Shown here: one piece after another, positions 1 through 48,791 of the stretch
Layout: every line of letters begins with the position of its first letter
Numbering within the stretch: position 1 is the stretch's first letter
Source of the DNA: a virus
Length of the DNA: 48,791 nt
Virus record (IMG/VR): IMGVR_UViG_3300037245_003379
Span: 1 to 48,791 of that record
Direction: 5' to 3' (one strand)
Program-made: the position numbers and the translations under genes
Notes under the pieces: model-generated
Databases searched by the model: none
The model's input: only the letters and a program-made list of their open reading frames with translations
What the model was told of the DNA's origin: nothing

Positions 1-15
1 ATAATCTACGTGAGG
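1..15. repeat. terminal direct repeat, left copy
   Basis: The 15 bases ataatctacgtgagg are identical to the last 15 bases of the window. The contig either closes into a circle or ends at a cohesive-end site. The junction lies about 100 bp upstream of the terminase genes, where lambda-type phages carry cos. Confidence 0.85.
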
Positions 16-38
16 ATCTGTGGTTAATGAGTCATTCA

Positions 39-103
39 TTTACATTTACCGTTTACCATGTAAATATCTTGTGTTTTTGTAAAATGTAAACTATATTAAT
101 ATT
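39..103 (+). promoter_or_regulatory. late (packaging) promoter with candidate operators
   Basis: A sigma70-type promoter is visible: TTGTGT at 69-74, 17-bp spacer, TATATT at 92-97. The ATG of the next gene follows 6 nt after the -10 box, so the mRNA would be leaderless. Upstream is an inverted repeat tttacat (39-45) / atgtaaa (58-64). Segments 48-59 and 83-94 each match 9 of 12 positions of the palindromic operator ACTGTTTACAGT found at other promoters of this genome. Confidence 0.5.
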
Positions 104-475
104 ATGGAATTAAGGGGAACATGGCTTGCGTCTATTTGTGGAACTACTCGGCAAAATATCTACATGCTTGAAAAATCTGGAAAGTTAACAAAATCAATTT
201 CTGGATTATATAATATTCATGACCCTAAAAATGAAGAGTTTCTTTTGAATCATAAGAAGAGCGTACTTGATGTTAAAAATTTTATTAACGATAAAGAAAA
301 AAATAATCAACGTCCTAATTCAATTACTAATAAACAGCAACCAATAAAAAAAAATAACGATGAATCTATAAAACTTATAAAATGTGTGTCTTCAGTTATA
401 GAAAAGCAGTATGGACTTGAAGCATCAAAAAAAATAAAATACGAGATAATGCAGGAGTTTCAAAAAACATTATGA
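104..475 (+). CDS. small HTH protein, candidate terminase small subunit
   Basis: This 123-aa protein has a helix-turn-helix-like N-terminus (about residues 5-40, around CGTTRQNIYMLEKSGKL), a lysine/asparagine-rich linker and a short C-terminal helix. Position as first gene before the large terminase, next to the contig junction, and the N-terminal HTH suggest the DNA-recognition part of a small terminase (Nu1-like role at cos). A second candidate small-subunit gene is at 1313-1840, so the function may be split over two genes separated by the methylase. There is no Shine-Dalgarno sequence before the ATG; the promoter -10 box ends 6 nt upstream, so translation is probably leaderless. The HTH is seen; the terminase role is inferred. 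Confidence 0.55.
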   Translation: MELRGTWLASICGTTRQNIYMLEKSGKLTKSISGLYNIHDPKNEEFLLNHKKSVLDVKNFINDKEKNNQRPNSITNKQQPIKKNNDESIKLIKCVSSVIEKQYGLEASKKIKYEIMQEFQKTL

Positions 476-481
476 ATATAA

Positions 482-515
482 AATCACTACTTTCAAAAGT
501 AGTAGGCTTTCTTAA
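482..515. repeat. 34-bp inverted repeat, left copy (flanks the methylase gene)
   Basis: Bases 482-515 are the exact reverse complement of 1367-1400. Each copy contains an inner palindrome, actacttt-ca-aaagtagt, with 8-bp arms around a 2-nt centre. The left copy starts 6 nt after the stop codon of the first gene. Confidence 0.9.
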
Positions 516-534
516 AAATAATAGGCTTGCCTAA

Positions 535-1320
535 GTGATATTGCGAAGACTCGGCAATAAAAAGAAAATTGCTGCTGAAATAATTAAATATTTTCCAGAT
601 CATAAGATTTACATTGAACCTTTCTTTGGTGCTGGCGGTATGTTTTTTAATAAACTGAAAGCGAAATATAATATTGTTAATGATTTAGATTCAGATGTTT
701 TTAATTTATTTCAAGTTGTTATGAATCAGAAAGAAGAACTTGAAAAAGCATTTTATATTATGCCGATTCATTCCGATTTATTAAACTACTGGAAGAAAAA
801 CGAAGAAACGGAGCCTATTAAAAAGGCTTTAAGATTTTTATTTTTAAGTAATTTAACTTTAATGGGAACAGGAAATACTATAATGAATGTGTGTGGTAAT
901 TCAAAAGATGTTTTATATAGAAATATAAATAAAACCTGTGAATTATTATATGGAATTCAATTCAATAATTTCACATTTGAAAAGTTTCTATTGGCATTAT
1001 CTTTTAGAGACAGTGATGAACAAAACAAATCCTTTATTTACTCTGATCCTCCATATCTTGATGCAGATTCTAAGCAAAATTATATTTACAAAATGAAAAC
1101 ATGGACAAAAGAAAATGTTGTTTCATTATTTGATTCACTGTCCGGTACCGGATGTAAATATGCAATGTCAGAATTTGATCATCCATTTATTTTAAATCAA
1201 GCAAAGCAAAGAAATCTTAATATCCACATTATAGGTGAACGACAAAATCTAAAAAACCGCAAAACCGAAATATTGATAACTAATTATAAAAATACTCAAC
1301 CGGAGCTTTTCAATGTCTGA
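535..1320 (+). CDS. D12-class DNA N6-adenine methyltransferase (Dam-like)
   Basis: The 261-aa product carries the D12 methylase signature: an N-terminal RLGNKKK segment (residues 5-11), the S-adenosylmethionine-binding FFGAGG motif (30-35) and the catalytic DPPY (171-174). It would methylate adenine at N6 in double-stranded DNA; the recognition sequence cannot be read from the gene. Likely roles are protection against host restriction or marking DNA for packaging or replication. The start is GTG with no clear ribosome site; a short hairpin (taggc-tt-gccta, 522-533) sits just before it. The gene is enclosed by 34-bp perfect inverted repeats and separates two terminase-like genes, so it looks like an inserted moron. 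Its end overlaps the next gene by 8 bp. Confidence 0.85.
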   Translation: MILRRLGNKKKIAAEIIKYFPDHKIYIEPFFGAGGMFFNKLKAKYNIVNDLDSDVFNLFQVVMNQKEELEKAFYIMPIHSDLLNYWKKNEETEPIKKALRFLFLSNLTLMGTGNTIMNVCGNSKDVLYRNINKTCELLYGIQFNNFTFEKFLLALSFRDSDEQNKSFIYSDPPYLDADSKQNYIYKMKTWTKENVVSLFDSLSGTGCKYAMSEFDHPFILNQAKQRNLNIHIIGERQNLKNRKTEILITNYKNTQPELFNV

Positions 1321-1840
1321 CTTTTTAGATTTAATGAAATCAGAAGGATGGGATAATTACAAAGAATTAAGAAAGCCTACTACTTTTGAAAGTAGTGATT
1401 CTGAGGAATTATCAAAAGAACAATTTGAGAACATAACCGGTCTTCCCTTTAAAATGTCTAAATTAACAATATTTGAACTTGTTTCCAGATATGGCGGACC
1501 GATGCAGCTTGATAAATGGGCGGGTATTTTATCAAAATTAATGACAGCCTTAGAAAAGGATCAAAAAAGCCGCGAACGTAAAAATCAATTGATTGAAAAA
1601 GATTTTGTAACATCTAACGTTTTTTTATATCTTAATATTTTTATGGATGCAGCTTTTGATCTTGCGGAAAGTCAAACAGAGATTATTATTTCGATGGTTT
1701 TGAGTGATGCAGAAACTGCAAAACATAAAATTCCTGAATTGAGAAAAAAGGCATATACAAAGATTTCTAAAGAAGCCAAGAAATCAATAAATGATTCATT
1801 AAAAAGACTGGAAAATAAATATGACATCGATAACGATTGA
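1313..1840 (+). CDS. putative terminase small subunit
   Basis: A 175-aa, largely helical, charged protein directly before and overlapping the large terminase gene by 20 bp. The region from about residue 45 onward (one predicted helix-rich block, then RERKNQLIEKDFV and a lysine-rich tail) resembles in style the central and C-terminal parts of phage DNA-packaging small subunits, which oligomerise and contact the large subunit. Codons around residues 19-30 lie inside the right 34-bp inverted repeat, so the N-terminus was built or altered by the event that brought in the methylase. Family assignment rests mainly on position; it could be an unrelated packaging accessory protein. Confidence 0.5.
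   Translation: MSDFLDLMKSEGWDNYKELRKPTTFESSDSEELSKEQFENITGLPFKMSKLTIFELVSRYGGPMQLDKWAGILSKLMTALEKDQKSRERKNQLIEKDFVTSNVFLYLNIFMDAAFDLAESQTEIIISMVLSDAETAKHKIPELRKKAYTKISKEAKKSINDSLKRLENKYDIDND
1367..1400. repeat. 34-bp inverted repeat, right copy (inside a coding sequence)
   Basis: This is the exact reverse complement of 482-515 and lies within codons 19-30 of the 1313 gene. The two copies bound a 919-bp segment (482-1400) holding the methylase. Confidence 0.9.
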
Positions 1841-3794
1841 AAAAACAGATTTAGATTTTTTACAATCTCAATTTGCCAGTATTGTAGATGAACGCATTTA
1901 TGAAGTTCCATCTGAATATATAGAGAAAATTCGTTATATTCCAAAGGGATTAAGCCCTAAACCAGGATTTTTTGAATTCAATTTTACGCCTTACTGGCGG
2001 GAACCATTCAATTTGCTTGCAAATGATTCTGGCATTCAAGAAATTGTTATTATGAAAGCTGCGCAGATCGGTTATACAGTTGCTATTCTTGAAAATGCTA
2101 TAATCTATTTTATTGGTTCAAATCCTAAATATGTACAATTTATCACGGCAGATAATGCATTAGTTGAAGAAATGGTTAAAGATAGAATAGATCCAATGAT
2201 TGATCATGCGGGCTTAAGGGATTTAATTTTTGCTCAATCAAAAAGAAAAGGTTCGCGAAATACCGGCGATACTACAAATCATAAACAATATCCAGGTGGT
2301 TCAATAAATTTCGTGGGTTCAAATAATCCCGATGCATTCAGGGGCAGAACAAAGCAAGTTAGTCTTGGCGATGAAGTTGATACATTTAAAGATGATAAAA
2401 AAGAAGGATCTAAAATCGGTATCATCCGAAATAGATTAAATGCGTTCGCAGAAACCCGAAAAATGGTATGGGGTTCTACTCCCTTGATAACTCAAAGTTC
2501 TGTTATTTATAAAATGTACAAAAACGGAGATCAAAGAAATTATTTCATTCCTTGTCCTATTTGCGGCAAAATGCAAGTTTTAAGATGGCACGGGATTAAT
2601 GATAAAGGCCATAGATACGGGATTGATTTTCAAATTGAAAAAGGATTACCGATTTACGAAACAGTTGAATATCTCTGTTATTATTGTAGAAGAGGTTTTA
2701 AAGATTATGACAAAGCAACATTTATTCTTGATGGAGATGGAGAATGGCGACCGACTGCAGAATCAAAAATGAGACATTATGCTTCATTCTGGCTTAATGC
2801 ATTATATTCACCCCCTGGTGTTTATTCATGGGAAAAAATTGTTGAAGATTGGGTTCGCGCGTGGGATCTTGATAAAAATAAAATGCGTGATAAAGAGGCA
2901 TATAGAGAATTTCGCAATACAAAACAAGGTTTACCATTTGAAGAAAAAGGAGAATCTATATCCTATGATAGAGCAATTATTCATAGGCGATTATATGCTA
3001 AAGGGACTATCGACAATGTTCAGATTAAAAAAGACACAGATGGAATTGCTTTAATTGTCGGGGCTTCGGTTGATTGTCAAAAAAACAATTTATTTGTTGA
3101 TATAAAGACTTATACATATGGCGGCAGAACATATACAATAGATTTTTTCTCTCTTGATGGTCCTACGGAGGATACAAATTCTGAATCATGGAAAAAACTT
3201 GATGATTTTATTTGCAATAAGGTTTATATAGATTCAGAAGGAAGACAATATAAAATTCAATATACATTCGTCGATTCTGGTAAATATGCAAAATATGTTT
3301 ATGAGTTTTGCAGCCGGTTTACATTTGGTGTTTTTCCCTGTAAAGGTGAGAGATTTTTAAAAGGCGGAATTACATTTACATTATTTTCAAAAGAAGTTCT
3401 TGATAAATCGGGCTGCGCGGCTGGTTATCGTGTAAATACAACAAGATTAAAAGATCATATTTCAAACAGCTTAACAAGACTTGATTGGAAAACTGATGAA
3501 TTTCAACCGGACTGGTATCCGAATTTTCCGCAGGATTTAAGAGATGATTATTTTAGGCAATTTGAGGCCGAGAGCAAGGTTGATGAATATGATAGACTGA
3601 CAAATGTTTATAAAGGTTCATATTGGCGGCAAAGGCCAGGAGCTGACAATCACGCTTTTGATACTTATGTTTATCATCTGGCAGGACTTGAAATGTATGC
3701 AGATCTTTTTTGTCGTGAAGAATTAAATTTAAAAGCTCTTGATTGGTTTTCTTTTTGGGAAAATGCTAAAAAAGGAATTTTTTATACAAGTTGA
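1821..3794 (+). CDS. terL: terminase large subunit, lambda GpA family
   Basis: The 657-aa length is normal for the GpA family, the ATP-driven motor and nuclease that cuts concatemers and fills proheads. Visible parts in order: the Walker-A-like KAAQIGYT (residues 79-86), typical of GpA proteins, which deviate from classical GKT; Walker B LGDEVD (182-187); two CxxC pairs (C245/C248 and C286/C289) that could bind zinc; and the nuclease half with acidic residues in SVDCQ (D418) and FVDSGKYA (D485). GpA enzymes usually act at cos sites, which agrees with the position of the contig junction upstream. The stop codon overlaps the -35 box of a promoter for the next gene. Confidence 0.92.
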   Translation: MTSITIEKTDLDFLQSQFASIVDERIYEVPSEYIEKIRYIPKGLSPKPGFFEFNFTPYWREPFNLLANDSGIQEIVIMKAAQIGYTVAILENAIIYFIGSNPKYVQFITADNALVEEMVKDRIDPMIDHAGLRDLIFAQSKRKGSRNTGDTTNHKQYPGGSINFVGSNNPDAFRGRTKQVSLGDEVDTFKDDKKEGSKIGIIRNRLNAFAETRKMVWGSTPLITQSSVIYKMYKNGDQRNYFIPCPICGKMQVLRWHGINDKGHRYGIDFQIEKGLPIYETVEYLCYYCRRGFKDYDKATFILDGDGEWRPTAESKMRHYASFWLNALYSPPGVYSWEKIVEDWVRAWDLDKNKMRDKEAYREFRNTKQGLPFEEKGESISYDRAIIHRRLYAKGTIDNVQIKKDTDGIALIVGASVDCQKNNLFVDIKTYTYGGRTYTIDFFSLDGPTEDTNSESWKKLDDFICNKVYIDSEGRQYKIQYTFVDSGKYAKYVYEFCSRFTFGVFPCKGERFLKGGITFTLFSKEVLDKSGCAAGYRVNTTRLKDHISNSLTRLDWKTDEFQPDWYPNFPQDLRDDYFRQFEAESKVDEYDRLTNVYKGSYWRQRPGADNHAFDTYVYHLAGLEMYADLFCREELNLKALDWFSFWENAKKGIFYTS

Positions 3795-3819
3795 CAAATT
3801 GATATCAAGGTTCTATTAT
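3791..3819 (+). promoter_or_regulatory. promoter for the joiner/portal block
   Basis: TTGACA (3791-3796), 17-bp spacer, TATTAT (3814-3819). The -35 box overlaps the stop codon of terL. The next ATG lies 7 nt after the -10 box with no ribosome site close by, again predicting a leaderless mRNA. The spacer contains the palindrome ttgatatcaa (3799-3808). Confidence 0.6.
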
Positions 3820-3826
3820 CTAAGAT

Positions 3827-4126
3827 ATGGCTATTATTGATCCAACATCCCCGGCGCTTGAGGGAACTACAAAACAACATTGGTTAGATCAGATTTCAAA
3901 TTTTAAAATATTACTCTATGAAGTCCAGAAAGGAATTCAAACAATTATTTCTAAAGGTTTAAAATCGTACAAATTAGATACTGGACAAACTAATCAAGAA
4001 GTTGAAAGATTGAGTTTAGCCTCTCTTCAAAAAATGCAAAATGATTTAAATTCGCAGATAAGAGATTTAGAAATTAAATGCGGAATCGGGACCCCGGCGG
4101 TTAAATACGTGAGGCCCGGTTGGTGA
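3827..4126 (+). CDS. gpW-like head-tail joining protein
   Basis: A 99-aa protein between large terminase and portal, the place of gpW in lambda. The C-terminal half (around SLASLQKMQNDLNSQIRD) is a helical pattern like the 'alpha-helix, short hairpin, alpha-helix' gpW fold, and it ends in a proline/aromatic tail. gpW-type proteins close the packaged head under the portal. The N-terminal 40 residues are extra compared with the 68-aa lambda protein. It overlaps the portal start by 4 bp (GTGA), so the two are translationally coupled. The call rests on position, size and pattern. Confidence 0.6.
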   Translation: MAIIDPTSPALEGTTKQHWLDQISNFKILLYEVQKGIQTIISKGLKSYKLDTGQTNQEVERLSLASLQKMQNDLNSQIRDLEIKCGIGTPAVKYVRPGW

Positions 4127-5823
4127 AAGTTTTCGGATATGACTTATCAATAAAAAGAACGCCTGAAGGATATATTGGATTATATGCCAACAAACACAAT
4201 CAGCAAAATACAGAATTAAAAAATGAAAACCTAAAAACAAGACAAACATTCAGCTATGTAGGGGATTTAATAAGAACTGTTTTCGACGGTGACAAATTCC
4301 CAGGTTCTTTTGGCGCAACAAAAGATTTTATATGGGTTGATTATTATACACTTAGAAAAAGATCGGTACAACTTTTCAAAGAAAATCCTTATGCCAGGGG
4401 CGCTATTCGTAGATTATTACGAAATGAAGTGCACACAGGTCTTAATCTTGAATCAAATCCTATTGCTTCTATTATTGGATTATCAGAAGAAGAGGCTACA
4501 CTTTGGGCTGAAAATACTGAAATAAATTATAATTTATGGGCTGAAGATCCAGAACAATGTGATTTCAAAAAAAGAGATACATTGGGTAAAATTGCTGAAA
4601 ATGCAAGAATGACAGCATTAATATCTGGCGATGTTGTAGTTGTAGTCAGAATAAACAGAAAAACAGGACTTCCACATATTGAACTTATTGACGGAACGAG
4701 AGTTATAAATCCATTTGGACAAACTCATGCTGTAAATGGGAATAAAATTGTTCATGGTGTTGAACTTAATAAAAACGGTCGTCATGTTGCATATCATATA
4801 ACTACAATTAAAGATGGAAAAACCAAGAATGAAAGGATTCCATGTAAAGGTGAAAAATCAGGCCGTAGAATTTCATGGATGATATATGGATCTGATAAAC
4901 GACTTGATGAAGTACGCGGTGAACCAATATTAGCTTTAGTTTTATATATGCTTAAAGAATTAGATCGCTATAAAGATGCTGAACAAAGGGCCGCTGTTAT
5001 AAATGCAATGATTCCTTTGTTTGTGTCTAAAGCAGAAAAGAGTGTCGGTTCAACTCCTTTCGGTAAAGGCGCTGTCAAAGAAGGTGAAATATCTGTTATA
5101 GACGATACCGGCTTAACTTCCCGTACAGTTGCAACTACAGGAAATCTACCCGGAATGGTCATGGATGAACTTGCCTTCGGAGAAAAGATTGAATCCTTTA
5201 ACACTCAAAGACCCAATGTTAATCTGCAGAAATTTGAGGAAACCATAATCAATGTTTTTGCATGGTGCCTTGAGCTTCCGCCTGAAATACTCCGCCTGTT
5301 ATTTACAAACAGCTTTTCAGCATCAAGACAAGCAAATACAGAATTTAATATATATTTGCAATATAGATTTAAAACTTTCGGTGATGAATTTTACCAGCCG
5401 ATTTATAAGGAACTTATAATCACTTATGTACTTTTAGATCATATAGAGGCTCCCGGACTTGTGGAGGCCCGAAGAGATCCAAAGAAATGGCAGATTGTCA
5501 CAGCATGGTTAAATGCATTTTGGGCTGGCCTTTCCCGGCCTTCTGTGGATATCAAGAAAGATGTTGCAGCAGCTAAAGAGGGATTAGGCGCGGGAATAGG
5601 AACATATGATTTTTGGAATCGTCGTATTGTAGGTAAATCCGCAAAAGATGTTTTTCAGTCAAGATCAAAAGAAGAGCTGGAAATGGAGAAACTTGGATTA
5701 TCTTTTTCTTCAGAGGAAAACAATAATGGTGAACCCATAGATACATCTGAAGAAATTCTGGCACTTAAAGAAAATATTCAAGATATTGAAGATAGGTTAG
5801 AAGAATTTGGAGGTAAATTGTGA
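4123..5823 (+). CDS. portal protein, lambda gpB type
   Basis: A 566-aa portal forming the dodecameric DNA channel at the head vertex. Typical landmarks are the N-terminal arm followed by PYARGAIRRLLRNEV (first helical part of the clip/wing), TALISGDVVVVV, the IELIDGTRV strand, GEPILALVLYMLKEL, and the ELPPEILRLLF block near residue 390. It ends in a glutamate-rich tail. I place the start at GTG 4123, which overlaps the preceding stop as GTGA and has gagg 8 nt upstream; a TTG one codon earlier is possible. Order terminase, gpW, portal, protease, decoration, capsid is lambda-like. Confidence 0.9.
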   Translation: MKVFGYDLSIKRTPEGYIGLYANKHNQQNTELKNENLKTRQTFSYVGDLIRTVFDGDKFPGSFGATKDFIWVDYYTLRKRSVQLFKENPYARGAIRRLLRNEVHTGLNLESNPIASIIGLSEEEATLWAENTEINYNLWAEDPEQCDFKKRDTLGKIAENARMTALISGDVVVVVRINRKTGLPHIELIDGTRVINPFGQTHAVNGNKIVHGVELNKNGRHVAYHITTIKDGKTKNERIPCKGEKSGRRISWMIYGSDKRLDEVRGEPILALVLYMLKELDRYKDAEQRAAVINAMIPLFVSKAEKSVGSTPFGKGAVKEGEISVIDDTGLTSRTVATTGNLPGMVMDELAFGEKIESFNTQRPNVNLQKFEETIINVFAWCLELPPEILRLLFTNSFSASRQANTEFNIYLQYRFKTFGDEFYQPIYKELIITYVLLDHIEAPGLVEARRDPKKWQIVTAWLNAFWAGLSRPSVDIKKDVAAAKEGLGAGIGTYDFWNRRIVGKSAKDVFQSRSKEELEMEKLGLSFSSEENNNGEPIDTSEEILALKENIQDIEDRLEEFGGKL

Positions 5824-6680
5824 GTAAAAATAGAAAATTTTTTAGAGGGAAGAAGACTTATGATCTCGATATGCTTTTGCGTCAATCAGATTCTTATTTT
5901 TATATACGTAAATTCGGAAAGATTGATACAACTATTTTAAATACAAAAATGGATATATGGAACATAAACGCTTCACCTGATTTTTCTAATATTACTGAAT
6001 ATAGTTTTATTGATACTGCTGGCGGTGTTCCTCTTTTTGCTGTTTGTAATGATGCTGCTGCCGATCAATTGATTGTAGTCACTCCTTTAGACGCTGAAGG
6101 AAAACAAGTTGAAGTTCCTGTTATATTAGACGGTCAAACCCCCGTACCTCTTGGCGGTGGTGTCAAATATACAAGACATCAGACTACTTCACTTATAACT
6201 TTAAAATCAAATCCCTGCCCTGGCGATGTTTATATTTTTGAGGGTACTGCAACTGCTGGCGTTCCTGATGATGTTACAAAAGTCTATGGGTTTATCCTTC
6301 AGGGTGAAAACAGAACGCAACAGGGGATTTATACAATCCCTACTGATTGTTATGCGTTTTTTTCTGATATCCATTTTTATTTTATTAAAAAACAAGCTGC
6401 TGTCGCTCCTATAACACTCGAAACTTGCCCTCCATTTGGTAATAGTACTCCTTTTGATTTAACAGACTGGCCTTCAAAACAGGCTGATAGATTATTACAG
6501 GGAACAATTGCGTTGACAACAGTGAAACCTGATGCAAGAAGAGAATTTGAACAATCGCCAGAAATAAACCCTGGAATTGATTTAATATTTTCTCAGAAAG
6601 CAGATGTCGCCGCTGCCGGTATTGCTATTGATTATGATTTAATCTGTATTGATAAAGAATTTTTTGGTGTGGAGTCATAA
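5820..6680 (+). CDS. virion-associated protein of unknown function
   Basis: The 286-aa product is rich in beta-strand patterns, with short glycine/proline turns and no signal peptide or membrane segment; it reads like a structural virion protein, for example a head fibre, head decoration or portal-proximal protein. It starts at GTG 5820 with a good GGAGGT site and overlaps the portal stop by 4 bp, so it is in the same operon and made in comparable amounts. I do not recognise a family. Central position between portal and lysis genes gives no sharper clue. Confidence 0.5.
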   Translation: MSKNRKFFRGKKTYDLDMLLRQSDSYFYIRKFGKIDTTILNTKMDIWNINASPDFSNITEYSFIDTAGGVPLFAVCNDAAADQLIVVTPLDAEGKQVEVPVILDGQTPVPLGGGVKYTRHQTTSLITLKSNPCPGDVYIFEGTATAGVPDDVTKVYGFILQGENRTQQGIYTIPTDCYAFFSDIHFYFIKKQAAVAPITLETCPPFGNSTPFDLTDWPSKQADRLLQGTIALTTVKPDARREFEQSPEINPGIDLIFSQKADVAAAGIAIDYDLICIDKEFFGVES

Positions 6681-7261
6681 TGGGAATTCTTGAAATAAAT
6701 GATATTACAGAATTAGTTACGGTTGCAGGACTGGGAGGGGCTATTATATTGTTACTCATTGGACTTTTATTTTTAATTGCTATTTTATCACTTCGACAAA
6801 ATAAAGGATTTGCAGGAGCTTTGAAAATATTATCTGATTCAGTTAGTCAATTAGCTATAAGAATTGAAGGACCGCCGCTTGATCTTGAAAAATCTTTATA
6901 TATTTTTCGCGAAACAATGAAAGATCATATTTATTTAAAAGCTCAATATATTGGCAAGATATTACATGATAATGATTTAGGTAGACGCAGAAATCAGATA
7001 AAAAAAAACATAGAAATAGAATTCAAAAAAATTACAAATCAAGAAATTGAAGATTTGGGCAAATTTAAATCTGTTTGCGGGAATATAGGTAAAATAATTC
7101 AAGACAATATCAAGTGGCCTTTAATTCTTGATGGTGTTTATAATATTATTTTCTCGGACTCTACGGAACCGCAAAAAATAATGGATTTAAAATCTGTTCT
7201 CCAGGGATTTGTAGATAATATGTCAGATATAATTGAAGATCAAGGAAGGGCTAATATATGA
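6680..7261 (+). CDS. membrane-anchored protein of the lysis block
   Basis: The 193-aa protein has one strong transmembrane segment (about residues 17-38) followed by a soluble, helical, charged domain with no known motif. It begins a run of four genes encoding membrane or lipoproteins with overlapping ends, so it probably takes part in lysis, as an antiholin, second holin or regulator. It overlaps the next start by 4 bp (ATGA). A role in superinfection exclusion is also possible. Confidence 0.45.
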   Translation: MGILEINDITELVTVAGLGGAIILLLIGLLFLIAILSLRQNKGFAGALKILSDSVSQLAIRIEGPPLDLEKSLYIFRETMKDHIYLKAQYIGKILHDNDLGRRRNQIKKNIEIEFKKITNQEIEDLGKFKSVCGNIGKIIQDNIKWPLILDGVYNIIFSDSTEPQKIMDLKSVLQGFVDNMSDIIEDQGRANI

Positions 7262-7656
7262 AAATAATAAAAATAATTTTGATGATGCTTGCTTTTTTTA
7301 TGATGTTATCGGTAATTTATTTTATTGATAATGTGTCTATAGTTGATGCAATATCAGGATCTTTTTTCATTGTAATTAATGGTTTTCTCGGTGTTGATCT
7401 TGCAGCAATGATTAAAAATAGCAATAGTAAACCGGCGAAAAAATGGCAAGATATGAAAATGTATAGATATATAACTGCATTAATTATGATGTTGATTTTA
7501 TTTGGATTATCTCTTTATCGAAAAGAAATAGATGATATTCAAATCATAATGGCAGTTGCTACTTTTGGCAGCGGGGCAATGATAACTATAGGGATGATGC
7601 TTGCAGGGCTTGAAGGCAACAAAATTGCTTCTCGAACAAATGGAATGAAATTATGA
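7258..7656 (+). CDS. holin candidate
   Basis: A 132-aa protein with about four hydrophobic segments (roughly residues 3-22, 28-47, 68-86 and 93-116) and a basic stretch between them (KNSNSKPAKKWQDMK). Size, several membrane spans and position directly before the spanin pair fit a phage holin that permeabilises the inner membrane at lysis. No endolysin is adjacent, which is unusual; the M23-type protein at 42203 is the best candidate. Confidence 0.6.
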   Translation: MKIIKIILMMLAFFMMLSVIYFIDNVSIVDAISGSFFIVINGFLGVDLAAMIKNSNSKPAKKWQDMKMYRYITALIMMLILFGLSLYRKEIDDIQIIMAVATFGSGAMITIGMMLAGLEGNKIASRTNGMKL

Positions 7657-7943
7657 ACAATATTCTTTTAATAATTATTTTATTTTTAATAATTATTTCG
7701 GGTTTAATATTTAAATTATATAAGAAAGAGAGAAAACAACGTTTGCAATCCGAAATAAATTTGAAGATTGCAGAAAAAAATATACATATTTTACAGGATT
7801 ATACTAAAACTATTCGCGAAATAAAAGAAAAACGCACTGAAATTGATAAACAAATTAAAGAGGCTAAATCTGATGAAGATGTTTTTAATGTCATTAGTAC
7901 TATTATCAGGACTAATAATGACCGGATGCATAACAGTAACTGA
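7653..7943 (+). CDS. inner-membrane spanin (Rz-like)
   Basis: The 96-aa protein has an N-terminal signal anchor (residues 4-22) and then a long charged coiled-coil-like periplasmic domain, the architecture of an i-spanin. Its 3' part overlaps the lipoprotein gene at 7873 in another frame, the classical Rz/Rz1 arrangement. Spanins join inner and outer membranes at lysis, so the host has an outer membrane. Confidence 0.75.
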   Translation: MNNILLIIILFLIIISGLIFKLYKKERKQRLQSEINLKIAEKNIHILQDYTKTIREIKEKRTEIDKQIKEAKSDEDVFNVISTIIRTNNDRMHNSN

Positions 7944-8112
7944 ATATGTTTATCCAGAATATGAATTACCTGCTGAACCTAATAGAGAGGTTTTAGCTAT
8001 TCCAGAAACAACAGAGGATTTAGGAATTATAATCAATTATTATGATGGCCTCGTTTCTGAATGGGAAATATGGGCCGAAAAGATTAAAGAAATTATAATA
8101 ATTGACAAATAA
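7873..8112 (+). CDS. outer-membrane spanin lipoprotein (Rz1-like)
   Basis: The gene begins inside the i-spanin gene in a different reading frame. I choose ATG 7873, which has the ribosome site AAAGAGG at 7857-7863; an upstream TTG at 7843 is in frame but less likely. The 79-aa product has a short lipoprotein signal ending in LIMTGC (cysteine at residue 19), followed by a proline- and glutamate-containing periplasmic part and a C-terminal helix that would meet the i-spanin. The lipobox is a little loose (T at -2), as often seen outside proteobacteria. Confidence 0.75.
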   Translation: MKMFLMSLVLLSGLIMTGCITVTEYVYPEYELPAEPNREVLAIPETTEDLGIIINYYDGLVSEWEIWAEKIKEIIIIDK

Positions 8113-8130
8113 TAAAGTAAACACTATAAT
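8102..8130 (+). promoter_or_regulatory. consensus promoter for the capsid genes
   Basis: TTGACA (8102-8107), exactly 17 bp, TATAAT (8125-8130): a perfect sigma70 consensus inside the late operon. Bases 8114-8125 contain AAAGTAAACACT, a 9/12 match to the genome's operator palindrome, so this promoter may need repression in the prophage. Confidence 0.75.
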
Positions 8131-8154
8131 TTAATTTTAACTTGGGAGGGGATT

Positions 8155-9216
8155 TTGATAACGATACGCATATCGGGAATTATCGCAAGCTGGCAATTAG
8201 AGAATGAGGAAAATGTCACACCCCAGACACTAAGAAAATCACTTGATTCAGCAGGCAGTGAAAATCTTCTAATTACAATCAATTCGCCTGGAGGTTCTGT
8301 CTTCCAGGGGCTTGAAATGTTTTCCATGATTCGTAATTATCCCGGGCATGTAGAAATGAGAGTTGTTTCTCTCGCTGCTTCAATGGGGTCCATTCTTTCA
8401 CTTGCCGGAAACAAAAAATCAATTGAAAATACGGCAGTCTTTTTTATTCACAATGCTCAAGGTATAGGATTTGGTGATTATCGGGAAATGTTTAAAGCTG
8501 CGAAATGGCTTGAAGACGTTACAGAATTACTTGCCGAATTATACGAAAAGCATACAACTTTAGATCTAAAAAAAGCTCGTGAGTTAATGGATGCTGATAC
8601 TCAGTTTTTCGGTTCCGATCTTGTAGATCTTGGTTTTGAGCTTGTAGATACTGGAGAAATAGTAAATCAGGCTGTGGCAAGAGTACAGGCAACAGCAAGA
8701 TTAAAAGAATGCGAAGCAAAGATTTCAAGTGAGGAAGTATTGAATGATCTTGAAAAAGTTGCAGCTTCTATTGCAGAGAAGAAAAAACCAAAACCACAAA
8801 ACAATATAACACCCGTCGCAAATGCGGGAAAAAATAAAGAGAAGGAGAATACAAGCGTGAAAAATTTAGAAGAATTAAAAGCGCAACATCCTGATATTTT
8901 CGCAGGAGCAGTGGAATTCGGGAAAACACAGGCAATGGATCTTGTCAATGCACATTTGACACTCGGGGAAGCTTGCGGCTCAATTGAACTTGCTGTAAAA
9001 AATATCAAAGCTGGTAATCAGCTCACTCAGACTGTTAATGCAGAATATCAAGCTAAGGGAATGAAAACAAAAGATGTTACTGCCCGACTTGATGATGATA
9101 AAATTACTGCGGGAACTGGTGAAGGTGGACTTGATGAAGAAGTTAACGAAGCCGACACTAAAGAGCTTGCAGATGATATTTCAAAAGGCATAAGGGGGAA
9201 AAAGAAAAATGAGTAA
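8155..9216 (+). CDS. ClpP-like prohead maturation protease with scaffold domain
   Basis: The first 190 residues are a ClpP/S49-type serine protease: NSPGGSVFQG (43-52, oxyanion region), catalytic serine in AASMGS (S76) and histidine in FFIHNAQG (H99). The remainder is lysine/proline-rich and then a helical scaffold-like domain. Such proteins process the scaffold during capsid maturation, as lambda gpC does. The start is TTG at 8155 with GGGAGGGG just upstream. An internal in-frame start at 8857 would release the scaffold alone. It overlaps the decoration gene by 8 bp. Confidence 0.85.
   Translation: MITIRISGIIASWQLENEENVTPQTLRKSLDSAGSENLLITINSPGGSVFQGLEMFSMIRNYPGHVEMRVVSLAASMGSILSLAGNKKSIENTAVFFIHNAQGIGFGDYREMFKAAKWLEDVTELLAELYEKHTTLDLKKARELMDADTQFFGSDLVDLGFELVDTGEIVNQAVARVQATARLKECEAKISSEEVLNDLEKVAASIAEKKKPKPQNNITPVANAGKNKEKENTSVKNLEELKAQHPDIFAGAVEFGKTQAMDLVNAHLTLGEACGSIELAVKNIKAGNQLTQTVNAEYQAKGMKTKDVTARLDDDKITAGTGEGGLDEEVNEADTKELADDISKGIRGKKKNE
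8857..9216 (+). CDS. nested scaffold protein (internal start within the protease gene)
   Basis: GTG 8857 is in frame with the protease gene and has a strong ribosome site gaaggag (8841-8847) at 9-nt spacing. It would give a 119-aa protein consisting of the helical C-terminal domain (starting VKNLEELKAQHPDIF). Lambda uses the same trick: Nu3 scaffold is made from inside gene C. The internal site is seen; use of it is inferred. Confidence 0.65.
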   Translation: MKNLEELKAQHPDIFAGAVEFGKTQAMDLVNAHLTLGEACGSIELAVKNIKAGNQLTQTVNAEYQAKGMKTKDVTARLDDDKITAGTGEGGLDEEVNEADTKELADDISKGIRGKKKNE

Positions 9217-9895
9217 TCTAACAAGAACAGATTTTCAGGAAGAAGATGGTGCAAGAGCCGTTGAAGAATCCGAACAGGGCCTTTTGACTTCCGCAGCCGC
9301 AGATACAGTTTTAAGATTAACTATTCTCGCCAGACTTCTTGTAGCTGCAGGCGCAATTGCCGCAGATGGCGGTAATACTGGAAACGGAACAATAACACTT
9401 TTCACTATTGTTGCAGGTGATGTTCCAAAGGTAGGGACATATCAGTTTATATTAACAGCTGCTTTAATAGGTAAACTTGTTGATCCAGATGGAGATGATA
9501 TTGCTTCAGATATTGCGTTGAACGACGGAACAACAACAGTTATTTCTGCAGGAGGTCTTCAGTTTACCATTACAGATGGTGGAACAGCTTTTGTTGCTAC
9601 CGATTTTTTTACAATCATTGTTGGTGCAGGAACCGGCAATTATGCATTTTTTGCCCCCGCTGGTGCAGGTGGTGTTCAGCTTCCAAAAGTTGTTTCACTC
9701 TCTGAAGTTGTTGCAGCAGGTGCTGGTGATGATCCGGTAGGTGTTATGCTTAAAGGTAAAATCAGAGAAGACAGACTTATCATTGACGGTTCTGCTGCTG
9801 GTGTTGGGATCACTGATGCAATCAAAGATCAGCTTCGTGATTATGGAATTATCGTTGAACCAGCGACTGAAACAGCCGCGCTTGATAACGCATAA
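9209..9895 (+). CDS. head decoration protein
   Basis: A 228-aa, alanine/glycine-rich beta protein between protease and major capsid protein, the position of gpD in lambda. The C-terminal part (LSEVVAAGAGDDPVGVMLKGKIREDRLIID) looks like the gpD-like decoration fold; the central ~110 residues form an extra glycine- and threonine-rich domain. Decoration trimers stabilise the expanded head. Start ATG 9209 overlaps the previous gene and follows an AAGGGGG-type site. Confidence 0.7.
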   Translation: MSNLTRTDFQEEDGARAVEESEQGLLTSAAADTVLRLTILARLLVAAGAIAADGGNTGNGTITLFTIVAGDVPKVGTYQFILTAALIGKLVDPDGDDIASDIALNDGTTTVISAGGLQFTITDGGTAFVATDFFTIIVGAGTGNYAFFAPAGAGGVQLPKVVSLSEVVAAGAGDDPVGVMLKGKIREDRLIIDGSAAGVGITDAIKDQLRDYGIIVEPATETAALDNA

Positions 9896-9911
9896 AGGAA
9901 GGTAAAATATT

Positions 9912-11009
9912 ATGGCTGCTGACAAAAGAACAGCATTTTTGAGAGCATATGATGAAATTTTAATGTTCATCCCGTTTTTTTCCAGTTTCTTCAGAACAAC
10001 TTCTGAAGATATCATAGATGCTGAATCGGTAGAGATTGAAATAAGAAGAGGCACAAGAAAAATTGCTCCTGTTATTTCAAATATAGCACAGCTCGGGGGG
10101 AAGATCACAAAAACTCTTTATACAAGAAAAGAATTTATTCCTCCAATAGTAGCATTAACTATGGATTTCGCGCCTGGTGATTTGATTGAAAAGGCTTTTG
10201 GTGAAACACAATATCAAACAGCTGGTAGATCGTATCTTTCACAACTTGTAATAAAAATTGCTGATAAAATGAGCGAGACTGAAAGACAGATAGCGAGAAA
10301 CCCGGAATTTCAGGCTGCGCAAATTTTTCAAACTGGTACTATGACTTTATATGATGATAACGGTGAAGCTGCTTATACAATTGATTTTCTTCCTAAAGCT
10401 ACACACTTTCCGACAGTTGGTACAAACTGGTCAGATAACGCTTCTGATCCTGATGCGGATATAAATGCTCTCCGAAAAGTAATTAAAAAGGATTCGGGGG
10501 TTGCTATTAAGAATATTATATTTGGTGAAACAGCTTTAAAAAATTATATTGATCATCCCGATATCCAGACAAAATTTGATCTTAGACGTGTAGAATCAGG
10601 GGTTTTTGATCCGGATGAAATAAATCCTGATGCTGATTTCCTTGGTGATATTCTTATAGGAAATAAGCGAATGGCTGCATGGGTATACGAAGGTCAATAT
10701 GAAGATCCGTCAAAAGCTTCTTCCGATATTCTTGAATTTGTAGGAACTGACAAAGTTATTCTTTTACCAGATCCGAATGGAACAAATGTTGATTTTAGAA
10801 AAACATGGTGTCGTGTTCCAACTATTAGCGGCGTAGATCCAAGATTTGCAGATCTTATTCCTTCTCAAATGGAACTTGCAGACAGACAGGTTACAAATCG
10901 TGTATGGGTAAATGACGAGGCCGATACATTAAACGTTCAGGTAAAAACCCGGCCTTTATGTATACCCGTTTCAATTGATGCATTCGGCTGTCTTGATACA
11001 GTAATTTAA
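9912..11009 (+). CDS. major capsid protein, lambda gpE family
   Basis: The 365-aa protein matches gpE-type capsid proteins in length and layout: an N-terminal arm, RRGTRKIAPV, a long strand/helix segment with ALTMDFAPGDLIE, LRKVIKKDSGVAIKNIIFGETAL, and a C-terminal region with DRQVTNRVWVNDEAD, close to the 'conv' end of the family. It has an HK97-type fold by family knowledge. The upstream AAGGAAGG site and placement after the decoration gene agree. Confidence 0.9.
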   Translation: MAADKRTAFLRAYDEILMFIPFFSSFFRTTSEDIIDAESVEIEIRRGTRKIAPVISNIAQLGGKITKTLYTRKEFIPPIVALTMDFAPGDLIEKAFGETQYQTAGRSYLSQLVIKIADKMSETERQIARNPEFQAAQIFQTGTMTLYDDNGEAAYTIDFLPKATHFPTVGTNWSDNASDPDADINALRKVIKKDSGVAIKNIIFGETALKNYIDHPDIQTKFDLRRVESGVFDPDEINPDADFLGDILIGNKRMAAWVYEGQYEDPSKASSDILEFVGTDKVILLPDPNGTNVDFRKTWCRVPTISGVDPRFADLIPSQMELADRQVTNRVWVNDEADTLNVQVKTRPLCIPVSIDAFGCLDTVI

Positions 11010-11025
11010 TTTAAGGAGCAATTAA

Positions 11026-11418
11026 ATGTCAACAATTAAGTATTATGTTCAGGCAAGAAAATCGGTGACTTCAAAACGCGGTCTTCTTGCTGAAGGTACA
11101 GAAGTTTTTGAAAACGATTTTGGCGGTGGTAAAAAATCGATAGATGGTCTTTTAGAAAAAAAGATCATAGGGAAAGAAAAACCTGATTCAAGAACAAAGG
11201 CGGAGATTGTAAAAGCAAGGGAAATTGAAAAAAAATCAAAAGCCGCTGCGGATACAAAAGCATCTCTTGATAAAAAAAATGCAGGTGATAAGAAAAAAGA
11301 AGCTGCTGAAAAACTGGAATCTCTTAAAAAAGAAGCTGCTGAATTAAAAATTGATTTTCCCGATAAAGCAACTGCTGAAGAAATCGAAAAATTGATTATT
11401 GATAAAAAGAACAAATAA
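11026..11418 (+). CDS. capsid-associated protein with C-terminal HeH-like helix pair
   Basis: A 130-aa, very lysine- and alanine-rich protein directly after the capsid gene. Residues 1-45 form a small folded head, then a long charged helix (65-100), then a short LEM/HeH-like pair of helices (LKKEAAELKIDFPDKATAEEIEKLI). Lambda gpFI occupies this position and helps DNA packaging by linking terminase to the prohead; this may be an analogue. Similarity to FI is by place, not by sequence I can show. Confidence 0.5.
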   Translation: MSTIKYYVQARKSVTSKRGLLAEGTEVFENDFGGGKKSIDGLLEKKIIGKEKPDSRTKAEIVKAREIEKKSKAAADTKASLDKKNAGDKKKEAAEKLESLKKEAAELKIDFPDKATAEEIEKLIIDKKNK

Positions 11419-11441
11419 TAGGGAGCTGAGATACAGAAATA

Positions 11442-11807
11442 ATGAATATTTTAGAGCAAGCTGAATCCGATCTTGAATTTACTCTTGAAGACACTGAAGA
11501 TGGTTTTGGCGTTGCTCTAACTTTTTATAATTCTGTCGGTGATCCAGTTACAATAAATTGCCAAACTACAGATATTAGTTTTTTTATAGATCCCGATACC
11601 GGGGCAGGAGTTTCAAGCCGTACAGGGGAAGTCACAGCCAGACTTTCTACTCTTAGATCCAATGACATACCAGATCCAACCAAAAACACTAAAATTCAAT
11701 TCAAAACAACTTCTGGAATTACTTTTAAATCAAAAGTACAGCAAACATTTTATGATAGAAAAATCGGTGTGGTTAGAATGATTTTAGAGGCTTTAAAAAA
11801 TGGCTGA
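11442..11807 (+). CDS. head-tail connector protein (gpFII-like position)
   Basis: A 121-aa beta-rich protein after the capsid genes, with phrases such as DIPDPTKNTKIQFKTTSGITF and a C-terminal VVRMILEALK. Size and place match head-completion or attachment proteins of the gpFII type. It overlaps the next gene by 8 bp. Confidence 0.5.
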   Translation: MNILEQAESDLEFTLEDTEDGFGVALTFYNSVGDPVTINCQTTDISFFIDPDTGAGVSSRTGEVTARLSTLRSNDIPDPTKNTKIQFKTTSGITFKSKVQQTFYDRKIGVVRMILEALKNG

Positions 11808-12483
11808 AATAACTACACTCATTGATAAACAAGATAATAATGAAATTGTACGTGATCAAATCGCGGCAATTCTTTCTATAGAAAAAACTAATCAAATACA
11901 ACTTGCTACAGATGCAGGTAAACCAAATCCTTTATTATGGGATTTCGATGTATTCATAGAACGCGCTAAACCATGGGAATCATTATCAAAATCTGATGGT
12001 TCAGAAGATGGTGAATTAAAAAATGGTCTTGTAAACGTATATTTTGAATCAGATAATTTTGATTCACCAGGTAGTGATAATATTCAGACTCAAAAAGTGC
12101 GCGGAACTTTTTTTATTGATTGTTATGGTCAAAAAAGTGCAGTTGATACAGCAGGAGTTATTTCAGCTGGCGATGAATTATCAAGTTATGAAGTTGATAG
12201 AATCGCTCGGTTAGTTAGAAATATTTTAATGGCTGGTCAATACACTTATTTGGGTTTTGATCGTGGACAAATTGTTACAAAAAGATTTATAATAAGACGT
12301 GAGAAGTTTTTTCCAGATCAAAGGCAGGATGGCTTTGAAAATGTGATAGGTGAAAGATTAACACTTAATGTTGAGTATATCGAAACAAGCCCACAGGCAG
12401 TTCTTGAAATACTTAATACTTTAATTACACAATGTACCCGTTCAAGTGACGGGAAAATATTATTTGAATATCAGGCGACATAA
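11800..12483 (+). CDS. tail completion/terminator-like protein
   Basis: The 227-aa protein starts with a helix that contains NNEIVRDQIAAIL and continues with mixed alpha/beta segments; it lies between the connector and the sheath, where contractile phages encode tail terminator or completion proteins (gp17/gpU-like role, also Mu gp37-type). The phrase QVRGTFFIDCYG-like (QKVRGTFFIDCYGQ) and the ERLTLNVEYIE strand are typical of these. Precise family is uncertain. Confidence 0.5.
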   Translation: MAEITTLIDKQDNNEIVRDQIAAILSIEKTNQIQLATDAGKPNPLLWDFDVFIERAKPWESLSKSDGSEDGELKNGLVNVYFESDNFDSPGSDNIQTQKVRGTFFIDCYGQKSAVDTAGVISAGDELSSYEVDRIARLVRNILMAGQYTYLGFDRGQIVTKRFIIRREKFFPDQRQDGFENVIGERLTLNVEYIETSPQAVLEILNTLITQCTRSSDGKILFEYQAT

Positions 12484-12494
12484 AGGGGGAATAA

Positions 12495-13967
12495 ATGTCA
12501 TTACCAAATACAGCAGTAGCAAGAGTTCTGGGTATTGATGTAGTTTTTGAAAATTTCAATCTCGGACAGGCTCTTTTTCTGCCCATGAGAATTGTATTAA
12601 TCGGCCAGGGGAATACTGCCGCCGTTTATGATTTAAATAAAACAACTATTTTATCATCCGGCCAGGCTGGCACGAAATACGGCTTCGGTTCTCCTTTGCA
12701 TCTTGCAACACGTCAATTGTTACCTGATAATAATGACGGAATTCAGGGAATCCCTTTGACAATCATTCCGCTTGAAGACGACGGTTCGGGAGTTGAAGCA
12801 GATGGAGAAATAACAGTCATTGGAACAACCGAAGATGTACAGTCAGTCGGAATTATAAAAATCGGCGGGATTGCATCGGCTCAGTTTGTTTCTGTTGTCG
12901 GTGAGACACCAACGACACTTGCTGTAAAAATCCAGACTGCAATTGATGCAGTACTCAATATGCCTGCAACAACAGCTGCCCCTACAATAGGCGTTCTTCC
13001 TTTAACTTCAAAATGGAAAGGTGAATCTGCAAACGATATTTTGATTGAAATTGAGTTTGATTCTGAATCTGCTCTGTCGATCTCTTCAACCGCATTTGCA
13101 AGCGGCGCTGTTAACCCCGATGTTGATGATGCCCTTGCAAAAATTATCGATGTCTGGGAATCGTTTATTCTTAACTGCATGAATTATGACGACACAGTAA
13201 CCCTTGCAAAATATGCAACATTCGGAGAGGGACGATGGAATCAGCTGATTAAAAAACCTTGTGTTGTCGCCGTCGGATGTGTTGATGATTTCGCAACCCG
13301 TACAGCTATAACAGACGCAAGAAAACCAGACCGCATAAATTTTCTTGTACAGTCTACTGGTTCAAAAGAACTACCTTTTGTAATTGCGGCCCGTGGCCTT
13401 GCAAAAGATATAGTACCAACTGCAAATGACAAACCTGCAAAAAATTACGAGGGACTTTTAACCGGAATAACAGCAGGTATTGACGCCGATCAGGAAGAAT
13501 ACAACACAAGGAATCTTGCTGTTCTTGCCGGAGCTTCAACAAATATTTTAGTCGGTGATGTTGCAGAGCTTTCGGATATAATCACAATGTATCACCCGGA
13601 CGGAGAAGCAAAACCGGCATATAGAAAAGTTGCTGACATAGTTAAACTTATGAACGTACTTTTTAATGTTCAAATAATTCTTGAAACATTAAAAAGCAAT
13701 CCGCTTGCACCAGATACTACTATTACTCTTGATCCTGATGCAGTTCAGCCTAAAGATGTTCTTACATTATTTGGAACATTGGCTGATAATCTTTCAGGTG
13801 GTAAATCAATGATAATTGTGGAACCAGAATTTACAAAAGCAAATGCAGCAGCTGAAATAAATGCAACTAATTCAGATAGACTTGATTCTGTTTTCCCTGT
13901 AAAAATTTCCGGCAATGTGGAAGTTAATTCTAATGATGTTAAATGGGGCTTCTTTTTCGGAAGCTAA
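12495..13967 (+). CDS. contractile tail sheath protein, Mu gpL-like
   Basis: The 490-aa protein has the layout of Mu-like sheath proteins: an N-terminal strand region (SLPNTAVARVLGIDVVFENFNLGQALFLPMRI broken by turns), an inserted variable domain (about 90-190), then the conserved core with FATRTAITDARKPDRINFLVQ, NTRNLAVLAGAST and a C-terminal arm ending in SGNVEVNSNDVKWGFFFGS. The sheath surrounds the tube and contracts on infection. Followed directly by the tube gene, as in Mu. Third-position G/C looks somewhat higher here than in neighbours. Confidence 0.88.
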   Translation: MSLPNTAVARVLGIDVVFENFNLGQALFLPMRIVLIGQGNTAAVYDLNKTTILSSGQAGTKYGFGSPLHLATRQLLPDNNDGIQGIPLTIIPLEDDGSGVEADGEITVIGTTEDVQSVGIIKIGGIASAQFVSVVGETPTTLAVKIQTAIDAVLNMPATTAAPTIGVLPLTSKWKGESANDILIEIEFDSESALSISSTAFASGAVNPDVDDALAKIIDVWESFILNCMNYDDTVTLAKYATFGEGRWNQLIKKPCVVAVGCVDDFATRTAITDARKPDRINFLVQSTGSKELPFVIAARGLAKDIVPTANDKPAKNYEGLLTGITAGIDADQEEYNTRNLAVLAGASTNILVGDVAELSDIITMYHPDGEAKPAYRKVADIVKLMNVLFNVQIILETLKSNPLAPDTTITLDPDAVQPKDVLTLFGTLADNLSGGKSMIIVEPEFTKANAAAEINATNSDRLDSVFPVKISGNVEVNSNDVKWGFFFGS

Positions 13968-13983
13968 AAAAGGAGCGTAATAT

Positions 13984-14361
13984 ATGGCTACAAGTGGACC
14001 TGTTGAATCAGTAACAATTAATAGACGTAGATTCCCTGTTGATGGTGAATCAGATATTGCTATAGCTTTGAGTGGTTTTATAAATGAAATGAAACCTAAT
14101 GGAGACAAAACAAGCAGGAATGTAAAATCTGTTAAAACAGGTCGCGCAAATGCTATTCCCATTACTATGGATGATGCCAGAGATGATGAAACATTCATCC
14201 AGGATACCATGGATTTAAAAGGACCATTTCCATTTTCACTTACAAAAGTAGATGGTACTGTTTATTCAGGAGACGGCCAAATAGTAGAAGATCCGGAAAC
14301 ATCGACAAAAGAAGGAACAAAAGAAATTTCATATGCCGGAACATTAAGAAAACAAAATTAA
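13984..14361 (+). CDS. tail tube protein, Mu gpM-like
   Basis: A 125-aa protein directly after the sheath. It begins with VESVTINRRRFPVDGESDIAI, and has the GPFPFSLTKVDGTVYSGDG strand pair typical of Mu-type tube proteins, ending in a beta-strand with GTLRKQ. Hexamers of this protein form the inner tube of the contractile tail. Confidence 0.85.
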   Translation: MATSGPVESVTINRRRFPVDGESDIAIALSGFINEMKPNGDKTSRNVKSVKTGRANAIPITMDDARDDETFIQDTMDLKGPFPFSLTKVDGTVYSGDGQIVEDPETSTKEGTKEISYAGTLRKQN

Positions 14362-14389
14362 ATAATAATCATTTTTAAGGGAGCAAAAA

Positions 14390-14809
14390 ATGAGTAAAAA
14401 TAGAATTGATAAAGAAACCGCTAAAAAAGAATATGAACGTTGGTGTGAAGCTTGGAAAATAGGTCGTAAACGCCGACGAATGAAAGGTGAAGATCTTGAA
14501 CAGGCCGAAGTTCAGGAAAGCTTGATTATAGATTTAATTCAAAACGGGTTGTTATTAATGGATAATAAAAACGTTCTGATTTATAATCTTGAAGAGCCGA
14601 GGGAAGGAATAACAGAGTTTAAAATTCCGCGACCTAAAGGCGATATGTTGATGGAAGGTGACAGATTCAGGGAACAGGAAACAATGCATAGAGCATATGC
14701 CATGGTTGCATCTGCAACTGGATATGCAGAAAAAGTAATTATAAAATTAGAATACAATACAGATATTACAAATTTAATGGCGGTAATTGGCCATTTTTTG
14801 ATGGCATAA
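14390..14809 (+). CDS. tail assembly chaperone, unshifted product
   Basis: A 139-aa helical protein between tube and tape measure genes. This is the place of lambda gpG and of Mu gp41-like chaperones, which bind the tape measure protein during tail assembly. Near its end is a T_TTT_TTG slippery heptamer, and the -1 frame stays open for 71 more codons, so this is the short member of a pair of products. Confidence 0.75.
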   Translation: MSKNRIDKETAKKEYERWCEAWKIGRKRRRMKGEDLEQAEVQESLIIDLIQNGLLLMDNKNVLIYNLEEPREGITEFKIPRPKGDMLMEGDRFREQETMHRAYAMVASATGYAEKVIIKLEYNTDITNLMAVIGHFLMA

Positions 14810-15015
14810 CTTCTGAAATTCCAATCAACGGGAAGATTGAAGAAGTTGAAGGCTTGAGTGGATTTAAAACTATGTTAATTCAAATATGTATGGATTATTC
14901 CACCTTGCCGCCTTTAAGTGAAATTACAGCAGATCAGATTGAGTTTTTTTATAAACCTCTTATACCCGGAATTATAAAAACTCAAAAAGATGCAAAGAAA
15001 AATAAAAAGAGGTAA
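14390..15015 (+). CDS. tail assembly chaperone, -1 frameshift product (gpGT-like)
   Basis: Reading shifts by -1 at 14794-14800 (T_TTT_TTG). The extended frame continues from GAT at 14800 to TAA at 15013-15015, giving about 208 aa. The added 71 residues include an IPINGKIEEVEGL start and a lysine-rich end (KTQKDAKKNKKR) suited to binding the tape measure. G/GT-style frameshifting at this place is conserved in long-tailed phages; the slippery site and open frame are visible, the shift itself is inferred. Without it 14810-15021 would be non-coding. Confidence 0.8.
14794..14800 (+). promoter_or_regulatory. -1 ribosomal frameshift site
   Basis: The heptamer T_TTT_TTG is in the correct phase (cat-ttt-ttg in the zero frame), nine bases before the zero-frame stop (14807-14809). 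Confidence 0.75.
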
Positions 15016-15021
15016 TATTAA

Positions 15022-17079
15022 ATGGCTGCTCGAAGCTTTTCAATTGAAGCAATTTTTAAAGCCGTTGATAGAATGTCGAATCCTCTTAAAGGGATGAATA
15101 GAAATACAAGCCGATTTGCTCGTGCATTAAGAACAGATTTTGCAAAAGCTCAAAGATCAGTAGATAGATTCACAAAAAATATAAAACAAAAATTAGGCAA
15201 TGCATTAAGGATCGGGCTTTTAAGCATAGGGATTGCTGCAGTCGCTGGCGTGGGACTTGCAGCAAAAGAGTTTATACAATTCGATCAAACAATTACAGGG
15301 GCGACGGCCAGATTTAAAGATCTGGTAATAGGGTCAAAAGAAGCTGCAACAGCTATGGTGCAGTTAAAAAAGACGGCCCGTGACACAGCAAAAGTTACAC
15401 AATTCACAGCTACCGAAGCAGCCGCAGGTTTGAATTTTTTCGCAAAGGCCGGTTTTACATCTACCGAAGCAATGGCGGCATTAAAAACACAAGTAGATCT
15501 TGCGACTGTTGCCGAATTAGATCTTGCCCGTACTTCTGATATTACATCCGACCTACTGGGCGCTCTTGGATTAAATGCAGCAGACTCGGCTGTGAAAATA
15601 GCAAATCTTGAAGCCTTGAGTAATTCTTTAGGCATTGCGTCGAATATGGCAAATGTAACACTTGAGGATATGTTTGAAACTTTAAAAATTGCCGGACCTA
15701 TCGCAACCGCAGCCGGTGAGAAAATGAATCCTCTAATTGCAATTACCGCTTCTTTGGGTAGTGCTGGTATTAAAGGTTCACAAGCTGCAACAGCTTTAAA
15801 AAATGCATACATAAATCTTGCCACAAATGCCCCTGCTGTAGAAAAGGCATTGGCGAGTATCGGGCTTGCTCAAGCTGATTTTGTTGATCAGAAAACAGGC
15901 ACTCTTGATATGGTCAAGGCTATGCAGTTAATGGGTGATGCTACAAGAGGCATGGGTAATGTTGAGCAGCTTGCAGTATTTTCTGAAGTGTTTGGAAAGC
16001 GTGCTGTTGCCGGGGCGGTTAATATTTCAAAAAGCCTTTCCGAAATAGATTTAATTTTTAGAGCCCTCGAAGGTGATAAAAAAATTGCCGAGATAGCTGA
16101 TGAAATAAGAAAAGGTCTTGGAATGCAGATTAAAATATTAATATCAGGTTTGGTAGAACTGGGTTTTAAATTTGTAGAAGCATTCGAAAAGGCCGGGGCA
16201 GGGGCACTTGAAAAACTGATAAAAGCTGTACAAAATTTTGATCCGAGTGGAATAATAAATTTCTTAAAAAAAGCTTTTGAAACTGGTTCAAATTTATTTA
16301 ATCTTTTCGTGAAACTTTCACCGGTTATTTTATCGGTAGTTGGTGCAATGGCTCTTTATAAAGGTGTTCTTTTGGCAACTGCTTTATTGACAAAAGGGCT
16401 CGCTGCAGCTATGGCAATTATGAGGGGCATACAATTTATTTATATTGCAGCTACACAAGGCATGACGGTAGCTCAAGCAGCTTTCAATGGGGTAGCCTTG
16501 GCTAACCCTATTGGATTGATTGTTGTTGCAATAGGGCTGTTAATAGGTGCAGGAATATTACTTGTAAAAAATTGGGATAAGGTAAAGAGATTTTTTATTG
16601 GAATGTGGTTTGCAATTAAAGATGCATTTTTAACATATATAGATTTCGCTAAAGGAATGTTATTCACATTTGCAGATATAATTCTTACAATTTTTGGAAA
16701 TGTTTTTAAAGCTGTTCTTACCGGCGCATCAAAAGTAGGTGAATTCCTCGGATTTGATACGTCTGGTCTTGATGCTACAATTGCAAAAATAGAAGAAGTT
16801 CAGGCGGCTGTAAGAAAAGAATCAATGATCGGAGGCCGAGAAACACGAGGGGAAAGAATCAGAACAAGTGAAGTTATTAGAGAAGAAGGATTTGAGGAAC
16901 AGCAAAGGCAACGAGTTCAACCTCCAGTTTCATCTGCTGAACGTGCAAATGTTCAGCGTGAAGAATCACTGTCTCGTGCTGAACTTTTAATTAGAGATGA
17001 AACAGGACGTGCAGAAATGACACAAAATCCAAATAATAATAATTTTAAATTCCAACTTTCTCAATCTGGTGGTATTTGA
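15022..17079 (+). CDS. tape measure protein
   Basis: The 685-aa protein fixes tail length and is ejected ahead of the DNA. It has a basic N-terminal coiled coil, hydrophobic segments near 60-80, a TP901-type minor-tail core (about 85-330: LKKTARDTAKVTQFTATEAA, ITASLGSAGIKGSQAATALKNA, FGKRAVAGA), and a block of membrane-like helices (about 440-520) that could cross the host membrane. The C-terminus is a charged, glutamine-rich tail. It is short for a myovirus tape measure, so the tail should also be short. Confidence 0.9.
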   Translation: MAARSFSIEAIFKAVDRMSNPLKGMNRNTSRFARALRTDFAKAQRSVDRFTKNIKQKLGNALRIGLLSIGIAAVAGVGLAAKEFIQFDQTITGATARFKDLVIGSKEAATAMVQLKKTARDTAKVTQFTATEAAAGLNFFAKAGFTSTEAMAALKTQVDLATVAELDLARTSDITSDLLGALGLNAADSAVKIANLEALSNSLGIASNMANVTLEDMFETLKIAGPIATAAGEKMNPLIAITASLGSAGIKGSQAATALKNAYINLATNAPAVEKALASIGLAQADFVDQKTGTLDMVKAMQLMGDATRGMGNVEQLAVFSEVFGKRAVAGAVNISKSLSEIDLIFRALEGDKKIAEIADEIRKGLGMQIKILISGLVELGFKFVEAFEKAGAGALEKLIKAVQNFDPSGIINFLKKAFETGSNLFNLFVKLSPVILSVVGAMALYKGVLLATALLTKGLAAAMAIMRGIQFIYIAATQGMTVAQAAFNGVALANPIGLIVVAIGLLIGAGILLVKNWDKVKRFFIGMWFAIKDAFLTYIDFAKGMLFTFADIILTIFGNVFKAVLTGASKVGEFLGFDTSGLDATIAKIEEVQAAVRKESMIGGRETRGERIRTSEVIREEGFEEQQRQRVQPPVSSAERANVQREESLSRAELLIRDETGRAEMTQNPNNNNFKFQLSQSGGI

Positions 17080-18314
17080 TGGCCTGGGATGATAGATTAA
17101 AAGAAGCAGCTTATACTTCACCGTCTGGGAATCGTTTTGTATTTTTATATGAAAATGTCTCAAAAGAAGTTGATAAAAAAACAACTGAATTTTTATTTCC
17201 CGAAAAAGACGGTGCATTTATTCAAGATCTGGGTCGCGCCGGTCGCAGATATCCATTTATGTTATTTTTTTCAGGTCCAGATTATGATTTATTATCTGAT
17301 GCATTCCTTGAAGCTCTTGAAGAAAAGGGTGCTGGAAAACTCGAACATCCCAGATATGGTGATAAAATTGTTATTCCAACTGGAAGGATAGTACAAAGAG
17401 AAGATTTGACTACAGCTGCAAATCAAGCGGTTTTTTCTGTAGTATTTTCTGAGACTATAGAAGATATAACGTTTCCAATTTCAGCACAAAATACAGGATC
17501 TATTTTATCAGCATCTGCAAATAATTTTCAAATAGAAACAGCTGATCAGTTTCAGGCAGATATTAAAATAGATAATTCATCGGAAGGGGTTTTTTTACAA
17601 AATGTTGCTTTAGCCTCAGTTCCCATTATTGATTCACTTGAAGAAATTACAGAACAAGATTCAGATATAAATGCTTCTTTCAAAACAATACTTGCAGCAT
17701 ATGAAGAACAAGTAAAAAATGTTCTTCTTGAATTAGGGGACACAGCATTGCAAGCAATATTGTTAATCAGGACTCCATCCCGCATTAAAACCGATATTAA
17801 AAATGAGGTTGATATATATACTACTTTTATAAATTCACTTATTTCAGTTATTCAGATATCTGATGGTACAAATAATCCTGATAATACATATTTATATATA
17901 AATACTATGGCCGCAACCGGATTGACCGCGCTATGCGAAGCCGCATTATTTAGTGTTATCGAAACAAGGCCGCAGGCTGTTGAAGCATCTCAAAATATTT
18001 TAGATTTATATGATGCTTTAAAATTATGGCAAGATCAAAATATTACTGCTCTTGAAATAGTTGATTCAGGAGAAACATATAATACACTTACACAAGTTGT
18101 ATCTGAAGCAGTTATTTATTTAGTAAATGTAAGTTTTGATCTTCCCCAGGAAAGAATTGAAATATTACAAAATGATAGGAATTTAATTGAATTTCTTGCT
18201 TCTGTTGGTTTAAATGTTGAATCTAATTTTGATAATTTTATCCAATGGAATGATTTGACAGCAGATGAAATTGAAATTTTGCCAAAAGATTTAGAGGTAA
18301 TTTATTATGTCTAA
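17079..18314 (+). CDS. Mu gp43-like baseplate/tail protein (DNA circularisation family N-terminus)
   Basis: Residues 1-90 (AWDDRLKEAAYTSPSGNRF, then EFLFPEKDGAFIQDLGRAGRRYPF) match the 'DNA circulation protein N-terminal' family found in Mu-like tails, despite the name a baseplate or tail-hub component. The remaining 300 residues are helical and less conserved. I choose ATG 17079, overlapping the previous stop as TGATG; a TTG one codon upstream is possible. It overlaps the next gene by 8 bp. Confidence 0.8.
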   Translation: MAWDDRLKEAAYTSPSGNRFVFLYENVSKEVDKKTTEFLFPEKDGAFIQDLGRAGRRYPFMLFFSGPDYDLLSDAFLEALEEKGAGKLEHPRYGDKIVIPTGRIVQREDLTTAANQAVFSVVFSETIEDITFPISAQNTGSILSASANNFQIETADQFQADIKIDNSSEGVFLQNVALASVPIIDSLEEITEQDSDINASFKTILAAYEEQVKNVLLELGDTALQAILLIRTPSRIKTDIKNEVDIYTTFINSLISVIQISDGTNNPDNTYLYINTMAATGLTALCEAALFSVIETRPQAVEASQNILDLYDALKLWQDQNITALEIVDSGETYNTLTQVVSEAVIYLVNVSFDLPQERIEILQNDRNLIEFLASVGLNVESNFDNFIQWNDLTADEIEILPKDLEVIYYV

Positions 18315-19590
18315 GTCCTATACTGTTGTTTCAGGTGATAGACTGACTCGAATATCCCAAAGATTTTATGGAATACCCGAAAAATATCCGTTAATAATTC
18401 AATCAAATCCTATACTTGGTGAAAGACAAATAAAAGGTATTCTTGCTGCTGATGGATTACCGATAATTTATCCTGGACAGATTTTAATTATTCCAGATGA
18501 AACAATTGTTATAGTTAATCAAATTGAAAAAAGAGAGCCATCTGAAAGTATAGATACAGAATTTGAAAATGCTTTAATTGTTATTATAGATAACTTGAGT
18601 TTCCAATTTTTCAGTAGTTATACAATAATAAGTAATATAGGATCTCTTGATACGATTTCTATTGCTTCACCTTATTTTGATACACCTGAATATAGAAACA
18701 CTTTTCAGCCATTACATTATAAATCTGCTGCAATCTATTATGGTAAAGATTTATTTTTTAATGGAATTCTTATAGCTCCAAATTCTCAAATTGAACCACA
18801 ATCTGAAACAATGAATTTAAATTTTTATCCCAAATGTGGCATATTACAAGATTGTCCGTTGCCTATTTCTTATTATCCAATTGAATTAAATAATCTTAAT
18901 TTAAAACAGATAGCTGAAACAGTGGCAAGTGTTTTTTCAATAAAGGTAGAATTTATCGGAGATCCAGGCGCATCATTTGAAAAAGTTGGTTTATCACCTA
19001 CGGAAAAACCGCTTAATTTTTTAATAGGACTTGCAAAGAAAAGAGGTTTTTTAATTACGAATAATATAAATGGTGATTTATTGATCTGGAAAGCAGAGAT
19101 ATCAAATCCAGTTGCATTTGTGAAAGAAGGTGAATTACCTTTTATTTCTTGTACACCTTCATTTGATCCTCAAAATTATTATTCATCGATTACCGGATTA
19201 ACACCTGAAACAGAAGAAAAAGAAGCCGATTCGTATACATGGGAAAATCCATTTTTATCAGGTATTTCCAGACCTTTAACAATTGAAATAAACGATATAG
19301 AAAATGGTGATTTAAAATCAGCGGTTGAAGCTGCAGCAGGCAGAATGTTTGCACAAAATAAATATCCGCTTGTTCTAAACACTCATAGAGATGAAAATAA
19401 TAATTTTTTTCAAAAAAATACAATGATTCGATCATTGGCCCCTAAATCAAATATTTATAATGAGACTGATTTTTTAATTGAGAAGGCTATTCTAACTCGC
19501 ACGATACAAGGGGATACAGCACAAATCAATCAAATATTACCTGGTGCATATACTGGAGAATTGCCCGAGGTGGTCCCATGGGAGCCATAG
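18307..19590 (+). CDS. baseplate hub protein (Mu gp44/P2 gpD-like) with N-terminal LysM
   Basis: The first 65 residues are a LysM-like domain (SYTVVSGDRLTRISQRFYG ... IYPGQILIIP) that can bind glycan or stabilise the hub. The rest (about 75-427) resembles the gpD/gp27-type hub: FENALIVIIDNLSFQFFSSYT, the DLFFNGILIAP strand and FLIGLAKKRGFLITNNINGDLLI. In P2 the LysM part (gpX) and hub (gpD) are separate genes; here they are fused. It joins the spike gene with a 13-bp overlap. Confidence 0.8.
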   Translation: MSKSYTVVSGDRLTRISQRFYGIPEKYPLIIQSNPILGERQIKGILAADGLPIIYPGQILIIPDETIVIVNQIEKREPSESIDTEFENALIVIIDNLSFQFFSSYTIISNIGSLDTISIASPYFDTPEYRNTFQPLHYKSAAIYYGKDLFFNGILIAPNSQIEPQSETMNLNFYPKCGILQDCPLPISYYPIELNNLNLKQIAETVASVFSIKVEFIGDPGASFEKVGLSPTEKPLNFLIGLAKKRGFLITNNINGDLLIWKAEISNPVAFVKEGELPFISCTPSFDPQNYYSSITGLTPETEEKEADSYTWENPFLSGISRPLTIEINDIENGDLKSAVEAAAGRMFAQNKYPLVLNTHRDENNNFFQKNTMIRSLAPKSNIYNETDFLIEKAILTRTIQGDTAQINQILPGAYTGELPEVVPWEP

Positions 19591-20072
19591 GAAAACTAAT
19601 TAGTACAAAAATCGAAAATTATGTTATGGGTATTGTTCAGAAAAAACTCAAAGAAAATAAAGATGGATCTTTCTTTTCTCCTTCTGGTGATGATTCGCCG
19701 CCTTTGCCCGATGATAAAATATGTATGATTTCTATTGATGGTTCTGGCAAGTTTGCTTTTATAGGTTCTTTAATGATTACACAGGGGGCAAATCCGGGCG
19801 AAAAAATTCTTTATAGCAGGGATTCAAATGGAAATATTAAAGGTAAAATATATATAAATAAGAATAGTGAAATTGTTTTTAATGATGGGACTGATTTTGC
19901 AGTTGCCTTTAATAAGCTTAAGATTGAATTTGATAAATTAAATACTGCATTCAATGGACATACACATGTTTATTCACCCGGCCCATCTCCGCCTATTGTT
20001 ACAGCCTCGCCGTTGCCACAATCTACTGCTATAATAGATAATACCAAAGTTGACAAAGTGAGGTTACCATGA
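19578..20072 (+). CDS. tail spike / central baseplate needle (Mu gp45, P2 gpV-like)
   Basis: A 164-aa protein with an OB-like N-terminal part and a C-terminal segment with short strand repeats. Near the end is NGHTHVYSPGP: an HxH pair (H127/H129 region) followed by proline-rich turns, as in P2 gpV and Mu gp45, where histidines at the needle tip bind an iron ion. The trimeric needle pierces the outer membrane. Position after the hub agrees. Confidence 0.8.
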   Translation: MGAIGKLISTKIENYVMGIVQKKLKENKDGSFFSPSGDDSPPLPDDKICMISIDGSGKFAFIGSLMITQGANPGEKILYSRDSNGNIKGKIYINKNSEIVFNDGTDFAVAFNKLKIEFDKLNTAFNGHTHVYSPGPSPPIVTASPLPQSTAIIDNTKVDKVRLP

Positions 20073-20653
20073 ATTTTGAAGGCGATGTATTATTATTATC
20101 TACTCCAGATGGTGGAGATCTTGAAATTGAAAATAATTTTATCATAGGGACCGGCGGTTTTGAAACAGCATCTTATTTATCATTATTTGGCGGGAATAAA
20201 AGAGATGATGGAACTACAGCGCAAAGCAAAAAATCATGGTGGGGAAATCAGCTTGATGATAATGAACCTAATAAAAAATTGATTTCCAGAACACAAAATT
20301 TCATGTTATCAAATCCGGCTACACCTGGAAATTTGAATAAGATAATAGAGAATGCAAAACTTGATTTAGCATGGTTTAGGGATGAGGGAATCTGTGATAC
20401 AATCGAGGTAACTGGAAGAATCCCTGAACCGGATAGACTTGAATTATCAATCAGAGCATTAAAGAATGGCGAATTGCTGGGTGATTTTAAATTTCTGGAG
20501 AATTGGAAAGCGGCAGAAAGTAATCCTATATTTAAAGCGCCTGATAAGCCATCTTTTATAGCTACATATGAACAGTTTGTTACTACAGATGGATTTGAAT
20601 TTATAACAACCGATAATAAGGGATTATCATCAAGATCAATAGTGGAGATTTAA
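20069..20653 (+). CDS. baseplate protein, Mu gp46-like
   Basis: The 194-aa protein has the GP46 signature: a short N-terminal strand, DGGDLEIENNFIIGTGGFETASYLSLFGG, KKSWWGNQL and a second half with RDEGICDTIEVTGRIPEPDRLELSI (read in parts). These proteins are counterparts of T4 gp25 and join the baseplate wedge to the sheath. It overlaps the previous stop by 4 bp. Confidence 0.85.
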   Translation: MNFEGDVLLLSTPDGGDLEIENNFIIGTGGFETASYLSLFGGNKRDDGTTAQSKKSWWGNQLDDNEPNKKLISRTQNFMLSNPATPGNLNKIIENAKLDLAWFRDEGICDTIEVTGRIPEPDRLELSIRALKNGELLGDFKFLENWKAAESNPIFKAPDKPSFIATYEQFVTTDGFEFITTDNKGLSSRSIVEI

Positions 20654-20654
20654 C

Positions 20655-21161
20655 ATGGGCGAACAAAGAGAACCTATTTTCTATTCAGATTTAGAATCTG
20701 CGGAAGCATTAAAAGATACACATATTTTTCCGATTGAGCAGGATGATTCAGGGGGGATTAGGCGACAGAAAAAATTAACTTTCCAGGGATTAAGAAATTG
20801 GCTTGATTCTATATATGATTTTCTGGGATTAACAGCCTATAAAGATAGAGTAAAAACCAAAGTCTTATGGACAGGACCTTTGTCTGTTGTTTCTACTCCG
20901 ACTATTTTAGATGGCGGGGAGTCTTTTGATGATTGGGATTTAATACAGTTTGACGTTGTATTAGTGAGTGACACAGTATTAAGTAACCCGTCTACATCTG
21001 TTACCTCATTTGGAAAAGACGGCATAGGAACAGGTGCTTTATCTTTTTTTAATGGTACAGATAGATTGATAATAAACAAGGTATCAAACACAAGCTTTCA
21101 AATTATAACAAAACAAATGGCATTAGCAAATGTAAGCAGAATAATAGGAATATCATTATGA
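20655..21161 (+). CDS. tail-fibre-like small protein
   Basis: The 168-aa protein starts with a segment like the N-terminus of many tail fibres (DTHIFPIEQDDSGG, then KKLTFQGLRNWL) and ends with a beta-rich domain seen at the tips of short fibres (VLWTGPLSVV, the 'bond to virion, then small knob' layout). It lies between two baseplate genes. It may be an adaptor or a short fibre; exact family unknown. Confidence 0.5.
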   Translation: MGEQREPIFYSDLESAEALKDTHIFPIEQDDSGGIRRQKKLTFQGLRNWLDSIYDFLGLTAYKDRVKTKVLWTGPLSVVSTPTILDGGESFDDWDLIQFDVVLVSDTVLSNPSTSVTSFGKDGIGTGALSFFNGTDRLIINKVSNTSFQIITKQMALANVSRIIGISL

Positions 21162-21334
21162 CAATATTATTAGACACAGATAATAAGAAAATCCTTTCAA
21201 TTTCTTCAGGCGGTTTTGTAGATAAAATTTTAAACACTCGCAAATATACTGGAGAAATTCCAGAAATAAACGAAGAGAAAAATGAATATATAGAATGGGA
21301 TGATATAAATAAAAAGATCATCATAAAGGCATAA
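21158..21334 (+). CDS. small hypothetical tail-region protein (58 aa)
   Basis: ATG 21158 overlaps the preceding stop as ATGA, and the frame is open to TAA 21332-21334. The product starts MTILLDTDNKKILSI and is acidic, ending in KKIIIKA. The tight overlap and the spacing of 2 bp to the next ATG support a real gene. It resembles short proteins that link fibres to the baseplate only in its location; no family recognised. Confidence 0.65.
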   Translation: MTILLDTDNKKILSISSGGFVDKILNTRKYTGEIPEINEEKNEYIEWDDINKKIIIKA

Positions 21335-21336
21335 TA

Positions 21337-22545
21337 ATGGCAAATAATAGAACAATAAAACAAATAGAACAGCTTATAATTGATCAGTTAGAAGCTCAAT
21401 TCAATTTTAAAATTCCTCTTTTATCTAAAGCTTTTAATAGAACGGTTGCGCGTGTTCTTGCGGCCGTGTGGATGATAAATTATAAAGCTGGAAATTGGAT
21501 GTTGTTACAGCTTTTTGTAAGTACTGCAAGTTTTAAATCTATTACTATTTTTGGAAAAACGATAACACCTCTTATCGAATGGGGGCGTTTAATTGGTGTC
21601 GGTGATCCATTAGCTTCAACTGCTTCAAGATTATCAATTAATGTTACTGTTAATTCACCTGCAGAAACTTTATTTTCCGGAACTCAATTTGTATCAACTA
21701 TAAATGGATTTACATATATAACAGATCAAGATTATGTTTTAGCAGGCCCTATAGATACAATAGAAGTTGTATCAACTCAACCAGGCACGCAGGGAAATCT
21801 TGAATCAGGAGATCCTATTAGCCTGGTAAATCCTCTTGGAATTATTGACCGTGACGCAGTTGTCAATACTGTAATTACTTCAGGTGTAGATTCTGAAACT
21901 GAAACAGACTATAGAGCAAGAGTGGAAGAAAAATTTAAAGAACGTCCACAAGGCGGTGCTTTAGTTGATTATAGAATCTGGTCTTCTGAAGTTCCTGGAG
22001 TTAGTCAAACTTTTTGGTATACGGCCAGTATTCCAACTCATGTAATAGGTTATGTAGCTGGTGATATTGATATCTTTCCACAAAGAATCCCTAATTCAGC
22101 TTTATTACTTGCGGTCGGTGATGCAGTAGATTTTGAAACATTAAACGGAAATAAGGTTGGGAACCGAAGGCCAATAGGTGCAATAATTGATCCAGCAGCT
22201 GATAAATCATATACAAATATTAAATCAATTATTTTAAAAGAATTTAATGTAGATGTAATTGATTTAGTAGTTGATGATCCTGTTACTGTTAAAGCTTTGA
22301 TATCTGATGCTCTTATAGCATATTTTTTGGAACGTGAACCATTTATTGAAGGTCTTTCTTTTCCGCCAGTTAGAAATGTAGTTCAACAATCTCAGATTAT
22401 AGGATTGGTTCAAAATATTGTTACAGCAAACAATGGAACATTTTTAACGGCAATTGTTGAACTTGATACAGTAACGGTTCCTAATTACACTTTGCAAGAA
22501 GGCGAAATAACTGAATTAAATTTACTCACATTTAATGGGGTCTGA
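21337..22545 (+). CDS. baseplate J-like protein, Mu gp47
   Basis: The 402-aa protein has the baseplate-J layout: residues around 130-165 (ESGDPISLVNPLGIID preceded by STQPGTQGNL) and the core GVDSETETDYRARVEEKFKE with GGALVDYRIW, followed by alternating domains. This is the main wedge protein (counterpart of T4 gp6). It overlaps the next gene by 1 bp. Confidence 0.92.
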   Translation: MANNRTIKQIEQLIIDQLEAQFNFKIPLLSKAFNRTVARVLAAVWMINYKAGNWMLLQLFVSTASFKSITIFGKTITPLIEWGRLIGVGDPLASTASRLSINVTVNSPAETLFSGTQFVSTINGFTYITDQDYVLAGPIDTIEVVSTQPGTQGNLESGDPISLVNPLGIIDRDAVVNTVITSGVDSETETDYRARVEEKFKERPQGGALVDYRIWSSEVPGVSQTFWYTASIPTHVIGYVAGDIDIFPQRIPNSALLLAVGDAVDFETLNGNKVGNRRPIGAIIDPAADKSYTNIKSIILKEFNVDVIDLVVDDPVTVKALISDALIAYFLEREPFIEGLSFPPVRNVVQQSQIIGLVQNIVTANNGTFLTAIVELDTVTVPNYTLQEGEITELNLLTFNGV

Positions 22546-23327
22546 TGAAATTTTTCAAGATTTTTAAATTATTATTTCCATTCTCAAATGCTTTTTCACT
22601 TTTTATAAATAAAAGACTTTCACAATTTATAAAAGGGTTATCTGCATTACCTCAAGATTTAAAAGAATATATTCAAAATATTTATCTTGATTTATTCCCT
22701 GATACTACAAGATTGCTTGATAAATGGAATGAAACTTTTGGAATTGGCTTCCCGGCAAAAATAGAAGATGATCAAAGAATGGATCTTGATACAACATGGA
22801 AGGCTCAAGGCGGCCAAGGTTTTGAATATATACAAAATGTTTTAAATAATGCCGGTTTTGATGTTCAGGTTCATGAAAATAATCCTCCTGTTGATCCTGA
22901 TCTATTTTTAAATAGTATTCCAATCATGGTTGCAAATGGCCCGGCTGCATTTGCGGGCAATGATCAGGCTTTTGCGGGGAAAACAGGGGGGGATCTTTTA
23001 GTCAATGGTCCTATTGTTACCAATACTCCAATTTATGAATCAATTTGTGGAGGGGCAAATATTGTCTGCGGGAATGATCGGGCTGTTTGCGGCCAATTTG
23101 ATAAATTCGGAACTGAAGACAAAATATATCAGATTACTGATGATCCTGATTTATGGGGAGCATTCTTTTTTATCGGTGGAGATGCGACAAGAAACGCAAT
23201 TACTCATGAACTTGAAACAATAGAAAATATTGATATTCCAATTGAAAGAAAACCGGAATTTATAAGATTGATTTTAAAATTAAAACCTGTTCAAACATGG
23301 GCGGGATTGATGATAGATTATGTATAG
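22545..23327 (+). CDS. baseplate protein, Mu gp48-like
   Basis: The 260-aa protein follows baseplate J as in Mu. It has the family's helical N-terminus with LFPDTTRLLDKWNETFGI and a C-terminal beta domain ending ERKPEFIRLILKLKPVQTWAGLMIDY. A repeated glycine/alanine unit (AFAGNDQAFAGK, then ICGGANIVCGNDRAVCG) in the middle looks like short beta-turn repeats. It probably connects fibres to the wedge. Confidence 0.8.
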   Translation: MKFFKIFKLLFPFSNAFSLFINKRLSQFIKGLSALPQDLKEYIQNIYLDLFPDTTRLLDKWNETFGIGFPAKIEDDQRMDLDTTWKAQGGQGFEYIQNVLNNAGFDVQVHENNPPVDPDLFLNSIPIMVANGPAAFAGNDQAFAGKTGGDLLVNGPIVTNTPIYESICGGANIVCGNDRAVCGQFDKFGTEDKIYQITDDPDLWGAFFFIGGDATRNAITHELETIENIDIPIERKPEFIRLILKLKPVQTWAGLMIDYV

Positions 23328-23335
23328 GGGGATTT

Positions 23336-24172
23336 ATGATAAATTTACTTTCAACTTTTACTAATACAAATGCTGTAGCCTTCCCGGATACAGAAGCAGT
23401 CAATTCATCTGGCGGGGCTGCCACAGATGGAACTGAATTTATTGCACCACTGGTTAATGATGGAATTTGGGGCTGGATGCAGGCATTATTAGATTATACA
23501 GGGCAAACACCGAATGGAATAACAGAAGCGCCGGGGGCTTCGCAGATACTTGAAAGTCTCAGAAGATTTGAAACACCAGGTAAAATCATTGCTGCTTGCT
23601 GGAATGATGATCCGGCCACACTTGGAATAAGAGCGTTATTGTTAACAGGTCAGGGAATATTAAGGGCAAATTATACCGAACTTGATGCATTGGTTTATGT
23701 CGGTGATGGTAATAATCCTTCAGCTGCTGTCTTTTATCACGCTGATGATGCCGGTGGAGCTGTAAGAAATACAGCCGGTGTTTATTTAATATTGCCAGAC
23801 GCGCGGGGCCGTGTTGTTCGTGGACTTGATTTAACTGGTTCTGTAGATCCCGATGGAGCTTCAAGAGAATTGGGTGATTTTCAGGGTCATGCCTTTATGG
23901 ATCATCAACATATATCAGGGGGATTTATCCAAAACACTGATGCAAATGTTAATGTATGGGGTTATAAAACCAGTAATCCAGCAGGTCAAGAAACTGCTTC
24001 AGAATTTGTAACAGGAGGCACGGAAGGTGGAGAAAAATTAACAGCTGTATCTCCTGCAAGTGAAGCAACATTAGCAGCTATGACTAATGAAATTATTATT
24101 AATGATCCCGAAACCGATGATGATGAATCCAGAATGATAAACGTTGCCGCTAATTTAGCAATAACATATTAA
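23336..24172 (+). CDS. tail fibre with collar-type domain
   Basis: I choose ATG 23336, which has GGGGG 5-10 nt upstream, rather than an in-frame ATG 39 bp earlier inside the previous gene; this gives 278 aa. The C-terminal half contains the tail-collar pattern (LPDARGRVVRGLDLTG, GASRELGDFQGHAFMDHQH), as in phage receptor-binding fibres. The histidine-rich DHQH is common at trimer cores. This is the best candidate for host recognition. Confidence 0.8.
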   Translation: MINLLSTFTNTNAVAFPDTEAVNSSGGAATDGTEFIAPLVNDGIWGWMQALLDYTGQTPNGITEAPGASQILESLRRFETPGKIIAACWNDDPATLGIRALLLTGQGILRANYTELDALVYVGDGNNPSAAVFYHADDAGGAVRNTAGVYLILPDARGRVVRGLDLTGSVDPDGASRELGDFQGHAFMDHQHISGGFIQNTDANVNVWGYKTSNPAGQETASEFVTGGTEGGEKLTAVSPASEATLAAMTNEIIINDPETDDDESRMINVAANLAITY

Positions 24173-24182
24173 GGAGCAAAAA

Positions 24183-25064
24183 ATGTATACAGTAATCACA
24201 AAAGAAGTAGATGGCTTGAATATAGTTTTGGGAATTGACACTGAAAAAATAGATCCCATTGCTACCGCAAAAAGAATAAAAACATATCTTGAAGCATCGA
24301 ATGAATATAAGGCTAAAAAAGTCAGATTTGATAAAATCAGGGGTTTAAGTGAATCAAATAATAGCCTTGATATTCAGGGTAAAAATATTATTCAAAGGGC
24401 TTGTAATAGACTCAGCAAGATTCCAAATGATGTAAGGGAATCAGATCTAACAGCAGGTGAAACATCATCATTAAATAAATATAACAATCTCAAAGTCAGA
24501 AATAATGATGAAATTAAAAAAATTACTGCTGAATTCCCAGAAGTAGAAAAGAATCTAAAATTAAAAAAAACTGAACTTATAAAAAAACATGGTATTTATT
24601 TTAATTTAAAAAATGAATATGAAAATACAATCTGCGACAAGGATGCAAAAATTTTAAAAAGTAAATTAAAAATAATTTCCGGCCAGAAAAAATTTGTTCT
24701 TATCGATGGATCTATTATTGATGATCTCAGAAGCAAAACATTTTATGCTAAAATATCTGGAAGATGGGAAAAGATAGAAGTTAAATTATTATCTGATACA
24801 GTGGATACAGGTATTTTTTGCTTGATGGAAGATTTGACAGATGATGAAAAGGCCGAAATATCTGTACAATTTGAAACCGATAGAATAGCAGATTTATCGG
24901 CTGAAGATAAAGAGACTGAAAAAGGTATGTATCTTGATTCACTTATAAATCAGGCAGGGGCAATGAGAAATAAACTTGAAATTCTTAGTGATCCTAAAGC
25001 ATTGGAGAAAGCGAAGGATTTTTATAATACTGAAAAAGTTGTTATTGAAGAAAAATATAAATAG
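24183..25064 (+). CDS. coiled-coil protein after the tail fibre, possible fibre chaperone
   Basis: A 293-aa, lysine- and glutamate-rich, mostly helical protein, the last gene of the late operon. The C-terminal 70 residues (QFETDRIADLSAEDKETEK, LINQAGAMRNKLEI) form a pattern I associate with proteins downstream of fibre genes, which act as assembly chaperones or intramolecular fibre parts. Ribosome site AAGGAGC is good. Function is inferred from place. Confidence 0.45.
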   Translation: MYTVITKEVDGLNIVLGIDTEKIDPIATAKRIKTYLEASNEYKAKKVRFDKIRGLSESNNSLDIQGKNIIQRACNRLSKIPNDVRESDLTAGETSSLNKYNNLKVRNNDEIKKITAEFPEVEKNLKLKKTELIKKHGIYFNLKNEYENTICDKDAKILKSKLKIISGQKKFVLIDGSIIDDLRSKTFYAKISGRWEKIEVKLLSDTVDTGIFCLMEDLTDDEKAEISVQFETDRIADLSAEDKETEKGMYLDSLINQAGAMRNKLEILSDPKALEKAKDFYNTEKVVIEEKYK

Positions 25065-25098
25065 CTCCCGGTCTGCTCCTTAAACAGGAAGCTATTTT

Positions 25099-25126
25099 GC
25101 CTCTCTTGTAATGAGAGAGGCTTTTT
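25099..25126 (+). terminator. rho-independent terminator of the late operon
   Basis: Stem gcctctct (25099-25106) / agagaggc (25114-25121) with a 7-nt loop, followed by five T. It ends the plus-strand late operon and reaches the end of the convergent minus-strand gene. Confidence 0.85.
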
Positions 25127-25856
25127 AATTCCATTTCCAAATTTTCTGATCAATTGCAAATATATTTATATTCCCGGTTATCGGATTATAAGTTTTTATT
25201 GATCCTGAATCATGAAAATATAAAATATCATTTATCCATATTGGATTTACGGCTGGCGCAAGTGTATTCCCTGTAGCATAATCATCAGGACCAATGAATA
25301 TCTGCCCTATTTCGTTCAGCCTATCTATACTTACAATATATTTAAAAAGTGTCCCTGTAGTTGAATCAAACCAATATGAATTTTCTTGATATTCTCCTGC
25401 AGGCCACAGGCTGCGTTTCTGCCCGTTTGGAATTGTTACGGTTTTATAATTCTGTAAATCAGTTGCATTTTCTGATAATCCGGAAATGCTGAATGTGTGC
25501 CCATAATTGGAAAGCCATATTTCCCCTAATCTTTGCCATCTTGCAGTAAGAAAATAATTGTCATTAAATGAAATATTGATATCATTCATAACAGCTATTT
25601 TTGATGCAATATTGATATTTTCAATATATAAATCTTCATTGAGTTTAAATGGAATATCAGAATCAGTTATATTTTTGAATGTTCCGCTATCCACTGATAA
25701 AATAATTTTTCCAGTATTTGTTTTTTTTACCCAATTCGTCATGAATTGATATATATACCAGGGCGCAAATTCAGCATTATTTTTATAGATATGAGTGTAA
25801 TAATTATATCCACCGCCTTGTGCGTTGGCTTCAGCAGGATCTATGTTTACAAATAG
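25125..25856 (-). pseudogene. downstream part of an interrupted lipoprotein gene
   Basis: The frame is open from 25856 to the stop at 25125 and lies in the same phase as the lipoprotein gene at 25857-26210; only one TGA (25857-25859) separates them. The first ATG is at 25742, but 38 sense codons precede it, including LFVNIDPAEANAQGGG, which read as natural protein. The region (243 codons) contains repeated short blocks such as YWFDSTTGTLFKY and IWINDILYFHDSG, as in beta-propeller-type repeats. Read through the stop, the whole protein would be about 361 aa. See the finding on the UGA codon. Confidence 0.7.
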
Positions 25857-26210
25857 TCATATATCAGATCCATCTATTAAAATCTTATCAGGTATCACAA
25901 TCAATGGCTGTGAGTCCGTCACGGTTCCGAATTGATCAAAATAGTATAATGTGTCAACTATAGATATAATATTGTTGCCAGCAGGCTCTATGCTACCTGA
26001 ATAGGAAACTTTCAATCCTGTTTCATCATACAAATAAAGGTTATTATCGTCATGCAATGCAAGTATGATCGGCAATAAATCGATAATTTCGGGGTCCTCA
26101 ACGTCTTCTGTATCAATTAATTCAGTATAAACGTACGATACTATTGAATTTGGCTCTCCACAGCTCGTAAACATTAAAATTATTGAAAAAATTAATAAAA
26201 TTTTCTTCAT
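25857..26210 (-). CDS. phage-encoded lipoprotein, N-terminal part
   Basis: The 117-aa product has a type II signal peptide (KKILLIFSIILMFTSC, cysteine at residue 17) and an acidic, beta-rich mature part with repeat-like units (NNLYLYDETGLK, DTLYYFDQFGT). It has its own promoter and good ribosome site (AAGGAGC) and is not part of the late or early operons, so it is a probable lysogenic-conversion gene that changes the host surface, for example against superinfection. The reading frame ends at a TGA followed by CTA and then continues open. Function beyond lipoprotein export is unknown. Confidence 0.7.
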   Translation of the reverse strand: MKKILLIFSIILMFTSCGEPNSIVSYVYTELIDTEDVEDPEIIDLLPIILALHDDNNLYLYDETGLKVSYSGSIEPAGNNIISIVDTLYYFDQFGTVTDSQPLIVIPDKILIDGSDI

Positions 26211-26229
26211 TTTAAAGCTCCTTATATAT

Positions 26230-26257
26230 ATTATATACTTTTTTTAATAAATATCAA
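26230..26257 (-). promoter_or_regulatory. promoter of the lipoprotein gene
   Basis: On the minus strand: TTGATA (26257-26252), 16-bp spacer, TATAAT (26235-26230), then an AAGGAGC ribosome site before ATG 26210. Confidence 0.65.
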
Positions 26258-26265
26258 TAAATATT

Positions 26266-26342
26266 ATAATTAACTGTTGACAGTTGTAAATGGTTTTGAT
26301 ATACTTAATTAAGATTAAGAACAACAAAGGGGTTTAAAATGG
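26266..26342 (+). promoter_or_regulatory. operator-promoter repeat, plus-strand copy
   Basis: Consensus promoter TTGACA (26277-26282), 17 bp, TATACT (26300-26305). The palindrome aactgt-tg-acagtt (26272-26285) covers the -35 box, an obvious repressor site. The whole 77-bp block, from upstream of the palindrome to the ATG including the ribosome site, is nearly identical to the reverse complement of 39076-39153 (about two differences). Confidence 0.88.
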
Positions 26343-26665
26343 ATTTTACAAAATTAAACAAAAAAATTGAGATGATAAATATTAGAAAAGAAGAATTAGG
26401 ATTAAACATATTGAATGATGAATATAAAATAATGCTCGGTTTCGGAAAAGTTGATGGAGTTAGCGACATAAATAAAGCAATAAATATAATCGCCAAATAT
26501 GCAGATTATTCAATAGAAGAGCTAAAAGAGGATTATTACAAGCCTTCTTGTGAAATATTTTTTTCTGCTCAGAGAATTGCTCAAAAACAATTAAAAACTA
26601 TTATTGCTTTAAAATATCAAGATCTTCAAATATATTCAAATGAATTAAGAAAACAGATTAAATAA
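26339..26665 (+). CDS. small protein under duplicated operator-promoter
   Basis: A 108-aa, helical, charged protein with no recognised motif; one cysteine pair is absent, and no signal peptide is seen. It is the only plus-strand gene between 25 and 42 kb and ends 8 bp inside the convergent gene at 26658. It shares its 77-bp promoter/operator/leader with the 38702 gene, so both belong to the same regulon. It may be a regulator or an early takeover protein. Unknown function. Confidence 0.6.
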   Translation: MDFTKLNKKIEMINIRKEELGLNILNDEYKIMLGFGKVDGVSDINKAINIIAKYADYSIEELKEDYYKPSCEIFFSAQRIAQKQLKTIIALKYQDLQIYSNELRKQIK

Positions 26666-27365
26666 TATCTTTCTTAAGCAGCTTATCAACATTACTATTA
26701 AAAATTGCCTGTCCATCTCGGATAGGCTTTTCCGTTGCCGGTTCAAGCCAGGGTGTAGGGCGCACCCTAACTTTTCTTTCTTGAGTATTATAAATCATTG
26801 ATCTTTTAAATTTTATTCTGTTTCTACCTGTTTTTTTAAACCTGTCAATTCTGTAAATTCCCGTTGACCTGGTTATAAATTTATTTTCTCTTTTTGCGAC
26901 AAATGCAGCTGCAACGCTTCGGGCCTTTGGTGATCTGATATTCTTTTTAAACTTACCTTTAATTTTGTTTCTTTTAATTGCTCGAAGATAGTTTGAACGG
27001 CTTACCAGGCTTAAATTAGAGCCGCCACGCGCTCTATTGGTTGCAATTGCTAAGTTATTACCTTTTTTAGTTTTGCGTTCACCACCCTCTTCTTGGAGTC
27101 TCATGTAAGCTGCTCTTTCTGTAGCTCCGGCGCGTGATTCTAAATCTGATATTTTGGTTCCAGAAGATTTTTGAAACTGGATATTTCGCTTTGTAAAAGT
27201 ATTTCTTTCTATGAAATCAGATCCAACATTTTTAACTGCATTTCTTCTGGTTAACCCGGCCATTGTATCAAGAGTATTTTTTGTAGCAAGAAATGAAGCT
27301 TTTTCAATATCTGCAAAGCCGCGCATCAGTTTATTTTCATCAAAATCCATGGATATTTGTGCCAT
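26658..27365 (-). CDS. tail completion/minor tail protein Z-like
   Basis: A strongly basic 235-aa protein. The N-terminal part (ATKNTLDTMAGLTRRNAVKNV, then NTFTKRNIQF) and the C-terminal PTPWLEPATEKP are typical of minor-tail Z / HK97-gp10-type tail completion proteins. Such a gene normally lies in the head-tail connector block on the late strand; here it is on the opposite strand, 12 kb away, behind its own leader. A role in virion assembly is inferred; an alternative is a DNA- or RNA-binding protein because of its many arginines and lysines. Confidence 0.55.
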   Translation of the reverse strand: MAQISMDFDENKLMRGFADIEKASFLATKNTLDTMAGLTRRNAVKNVGSDFIERNTFTKRNIQFQKSSGTKISDLESRAGATERAAYMRLQEEGGERKTKKGNNLAIATNRARGGSNLSLVSRSNYLRAIKRNKIKGKFKKNIRSPKARSVAAAFVAKRENKFITRSTGIYRIDRFKKTGRNRIKFKRSMIYNTQERKVRVRPTPWLEPATEKPIRDGQAIFNSNVDKLLKKDII

Positions 27366-27383
27366 ATTGTAAATATAACATAA

Positions 27384-27415
27384 AAAAGCCCGGTCGTAAA
27401 TGCAACCGGGCTTTT
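27384..27415. terminator. bidirectional terminator between leader and the 26658 gene
   Basis: Perfect 11-bp stem aaaagcccggt / accgggctttt around a 10-nt loop, with T/A runs on both sides. On the minus strand it lies between the mini-ORF at 27443-27460 and the start of the gene at 27365, so it would stop transcription of that gene unless read through. Confidence 0.9.
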
Positions 27416-27442
27416 GATTTAATAGATAATCTCGTATTGGTT

Positions 27443-27460
27443 TTAAGCAGTTCTTTTCAT
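27443..27460 (-). CDS. five-codon leader mini-ORF (MKRTA)
   Basis: ATG 27460 has a perfect GGAGGG ribosome site (27473-27468) at 7-nt spacing but the frame is only ATG-AAA-AGA-ACT-GCT-TAA. It is downstream of a promoter and upstream of a terminator, like an attenuator leader peptide. It could instead be the remnant of a deleted gene. Confidence 0.4.
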   Translation of the reverse strand: MKRTA

Positions 27461-27498
27461 ATTGCTACCCTCCGTATTTGATCAAAAAACGTTATATT

Positions 27499-27527
27499 AT
27501 TTTACTATGAATAATACTACAGGTCAA
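27499..27527 (-). promoter_or_regulatory. promoter of the leader and 26658 gene
   Basis: Minus strand: TTGACC (27527-27522), 17-bp spacer, TAAAAT (27504-27499). Confidence 0.55.
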
Positions 27528-27539
27528 TAAAAAAACAAC

Positions 27540-27568
27540 GGGGGCAAGCCATGCACAGCGTTACCCCC
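27540..27568. terminator. terminator after the tRNA gene
   Basis: Stem gggggcaa (27540-27547) / ttaccccc (27561-27568), one G-U pair, with T-runs on either strand (A-run at 27529-27535 and T-run at 27571-27577). On the minus strand it ends transcription of recT and the tRNA. Confidence 0.8.
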
Positions 27569-27585
27569 TCTTTTTTTGGTTTTTT

Positions 27586-27658
27586 TAGCAGGGGCGGGAC
27601 TTGAACCCGCGACCTCGTGGTTATGAGCCACACGAACTACCGACTGTTCCACCCTACG
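27586..27658 (-). tRNA. tRNA-Met(CAT), initiator-like
   Basis: The minus strand folds as a cloverleaf: acceptor CGTAGGG/CCCTGCT, D-stem GAAC/GTTC with an 8-nt loop, anticodon stem TGTGG/CCACG with loop CTCATAA (27627-27621), variable AGGTC, T-stem GCGGG/CCCGC with loop TTCAAGT, discriminator A. Features of bacterial initiators are the unpaired 1-72 position (C-U here, C-A in the usual initiator), A11-U24 and the CTCATAA loop. Only two of the three G-C pairs at 29-31/39-41 are present (29-41 is U-A). CCA is not encoded. An elongator Met or a lysidine-type Ile tRNA is less likely. Confidence 0.85.
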
Positions 27659-27663
27659 ATTTA

Positions 27664-27692
27664 AGTATATCTAAATTTAATATTATAGTCAA
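27664..27692 (-). promoter_or_regulatory. tRNA promoter
   Basis: Minus strand: TTGACT (27692-27687), 17-bp spacer, TATACT (27669-27664). The -10 box ends 5 nt before tRNA base 1, so transcription would begin at about the mature 5' end. Confidence 0.6.
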
Positions 27693-28498
27693 ATAAAACT
27701 ACCGTCATTATCTTTATCAGGATTCAATTCCTTTTCAATTTCTTCGGTTGTGGTGGATTCTGGGTCAATCTTTTCATCATCATAAATAGCAGCCATAAGT
27801 AAATCACGCGCCTGTTCGTATTTATCGCAAGCGTGACGAATACAAGCTTGCTCTGCCATTTCATCCGGCCAGTTTTTCCAGGGGGCATCATCTCTTGTAT
27901 TTTTTGATTTTGATTGCCATTGTTTTATTTTATTCATAGAATAGAATATTGCTTCTTTCTGGCCATTCTTTTTGATAATTTGAACCCATATACCTTTCAT
28001 TTCCCCGCGATCTTCTGTAATAGAAACAGTATGAAATATCTCGCCAGTACCGGCATCAATTTTGCATTCATCTTTTTCATATACTTTAGACCATCTTAGA
28101 TCTGCAAATATTGGCCGTGAACCGCCGCAAAGCACTGCAAAATAGCCTGAAGCTTTTATTGAATATCTTGCTGTTAATTTATTATTGATTTTTTGTGGTA
28201 CAAGATAGGCGTGTTTACCGCCGATTTCAAGGCCGGTGCTGCAAGATTTTTGTACGGCTTCCATGATAGAAATTTTTCCTTCTGGAGTTGTGAAGCAGTC
28301 TTTTAACTTTTCATCATTAGCTATTTTCATCATCGTTTTACGCAAGAATGCTTCTTTTTTTTCTTCGTTCCAATTTTGAATATCTTCAGGAGAAAAAAGA
28401 AATAATTTATTGATCAATGGTAATGCTTTTTCAATTAAATCTTTTTCTTTCTGTATCACCTGCAGGAATTGTTCATGTTTTTCAATTTCGTTGTTCAT
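27689..28498 (-). CDS. recT: RecT single-strand annealing recombinase
   Basis: The 269-aa length and the central sequence fit RecT: ISIMEAVQKSCSTGLEIGGKHAYLVPQ, then YSIKASGYFAVLCGG and WVQIIKKNGQKEAIFYSM. RecT coats single-stranded DNA left by the partner exonuclease (YqaJ-type at 28817) and anneals it to homologous DNA; the pair makes replication and recombination independent of host RecA. The start overlaps the stop of the small gene at 28495 (ATGA). The stop overlaps the tRNA promoter. Confidence 0.92.
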   Translation of the reverse strand: MNNEIEKHEQFLQVIQKEKDLIEKALPLINKLFLFSPEDIQNWNEEKKEAFLRKTMMKIANDEKLKDCFTTPEGKISIMEAVQKSCSTGLEIGGKHAYLVPQKINNKLTARYSIKASGYFAVLCGGSRPIFADLRWSKVYEKDECKIDAGTGEIFHTVSITEDRGEMKGIWVQIIKKNGQKEAIFYSMNKIKQWQSKSKNTRDDAPWKNWPDEMAEQACIRHACDKYEQARDLLMAAIYDDEKIDPESTTTEEIEKELNPDKDNDGSFI

Positions 28499-28641
28499 TT
28501 AATTTCCTTTTCGATAACTTTATATTCATAAATATAGATTACACCTACTTCGTAATCTTCCAATTCCGAAACATTTGATTCATCATATTCAGCCCAATCT
28601 TCATTGCCTTTTTGTCGCCACATTAAAACTTTCTTTTTCAT
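28495..28641 (-). CDS. small hypothetical protein (48 aa)
   Basis: Starts MKKKVLMWRQKGNEDWAEY and ends KVIEKEIK, with AAGGAGCAATAAA before the ATG and the stop overlapping the recT start. The acidic centre suggests a small folded protein. It sits between the exonuclease and RecT genes; no function known. Confidence 0.65.
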   Translation of the reverse strand: MKKKVLMWRQKGNEDWAEYDESNVSELEDYEVGVIYIYEYKVIEKEIK

Positions 28642-28642
28642 T

Positions 28643-28816
28643 TTATTGCTCCTTATTATGTTTATTTAATAATCTTTTTTGCGTTTTGGTTAGATTTTTG
28701 TCGTTTGTGTAAAAAGGGCATAGCTTATTACATGTTTCAAATGTTGCAACAGTGCATCCACCATATTTATTTTTTGGTGCATTTCTTTTTGAACAGCTTA
28801 TTTCTCCCCAACTCAT
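28643..28816 (-). CDS. small four-cysteine protein (57 aa)
   Basis: Starts MSWGEISCSKRNAPK; cysteines at about 8, 21, 29 and 33 could bind one zinc ion. ATG 28816 directly abuts the stop of the exonuclease gene, and a GGAG site lies upstream. The C-terminus is basic. Function unknown; a nucleic-acid-binding accessory of the recombination pair is possible. Confidence 0.65.
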   Translation of the reverse strand: MSWGEISCSKRNAPKNKYGGCTVATFETCNKLCPFYTNDKNLTKTQKRLLNKHNKEQ

Positions 28817-29875
28817 TTAATTTACTCTCCTTATGTCATGTTTATTGAAAATTCCTCGTTTAAGATATTTTTCAAAATCCTTAGCGTCCAAACTTTTAGG
28901 ACTAATCATATTCCATTGATCTTTTACAAGAGTTTGTGAAAATAATTTTTCTGCTGTTTCTCCATTAAATAGATATTTATTATCACCCATTAAAAGCACC
29001 GCTGCATTTTCAATATCATCTTTTCGCGCTTCAAGCCGCTTAATCATGCTTTTAATTTTTTTTCTTTCAAGTCTCATATCTTCAGAAATCAGAGCCCTAT
29101 CGCCGGTCACATAAACGGCTTTATCTTTTAAATTATCGAACATTCCAAAAACATCTTCTTTTTTTTCAGGCGGCGGAACTGTTTCTGAAATACAATAATT
29201 ATAAAATTTACTCGCCTTTTCAATCATTATAGGCCACCATTTGCGGAAAGCCGGAATTAAAAACGTATAGATTTCATTATCTACCATCAATAAAATAGTA
29301 GTTTCAAAAACATTATAACAAAGCATTTGCCATTGTACCTGAAGCATTATTTCGATAGGTATCTTATCAGGATCTTCAAGTTCCGATTTTTTAGAAATTT
29401 CAAATCCTTCAAAATCATCTCTTTTTATTCTGGCAAAATAACCGCCTGTTTTTGCTTCGATTAACCTGCGTTCTTTCCTGTTTATGAAAAGGATATCAGC
29501 ATGAGCAACGGCCCAGGGAAATTGAGGGTGATAAGCTTCAGTATATGGTAAAAAGGCTGTAGGCGGTTTATATTTTTCTGGATCTCTATAATCTTGATGT
29601 AAAATAAAATCAAGTTTATATTTGTATGCTGTTTCTTCTCCGAAATCTTTTGAAATATGTCTGGATATTATTATAGGTTCAAGCTCATGGCCTAATTTTG
29701 ATTTGTGATTTCCACCCCAGGATTCAACCTGTTCTGTTTTTTCAAGCCATAATTCACGCTGTGATTTTTTAATAGTACTTTTCCGGGTTTTTATTATGAC
29801 AGGTATATCGGATGAACCAATGAAAATTCGTTTAGAATCTCTTACGCCTGCAGGGTAAAATGTATATGGGTTCAT
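28817..29875 (-). CDS. YqaJ/lambda-exonuclease-family recombinase nuclease
   Basis: The 352-aa protein shows the YqaJ motifs: GSSDIPVI (20-27), GHELEPII, AHADILFI (acidic residue), LIEAKTG (E-x-K catalytic pair) and IPIEIMLQVQWQMLCYN (helix with glutamine and tyrosine). It degrades one strand of double-stranded ends, giving RecT its substrate. The C-terminal third is helical and charged. Gene order exonuclease, two tiny genes, recT is compact, with adjoining stops and starts. Confidence 0.9.
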   Translation of the reverse strand: MNPYTFYPAGVRDSKRIFIGSSDIPVIIKTRKSTIKKSQRELWLEKTEQVESWGGNHKSKLGHELEPIIISRHISKDFGEETAYKYKLDFILHQDYRDPEKYKPPTAFLPYTEAYHPQFPWAVAHADILFINRKERRLIEAKTGGYFARIKRDDFEGFEISKKSELEDPDKIPIEIMLQVQWQMLCYNVFETTILLMVDNEIYTFLIPAFRKWWPIMIEKASKFYNYCISETVPPPEKKEDVFGMFDNLKDKAVYVTGDRALISEDMRLERKKIKSMIKRLEARKDDIENAAVLLMGDNKYLFNGETAEKLFSQTLVKDQWNMISPKSLDAKDFEKYLKRGIFNKHDIRRVN

Positions 29876-30093
29876 GTAAATAATTCTCCTTGATTATAAT
29901 CAATCATTTTTATATCTTTAAGAAAAAAATATAATATTGGTTCTTTACCTTTCTCTATATATTTTGGATTCAGTTCATCCATTAAAACAGCAAATCTACG
30001 ATCTGGACTATATTTTCCCGTATCCTGTTCGTATTGTATTGTTCCGGAACCGTAATTTGTTTTGACATGCATTCCTTGAATTATATCGTTCAT
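29872..30093 (-). CDS. hypothetical protein (73 aa)
   Basis: Small protein with a GMHVKTNYGSGTIQY beginning that looks like an SH3-like beta barrel seen in phage accessory proteins. Both ends overlap neighbours by 4 bp (ATGA), so it is translated with them. Function unknown. Confidence 0.6.
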   Translation of the reverse strand: MNDIIQGMHVKTNYGSGTIQYEQDTGKYSPDRRFAVLMDELNPKYIEKGKEPILYFFLKDIKMIDYNQGELFT

Positions 30094-30377
30094 TTACGCA
30101 GCGCCTTGCAATCAGAACAGCCTGAACATTTTTTAATTGTTTTTAATATGATTTCTTTTTCAGATGAAAAATGATCTTCAGCACATTTATGACAAAACCA
30201 AACACCGCAATAAAAACATTTGTATAACCATTCTACAGGGGTTATTTTTTCACAGCATCCACAAGTCATTTTAAAACTATTCTTAATAACTATTCTATTT
30301 TGTTTTCTTATAATTTTAATTAATTTCTTTTTATCTTCTTTAGATGTAGTTTGCTTGTGGATATTAAAAATATTCAT
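30090..30377 (-). CDS. cysteine-rich zinc-binding protein (95 aa)
   Basis: The pattern CGCCEK ... CFYCGVWFCHKC ... CSGCSDC gives three CxxC-type pairs plus a histidine-rich DH, like a B-box or treble-clef zinc fold. A basic N-terminus would suit nucleic-acid or protein binding. The gene overlaps both neighbours by 4 bp. Function unknown. Confidence 0.65.
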   Translation of the reverse strand: MNIFNIHKQTTSKEDKKKLIKIIRKQNRIVIKNSFKMTCGCCEKITPVEWLYKCFYCGVWFCHKCAEDHFSSEKEIILKTIKKCSGCSDCKALRK

Positions 30378-30700
30378 TTTTTATCCAATTTTTTGATAGC
30401 ATTTTTTATTATCATCTGCCTTTCTTTTTTATTTATTGTTCTACGATTAAGATTATCGATGATAAAAAGATTAAAATTTATATTATCATAACATTCTGAT
30501 TTGATTTTAATATCTCCAAACTTTTTTATAAGCGCTTCTCTTAATTCTTTTTTTTCTTGTATTTTTCTATTTTTTAGATATTGAATACTACAATGTTTCC
30601 AGTGAACTTTTTTTATATTTTTTTCAGAATTCAATTTGTCTATCGAATCATCTAATATTTGGTGAAATCTTTGTCTTTCTTCTTCTGTTATTTTTGGCAT
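30374..30700 (-). CDS. hypothetical helical protein (108 aa)
   Basis: A lysine-rich helical protein (RFHQILDDSIDKLN, ELREALIKKFGD) without recognised motif. It lies 11 bp after the SSB gene. It may bind DNA or assist SSB; nothing more can be read. Confidence 0.55.
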   Translation of the reverse strand: MPKITEEERQRFHQILDDSIDKLNSEKNIKKVHWKHCSIQYLKNRKIQEKKELREALIKKFGDIKIKSECYDNINFNLFIIDNLNRRTINKKERQMIIKNAIKKLDKK

Positions 30701-30711
30701 TATTTCATCCT

Positions 30712-31119
30712 TTAAAATGGTATATCATCTTCATAATTTTTACTGTCTGTATAATTAGATGATTCTTGCTGCTGTTGGCCTGTCATTTTTTTATGTAATT
30801 TAATTTCTGATACAACAAGTTTATGCTTAGATCTTTTATTATTATCATGATCTGCCCATTGATCAAAATCTAACTGAGAATCAATTGATACTGGAGTTCC
30901 TTTCAATAAATATTGAATCAATACTTCGCCTAATTTTCCCCATAGGATGCATTCTATAAAACATGATTTTGCTTCCCATGTTCCATTTTTATTTTGCCTC
31001 CTGGTGAACGCAAGGCTGAAATTACAAACAGCCATCCCGCCTGAAGTATATTTTAATTCTGCATCTCGTGATAATCTGCCTGTTATTATTACTCTGTTTA
31101 TGTCGGTGTTAATTCCCAT
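30712..31119 (-). CDS. ssb: single-stranded DNA-binding protein
   Basis: I start at ATG 31119 (MGINTDINRVIITGRLS), which overlaps the helicase stop as TAATG; the frame extends 7 codons upstream but without a better site. The 135-aa product has the OB fold (residues 5-105: AVCNFSLAF, WEAKSCFIECILWG, GTPVSIDSQLDF) and the acidic tip DDIPF that recruits partner proteins. It acts in replication and RecT-type recombination. Confidence 0.93.
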   Translation of the reverse strand: MGINTDINRVIITGRLSRDAELKYTSGGMAVCNFSLAFTRRQNKNGTWEAKSCFIECILWGKLGEVLIQYLLKGTPVSIDSQLDFDQWADHDNNKRSKHKLVVSEIKLHKKMTGQQQQESSNYTDSKNYEDDIPF

Positions 31120-32609
31120 TATGAATAATATTTCCTCCAAACCAAATCAGTCCATTTGCGATCTTTGCCTATCATTCGGGCAAGTTCCCCGAACCGATCA
31201 TAACTTGTTAATTGACCATTTTTTATTCTATTATAAATTGCTTGTTCTTGATCTGATAATTCATATTCTTCAATTTCTACTCTATCGGTATAACCTGAGT
31301 AAGCAGGCGGCGGTAATATTTCCATTGGCGCGGGAACTTCCCGGATTTCTTCAATATTATCATTATCTCTATTTTTTAAATTTTCACCACAATACGGGCA
31401 TTCTGCAGGCCGACCGGCAAGATAACAATTACAGCCTGGACAAACTGTCATTTTCATTTCTGGTTCATCACCTTTCTTTTTCAAGCCGTCCAGCTCCCAC
31501 CATCTATAAGTTAATGGATGATGATGAATAAGAGAATTCCCGCATTGATCAAGAATTAAATTATATTTTTTCCCTGGGTATTTTCTGGCCGGTCTGCCGT
31601 TCTGCTGCATCTCGATAATGATTGAGTTAGTTCTACGCCGCTTAATACATCCTGCGACAACTGGCACGTCCACTCCTTCACTAAGGATTTCATAACTGCA
31701 CAAGAAATTATACTTTCCGTTACCAAGTCCTTCAATAAAATCCTTACGTTCTTCAGGGTCCATTTTGTCATATACTGCTCCGCCTTTCCAGCCTTCAGCC
31801 TGTAATCTGGAAGTAACATTTATACAATCTTCGACTGATGCGCCGAAAATTATTGCAGGTGCGCCGTTAAAATATTTATTATAAAGTTTTACGCAATCCT
31901 CAACTACAATTTTTTCAGAAAATATTTCTGTTTCTGTTTTTGTTTCAAAATCTCCTTGTTTCTTTTTACTTTTTGCACCTTGAAGTTTAAGAGTAAGCGG
32001 TGAAAAAATAACCAGGGGAGGTGTTAAATAGATTTCGCCGCCGGTATATTCAGGACTGAGTAAATCAGCATATTGCGGACCGTTAATCAATGCAGTATAG
32101 CCAACTTGCTTTAATCCAATATTATCAGTTCTCTGCGGTGTTGCTGTTAAACCTAAAATCATCATATCCGGATTTGCTTTTTTTAATAATTCTGTTACTT
32201 GTATCCATTGATTAGCTCCGCCGTGGTGACATTCATCTATTATTGCATAATCAAATTTAACGCCGTTTTTTAATAGAAAATCAAGCCTACCGCCTCGGGA
32301 AAGAGTCTGAATCATTGCAACAAAAACATTTGAATCAATCATGTATATATTACCCTGCATGATTCCAGGTTCATATCCATAGGTAACGAGTTTTTTTAAA
32401 GTCTGTGTCATTATTTCTTTTTTATGAACCAGCCACAAGCCGCGCTTTCCTTTATCCATAAAATCAGCTGTTATATCTGCGCCGATTATTGTTTTGCCGC
32501 TTCCGGTTGCTCCGGTCCAAATGAATTGTCTATGGCCCATTTCGTAGGCTTTCCATATCGAATCATTCGCCTGCTGCTGGTATTTCCTGGGATGAAAAGG
32601 TCGATTCAT
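31119..32609 (-). CDS. SF2 DEAD/DEAH-type helicase with C-terminal zinc ribbon
   Basis: The 496-aa protein has a Q-like start (FHPRKYQQQA), Walker A GATGSGKT (33-40), DECH (125-128), motif III GLTATPQR (153-160) and motif VI QQNGRPAR (335-342). Near residues 390-407 a CPGC/CPYC zinc ribbon follows. It resembles UvrB/RecG-type phage helicases used at origins or in recombination. It lies before SSB with overlapping codons. I infer a role in origin opening or fork processing. Confidence 0.9.
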   Translation of the reverse strand: MNRPFHPRKYQQQANDSIWKAYEMGHRQFIWTGATGSGKTIIGADITADFMDKGKRGLWLVHKKEIMTQTLKKLVTYGYEPGIMQGNIYMIDSNVFVAMIQTLSRGGRLDFLLKNGVKFDYAIIDECHHGGANQWIQVTELLKKANPDMMILGLTATPQRTDNIGLKQVGYTALINGPQYADLLSPEYTGGEIYLTPPLVIFSPLTLKLQGAKSKKKQGDFETKTETEIFSEKIVVEDCVKLYNKYFNGAPAIIFGASVEDCINVTSRLQAEGWKGGAVYDKMDPEERKDFIEGLGNGKYNFLCSYEILSEGVDVPVVAGCIKRRRTNSIIIEMQQNGRPARKYPGKKYNLILDQCGNSLIHHHPLTYRWWELDGLKKKGDEPEMKMTVCPGCNCYLAGRPAECPYCGENLKNRDNDNIEEIREVPAPMEILPPPAYSGYTDRVEIEEYELSDQEQAIYNRIKNGQLTSYDRFGELARMIGKDRKWTDLVWRKYYS

Positions 32610-32782
32610 AAAAATTTATCCAATATAAAGGCAATTATTATTATAGATTCAATAAGTGTAATTATAAAAATCCAATCGCGTTGCCTGGCAATTGTGAAAA
32701 TTTCCCTTTTAATTTGCTGCTTTTCTGTTTTTATTAAATATTTTTTAATAGCTCTTTTTCTATCTTTTCGCCTTATGCTCAC
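32606..32782 (-). CDS. small single-pass membrane protein (58 aa)
   Basis: GTG 32782 overlaps the previous stop (GTGA) and the TGA overlaps the helicase ATG. The product has a basic N-terminus (MSIRRKDRKRAIKKYLIK) and one membrane helix near the C-terminus (about 38-55). Possibly anchors replication to the membrane, or is an exclusion or inhibitor peptide; not known. Confidence 0.65.
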   Translation of the reverse strand: MSIRRKDRKRAIKKYLIKTEKQQIKREIFTIARQRDWIFIITLIESIIIIAFILDKFL

Positions 32783-33042
32783 TTTTTATCTCCGAAGCTT
32801 ACAACAAAAGAAGAAGCTTTTCTTTTCAGCATTTCGCCGAGTAGTGCGTCATATGTACCGCCAGGAAGAGAATCAAGAAGTATTTTTTCTAATTTCTCAG
32901 CATCTGATTTAAAAAGGCTTTTACTTTTTTCTAACCAATCTTTATCTTTACAGTCCGGAAAAGTGTTTTTCAAAATTATTGCTATATGTTCCGGTTCATA
33001 ATTCCCTATCGGCTGTCCTACGTATATTTCTACTGCTTTCAT
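32779..33042 (-). CDS. hypothetical protein (87 aa)
   Basis: Acidic/basic mixed protein starting MKAVEIYVGQPIGNYEPEH; helical centre. Both ends overlap neighbours, so it belongs to the helicase operon. Not recognised. Confidence 0.6.
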   Translation of the reverse strand: MKAVEIYVGQPIGNYEPEHIAIILKNTFPDCKDKDWLEKSKSLFKSDAEKLEKILLDSLPGGTYDALLGEMLKRKASSFVVSFGDKK

Positions 33043-33209
33043 ATTGTCTGATCCTTTCCCATTATTATATTGTAACAGTTCTCACAAACAAGACTGCATT
33101 CATCAAGGGGAAATTCGTTTTTTTCGGCTTCGGCTTTTGCTTCTTCATCAGTCCAGCCCTTTTCAAAGATTCCTCTACACATATTACATTCATATTCTGA
33201 ATCTTTCAT
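33039..33209 (-). CDS. small zinc-ribbon phage protein (56 aa)
   Basis: Starts MKDSEYECNMCRGIFEKGW with a CxxC pair, and has a second CEN-C pair (CSLVCENCY) near residue 45: a small zinc ribbon of a kind common in phages. GGGG ribosome site before ATG 33209; the stop overlaps the next ATG (ATGA). Exact function unknown. Confidence 0.75.
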   Translation of the reverse strand: MKDSEYECNMCRGIFEKGWTDEEAKAEAEKNEFPLDECSLVCENCYNIIMGKDQTI

Positions 33210-33637
33210 ATTTCCCCTTCTTTGATTGTCTCTGCAATACCGCCGCAGTCTATAACTAATTTTTTCCAGTCTTTCTGATCTTGAGTTTCTGGTACGCCTT
33301 TTGTTTTATATTCAACGCTTGTGAAAACAGCTATAGGATTTTCATGAATAGGACAGTCTTTGCAATTATAAAAAGATGCACAACTGACTAAACTTAATTG
33401 TATTTCAGGAATAATTACACAAGCAGGTTTACTTGTCCATCCGATATCATCACCGCCGCCGACTGGTCTATATGGGGATTTCTTATTTTTTCTTCTCCAT
33501 AAACCGACACCATAGAATACCCATTGACCGAATTTATCTTTAAAGCCGCCGGTATTATTCCGAAATAACTTTGATGATTTCCCGTTTTTTAATTGCCATA
33601 CTGGAAGAAATGTTTTGCGCAAATTAGATTCTTTCAT
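33206..33637 (-). CDS. VRR-NUC-type endonuclease
   Basis: The 143-aa protein has the nuclease pattern: G-rich GVGLWRRKN, PVGGGDDIGWT (catalytic D), then VFTSVEYKTKGVPETQDQ (E-x-K) and IDCGGIAET. VRR-NUC enzymes cleave branched DNA, like Holliday-junction resolvases, or act as nickases. In this replication/recombination block it may resolve concatemers before packaging. A short cysteine group (CASFYNCKDC) is inserted before the E-x-K motif. Confidence 0.75.
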   Translation of the reverse strand: MKESNLRKTFLPVWQLKNGKSSKLFRNNTGGFKDKFGQWVFYGVGLWRRKNKKSPYRPVGGGDDIGWTSKPACVIIPEIQLSLVSCASFYNCKDCPIHENPIAVFTSVEYKTKGVPETQDQKDWKKLVIDCGGIAETIKEGEI

Positions 33638-33810
33638 CCTTGCGCGGCTTCTCTAATATCAACAGAAATATCATAAAGTTTTTCAACTCTTGCAACATCC
33701 TGCGCCTGAATCTGGCCGCCTGCTACATATGATAATTTTATATTGCTGACTAATTCTTCAGCAATCTTAATCAATTCATCTGATTTTTTTAATAATATTT
33801 TTTCATCCAT
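33634..33810 (-). CDS. small helical protein (58 aa)
   Basis: Starts MDEKILLKKSDELIKIAEEL; one long amphipathic helix and a short second one. ATG 33810 follows a good site, and the TGA overlaps the VRR-NUC start (ATGA). Unknown function. Confidence 0.6.
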   Translation of the reverse strand: MDEKILLKKSDELIKIAEELVSNIKLSYVAGGQIQAQDVARVEKLYDISVDIREAAQG

Positions 33811-33973
33811 TTTTCATATTCTCCTTATGTGCAAAAATAACTGGAATGGTAATTAGTACCGTTGCAGATATTATCCAAACAGCATTAAGTATAATTTCGC
33901 TTATTGTCCATGGTGAAGTTATATCCGCTGTTAATAACATTAAAAAACCTATTGCAATAGAAATTATTTTCAT
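33803..33973 (-). CDS. small membrane protein (56 aa)
   Basis: Two hydrophobic segments (about 3-16 and 25-46) separated by a short loop with PW, ending in KENMKNG. It overlaps the next start by 8 bp. Could be a second holin-like or exclusion peptide; not recognised. Confidence 0.6.
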   Translation of the reverse strand: MKIISIAIGFLMLLTADITSPWTISEIILNAVWIISATVLITIPVIFAHKENMKNG

Positions 33974-34197
33974 TTTTCATCCTTTTTATTCATATCAGGA
34001 TTAATCAATATATTAGATTTGGCTTTATTCAATACAATTTCTAATGATGCACATAAATATCTTTCATCAGATGAAACATAAAGATCCTCGTTTTCACATG
34101 TGTCTTTAGATTGAGAATCAAAGATATCGATTTTATTTTTCATTGTTATAACTAAACCAGTTACATAATTAATAGCTTGTTCATCATTTATTTCCAT
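33970..34197 (-). CDS. hypothetical protein (75 aa)
   Basis: I start at ATG 34197 (MEINDEQAINYV), which has GGAG 8 nt upstream; a GTG at 34218 is in frame. Acidic, helical, with two cysteines. It overlaps the 34184 gene by 14 bp and the next gene by 4 bp. Unknown. Confidence 0.55.
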   Translation of the reverse strand: MEINDEQAINYVTGLVITMKNKIDIFDSQSKDTCENEDLYVSSDERYLCASLEIVLNKAKSNILINPDMNKKDEK

Positions 34198-34492
34198 TTT
34201 CACACTCCAGATCGACACAAGTTAAAACAATTTCAAACATCTTTATTGTCACATAAGTTGTTGATAATTCTTTCATATTTTTTTCAAGTCTTTTTTCAAG
34301 TTCTTCGGGCAGTTTAACGCCTACAGATGTATTGCGGGGAATGTCCTGGTTGTATACATTTACAGAAGATAATGGCAAATATTTGTTAAGCACATAGCCT
34401 ATGAACGGCCGCATCAGCTGCCCCCGTTTATGTGCCTCATTTCTTATATGTTCTTTTTCATCAACTGAACACTTGGCGGTGGTTGTTTTCAT
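34184..34492 (-). CDS. ribbon-helix-helix-type protein (102 aa)
   Basis: Two segments look like RHH or short HTH units: residues 3-40 (TTAKCSVDEKEHIRNEAHK) and 57-92 (TSVGVKLPEELEKRLEKN). The second has the beta-strand plus two-helix pattern of Arc/MetJ or antitoxin-type repressors. It has its own promoter and strong GGAGC site, which fits a regulator. It may control this early operon or copy number. Confidence 0.55.
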   Translation of the reverse strand: MKTTTAKCSVDEKEHIRNEAHKRGQLMRPFIGYVLNKYLPLSSVNVYNQDIPRNTSVGVKLPEELEKRLEKNMKELSTTYVTIKMFEIVLTCVDLECENGNK

Positions 34493-34512
34493 TATATTCT
34501 GCTCCTATTATT

Positions 34513-34541
34513 ATATTATAGCAAATATTATCACCCGTCAA
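34513..34541 (-). promoter_or_regulatory. possible promoter of the RHH gene
   Basis: Minus strand: TTGACG (34541-34536) with TAATAT at 17 bp (34518-34513) or TATAAT at 15 bp (34520-34515). It overlaps the end of the preceding gene. Confidence 0.4.
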
Positions 34542-34773
34542 TTATTTTCCCTTTGAAAACCGATTTAACAAAATATATTTGCGGTCTAAAGCCTGCTTCT
34601 TTGAATATTTTCCATTCTTCAGGGGTGAAGATGGTTTTATTTTTATCATCTATCATAACTGAATCTTTTGAAACAAAAACGGAAACACGATCTATTTTTA
34701 TATTTCCATCTCTATTTTTGATTGCTATTTTTTTATCGATTTGTTTTATGTAGTCTACGGTCCAGGCAGTCAT
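34531..34773 (-). CDS. hypothetical protein (80 aa)
   Basis: Small protein with a beta-rich beginning (VDYIKQIDKKIAIKNRDG) and FTPEEWKIFKEAGF, an ending seen in small phage regulators. Not recognised. Confidence 0.5.
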   Translation of the reverse strand: MTAWTVDYIKQIDKKIAIKNRDGNIKIDRVSVFVSKDSVMIDDKNKTIFTPEEWKIFKEAGFRPQIYFVKSVFKGKIIDG

Positions 34774-34776
34774 GAT

Positions 34777-34974
34777 TTAATCAGTCTCTAAGATTTTAGT
34801 TATTTTATCAGTTAAGGCTATAGAAGAAGACATAAAAGCACCGAGCTTTGATTGGTCTTCTATTGACCACATGTAAGGCGGATATTCAGATTCCAGAAGA
34901 TCCTTAACTTCGTTCAAAAAGAAATCATCTATTGCTATAAGTACTTTTTTCTTGAGTTTTTTAGAGATTTTCAT
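34777..34974 (-). CDS. hypothetical protein (65 aa)
   Basis: Basic N-terminus (MKISKKLKKKVLIAIDDF), helical. It overlaps the parB stop by 4 bp (ATGA), so it is translated with the partition operon. Function unknown. Confidence 0.55.
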   Translation of the reverse strand: MKISKKLKKKVLIAIDDFFLNEVKDLLESEYPPYMWSIEDQSKLGAFMSSSIALTDKITKILETD

Positions 34975-35693
34975 TTATTCAATCCTTCCAGTAATTTTTC
35001 AATACAATTCAATATATCTTGAGAATCATAATCCAGTCTTAATAATTTTCGGATTTCGCCTTTTAAGGGTTCAAAAGGATCGGACTTATCCACATTATCC
35101 ACAGACTTATGCACAACTTTATCTTTTGCAGCCTTCGCGGCTTTGACGGTCCCGCCGTTTTTTTTAGTTTCTTTCACAACAAATGTTAAATCTTCATCGT
35201 CAACACCTCTAAGCTGCGACATTGCGGATGTTGAAATTCCTGAAGTATCGGTTTTGACTTTTCCGCGTACAGCACCAGCAGCAAGAGCATCAGAAATCCA
35301 TGATATACGTTTGTTTAATCGCGTTGCAATCTGACTTTGAGTTAATCCGGTTTCGATCATTTTTTTAAGCGCCTGTTCCAGTTCTGCAGGATTTAAATTA
35401 TCACGGTGGATATTCTCTGTAAGCTGTAAAATATACGCCTCACCAGTGCGTATAATGGCCTCTATTTGATTAAAAGGCTTTCCCTGTGTCATTAGATACT
35501 CATGCGCTTTGAAACGCCTGTAGCCCGCTATAAGCTCATAATCCGGGGAAATTATAATTGGTTGCAGCTGGCCGTCCCGTTCGATTGAACCCGCCAGTTC
35601 TTCAATATCAGAATAATCTTTGCGAATATTGTCTTTAAGTATGATTTCTGATAGGTCTATTTTTTTAATTCCTGTTGATTTTAGTTTAGCCAT
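34971..35693 (-). CDS. parB: ParB partition protein
   Basis: The 240-aa protein has the ParB/Spo0J landmarks: GYRRFKAHEY (57-66, the GERRxxA box, part of the CTPase site), LTENIHRDNLNPAEL (91-105), an HTH (about 114-136, SQSQIATRLN-like) and a C-terminal dimerisation segment (from 203: DPFEPLKGEIRKLLRLDYD). ParB binds centromere sites and, with ParA, distributes the plasmid prophage to daughter cells. Its 3' third contains three DnaA boxes. Order is unusual: two other genes lie between parA and parB. Confidence 0.92.
   Translation of the reverse strand: MAKLKSTGIKKIDLSEIILKDNIRKDYSDIEELAGSIERDGQLQPIIISPDYELIAGYRRFKAHEYLMTQGKPFNQIEAIIRTGEAYILQLTENIHRDNLNPAELEQALKKMIETGLTQSQIATRLNKRISWISDALAAGAVRGKVKTDTSGISTSAMSQLRGVDDEDLTFVVKETKKNGGTVKAAKAAKDKVVHKSVDNVDKSDPFEPLKGEIRKLLRLDYDSQDILNCIEKLLEGLNK
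35086..35115. other. three consensus DnaA boxes (candidate origin)
   Basis: TTATCCACA (35086-35094), TTATCCACA (35095-35103) and TTATGCACA (35107-35115) all fit TTATNCACA, in the same orientation, within 30 bp inside parB. They encode HKSVDNVDKSD, a linker region of the protein. Such a cluster strongly suggests DnaA-dependent initiation at this place. Confidence 0.75.
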
Positions 35694-36069
35694 TGAATAA
35701 TTCTCCCAGATTTTCGTGATCTTGTTTGACTGCTTTTACAAAAAAAATATCATCTTCTATTTTGCTGTCGTAAAAATCAAGATCATATTTTTCTTGTATC
35801 TTCTGAAGAAATTTTTCAGCATCTTCAATTTTTGAAAAAAACTTACTATAATTATCTGTTTTTTCGCAATATTCACAATCGCAATCATGCCTTGTTTGAT
35901 AATTGACTTGAAATCCTATTCCGGTAATTACTGCGATAGTACCATTTTTTAAACCTTTCTGAATAATAAGGTATTCTTTCGGATATCTTTTTTGATAAAA
36001 ATCAGAAAATTGTATGATAGGGCCATTAGATTTATATTCAACTGCGCTGATAAATTCTTTCAATTCCAT
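35686..36069 (-). CDS. hypothetical protein between parA and parB (127 aa)
   Basis: Beta-rich start (VEYKSNGPIIQFSDFY), a cysteine cluster CDCEYCEK in the middle that could bind metal, and a helical C-terminus. It overlaps both neighbours by 8-10 bp, so it is part of the par operon. Not recognised. Confidence 0.6.
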   Translation of the reverse strand: MELKEFISAVEYKSNGPIIQFSDFYQKRYPKEYLIIQKGLKNGTIAVITGIGFQVNYQTRHDCDCEYCEKTDNYSKFFSKIEDAEKFLQKIQEKYDLDFYDSKIEDDIFFVKAVKQDHENLGELFNG

Positions 36070-36749
36070 TTTAATATTCTCTTAATCCATTTATGGAATC
36101 TAATTTTTCTCAAAAATCTCTGATGCTTTTTGTAATCTCTGCGTGACATGAAAGATTTGAAAAGCGCTTCTATCCCTGTTTTTTTTGCATCGGCTAATCC
36201 TTCAAATGTTTGATAATATCTAAGCTGCTTTAATGTATTTTCTGCTAAAATACAGGTTGCTCCAACAGACGAATGTTTCATTATTGTGATATATTCAGAT
36301 TCAGGATTTTCTTTAGAGCTTATGATATCCATCATATAAGGTGTTAATGATTTAGTGGTATTTTCAATATCTTTCAAAATTTCTTCTGGTGATGATCGGG
36401 CCCATAGTTTATCAGGCTGAACATCTGCGCTATCTTCTGACTTTACAGTCAATGCATTTTCGTTAATAATTGCTGGTATGGCTCTGTAAGCTTCAATTTC
36501 AGTGATTCCTGTTTCAAAATCATATTCTAATTCACAAATTAAAAGATTCATTGTTATAAACTTTGAAATTTCAATTACGAATGGTTTTATTTCGCCTCTT
36601 TTTTTAATCAAATATTGCCTTAATTTTTTATTATCGGAAAAGGCAAATCTTGATTTACCATGATAATCATCATTAAATAAATCATCGTAATCTTCCATAG
36701 TTTTTAATTTTACACCGTTTATTTTATAATTAAATTTACCGGCTATCAT
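36060..36749 (-). CDS. hypothetical protein after parA (229 aa)
   Basis: A mixed protein, acidic at first and strongly basic at the C-terminus (KKHQRFLRKIRFHKWIKRILKW), starting by 4-bp overlap with the parA stop. The basic end could bind DNA. It might be a replication initiator or a partition accessory; neither the winged-helix pattern of RepA nor other motif is clear. Confidence 0.5.
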   Translation of the reverse strand: MIAGKFNYKINGVKLKTMEDYDDLFNDDYHGKSRFAFSDNKKLRQYLIKKRGEIKPFVIEISKFITMNLLICELEYDFETGITEIEAYRAIPAIINENALTVKSEDSADVQPDKLWARSSPEEILKDIENTTKSLTPYMMDIISSKENPESEYITIMKHSSVGATCILAENTLKQLRYYQTFEGLADAKKTGIEALFKSFMSRRDYKKHQRFLRKIRFHKWIKRILKWN

Positions 36750-37438
36750 TCTATAACCTCCCGCACAAAACTATCAATAATCTGTTTTGCTCGGCCCTGC
36801 AGTTTGTATCCCGAAATGTTAGCGCACAGATTTCTTAATGATTTCATATCTGAAACTGGTTGACAGAAATAGAGATCTTCAAATTCATTAGAGAATTTTG
36901 ATTCTATATCTTGAAGATTCTTTTTGTTGTTAAATCCATTTAGAATTACTGAAACATCGACTTCAACTCCCATCATCTCCATTTCTTCAATAACAAGGCT
37001 GGTTGCTTCAAAATCTATTAAAGAAGGCATTGCGGGAATAATTACTTTATCAGCTGCGCAAATAGCGTTCCTGGTTAATGCGTTCATTGTGCCTGGGGGA
37101 TCTATGAAGATATAATCAAAGCCTTTGAGATCCATTTTTTTTAATGCGACTTTTAATACTCGATCAGACAGATTTGACATACGGGAAATCCGGAGATCGG
37201 AGGGAATCAAAAATATATTATCGTCTGCGCAATAAGAGAAAACACTATCTCCATTCAAAAGATCTATGGAATTTCCGGCATATCCAGATAATCCAAAAAT
37301 CCGGGTCATGCTTAGATTGCTGTCGAGATCTATTACAAGGATCTTTTTTCCCTGTTTTGCGAGAGTCTTGATTGCTGCTGCTGCGAGTGTTGTTTTTCCG
37401 GTTCCGCCTTTCCAGCTACTGAGTGTTAGTATTTTCAT
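36746..37438 (-). CDS. parA: ParA partition ATPase
   Basis: The 230-aa protein has the deviant Walker A KGGTGKTT (10-17), the A' motif VIDLDSN (35-41), and Walker B IFIDPPG (110-116), which define ParA/Soj ATPases. It is short and has no N-terminal HTH, so it is type Ib-like and does not itself repress the operon by the usual HTH. It drives plasmid segregation on the nucleoid with ParB. It is followed by two unknown genes and parB with overlapping codons. Confidence 0.93.
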   Translation of the reverse strand: MKILTLSSWKGGTGKTTLAAAAIKTLAKQGKKILVIDLDSNLSMTRIFGLSGYAGNSIDLLNGDSVFSYCADDNIFLIPSDLRISRMSNLSDRVLKVALKKMDLKGFDYIFIDPPGTMNALTRNAICAADKVIIPAMPSLIDFEATSLVIEEMEMMGVEVDVSVILNGFNNKKNLQDIESKFSNEFEDLYFCQPVSDMKSLRNLCANISGYKLQGRAKQIIDSFVREVIE

Positions 37439-37448
37439 TTTATTTCCT

Positions 37449-37985
37449 TTAATCCCAAAAGGGCATTGATAAGGCTGTTAACCCGTTTTCCGATTTAAAT
37501 TGTATCGCTTTGTGTTCACCAAATAAAGAAACTTTAAAAGTTATTTCTTTTGGCAAATTATGAATATGTAACATATTGATTGATTCATTTTCTGGAATTT
37601 TTTTAAATAAATTAGACATTTGTATAGAATAAACTCTACGATTATTGTTATGTAAAATGAAATTAAATGTGTCTATAGGATCGCCGGTTGGTAAAACGTT
37701 TTTATAATTAGGGAATTGTCCAACTTCAGAAATTATTTCGACAAACCAAATATATTTTTTAGTTGATTTTAAATATTTGTAAAACTTCTTTTCTTCAAAC
37801 CAGAAGGGATTATTACCCAATTCTAAAATGAACATCATTCTTCCATCTGTAGAAATTAGTTTTCCACCTTCGCAGTAACAATAATTCATAAAATATCTGG
37901 TCTGATCTAACGAAACTGCTTTTGCTACAGATATATAATCGTTAACCCGTGGACCGATAACTTCAATAAATTTTCCATATTTCAT
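37449..37985 (-). CDS. sliding-clamp-like protein, half size
   Basis: At 178 aa it is about half of a DnaN monomer. Pieces of beta-clamp sequence are visible: STDGRMMFILEL, GQFPNYKNVLPT (like FPDYRRVLP of DnaN) and the C-terminal FKSENGLTALSMPF (like DnaN's MPMRI end, where partner peptides bind). It may be a minimal two-domain clamp or compete with the host clamp. It lies directly before parA. Confidence is limited by sequence divergence. Confidence 0.6.
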   Translation of the reverse strand: MKYGKFIEVIGPRVNDYISVAKAVSLDQTRYFMNYCYCEGGKLISTDGRMMFILELGNNPFWFEEKKFYKYLKSTKKYIWFVEIISEVGQFPNYKNVLPTGDPIDTFNFILHNNNRRVYSIQMSNLFKKIPENESINMLHIHNLPKEITFKVSLFGEHKAIQFKSENGLTALSMPFWD

Positions 37986-38437
37986 TTTGGCTCCTTTTTT
38001 GAATACTCTTCATATTTTTTACCACACAAAGGGCAGTATGGGGCGGTAATGTTTACGCGTTCTTTATATTTATAAAAAGAGCCGTTTTTCTTTTTGGGTC
38101 TATATTTAAAAACGAGATAAGGCCATCTTGTATTCACTTTGCCAGTTTTGGGATACAGTATTCTTGGCGCGTCCGTTTCACCTTCTGGATCTCCATAATG
38201 GATTCTTAACTTATCAATGGATTTTTCTAAACAATCACATGCCATAATTTTTGCTCCTTTTTTATTCTGGTAATTTCTCAATGAATTTTCAATTGTTAAT
38301 AATATATCATTCATATCATAATCAAGTTTATATAAAAGAATTAAATCTTCTTTTAATTTTTTTACAGGATCTTCTTTGGCAATAATTTTTACACCATTGC
38401 CAAAATCAATTTCTTTTTGGGTGTTCATTCGCGACAC
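37982..38437 (-). CDS. ParB-C-terminal-like domain joined to a zinc-ribbon protein
   Basis: Residues 22-58 (DPVKKLKEDLILLYKLDYDM and following) align with the last 38 residues of ParB: shared DP, LK, LDYD, DIL and IE positions. Residues 65-151 form another small protein (MACDCLEKSIDKL ... CPLCGKKY) with cysteines that could bind zinc, a type found alone in other phages. A strong internal AAAAAGGAGC ribosome site precedes M65, so the short 87-aa form is probably also made. It overlaps neighbouring starts. Confidence 0.7.
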   Translation of the reverse strand: MSRMNTQKEIDFGNGVKIIAKEDPVKKLKEDLILLYKLDYDMNDILLTIENSLRNYQNKKGAKIMACDCLEKSIDKLRIHYGDPEGETDAPRILYPKTGKVNTRWPYLVFKYRPKKKNGSFYKYKERVNITAPYCPLCGKKYEEYSKKEPK

Positions 38438-38622
38438 TCTTTCATGGTATAAATATTAAAAATCGGCTTATTGCTTTCATTAAGTTTTGTTTTCAATAAT
38501 CTTAAACAATTTCTACAACGATATTGTAATCTAATAACAACTTTATCGTTCTCTAAAACATTTTCAAATTTCCCGTCAAAAGCAGTTTCACCACATTTAC
38601 ATTTAGAATATCTTGATTTCAT
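38425..38622 (-). CDS. small zinc-ribbon protein (65 aa), first gene of the par operon
   Basis: Two CxC/CxxC pairs (CKCGE near 8-10, CRNC near 36-39) form a zinc ribbon. It is the first gene after the promoter at 38646-38674 and overlaps the next gene by 13 bp. Could be a transcription regulator of the operon. Not recognised further. Confidence 0.6.
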   Translation of the reverse strand: MKSRYSKCKCGETAFDGKFENVLENDKVVIRLQYRCRNCLRLLKTKLNESNKPIFNIYTMKECRE

Positions 38623-38644
38623 TTCCTATCCCTCGAATATAATT

Positions 38645-38696
38645 TATTATATAATATCATCCCCACATTTGCAAGGATAATATTATATAATATCAT
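38645..38696 (-). promoter_or_regulatory. par operon promoter flanked by palindromic direct repeats
   Basis: Promoter on the minus strand: TTGCAA (38674-38669), 17 bp, TATAAT (38651-38646). The 16-bp sequence tattatataatatcat occurs at 38645-38660, covering the -10, and again at 38681-38696, upstream of the -35. Each copy contains an A+T palindrome (second: atattatataatat, 38680-38693). These are candidates for operator and/or centromere (parS) sites. Confidence 0.65.
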
Positions 38697-38701
38697 AAGT
38701 A

Positions 38702-39079
38702 TTAAGCAACTTTTACAAAGTTCTTATCCCATTTTCCAACTGCGATATTATAGAAAAAATTAGAATCACCATAATCTGCGCTCATATCGCCAGCATTCCG
38801 ATCTTCATACTGTTTAACGCCGTTAATTGCATCTTTTATTTTGTTAAATGTTTCAAGAAGAACCGGAAATTCATTATAATGTTCGTTAATATAATATTCA
38901 TTTACTCCGTAATCACCTTTATTTTCAGGATCAAGATCTAACTTTGATTCCATTATGGAAACATTTACAGATGAACTGTGTGATCTTGTTATTGATATTT
39001 TCCAGCCGTCTTTTTTAGGAAAAAGTTTGTTAATTTCCGTTCTAATTTCTTTTACTTCTTCAGTACTGATATAAGCCAT
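38702..39079 (-). CDS. LPD29-like phage protein (125 aa)
   Basis: Starts AYISTEEVKEIRTEINKLFP, followed by WKISITRSHSSSVNVSIM and a conserved end FFYNIAVGKWDKNF. This matches the small domain called LPD29 (large polyvalent protein associated domain 29) in phages and mobile elements; its molecular role is not known. The promoter/operator block upstream is the near-identical twin of the block at 26266-26342. Confidence 0.65.
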   Translation of the reverse strand: MAYISTEEVKEIRTEINKLFPKKDGWKISITRSHSSSVNVSIMESKLDLDPENKGDYGVNEYYINEHYNEFPVLLETFNKIKDAINGVKQYEDRNAGDMSADYGDSNFFYNIAVGKWDKNFVKVA

Positions 39080-39153
39080 TTTAAACCCCTTTGTTGTTCT
39101 TAATCTTGATTAGAGTATATCAAAACCATTTACAACTGTCAACAGTTAATTAT
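39076..39153 (-). promoter_or_regulatory. operator-promoter repeat, minus-strand copy
   Basis: TTGACA (39142-39137), 17-bp spacer, TATACT (39119-39114); palindrome aactgtcaacagtt (39134-39147) over the -35 box. The block is the near-exact reverse complement of 26266-26342 and overlaps the end of the primase gene. Confidence 0.88.
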
Positions 39154-41899
39154 CAAAAACAGGTAAATTTTCGTCTTTTTCTTCATTTTCATCATATAAA
39201 TACATTTTATTGAATTCTTTCCAGTTAAGAAGAACAGATCTCTCAGATTTACCGGCCATTTTTACAGGATATGATTTATCAATGACAAATCTATTCCGTT
39301 GAATGACTTCTTTATATTCCGTAAATGGTGTATTTTCCAGAAATCTTGATATATCCGGGGAATTGTGCGCTATTGCTATGACTTCAGTTTTATCTTTCAT
39401 TGTAAATCGTTTTAAGCCATATCGTTGTAAATTTTTAGAATATTGTAAAACTCCCAATTCTACCATGCCGTCATATTGTGTCAACATTTCAGCTATTGTT
39501 TTTTCCGTTGCTGTATCGATTCTTATTCTTTCCTGGAGGATTCTTTCAATAATTCTGTCTTCATCGTCTACCGATTCTTTACCAGTTAATTCTGATATGG
39601 CTCTTCCAAAAAAATCAAATATTTTGGCTTCTACTTCACCGCCTTTTTCATCCATAAAATCATTATCTGATACAAGGTTCCAGGTTCCTACTAAAAACGG
39701 GGAATAAGTATCTGCAACCCGGTCGTTTAATCCAAGCTTTAATATTTTTGATTTACATATATCTATTTCTTTTAATATTTTTGGCAGCATATTAAAAGTG
39801 CGCATTCTTAACCCGGTAAAATCTTTAGGGGATATACAGTTTCCTACTGATTCACGCATTCTGCAAACATGGATTCTGGATCGGTCTGCATTATTATCCA
39901 GTCTGACATTTATTGAACCGAAGCAAAACATCGAATTAATATTAAAAACTATAGGATCATGAGTTGCAGATCCTTTACCAACAATTTTTCCCCTTTCATA
40001 AGAAGAACGCATAAGATTTATTACTTTAACAATATTCATTTGTTCAATTTTATTTTTAGCTTCAAATTCATCAAGAATTATAGGGACTGAATCACGTTTC
40101 ATTGATTGCCTGATAAAAGCTTCTGAAGATAAACCTTCAGAAAAAAAAGCATAACTGCCATCCCCTACGGATGGGGCAATAAGACTTTCAATTAAAAATG
40201 ATTTTCCAATTCCAGTTTGAGCTGTTATCCATATTGACGGCCTACGCCAAAGAATTGAAGAAAATGGAGACATAATCATAAATCCAGCTACAGCAATTTT
40301 ATCCATTTTTTTCTCAAAAGAAAAAGTATTAATTTGTTCCCATAAATTACGACCTTCTTCAGCATCCCAAATTTTATTTGATAATTTAAAATGGCGTTTA
40401 GATTTTATATAAAAATTATTACCGTTCCATTCGTCATAATCAATAGTGTTGCCTTTGCATAATTTTATATTCTTACCAGTGTTAAAAATAATTTTATTAT
40501 TATCTACATAAGCGCCTACGCCTTTTATTTTCTTTTCATCAAAGATCCCTGCCTGGTATGATTTTTCTCGAAACCAGGCAAGAGCTTTTTTTCTATCAAA
40601 AATGGTTTTTTCTTCACCTTCTTTTGTAATTACTTCCATATTGAATTTAATAAACCACCAATCCTCAGTTGCAAGTTCAAATAACCAATTTTTTATTGAT
40701 TGTTCGCCTCTTGAAATTTTCAATGCTACTTGCTGAAATCCAGGTAAAATATAATAAGCTTTTTCGTCATACCCGAGAAATTGAAACGGCATATCATTTG
40801 TTTTTTTTGGCTCTTTGGATACAACTTCTGTATCCGGGGGTATTATTTCAACGGCATTATTGATAATTTCGCGTAATTCTTCGATTTTTATCGCCTGCAA
40901 AAAATCATCCGCGTCCATGGTCTCCAACAGCCTTGCGGCGTGTATTTGGCCTATGTAACCAGCTTCATATAATTTTTGAATAGGAGTCTGCGGTTGTTGT
41001 TTTATTTCATTTTTTTTATCAATTTTGTATTCATCAAGGCCAGAAAAATAACGGCCAGAATTATCACCATCGTAAGCGAAAATAATGTTGTCACATTTTA
41101 ATAATTTATTAACATTATATTTTGTGATTCCATTGGTCCCGCCTGTTGAATATACATTTTTAAAACCAACCGACAACATTGAAAGAGCTGATAATTCTGC
41201 TTCTACTAAAATAGCTGTTCCGGTTATGTTTTCATTTTTCGGGCATGGGAATGTTTTTGCAGAAATTGAATTTCTTTTTTCACATTTTCCATTTTTATAG
41301 AATAATAACTTATAACCGAATCCAAGGCGAACAACTACGCCAGAATAAAACCAGGAAGAAAAATTTTTATCTTCAATAGGGATGGGAATGCCGGCCAATT
41401 CTAATCTTTCAAGCGGGATTTTTTTCTGGGCTTCATCTATCCCTGGCCAATATCCGAATTTATCTCTCATTTCAAAGGCAATTTCATCAATGTAGCCGCG
41501 TTGTTTTAAAAAAGATTTAACGCCTTTCTCGCGGCCCGGATGATTACGTACAAAACTTTCAAATTCTTCTATAGCTGCAGGATCTGTTTTGATTTCCTTT
41601 TTTTTAACAGGACCAGCAGGAAAGTTTTCTGAAGAAACACCAGTCAGAGTTTTTTCAACTTCTCTAAATTGATCTTTTATATCAGCTATACTGCACACTA
41701 AACCGGCTGCATCATATATATCTCCGTGAACGCCGCAGGATTGGCATTTAAAACCATCGTCATGTAATATCATGGCCGGAGTATTTGAATTGCTGTGTTC
41801 CGGGGAAATACAGAACATGGGGCTTTGTGAAACATTGAATCCTTTCTGTGATAGATAATGTTTCAATTGTGATTTATATTTTGAGTAATCCTGTTTCAA
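39146..41899 (-). CDS. primase-helicase
   Basis: The 917-aa protein combines a CHC2-type zinc finger (C30, H35, C52, C55), a Toprim domain (E233 in VEAELSAL; D277/D279 in AYDGDNSG) and an ATPase domain with Walker A AQTGIGKS (560-567) and Walker B IILDEFE (607-613), like DUF927 or virulence-E-type helicases. It would open DNA and make primers for phage/plasmid replication. A two-gene operon with the HTH protein: its ATG overlaps the preceding stop. No DNA polymerase is seen, so host polymerase is used. Confidence 0.88.
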   Translation of the reverse strand: MKQDYSKYKSQLKHYLSQKGFNVSQSPMFCISPEHSNSNTPAMILHDDGFKCQSCGVHGDIYDAAGLVCSIADIKDQFREVEKTLTGVSSENFPAGPVKKKEIKTDPAAIEEFESFVRNHPGREKGVKSFLKQRGYIDEIAFEMRDKFGYWPGIDEAQKKIPLERLELAGIPIPIEDKNFSSWFYSGVVVRLGFGYKLLFYKNGKCEKRNSISAKTFPCPKNENITGTAILVEAELSALSMLSVGFKNVYSTGGTNGITKYNVNKLLKCDNIIFAYDGDNSGRYFSGLDEYKIDKKNEIKQQPQTPIQKLYEAGYIGQIHAARLLETMDADDFLQAIKIEELREIINNAVEIIPPDTEVVSKEPKKTNDMPFQFLGYDEKAYYILPGFQQVALKISRGEQSIKNWLFELATEDWWFIKFNMEVITKEGEEKTIFDRKKALAWFREKSYQAGIFDEKKIKGVGAYVDNNKIIFNTGKNIKLCKGNTIDYDEWNGNNFYIKSKRHFKLSNKIWDAEEGRNLWEQINTFSFEKKMDKIAVAGFMIMSPFSSILWRRPSIWITAQTGIGKSFLIESLIAPSVGDGSYAFFSEGLSSEAFIRQSMKRDSVPIILDEFEAKNKIEQMNIVKVINLMRSSYERGKIVGKGSATHDPIVFNINSMFCFGSINVRLDNNADRSRIHVCRMRESVGNCISPKDFTGLRMRTFNMLPKILKEIDICKSKILKLGLNDRVADTYSPFLVGTWNLVSDNDFMDEKGGEVEAKIFDFFGRAISELTGKESVDDEDRIIERILQERIRIDTATEKTIAEMLTQYDGMVELGVLQYSKNLQRYGLKRFTMKDKTEVIAIAHNSPDISRFLENTPFTEYKEVIQRNRFVIDKSYPVKMAGKSERSVLLNWKEFNKMYLYDENEEKDENLPVFDN

Positions 41900-42123
41900 C
41901 TGACGGCCTTCTTTGGCCTACCATTCTGCGTAAGTTTCGCTTCTTTTACCTTTTCAACAGTCATGTCGGTGAATATTCTGGTTGGTGACCGATTGGTTGC
42001 AATATATCTGCTTTCATTGTTTTCTGGATCGGCCTGGTCGTATTCATCTATACGTTTTAAGCGTATATAAAACATGGTTTTTGAAATTCCTGTAATTGTT
42101 AACGCTTCTTCTAAAGTTTTCAT
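41896..42123 (-). CDS. small HTH protein, candidate master regulator
   Basis: The 75-aa protein begins TLEEALTITGISKTMFYIRLKRI, a helix-turn-helix like those of small MerR/excisionase-type or Cro-type regulators, and ends in a basic tail. Its promoter contains the palindrome ACTGTTTACAGT over the -10 box, so it is probably self-regulated and may be the protein that binds this operator elsewhere. Start: ATG 42123, 6 nt after the -10 box, no ribosome site (leaderless). Alternatives are an adaptor for the primase-helicase or an excisionase-like factor. Confidence 0.55.
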   Translation of the reverse strand: MKTLEEALTITGISKTMFYIRLKRIDEYDQADPENNESRYIATNRSPTRIFTDMTVEKVKEAKLTQNGRPKKAVS

Positions 42124-42129
42124 AATACT

Positions 42130-42158
42130 ACTGTAAACAGTTTATCTTTTGTTGTCAA
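42130..42158 (-). promoter_or_regulatory. promoter and operator of the HTH gene
   Basis: Minus strand: TTGACA (42158-42153), 17 bp, TACAGT (42135-42130). The palindrome ACTGTTTACAGT (42130-42141) covers the -10 box. The ATG lies 6 nt downstream. Confidence 0.75.
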
Positions 42159-42190
42159 TATAAATTGTTTTTTTTATTTCAAAATAGTAT

Positions 42191-42202
42191 TATAATTGAA
42201 AT
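42191..42202 (+). promoter_or_regulatory. promoter -10 of the M23 gene
   Basis: TATAAT at 42191-42196, exactly 6 nt before ATG 42203. The -35 is weak (TTGTTT at 42165 is 20 bp away). The divergent HTH promoter shares this 79-bp region. Confidence 0.5.
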
Positions 42203-42661
42203 ATGGAATATACAATACGATTTTGTCATTTGAAAGAACCGGTTAGTCATAAAGTTGGCGATAAAGTAGTCAGAGGTGACTTTATAGGCATGATGGGCAA
42301 CTCCGGGGCTTCAAAGAGTGCTCATTTACATATTGACTGTGTAAGAGGGCGTGTTCAACATATGTATCATCTTAAAGATATGAATTTTGAAACTTTATAC
42401 CCGGATATTCAACAGTTAAATCATTTTATAGATGATGAACTTTTTGATTATAAAATTTTGATAACTTCGTATTTTTTCGATCCTGGATATAAACGTCTTT
42501 TCGGGAAAGATCATCCTGCGTATGATGTGGTTCCAGAAAACAGGAAACGCACAAAAAAGAATTATAAAATCTTTTGGAACCGATCAAAAACCGGAACAGT
42601 ATTATTCAAAGGGTACGATTCCGGTTATGGTAATTTTATATATATCGGCTTTAATGCTTAA
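42203..42661 (+). CDS. M23/LytM peptidase with permuted halves, endolysin candidate
   Basis: The zinc-site motifs are present in reversed order. Residues 7-45 hold the second half of an M23 domain (FCHLKE, KVGDKVVRGDFIGMMGNSG, HLHID with H41/H43), while residues 84-150 hold the first half (ITSYFFDPGYKRLFGKDHPAYD, H104 and D108; then GTVLFKGYDSGYGN). Standard M23 enzymes have HxxxD first and HxH last. The total 152 aa can make one full domain. It has no signal peptide and needs holin to reach peptidoglycan. It is the only lysin-like gene seen. Leaderless ATG 6 nt after TATAAT. Confidence 0.7.
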   Translation: MEYTIRFCHLKEPVSHKVGDKVVRGDFIGMMGNSGASKSAHLHIDCVRGRVQHMYHLKDMNFETLYPDIQQLNHFIDDELFDYKILITSYFFDPGYKRLFGKDHPAYDVVPENRKRTKKNYKIFWNRSKTGTVLFKGYDSGYGNFIYIGFNA

Positions 42662-43040
42662 TTATTATATTGATGGAAATTTCCGACACAAGTCATTCTA
42701 TATAGAAAATGAATAGATAATTCAAATCCATTTTTAGTAATAGACTTCAGCGAATAACAACCACTATTTTCGTCCATAAATATACGAAAAGGACCTTTAT
42801 CATTTAAGCCATCGCCGGGAAATGAATATAAATTATTTTCATATCCTTCTTTTTGGTCCTTGTCTTTAAATCCAGAATATTGTTCAATGATAATTCTATC
42901 AATTTGATATTCTTTATAATCTGGCATATCATCATTATCCATAAACCATAAAACAATTTTTTTATCATATACATAGAATCCAATAATATTTATATGTTTA
43001 TTTTCTTTCTTATCCCTGCTCTGAATTTTTTATCTATCAT
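42658..43040 (-). CDS. gene with a -1 frame change near its start
   Basis: ATG 43040 overlaps the preceding stop (ATGA) and has a GGAG site, but this frame gives only 16 residues (MIDKKFRAGIRKKINI). The -1 frame is open from just after there to the stop at 42658 and reads as protein (NIIGFYVYDKKIVLWF, then MDNDDMPDYKE). The A6 run at 43026-43031 is the likely slip or error point. If joined, the product is about 125 aa. The first ATG inside the open frame is 42942 (94 aa). Unknown function. It ends 4 bp inside the convergent M23 gene. Confidence 0.5.
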
Positions 43041-43258
43041 CCTTTACGTCTCCTTTTGATAATACACAATGTGTGATGCATCATTCTACGATTATAAAAA
43101 TATCTGTAGTAACCTGATTTCTTTCTTAATGCTTTACTCAAAATTAAGAAAAATTTAACACTTCTTTCTGGTGGAATTTTGGTTAAAAAGCGCAACCATT
43201 CATATTGATATTCAGCTAAATATGCAAAAAGTCTATCGTAATTCATATAGTAAAACAT
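43037..43258 (-). CDS. hypothetical basic protein (73 aa)
   Basis: Tyrosine-, phenylalanine- and arginine-rich (YYRYFYNRRMM, ending IKRRRKG). Charge suggests nucleic-acid binding or membrane contact. Overlaps the next start. Unknown. Confidence 0.5.
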   Translation of the reverse strand: MFYYMNYDRLFAYLAEYQYEWLRFLTKIPPERSVKFFLILSKALRKKSGYYRYFYNRRMMHHTLCIIKRRRKG

Positions 43259-43261
43259 TTA

Positions 43262-43591
43262 TTAAGATCCTATCAAATCATGAAAATTCAAATAATCTAA
43301 TCCATCACGGCCAAATCCTAATAAATATAAAACATCTTCAACTATAAAATCTTCATGATTTGTCTGCATCATATAATCACGCACTGCTGTAATTATTTTC
43401 AATAAAGCGTTTATATCTTTTTCGGATGATATTTTTGCATCTTGATAACCTGAACAGTATTTAATAATGTGATTTGGATCTATCCAACCATATTTTTCAT
43501 TTTTAGATATTCCCAGAATTTCGGATGAACAACCGGAAGCAATATGTTTTTCAAAAGATTTTAACATCTGTTTTCGGGTTTTCTCTTTCAT
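43262..43591 (-). CDS. hypothetical protein (109 aa)
   Basis: I start at ATG 43591 (MKEKTRKQMLKSFEKH), overlapping the previous stop as ATGA; an upstream in-frame ATG at 43648 lies deep in the neighbouring gene. Helical, with LLGFGRDGLDYLNFHDLIGS at the end. Unknown. Confidence 0.6.
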   Translation of the reverse strand: MKEKTRKQMLKSFEKHIASGCSSEILGISKNEKYGWIDPNHIIKYCSGYQDAKISSEKDINALLKIITAVRDYMMQTNHEDFIVEDVLYLLGFGRDGLDYLNFHDLIGS

Positions 43592-44043
43592 ATTTCTTCC
43601 ACCATTTTTTGAACAACACTTATCAGATCCATTCCCAGAATACGACATTTGATATCAGCTGCAATGAGATTTTCAAGCCGTTTTTCTTTATTGTATCCCT
43701 GGTCTGCGCACATAGTTGTATATCCGTTTTTAATTCCAGCATCAATTTGATAGGACATTTTTGCTTTAATTCCTTCTCGATATAAAAATGGCGCCTTTTT
43801 TATAAATTCCTGAAGATACTTGATAGAATCATATAATGTTATTTCAAATTCAATCCTTTTTTCATATATCATAGGATCACTGGAAAATGTTAATTCACCA
43901 TTTTCTGAAATAAAAATGAAAGCAGCTTCAGTTTTTTTAATTTTAACAGAACCGTCTTTATGGGCCCCGCCTGCAGCAAATAATGCTTTCTGAATTATAA
44001 CAAGTTCATCCGGGGAATTGATCTTTATTGATTGTGTTTTCAC
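43588..44043 (-). CDS. hypothetical protein (151 aa)
   Basis: Starts MKTQSIKINSPDELVIIQKALFAAGG, a beginning seen in small phage early proteins, then beta strands. Overlaps both neighbours by 4 bp. Function unknown. Confidence 0.6.
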   Translation of the reverse strand: MKTQSIKINSPDELVIIQKALFAAGGAHKDGSVKIKKTEAAFIFISENGELTFSSDPMIYEKRIEFEITLYDSIKYLQEFIKKAPFLYREGIKAKMSYQIDAGIKNGYTTMCADQGYNKEKRLENLIAADIKCRILGMDLISVVQKMVEEI

Positions 44044-44741
44044 GTTGCGGCCTCCAGCCTATTTTTTTTATTATTTTGTGCATATTCAAATCCATCTTTT
44101 GAACCTGCTGAATAGCCTTCTCCACCTACTGGAACGCGAACGCTTCTTCCTTCTCCAGGCTGAATTTCTTCTTGTATTTTCTCTATAACAGCATTGGGCG
44201 TTATGACAATTAAGCCTTTTTCTTGTTCATTTATTAGCATTGCATTATCTAAACCATTTGAAAAACCTGTCAAATAGCATTTTTTCCAGTTTGCTTTTTG
44301 TACTTTTGGGGATTCAAATCTCTGTGCAATTATTCTACTATTAAGAAATTCATAAAATGATTTTTTTTTCGTATTTTTGAAATATTTTAAAGTTGCTATA
44401 AGAAAAATTTTAAAATATTCTGCGTCACTCTTTCTGCCGATAATACATACTGTACTATATATGCCTGGAATATGTACTTTACATGTTTCAATAGGAAAAT
44501 GTTTTGATAAAGAACTTGCAATAAAATCTACATAAAGTGGCGATCTTTTTGTATTTATATCAAAAGGAAGTTGAACAATATTATTTTCTTTTAATCCATT
44601 CACTTCAGATTCATCAACAGAATGCTTTAACATCATTTCTTGAGCTTTCAGAAGAGCTGTTTTGCCTTCTTCTTCAGTACCTGCTCTTGCTGCAAGATTA
44701 AGCATTTTTTTTATTTTTTTTAAAATCAAATCATCACTCAT
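44040..44741 (-). CDS. DUF2786-type protein (233 aa)
   Basis: The N-terminal 40 residues (ILKKIKKMLNLAARAGTEEE, then KTALLKAQEMMLKHSV) match the DUF2786 pattern, a helical domain common in phages. The middle part is alpha/beta and the end is glycine-rich (GGEGYSAGSKDG). Biochemical role unknown. Overlaps neighbours by 4 bp. Confidence 0.75.
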   Translation of the reverse strand: MSDDLILKKIKKMLNLAARAGTEEEGKTALLKAQEMMLKHSVDESEVNGLKENNIVQLPFDINTKRSPLYVDFIASSLSKHFPIETCKVHIPGIYSTVCIIGRKSDAEYFKIFLIATLKYFKNTKKKSFYEFLNSRIIAQRFESPKVQKANWKKCYLTGFSNGLDNAMLINEQEKGLIVITPNAVIEKIQEEIQPGEGRSVRVPVGGEGYSAGSKDGFEYAQNNKKNRLEAAT

Positions 44742-45238
44742 TTTTTTCTTCCTTTGTATTTGCGCATTTTACTTATATCTGTTAACAGTTTATCAATTTC
44801 ATTTTCATTTAGATAACAGGATTTTTTATATACAACTAAAGTTTTATAATTGAACCGATTGAAACAATCTCTTACTTTCCTGGGTGGTAAATCGTATCTT
44901 TCAACTATTTCATTGACTGTTAGTGAATCCTCGGGTTTATCAGGAACAGAATCTTTTTTAGTATATTTATGAATAGTTAATTTATCCTTCGCTTCTTTAC
45001 CTAACCATTCGATTAATAAAGATTTGTATTTATATTGACCGCCGCCGTAAAGCATAACAAGTTTTCCAAGATTAGATCCGGCTCTCCATAATTCGATAAT
45101 TTCTTTTTTATTATTTCTAATAAACGGCATACTTCCAAAGGGATGTTCAGGCTTATATTTATTATCTTGAGGACCTTTAAGGAAATCGTTTATAACTAAG
45201 TGTTCGGGCGTTATGCCTTTGATTATGGAATCATGCAT
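44738..45238 (-). CDS. HTH-containing protein (166 aa)
   Basis: Two possible HTH stretches: residues 45-80 (IIELWRAGSNLGKLVMLYGG) and 103-135 (SLTVNEIVERYDLPPRKVRDC). Basic C-terminus. It may be a regulator of the early operon. Not recognised as a known family. Confidence 0.55.
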   Translation of the reverse strand: MHDSIIKGITPEHLVINDFLKGPQDNKYKPEHPFGSMPFIRNNKKEIIELWRAGSNLGKLVMLYGGGQYKYKSLLIEWLGKEAKDKLTIHKYTKKDSVPDKPEDSLTVNEIVERYDLPPRKVRDCFNRFNYKTLVVYKKSCYLNENEIDKLLTDISKMRKYKGRKK

Positions 45239-45377
45239 CTTCTTCTTCCTTTAATAGTTTATTTAATTTCTGCTGTTCTATATTGATCAATTCCTGGGGC
45301 GGATATTTCATAATGAGATATTTTTCAAGTTTTATTTGAAGTATCTTGATTTTGTCGAATTTCTCAGAGATTCTCAT
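45231..45377 (-). CDS. small helical protein (48 aa)
   Basis: Starts MRISEKFDKIKILQIKLEKY and ends in EEEDA; overlaps neighbours by 8 and 14 bp. Probably a coiled-coil peptide. Unknown. Confidence 0.55.
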   Translation of the reverse strand: MRISEKFDKIKILQIKLEKYLIMKYPPQELINIEQQKLNKLLKEEEDA

Positions 45378-45666
45378 GTTTTATTTCCCATTTTATAATT
45401 GTTATGAATTCTTCACTTGTTAAATTGTGAAATGAATAAAAATATTGATTGACAGCAAACATACATAATTCAGGAGATTGTTTCATATCTCCGAAATCTA
45501 TAAATGTTTTAAATACCAGCTGCTTGTTTTTTGTCATTATTGGAGTATCATATTTTATTACATCAATAGTTTTAAAATAAGGGGTTATTAAATCTTCTAT
45601 CGGAGTATTAATACTAATTGATAAATTTTCTATTAAATGCTGCCTGAAATGTTCTATTTTATTCAT
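45364..45666 (-). CDS. hypothetical protein (100 aa)
   Basis: Acidic alpha/beta protein, 4-bp overlap with the gene before it. No motif seen. Confidence 0.55.
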   Translation of the reverse strand: MNKIEHFRQHLIENLSISINTPIEDLITPYFKTIDVIKYDTPIMTKNKQLVFKTFIDFGDMKQSPELCMFAVNQYFYSFHNLTSEEFITIIKWEIKHENL

Positions 45667-45902
45667 TTTAGCTCTCTAATCTGTTCGTAAGGCATGTTAT
45701 ATATTTCTTCTAATATTTGTTCACCATAATGATAATTCATATTGTTTTCTTCAAGGCAATCCATGATTCTTAATAATGTTTTGAAGATTTTTTCATAGTC
45801 CAGTTGGAATTGTTCAATTTCTTTAGGATAATAAATTTCATGTGGTAATTCATGATCGTCTATTATAGTGTGACTTTCTATGTGTTTGATTATATCATTC
45901 AT
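45663..45902 (-). CDS. hypothetical protein (79 aa)
   Basis: Histidine- and glutamate-rich start (DIIKHIESHTIIDDHELPHE), helical end. Both ends overlap neighbours by 4 bp. No motif seen. Confidence 0.55.
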   Translation of the reverse strand: MNDIIKHIESHTIIDDHELPHEIYYPKEIEQFQLDYEKIFKTLLRIMDCLEENNMNYHYGEQILEEIYNMPYEQIRELK

Positions 45903-46546
45903 TTTTCAATCACCTTGAATTCAATTACCCATATCCAGGGATTAACATCCCATCCGTAGCCGCGTTTTTGATTAATTTCAATCCATAATCTTTGGAAGAA
46001 AAAAACATGATGTTTATTAGGATTTTCATAATATTTAAAATCATTTGAACTAATTATCCAAGCTCCTGGTGTTCCTTCAGCAAGCGCATCTTCATTTGTT
46101 ATATCGTGCACCCGTTCAACTCTGATATTTGTTATTTCAAGCCATATGCGGGCATCTTTTTTAAACATATATCTTGGTGATTTCCATTTGCATAAATCAT
46201 GCTTTACATCCATAGGATAAGGGCCAGCCTTATAGGCTATGCATCCATCTGCGCGTTTTGTCCATGTTTCCCTGACATAAAGCCTATCACCGATTTTACC
46301 GTAAGGGCATTTGATAGGCTCATAAAAATTTTCATCGTCATCTATATCGGTAAATTGACAATAAAAACCATCTGTTTTAATTCCTGGGAAATCATCATCA
46401 AGTCTACCTTGATAAAAAACCTTGTAATTTTCAGGATGTTCATTAAATCTATATTTTTTATTTATAACCCGTCTTGTCTGGGTTTTCCTATCTTCTAAGG
46501 TAGCCTTAACCAGCTGTGTCGTGAAAATTACACCTGTTTTTTTCAT
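45899..46546 (-). CDS. ASCH/PUA-like phage protein (215 aa)
   Basis: Typical phrases of this phage family are present: ATLEDRKTQTRRVINK, GKIGDRLYVRETW, RIWLEITNIRVERVHDITNEDALAEGT (read in parts) and WDVNPWIWVIEFK. ASCH domains are PUA-like and probably bind RNA or modified nucleotides; in phages they are common near early genes. Overlaps both neighbours by 4 bp. Confidence 0.85.
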   Translation of the reverse strand: MKKTGVIFTTQLVKATLEDRKTQTRRVINKKYRFNEHPENYKVFYQGRLDDDFPGIKTDGFYCQFTDIDDDENFYEPIKCPYGKIGDRLYVRETWTKRADGCIAYKAGPYPMDVKHDLCKWKSPRYMFKKDARIWLEITNIRVERVHDITNEDALAEGTPGAWIISSNDFKYYENPNKHHVFFFQRLWIEINQKRGYGWDVNPWIWVIEFKVIEK

Positions 46547-46761
46547 TGAAGTACCTCTTCATTATCATATAAAATATATTCATTGAAATCTTTACAACGC
46601 TTACATCGGTTAGATGCTAAATGATTCCATTCTGGGAGATGATTACTTTTAAAAAATATACAAGTTTTACAGCATTTATCATCTATCGCTATTTTGAAAA
46701 TTATTATTATGAATAAAGCCCAGGTACATATTAAAAATAATATTCCATAAAATTCTGTCAT
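46543..46761 (-). CDS. single-pass membrane protein with cysteine pairs (72 aa)
   Basis: N-terminal membrane helix (about 4-26), then CCKTC and CKRC pairs with KSNHLPEW between, a possible zinc site on the cytoplasmic side or a redox site. Unknown function. Confidence 0.55.
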   Translation of the reverse strand: MTEFYGILFLICTWALFIIIIFKIAIDDKCCKTCIFFKSNHLPEWNHLASNRCKRCKDFNEYILYDNEEVLQ

Positions 46762-47276
46762 GGGGTTCCCTTCATATCTTCCGGCTTCCAGCTAAGAAGA
46801 GGCTTCCCTGCTTCAGTTGCTATAATTATATAGTTAGGATTTATCAAGTTATCAGATGCATTCTTGACCTGTCTAAAACTAAATAATTCCCAATGTACAC
46901 TGCTTAAATATGGTTTATACATTGCCCATACTGGCCCATCGTCAGACCATTCTTTTCCGGTCCGCTGTTTGTATTGTTTTGGAGTTTCGTATTTTGGGAT
47001 AAGGGGCTCATAAATCCCTTCTCTTATTCTATTAGCAAGCCGTCTAATCATTGAAAGTATTTGGGAACAAGATAATTCATTTTGTTCATAGGTTGAAATC
47101 CCGAGTTTAGTTAATGCAGTTTTTATTGAGATAACATCATCTGCCGTGATATTAAATCTTTCTTGTTCAGCTAAATGATAAAGTTCTTCAAGTTTAGAAA
47201 AATCAATACTGCCTATTCCTCTGCGGATAAATTCTTTGCTAAGTGCTTCATATAATAATGTTGCGCTATTTTTCAT
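46758..47276 (-). CDS. hypothetical protein (172 aa)
   Basis: Helical first half (RRGIGSIDFSKLEELYHLAE), second half with KYETPKQYKQRTGKEW and WAMYKP, a pattern seen in phage early proteins of unknown role. Overlaps both neighbours. Confidence 0.55.
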   Translation of the reverse strand: MKNSATLLYEALSKEFIRRGIGSIDFSKLEELYHLAEQERFNITADDVISIKTALTKLGISTYEQNELSCSQILSMIRRLANRIREGIYEPLIPKYETPKQYKQRTGKEWSDDGPVWAMYKPYLSSVHWELFSFRQVKNASDNLINPNYIIIATEAGKPLLSWKPEDMKGTP

Positions 47277-47538
47277 TTTCGTGTCCTGGGTTATAGATTA
47301 TCTTGAAATCGATAATAATATCCAATGTTTTTACTCGGTTAATATATTTAATACATTTATCAAGCCTGCGTCTTCTGAATATCTGCCATAGTTTCATTTT
47401 TGTTATCTGGATCTTTAGCAGCGGCATATAATGGAGAAGATTATTATCAATAATTAGATATGGATGAATTTTGTAATATTTAAGAATCAATTCAAGATCA
47501 TTTAAAGTGCTTATTCTCACTGGTAATTTAGTTTTCAT
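47266..47538 (-). CDS. hypothetical protein (90 aa)
   Basis: Basic and hydrophobic alpha/beta protein (LKIQITKMKLWQIFRRRRLD). Unknown. Confidence 0.5.
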   Translation of the reverse strand: MKTKLPVRISTLNDLELILKYYKIHPYLIIDNNLLHYMPLLKIQITKMKLWQIFRRRRLDKCIKYINRVKTLDIIIDFKIIYNPGHENEK

Positions 47539-47550
47539 TTATTAGCACCT

Positions 47551-47898
47551 TTAATATTCTGTAGTAGATATCATAAAACCGAATTTAGTCTCACTGTTTT
47601 CTCTAAACCACATTAAATCACGCCTTAATACATAAAGCATTGATCTATAGAAGAACAATTTCTGGAAGAAGTATTTAACTTTTTTGTTTCTGTCTATATT
47701 CATATCTTCTATTGGAACAATCCACATTTTACATTTTCTAAGATTCACAGGATCTTTATCCATTCCATATGTAACTTCTTCTCTGCTGCATTCGGTGACA
47801 GCTATAGCTTCTTTAATTGCTTGTTCTAAACCCAGACCGGCCCACCATTCACAATCATTTAATTTCCAAACGGAAAAGTTCTGATATACTGTTTTCAT
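47551..47898 (-). CDS. hypothetical protein (115 aa)
   Basis: Starts MKTVYQNFSVWKLNDCEWWAG and has helical and basic centre (NRKKVKYFFQKLFF). Unknown; a beginning with DCEWWAG is common in phage early proteins. Confidence 0.5.
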   Translation of the reverse strand: MKTVYQNFSVWKLNDCEWWAGLGLEQAIKEAIAVTECSREEVTYGMDKDPVNLRKCKMWIVPIEDMNIDRNKKVKYFFQKLFFYRSMLYVLRRDLMWFRENSETKFGFMISTTEY

Positions 47899-47909
47899 TT
47901 ATTTATTCC

Positions 47910-48137
47910 TTAAAACCCGTTTTGATTCTTGATTTCTGCTTTAGGTTTCGTGTTGATTAAAGTCTCTAAATCATCAACTCTTTTTTCCAGTTGTTCAAAG
48001 GCTTTCTGCTTACCATCAAGTTCTGACTGCATAAATTCTTGTAAAGCTTTGCTTACATTAGTACCCCTATCTATGCACAATCTTTTGTAATCGGAGTGCA
48101 ATTCCTGTTCAGCAGACACTGTAAAAGTCTTAATCAT
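47910..48137 (-). CDS. ribbon-helix-helix DNA-binding protein (75 aa)
   Basis: Residues 1-42 show the RHH pattern: strand KTFTVSAEQ, helix ELHSDYKRLCIDRG, helix NVSKALQEFMQSEL, followed by a coiled coil (about 46-65). CopG-type proteins bind short repeats as dimers; the adjacent 48138-48360 region is full of repeated TTAATTAAAT elements, likely its operators. First gene of the early operon, so probably a self-repressing copy-number or early regulator. Confidence 0.75.
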   Translation of the reverse strand: MIKTFTVSAEQELHSDYKRLCIDRGTNVSKALQEFMQSELDGKQKAFEQLEKRVDDLETLINTKPKAEIKNQNGF

Positions 48138-48776
48138 ATCAATATCCTTTAATTAAATCATTATTTTATTTAATTATATAATGATTGAGAGCTTTGTCAA
48201 GTAAATAATTAAATCATTATAATATTAAATATTTTAATTAAATAATATCCCCCTACAGTACGTAAAACACTAATAATTTTAATTAAATAATTATTGAGTA
48301 ATATAATAAGGATTATGTATTTAATTAAATTTCTTAATGATTTAATGATTAGATCGTATCTGTTGTATCCCTATAGTATTATAAATTTATATATTTAAAT
48401 ATATATATTTATTTATAGAGTAAGGAATTATATAATAATACAATCATCATAGATACAGTGATACAATAGATACGATTATATATATACACACAAGATAAGA
48501 GCTATATTATACTTATGTTCTATAATATATATATCATTATACTACTCTGCTATATTCCGTACTTTCTGTAACCAGTATCAAATAACAGGTTAATTCATTA
48601 CTATATATATACTTAGTTGATACAGGATTTTCTTGTATATTTATATATTTATACTTAATTACTTAATAATCTTAATGATTTAATGATAACATTCATCATT
48701 ATTCTATGTCAGATAGCATATAACGGCACTATATTTATATAAAAAGGTACTGTGCGGCCCCCTACCCCCTTGAGCA
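48138..48776. other. A+T-rich non-coding region with repeated motifs, possible second origin/operator cluster
   Basis: About 640 bp (plus 1-103 across the junction) without a convincing gene. TTAATTAAAT-type elements recur (near 48149, 48207, 48235, 48279, 48322), with aatgatttaat-type copies near 48338 and 48675. Long A+T runs at 48360-48560 would melt easily. A GC-rich patch, gcggccccctaccccc, at 48754-48769 stands out just before the junction and may belong to cos. No DnaA box was found here. Confidence 0.55.
48173..48200 (-). promoter_or_regulatory. early promoter for the 42.6-48.1 kb operon
   Basis: Minus strand: TTGACA (48200-48195), 16-bp spacer, TATAAT (48178-48173), followed by an AAAGGA site before ATG 48137. 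Repeated A+T elements overlap it, as expected for autoregulation by the RHH protein. Confidence 0.7.
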
Positions 48777-48791
48777 ATAATCTACGTGAGG
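48777..48791. repeat. terminal direct repeat, right copy
   Basis: Identical to bases 1-15. See the left copy. Confidence 0.85.

Follow-up and report, generated by a model that had tools for sequence, protein, structure and literature searches.

Introduction

In bacterial oriC regions such as that of B. subtilis, DnaA boxes are combined with a DnaA-trio unwinding system. Replication origins that lie within coding sequence are already established. The origin of pSK41, a RepA_N plasmid, is located centrally in rep, where the DNA codes for an interdomain linker that is dispensable; it consists of Rep boxes for the plasmid's own initiator, and no plasmid DnaA boxes had been found there (PMC5703833). 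In the repABC plasmids, oriV lies inside the initiator gene repC as an A+T-rich stretch without DnaA boxes or iterons, and silent mutations there abolish replication (PMC3155836). DnaA boxes as the embedded signal, and parB as the gene that carries them, would be new. A literature search for phage-plasmid origins combining DnaA boxes and ParB returned no papers from the collection searched.

The DNA analysed here, hereafter the window, comprises an entire IMG/VR virus record of 48,791 nucleotides, in which three DnaA boxes were located inside parB. The locus resembles pSK41 in that replication signals, candidate signals in our case, lie in the linker-coding DNA of a gene for a DNA-binding protein of replication or maintenance. 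It differs in that the window has DnaA boxes in parB, whereas pSK41 has Rep boxes in the initiator gene rep. With the repABC plasmids it shares a (candidate) signal within the coding sequence of an operon with ParA/ParB homologues, but the boxes of the window are without an AT-rich element and lie in parB and not in the initiator gene repC. Because the carrier gene is not an initiator, the window was not classed with pSK41 or repABC. Compared with a B. subtilis-type oriC, the adjacent same-orientation TTATCCACA boxes are alike, whereas the window has neither a trio run nor an AT-rich stretch past the boxes. In addition, the 30-mer TTATCCACATTATCCACAGACTTATGCACA is identical in the Vibrio phages VH7D, ValKK3 and their relatives. 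Their array differs in being intergenic and non-coding, with further boxes, in large T4-like phages whose genes are unrelated to those of the window; homology as the source of the shared 30-mer was rejected, since the surrounding genes are unrelated.

Phage Genome and Likely Host

The structural genes of the window encode terminase, portal, protease, capsid, sheath and tail proteins, and its replication and recombination genes encode RecT-like, YqaJ-type, DEAD-helicase, SSB, ParA, ParB and Toprim primase-like proteins. The genes that bear on the locus are the following:

30712..31140, minus strand: single-strand binding protein (Pfam SSB, 6e-28)
34971..35693, minus strand: parB, 240 aa (Pfam ParB_N at residues 26-83 and HTH_ParB at 99-187; ParB-like PHROGs)
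36746..37438, minus strand: parA, Walker-type ATPase (Pfam AAA_31, 2.8e-23; phrog_164, 1.8e-39), in a leftward block shared with parB
39146..41899, minus strand: Toprim primase-like protein, 917 aa (Pfam Toprim_2; phrog_35358 DNA primase, 6.7e-53)

The boxes fall inside the replication module that includes the Toprim primase-like gene, and the SSB gene with the RecT-like, YqaJ and DEAD-helicase genes forms the boundary of the replication/recombination block. An initiator such as Rep_3 was not recognised among the window proteins scanned, nor was an integrase among the scanned proteins, which covered most, but not all, ORFs. From the partition genes and the lack of a recognised integrase, a plasmid-like prophage or phage lifestyle is probable. 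The closest cellular relatives of ParA were found in metagenome-assembled genomes (MAGs) of Treponema and other spirochaetes, with 39-45% identity, so a spirochaete host is likely.

Several other features of the window were recorded. A 15-bp direct terminal repeat, ATAATCTACGTGAGG, is present at 1-15 and 48777-48791, near the C-rich stretch GGCCCCCTACCCCC and the terminase genes; it may mark a circular contig or a cohesive-end site. Just ahead of terminase, a D12-class adenine methyltransferase gene (535-1320) is flanked by perfect 34-bp inverted repeats (482-515 and 1367-1400), of which the right one lies inside the next ORF, and a mobile or invertible cassette is possible. Furthermore, a tRNA-Met (CAT) gene occupies 27585-27659 on the minus strand.

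Three DnaA Boxes in the ParB Linker

The initial annotation had placed three DnaA boxes, all in one orientation, at 35086-35115, and exact matches were confirmed there:

35086..35094, plus strand: DnaA box 1, TTATCCACA, exact match
35095..35103, plus strand: DnaA box 2, TTATCCACA, exact match, abutting box 1
35107..35115, plus strand: DnaA box 3, TTATGCACA, exact match, 3 bp past box 2

The spacings are thus 0 and 3 bp, and the whole cluster takes up 30 bp of the plus strand. The proposal that such a grouping is very unlikely by chance was borne out. Neither a pair within 12 bp nor a triple appeared in simulations of the window (60 each, Markov orders 1-3), the Poisson expectation of a box triple was 6e-7 per window, and triples in genomes of the likely host order numbered 8 against 0 in the reversed control. 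The count of TTATNCACA matches, also proposed as a check, gave a divided answer: the triple stands out as a cluster of consensus boxes grouped beyond chance, but the overall number in the window was 5 against 2.9 expected from shuffles, which indicates that single boxes are not enriched and that the enrichment is one of clustering only. There were no other TTATNCACA matches within 16 kb of the parB cluster.

The position of the boxes in the linker of ParB, next to parA and within the replication module, agreed with the domain and PHROGs matches. With ParB_N (E=1.5e-7) and an HTH domain (HTH_ParB, E=1.3e-4, 0.1 bit below the cut-off), and with parA close by, the carrier was identified as a ParB partition protein; it is not an initiator or primosome gene, in which an embedded origin might be looked for. 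The DNA of the boxes encodes VVHKSVDNVDK, roughly residues 193-203, just C-terminal of the HTH_ParB match, and alignment with relatives showed the VHKSVDNVDK linker to be unconserved.

Conservation in relatives had been proposed as a check on an origin: the linker and the box cluster were present in 0/45 ParB relatives, which is weak evidence against an origin because the closest of them reaches at most 52% ParB identity. Similarly, no box pair was found anywhere in the related phage contigs (0/10), which may be fragments. Searches of viral contigs with single ParB and primase sequences returned no relatives, and a search with the ParB alignment returned just two already-known contigs. No palindromic parS common to the window and its relatives was found.

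Origin Signals at the Boxes

The 100 bp following the boxes had 59-60% AT, compared with 66.7% in the window overall, so no raised AT was seen beside them, and the best 50-bp AT stretches nearby reached only the window's 95th percentile. A DnaA-trio was not present beside the boxes either (trio run 1). The site therefore has neither the AT-rich unwinding element nor the DnaA-trio of a DnaA-dependent origin. Of the earlier proposal of an origin within parB, the box cluster and its placement stood, while origin function did not gain support from these companions.

GC skew around 35.1 kb had been suggested as a further check. Turning points of the skew lay at 25.1 kb and the contig ends but not at 35.1 kb, and its course followed gene orientation: third-position skew was about 0, and the plus-strand gene at 42203-42661, within a minus-strand block, had positive skew. 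GC skew was accordingly rejected as an origin signal, and since it tracks gene orientation the check was unable to decide the origin.

Box Arrays in the Likely Host Order

The background set from the likely host order comprised 394 genomes of 1.1-4.9 Mb each, and a triple was defined by gaps of 0-6. The eight triples found there were situated by dnaA (3), just before an nrdR-like gene (2) or without a convincing covering ORF (3); at the nrdR-like triples, the ORF caller had run past the probable true start. All the host-order triples whose context was examined were non-coding, unlike that of the window. Furthermore, box pairs occurred at 39 places in 31/149 host-order genomes, compared with 2 control places. 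Such arrays are rarely accidental in the host order.

One genome (G012) had a box pair upstream of dnaA, and another (G014) had box pairs beside a ParA/Rep_3 plasmid locus and beside a second Rep_3 gene. Because pairs adjoin these genes, it is credible that TTATNCACA would serve as the DnaA box in the likely spirochaete host clade. Three spirochaete loci (L244, L245 and L252) had two or three boxes immediately before an nrdR-like gene whose likely true start is MRCPNCGS, which suggests DnaA control of nucleotide reduction in spirochaetes with nrdR-adjacent boxes.

Coding Repeat or Selected Boxes

The boxes can also be described as units of a repeat in the protein-coding DNA:

35084..35119: degenerate 9/12-bp coding tandem repeat (Tandem Repeats Finder, score 42), holding all three boxes

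The units are GTGCATAAGTCT, GTGGATAAT and GTGGATAAGTCC, and their likeness extends past the boxes. As the boxes are also tandem repeat units, the three need not be independent events. The strongest rival explanation, to which we give a considerable chance although one well short of even, is built on this: a unit of 9-12 bp (V-D/H-K/N, sometimes S) would have been duplicated neutrally in a disordered, fast-evolving ParB linker and would spell the DnaA consensus fortuitously, with no role in replication. Copies 1 and 3 agree at 10/12 bases and have in common the rare Lys codon AAG and Ser TC, which argues for the neutral repeat, as do the lack of conservation in relatives and the absent unwinding element. 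In addition, an unrelated 74-aa membrane-like protein (L103:13048-13272) contains VHKPVDNVDK encoded by TTATCCACATTATCCACAGGCTTATGCACA, nearly the window's 30 bases, showing that the peptide can emerge independently.

The two explanations were compared with a synonymous-codon control, in which TTATCCACAx2 and its GTA and GTT versions were searched in 2.9 million viral contigs. The box version was present in 93 contigs, compared with 34 for the GTA version, 40 for the GTT version and 16 for the reversed control. Non-coding matches numbered 55 for the box version against 2 (GTA) and 7 (GTT), which indicates that the box version is clearly selected outside genes. Within genes the picture was more even: distinct in-frame VDNVD coding tandems numbered 17 with GTG, 16 with GTA and 15 with GTT (coding status was assigned by open frames of at least 90 aa, and a few cases may be miscalled). 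VD repeats are thus common, and some of the synonymous versions have third units. Since neutral synonymous coding repeats also acquire third units, the third box was rejected as independent proof of selection.

Nevertheless, the GTG tandems exceeded each of the neutral expectations across phages. The 17 cases compare with 4.0 when the valine usage of each locus sets the expectation (p<5e-5), and with 6.9 when the second unit is modelled as a duplicate of the first (p=8e-5). Codon-pair context was rejected as the source of the excess, because 3.2 cases were expected after that correction. With initiator genes left out, the excess persisted under codon context (9 vs 2.3, p=1e-4) and was weaker under the duplication model (9 vs 4.9, p=0.04). 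The window genome is itself low in GTG, which makes up 8.6% of its Val codons, and the uniform-GTG tandem share expected in it is 1.5%. Given the peptide and the window's codon usage, the chance of three independent boxes is p=6.7e-5; should the units have arisen by copying, the first choice alone counts, at about 0.03-0.06 per box. The host-order background also speaks against a neutral coding repeat: none of the triples matched there was identified as coding, and the reversed control gave 0 in 394 genomes.

Phage Genes Carrying Coding Boxes

Replication-initiation, DnaD-like loader, primase-helicase or primosomal proteins accounted for 6/14 of the scanned GTG carriers. Among the synonymous (GTA/GTT) carriers, such initiation or primosome proteins were 0/16 of those scanned, one carrier being a clamp loader (hypergeometric p about 0.005 for the two proportions). 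In the six initiation-type carriers (L022, L036, L037, L051, L057 and L079), the boxes lay mostly in a low-complexity linker. These results suggest that phages hide DnaA boxes in the protein linkers of initiation genes, and the window would extend such linker-embedded boxes from initiation genes to a partition gene.

Runs of TACTACTA-type trios also occurred at several viral tandem-box loci, and the first of the six carriers, L022, additionally had a trio-like TACTACTA run. At six further loci (L043, L054, L060, L073, L097 and L099), tandem DnaA boxes precede a short patch and then runs of the TACTACTACTA kind; judged by this arrangement, they are bacterial-type oriC modules in viral contigs.

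Role of the Locus and the Remaining Alternatives

The likelihoods given in words here were weighed by judgement in the light of the controls and are not calculated posteriors. That the boxes are a real DnaA-binding cluster, with a replication role and regulation or titration taken together, is somewhat probable on the sequence comparisons; that the cluster aids replication has, taken by itself, a chance only a little under even. In the mechanism that we propose, host DnaA would bind the three boxes in the ParB linker, which is probably disordered as well as unconserved, so that the coding sequence would tolerate boxes there. Bound DnaA, acting with the phage-encoded primase-like protein, would then help the phage genome to begin replicating or help to control its replication. 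A complete origin at the 35.1 kb site is unlikely, and the same holds for the fuller proposal of a phage-plasmid origin in the parB linker, where DnaA loading would couple the start of replication, ParB expression and segregation at one locus.

After the coding repeat, the next alternative is that the true origin lies elsewhere, with the boxes in parB only incidental. One candidate for this is the following:

48138..48791: candidate for an alternative origin or a control region, the longest of the non-coding stretches (21.7% GC)

Its repeated ATGATTTAAT-type motifs in both orientations, its low GC and length, and the GC skew minimum there speak for an origin, as do the divergent gene blocks that would flank the region if the contig closes via the 15-bp end repeat. 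On the other hand, TTATNCACA matches are absent (0), the skew is explained by gene orientation, and the position near the terminase genes is that of a possible packaging or promoter region. Overall, an origin elsewhere is rather unlikely, and this rival overlaps the other readings, because it concerns the origin only; an origin at 48138-48791 would be compatible with a DnaA role at 35.1 kb. Least probable is a non-origin DnaA cluster, as a roadblock or regulator of the leftward par-to-recombination block or as a site of host DnaA titration: the host-order triple before nrdR is in a regulatory and not an origin setting, and the boxes, which lack origin companions, are inside a transcribed gene that short genes closely follow, but promoter excess and terminator signals near the boxes were no higher than the shuffle level, and the comparative excess was in initiation genes rather than regulators.

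If the reading of the boxes as a DnaA-binding cluster that aids replication is true, a phage-plasmid would carry its DnaA control within the protein-coding DNA of its partition gene, tying copy-number control to segregation. Furthermore, consensus boxes that are hidden in linkers, exceed their synonymous codings and are concentrated in phage initiation genes offer a sequence-only route to coding-embedded origins.
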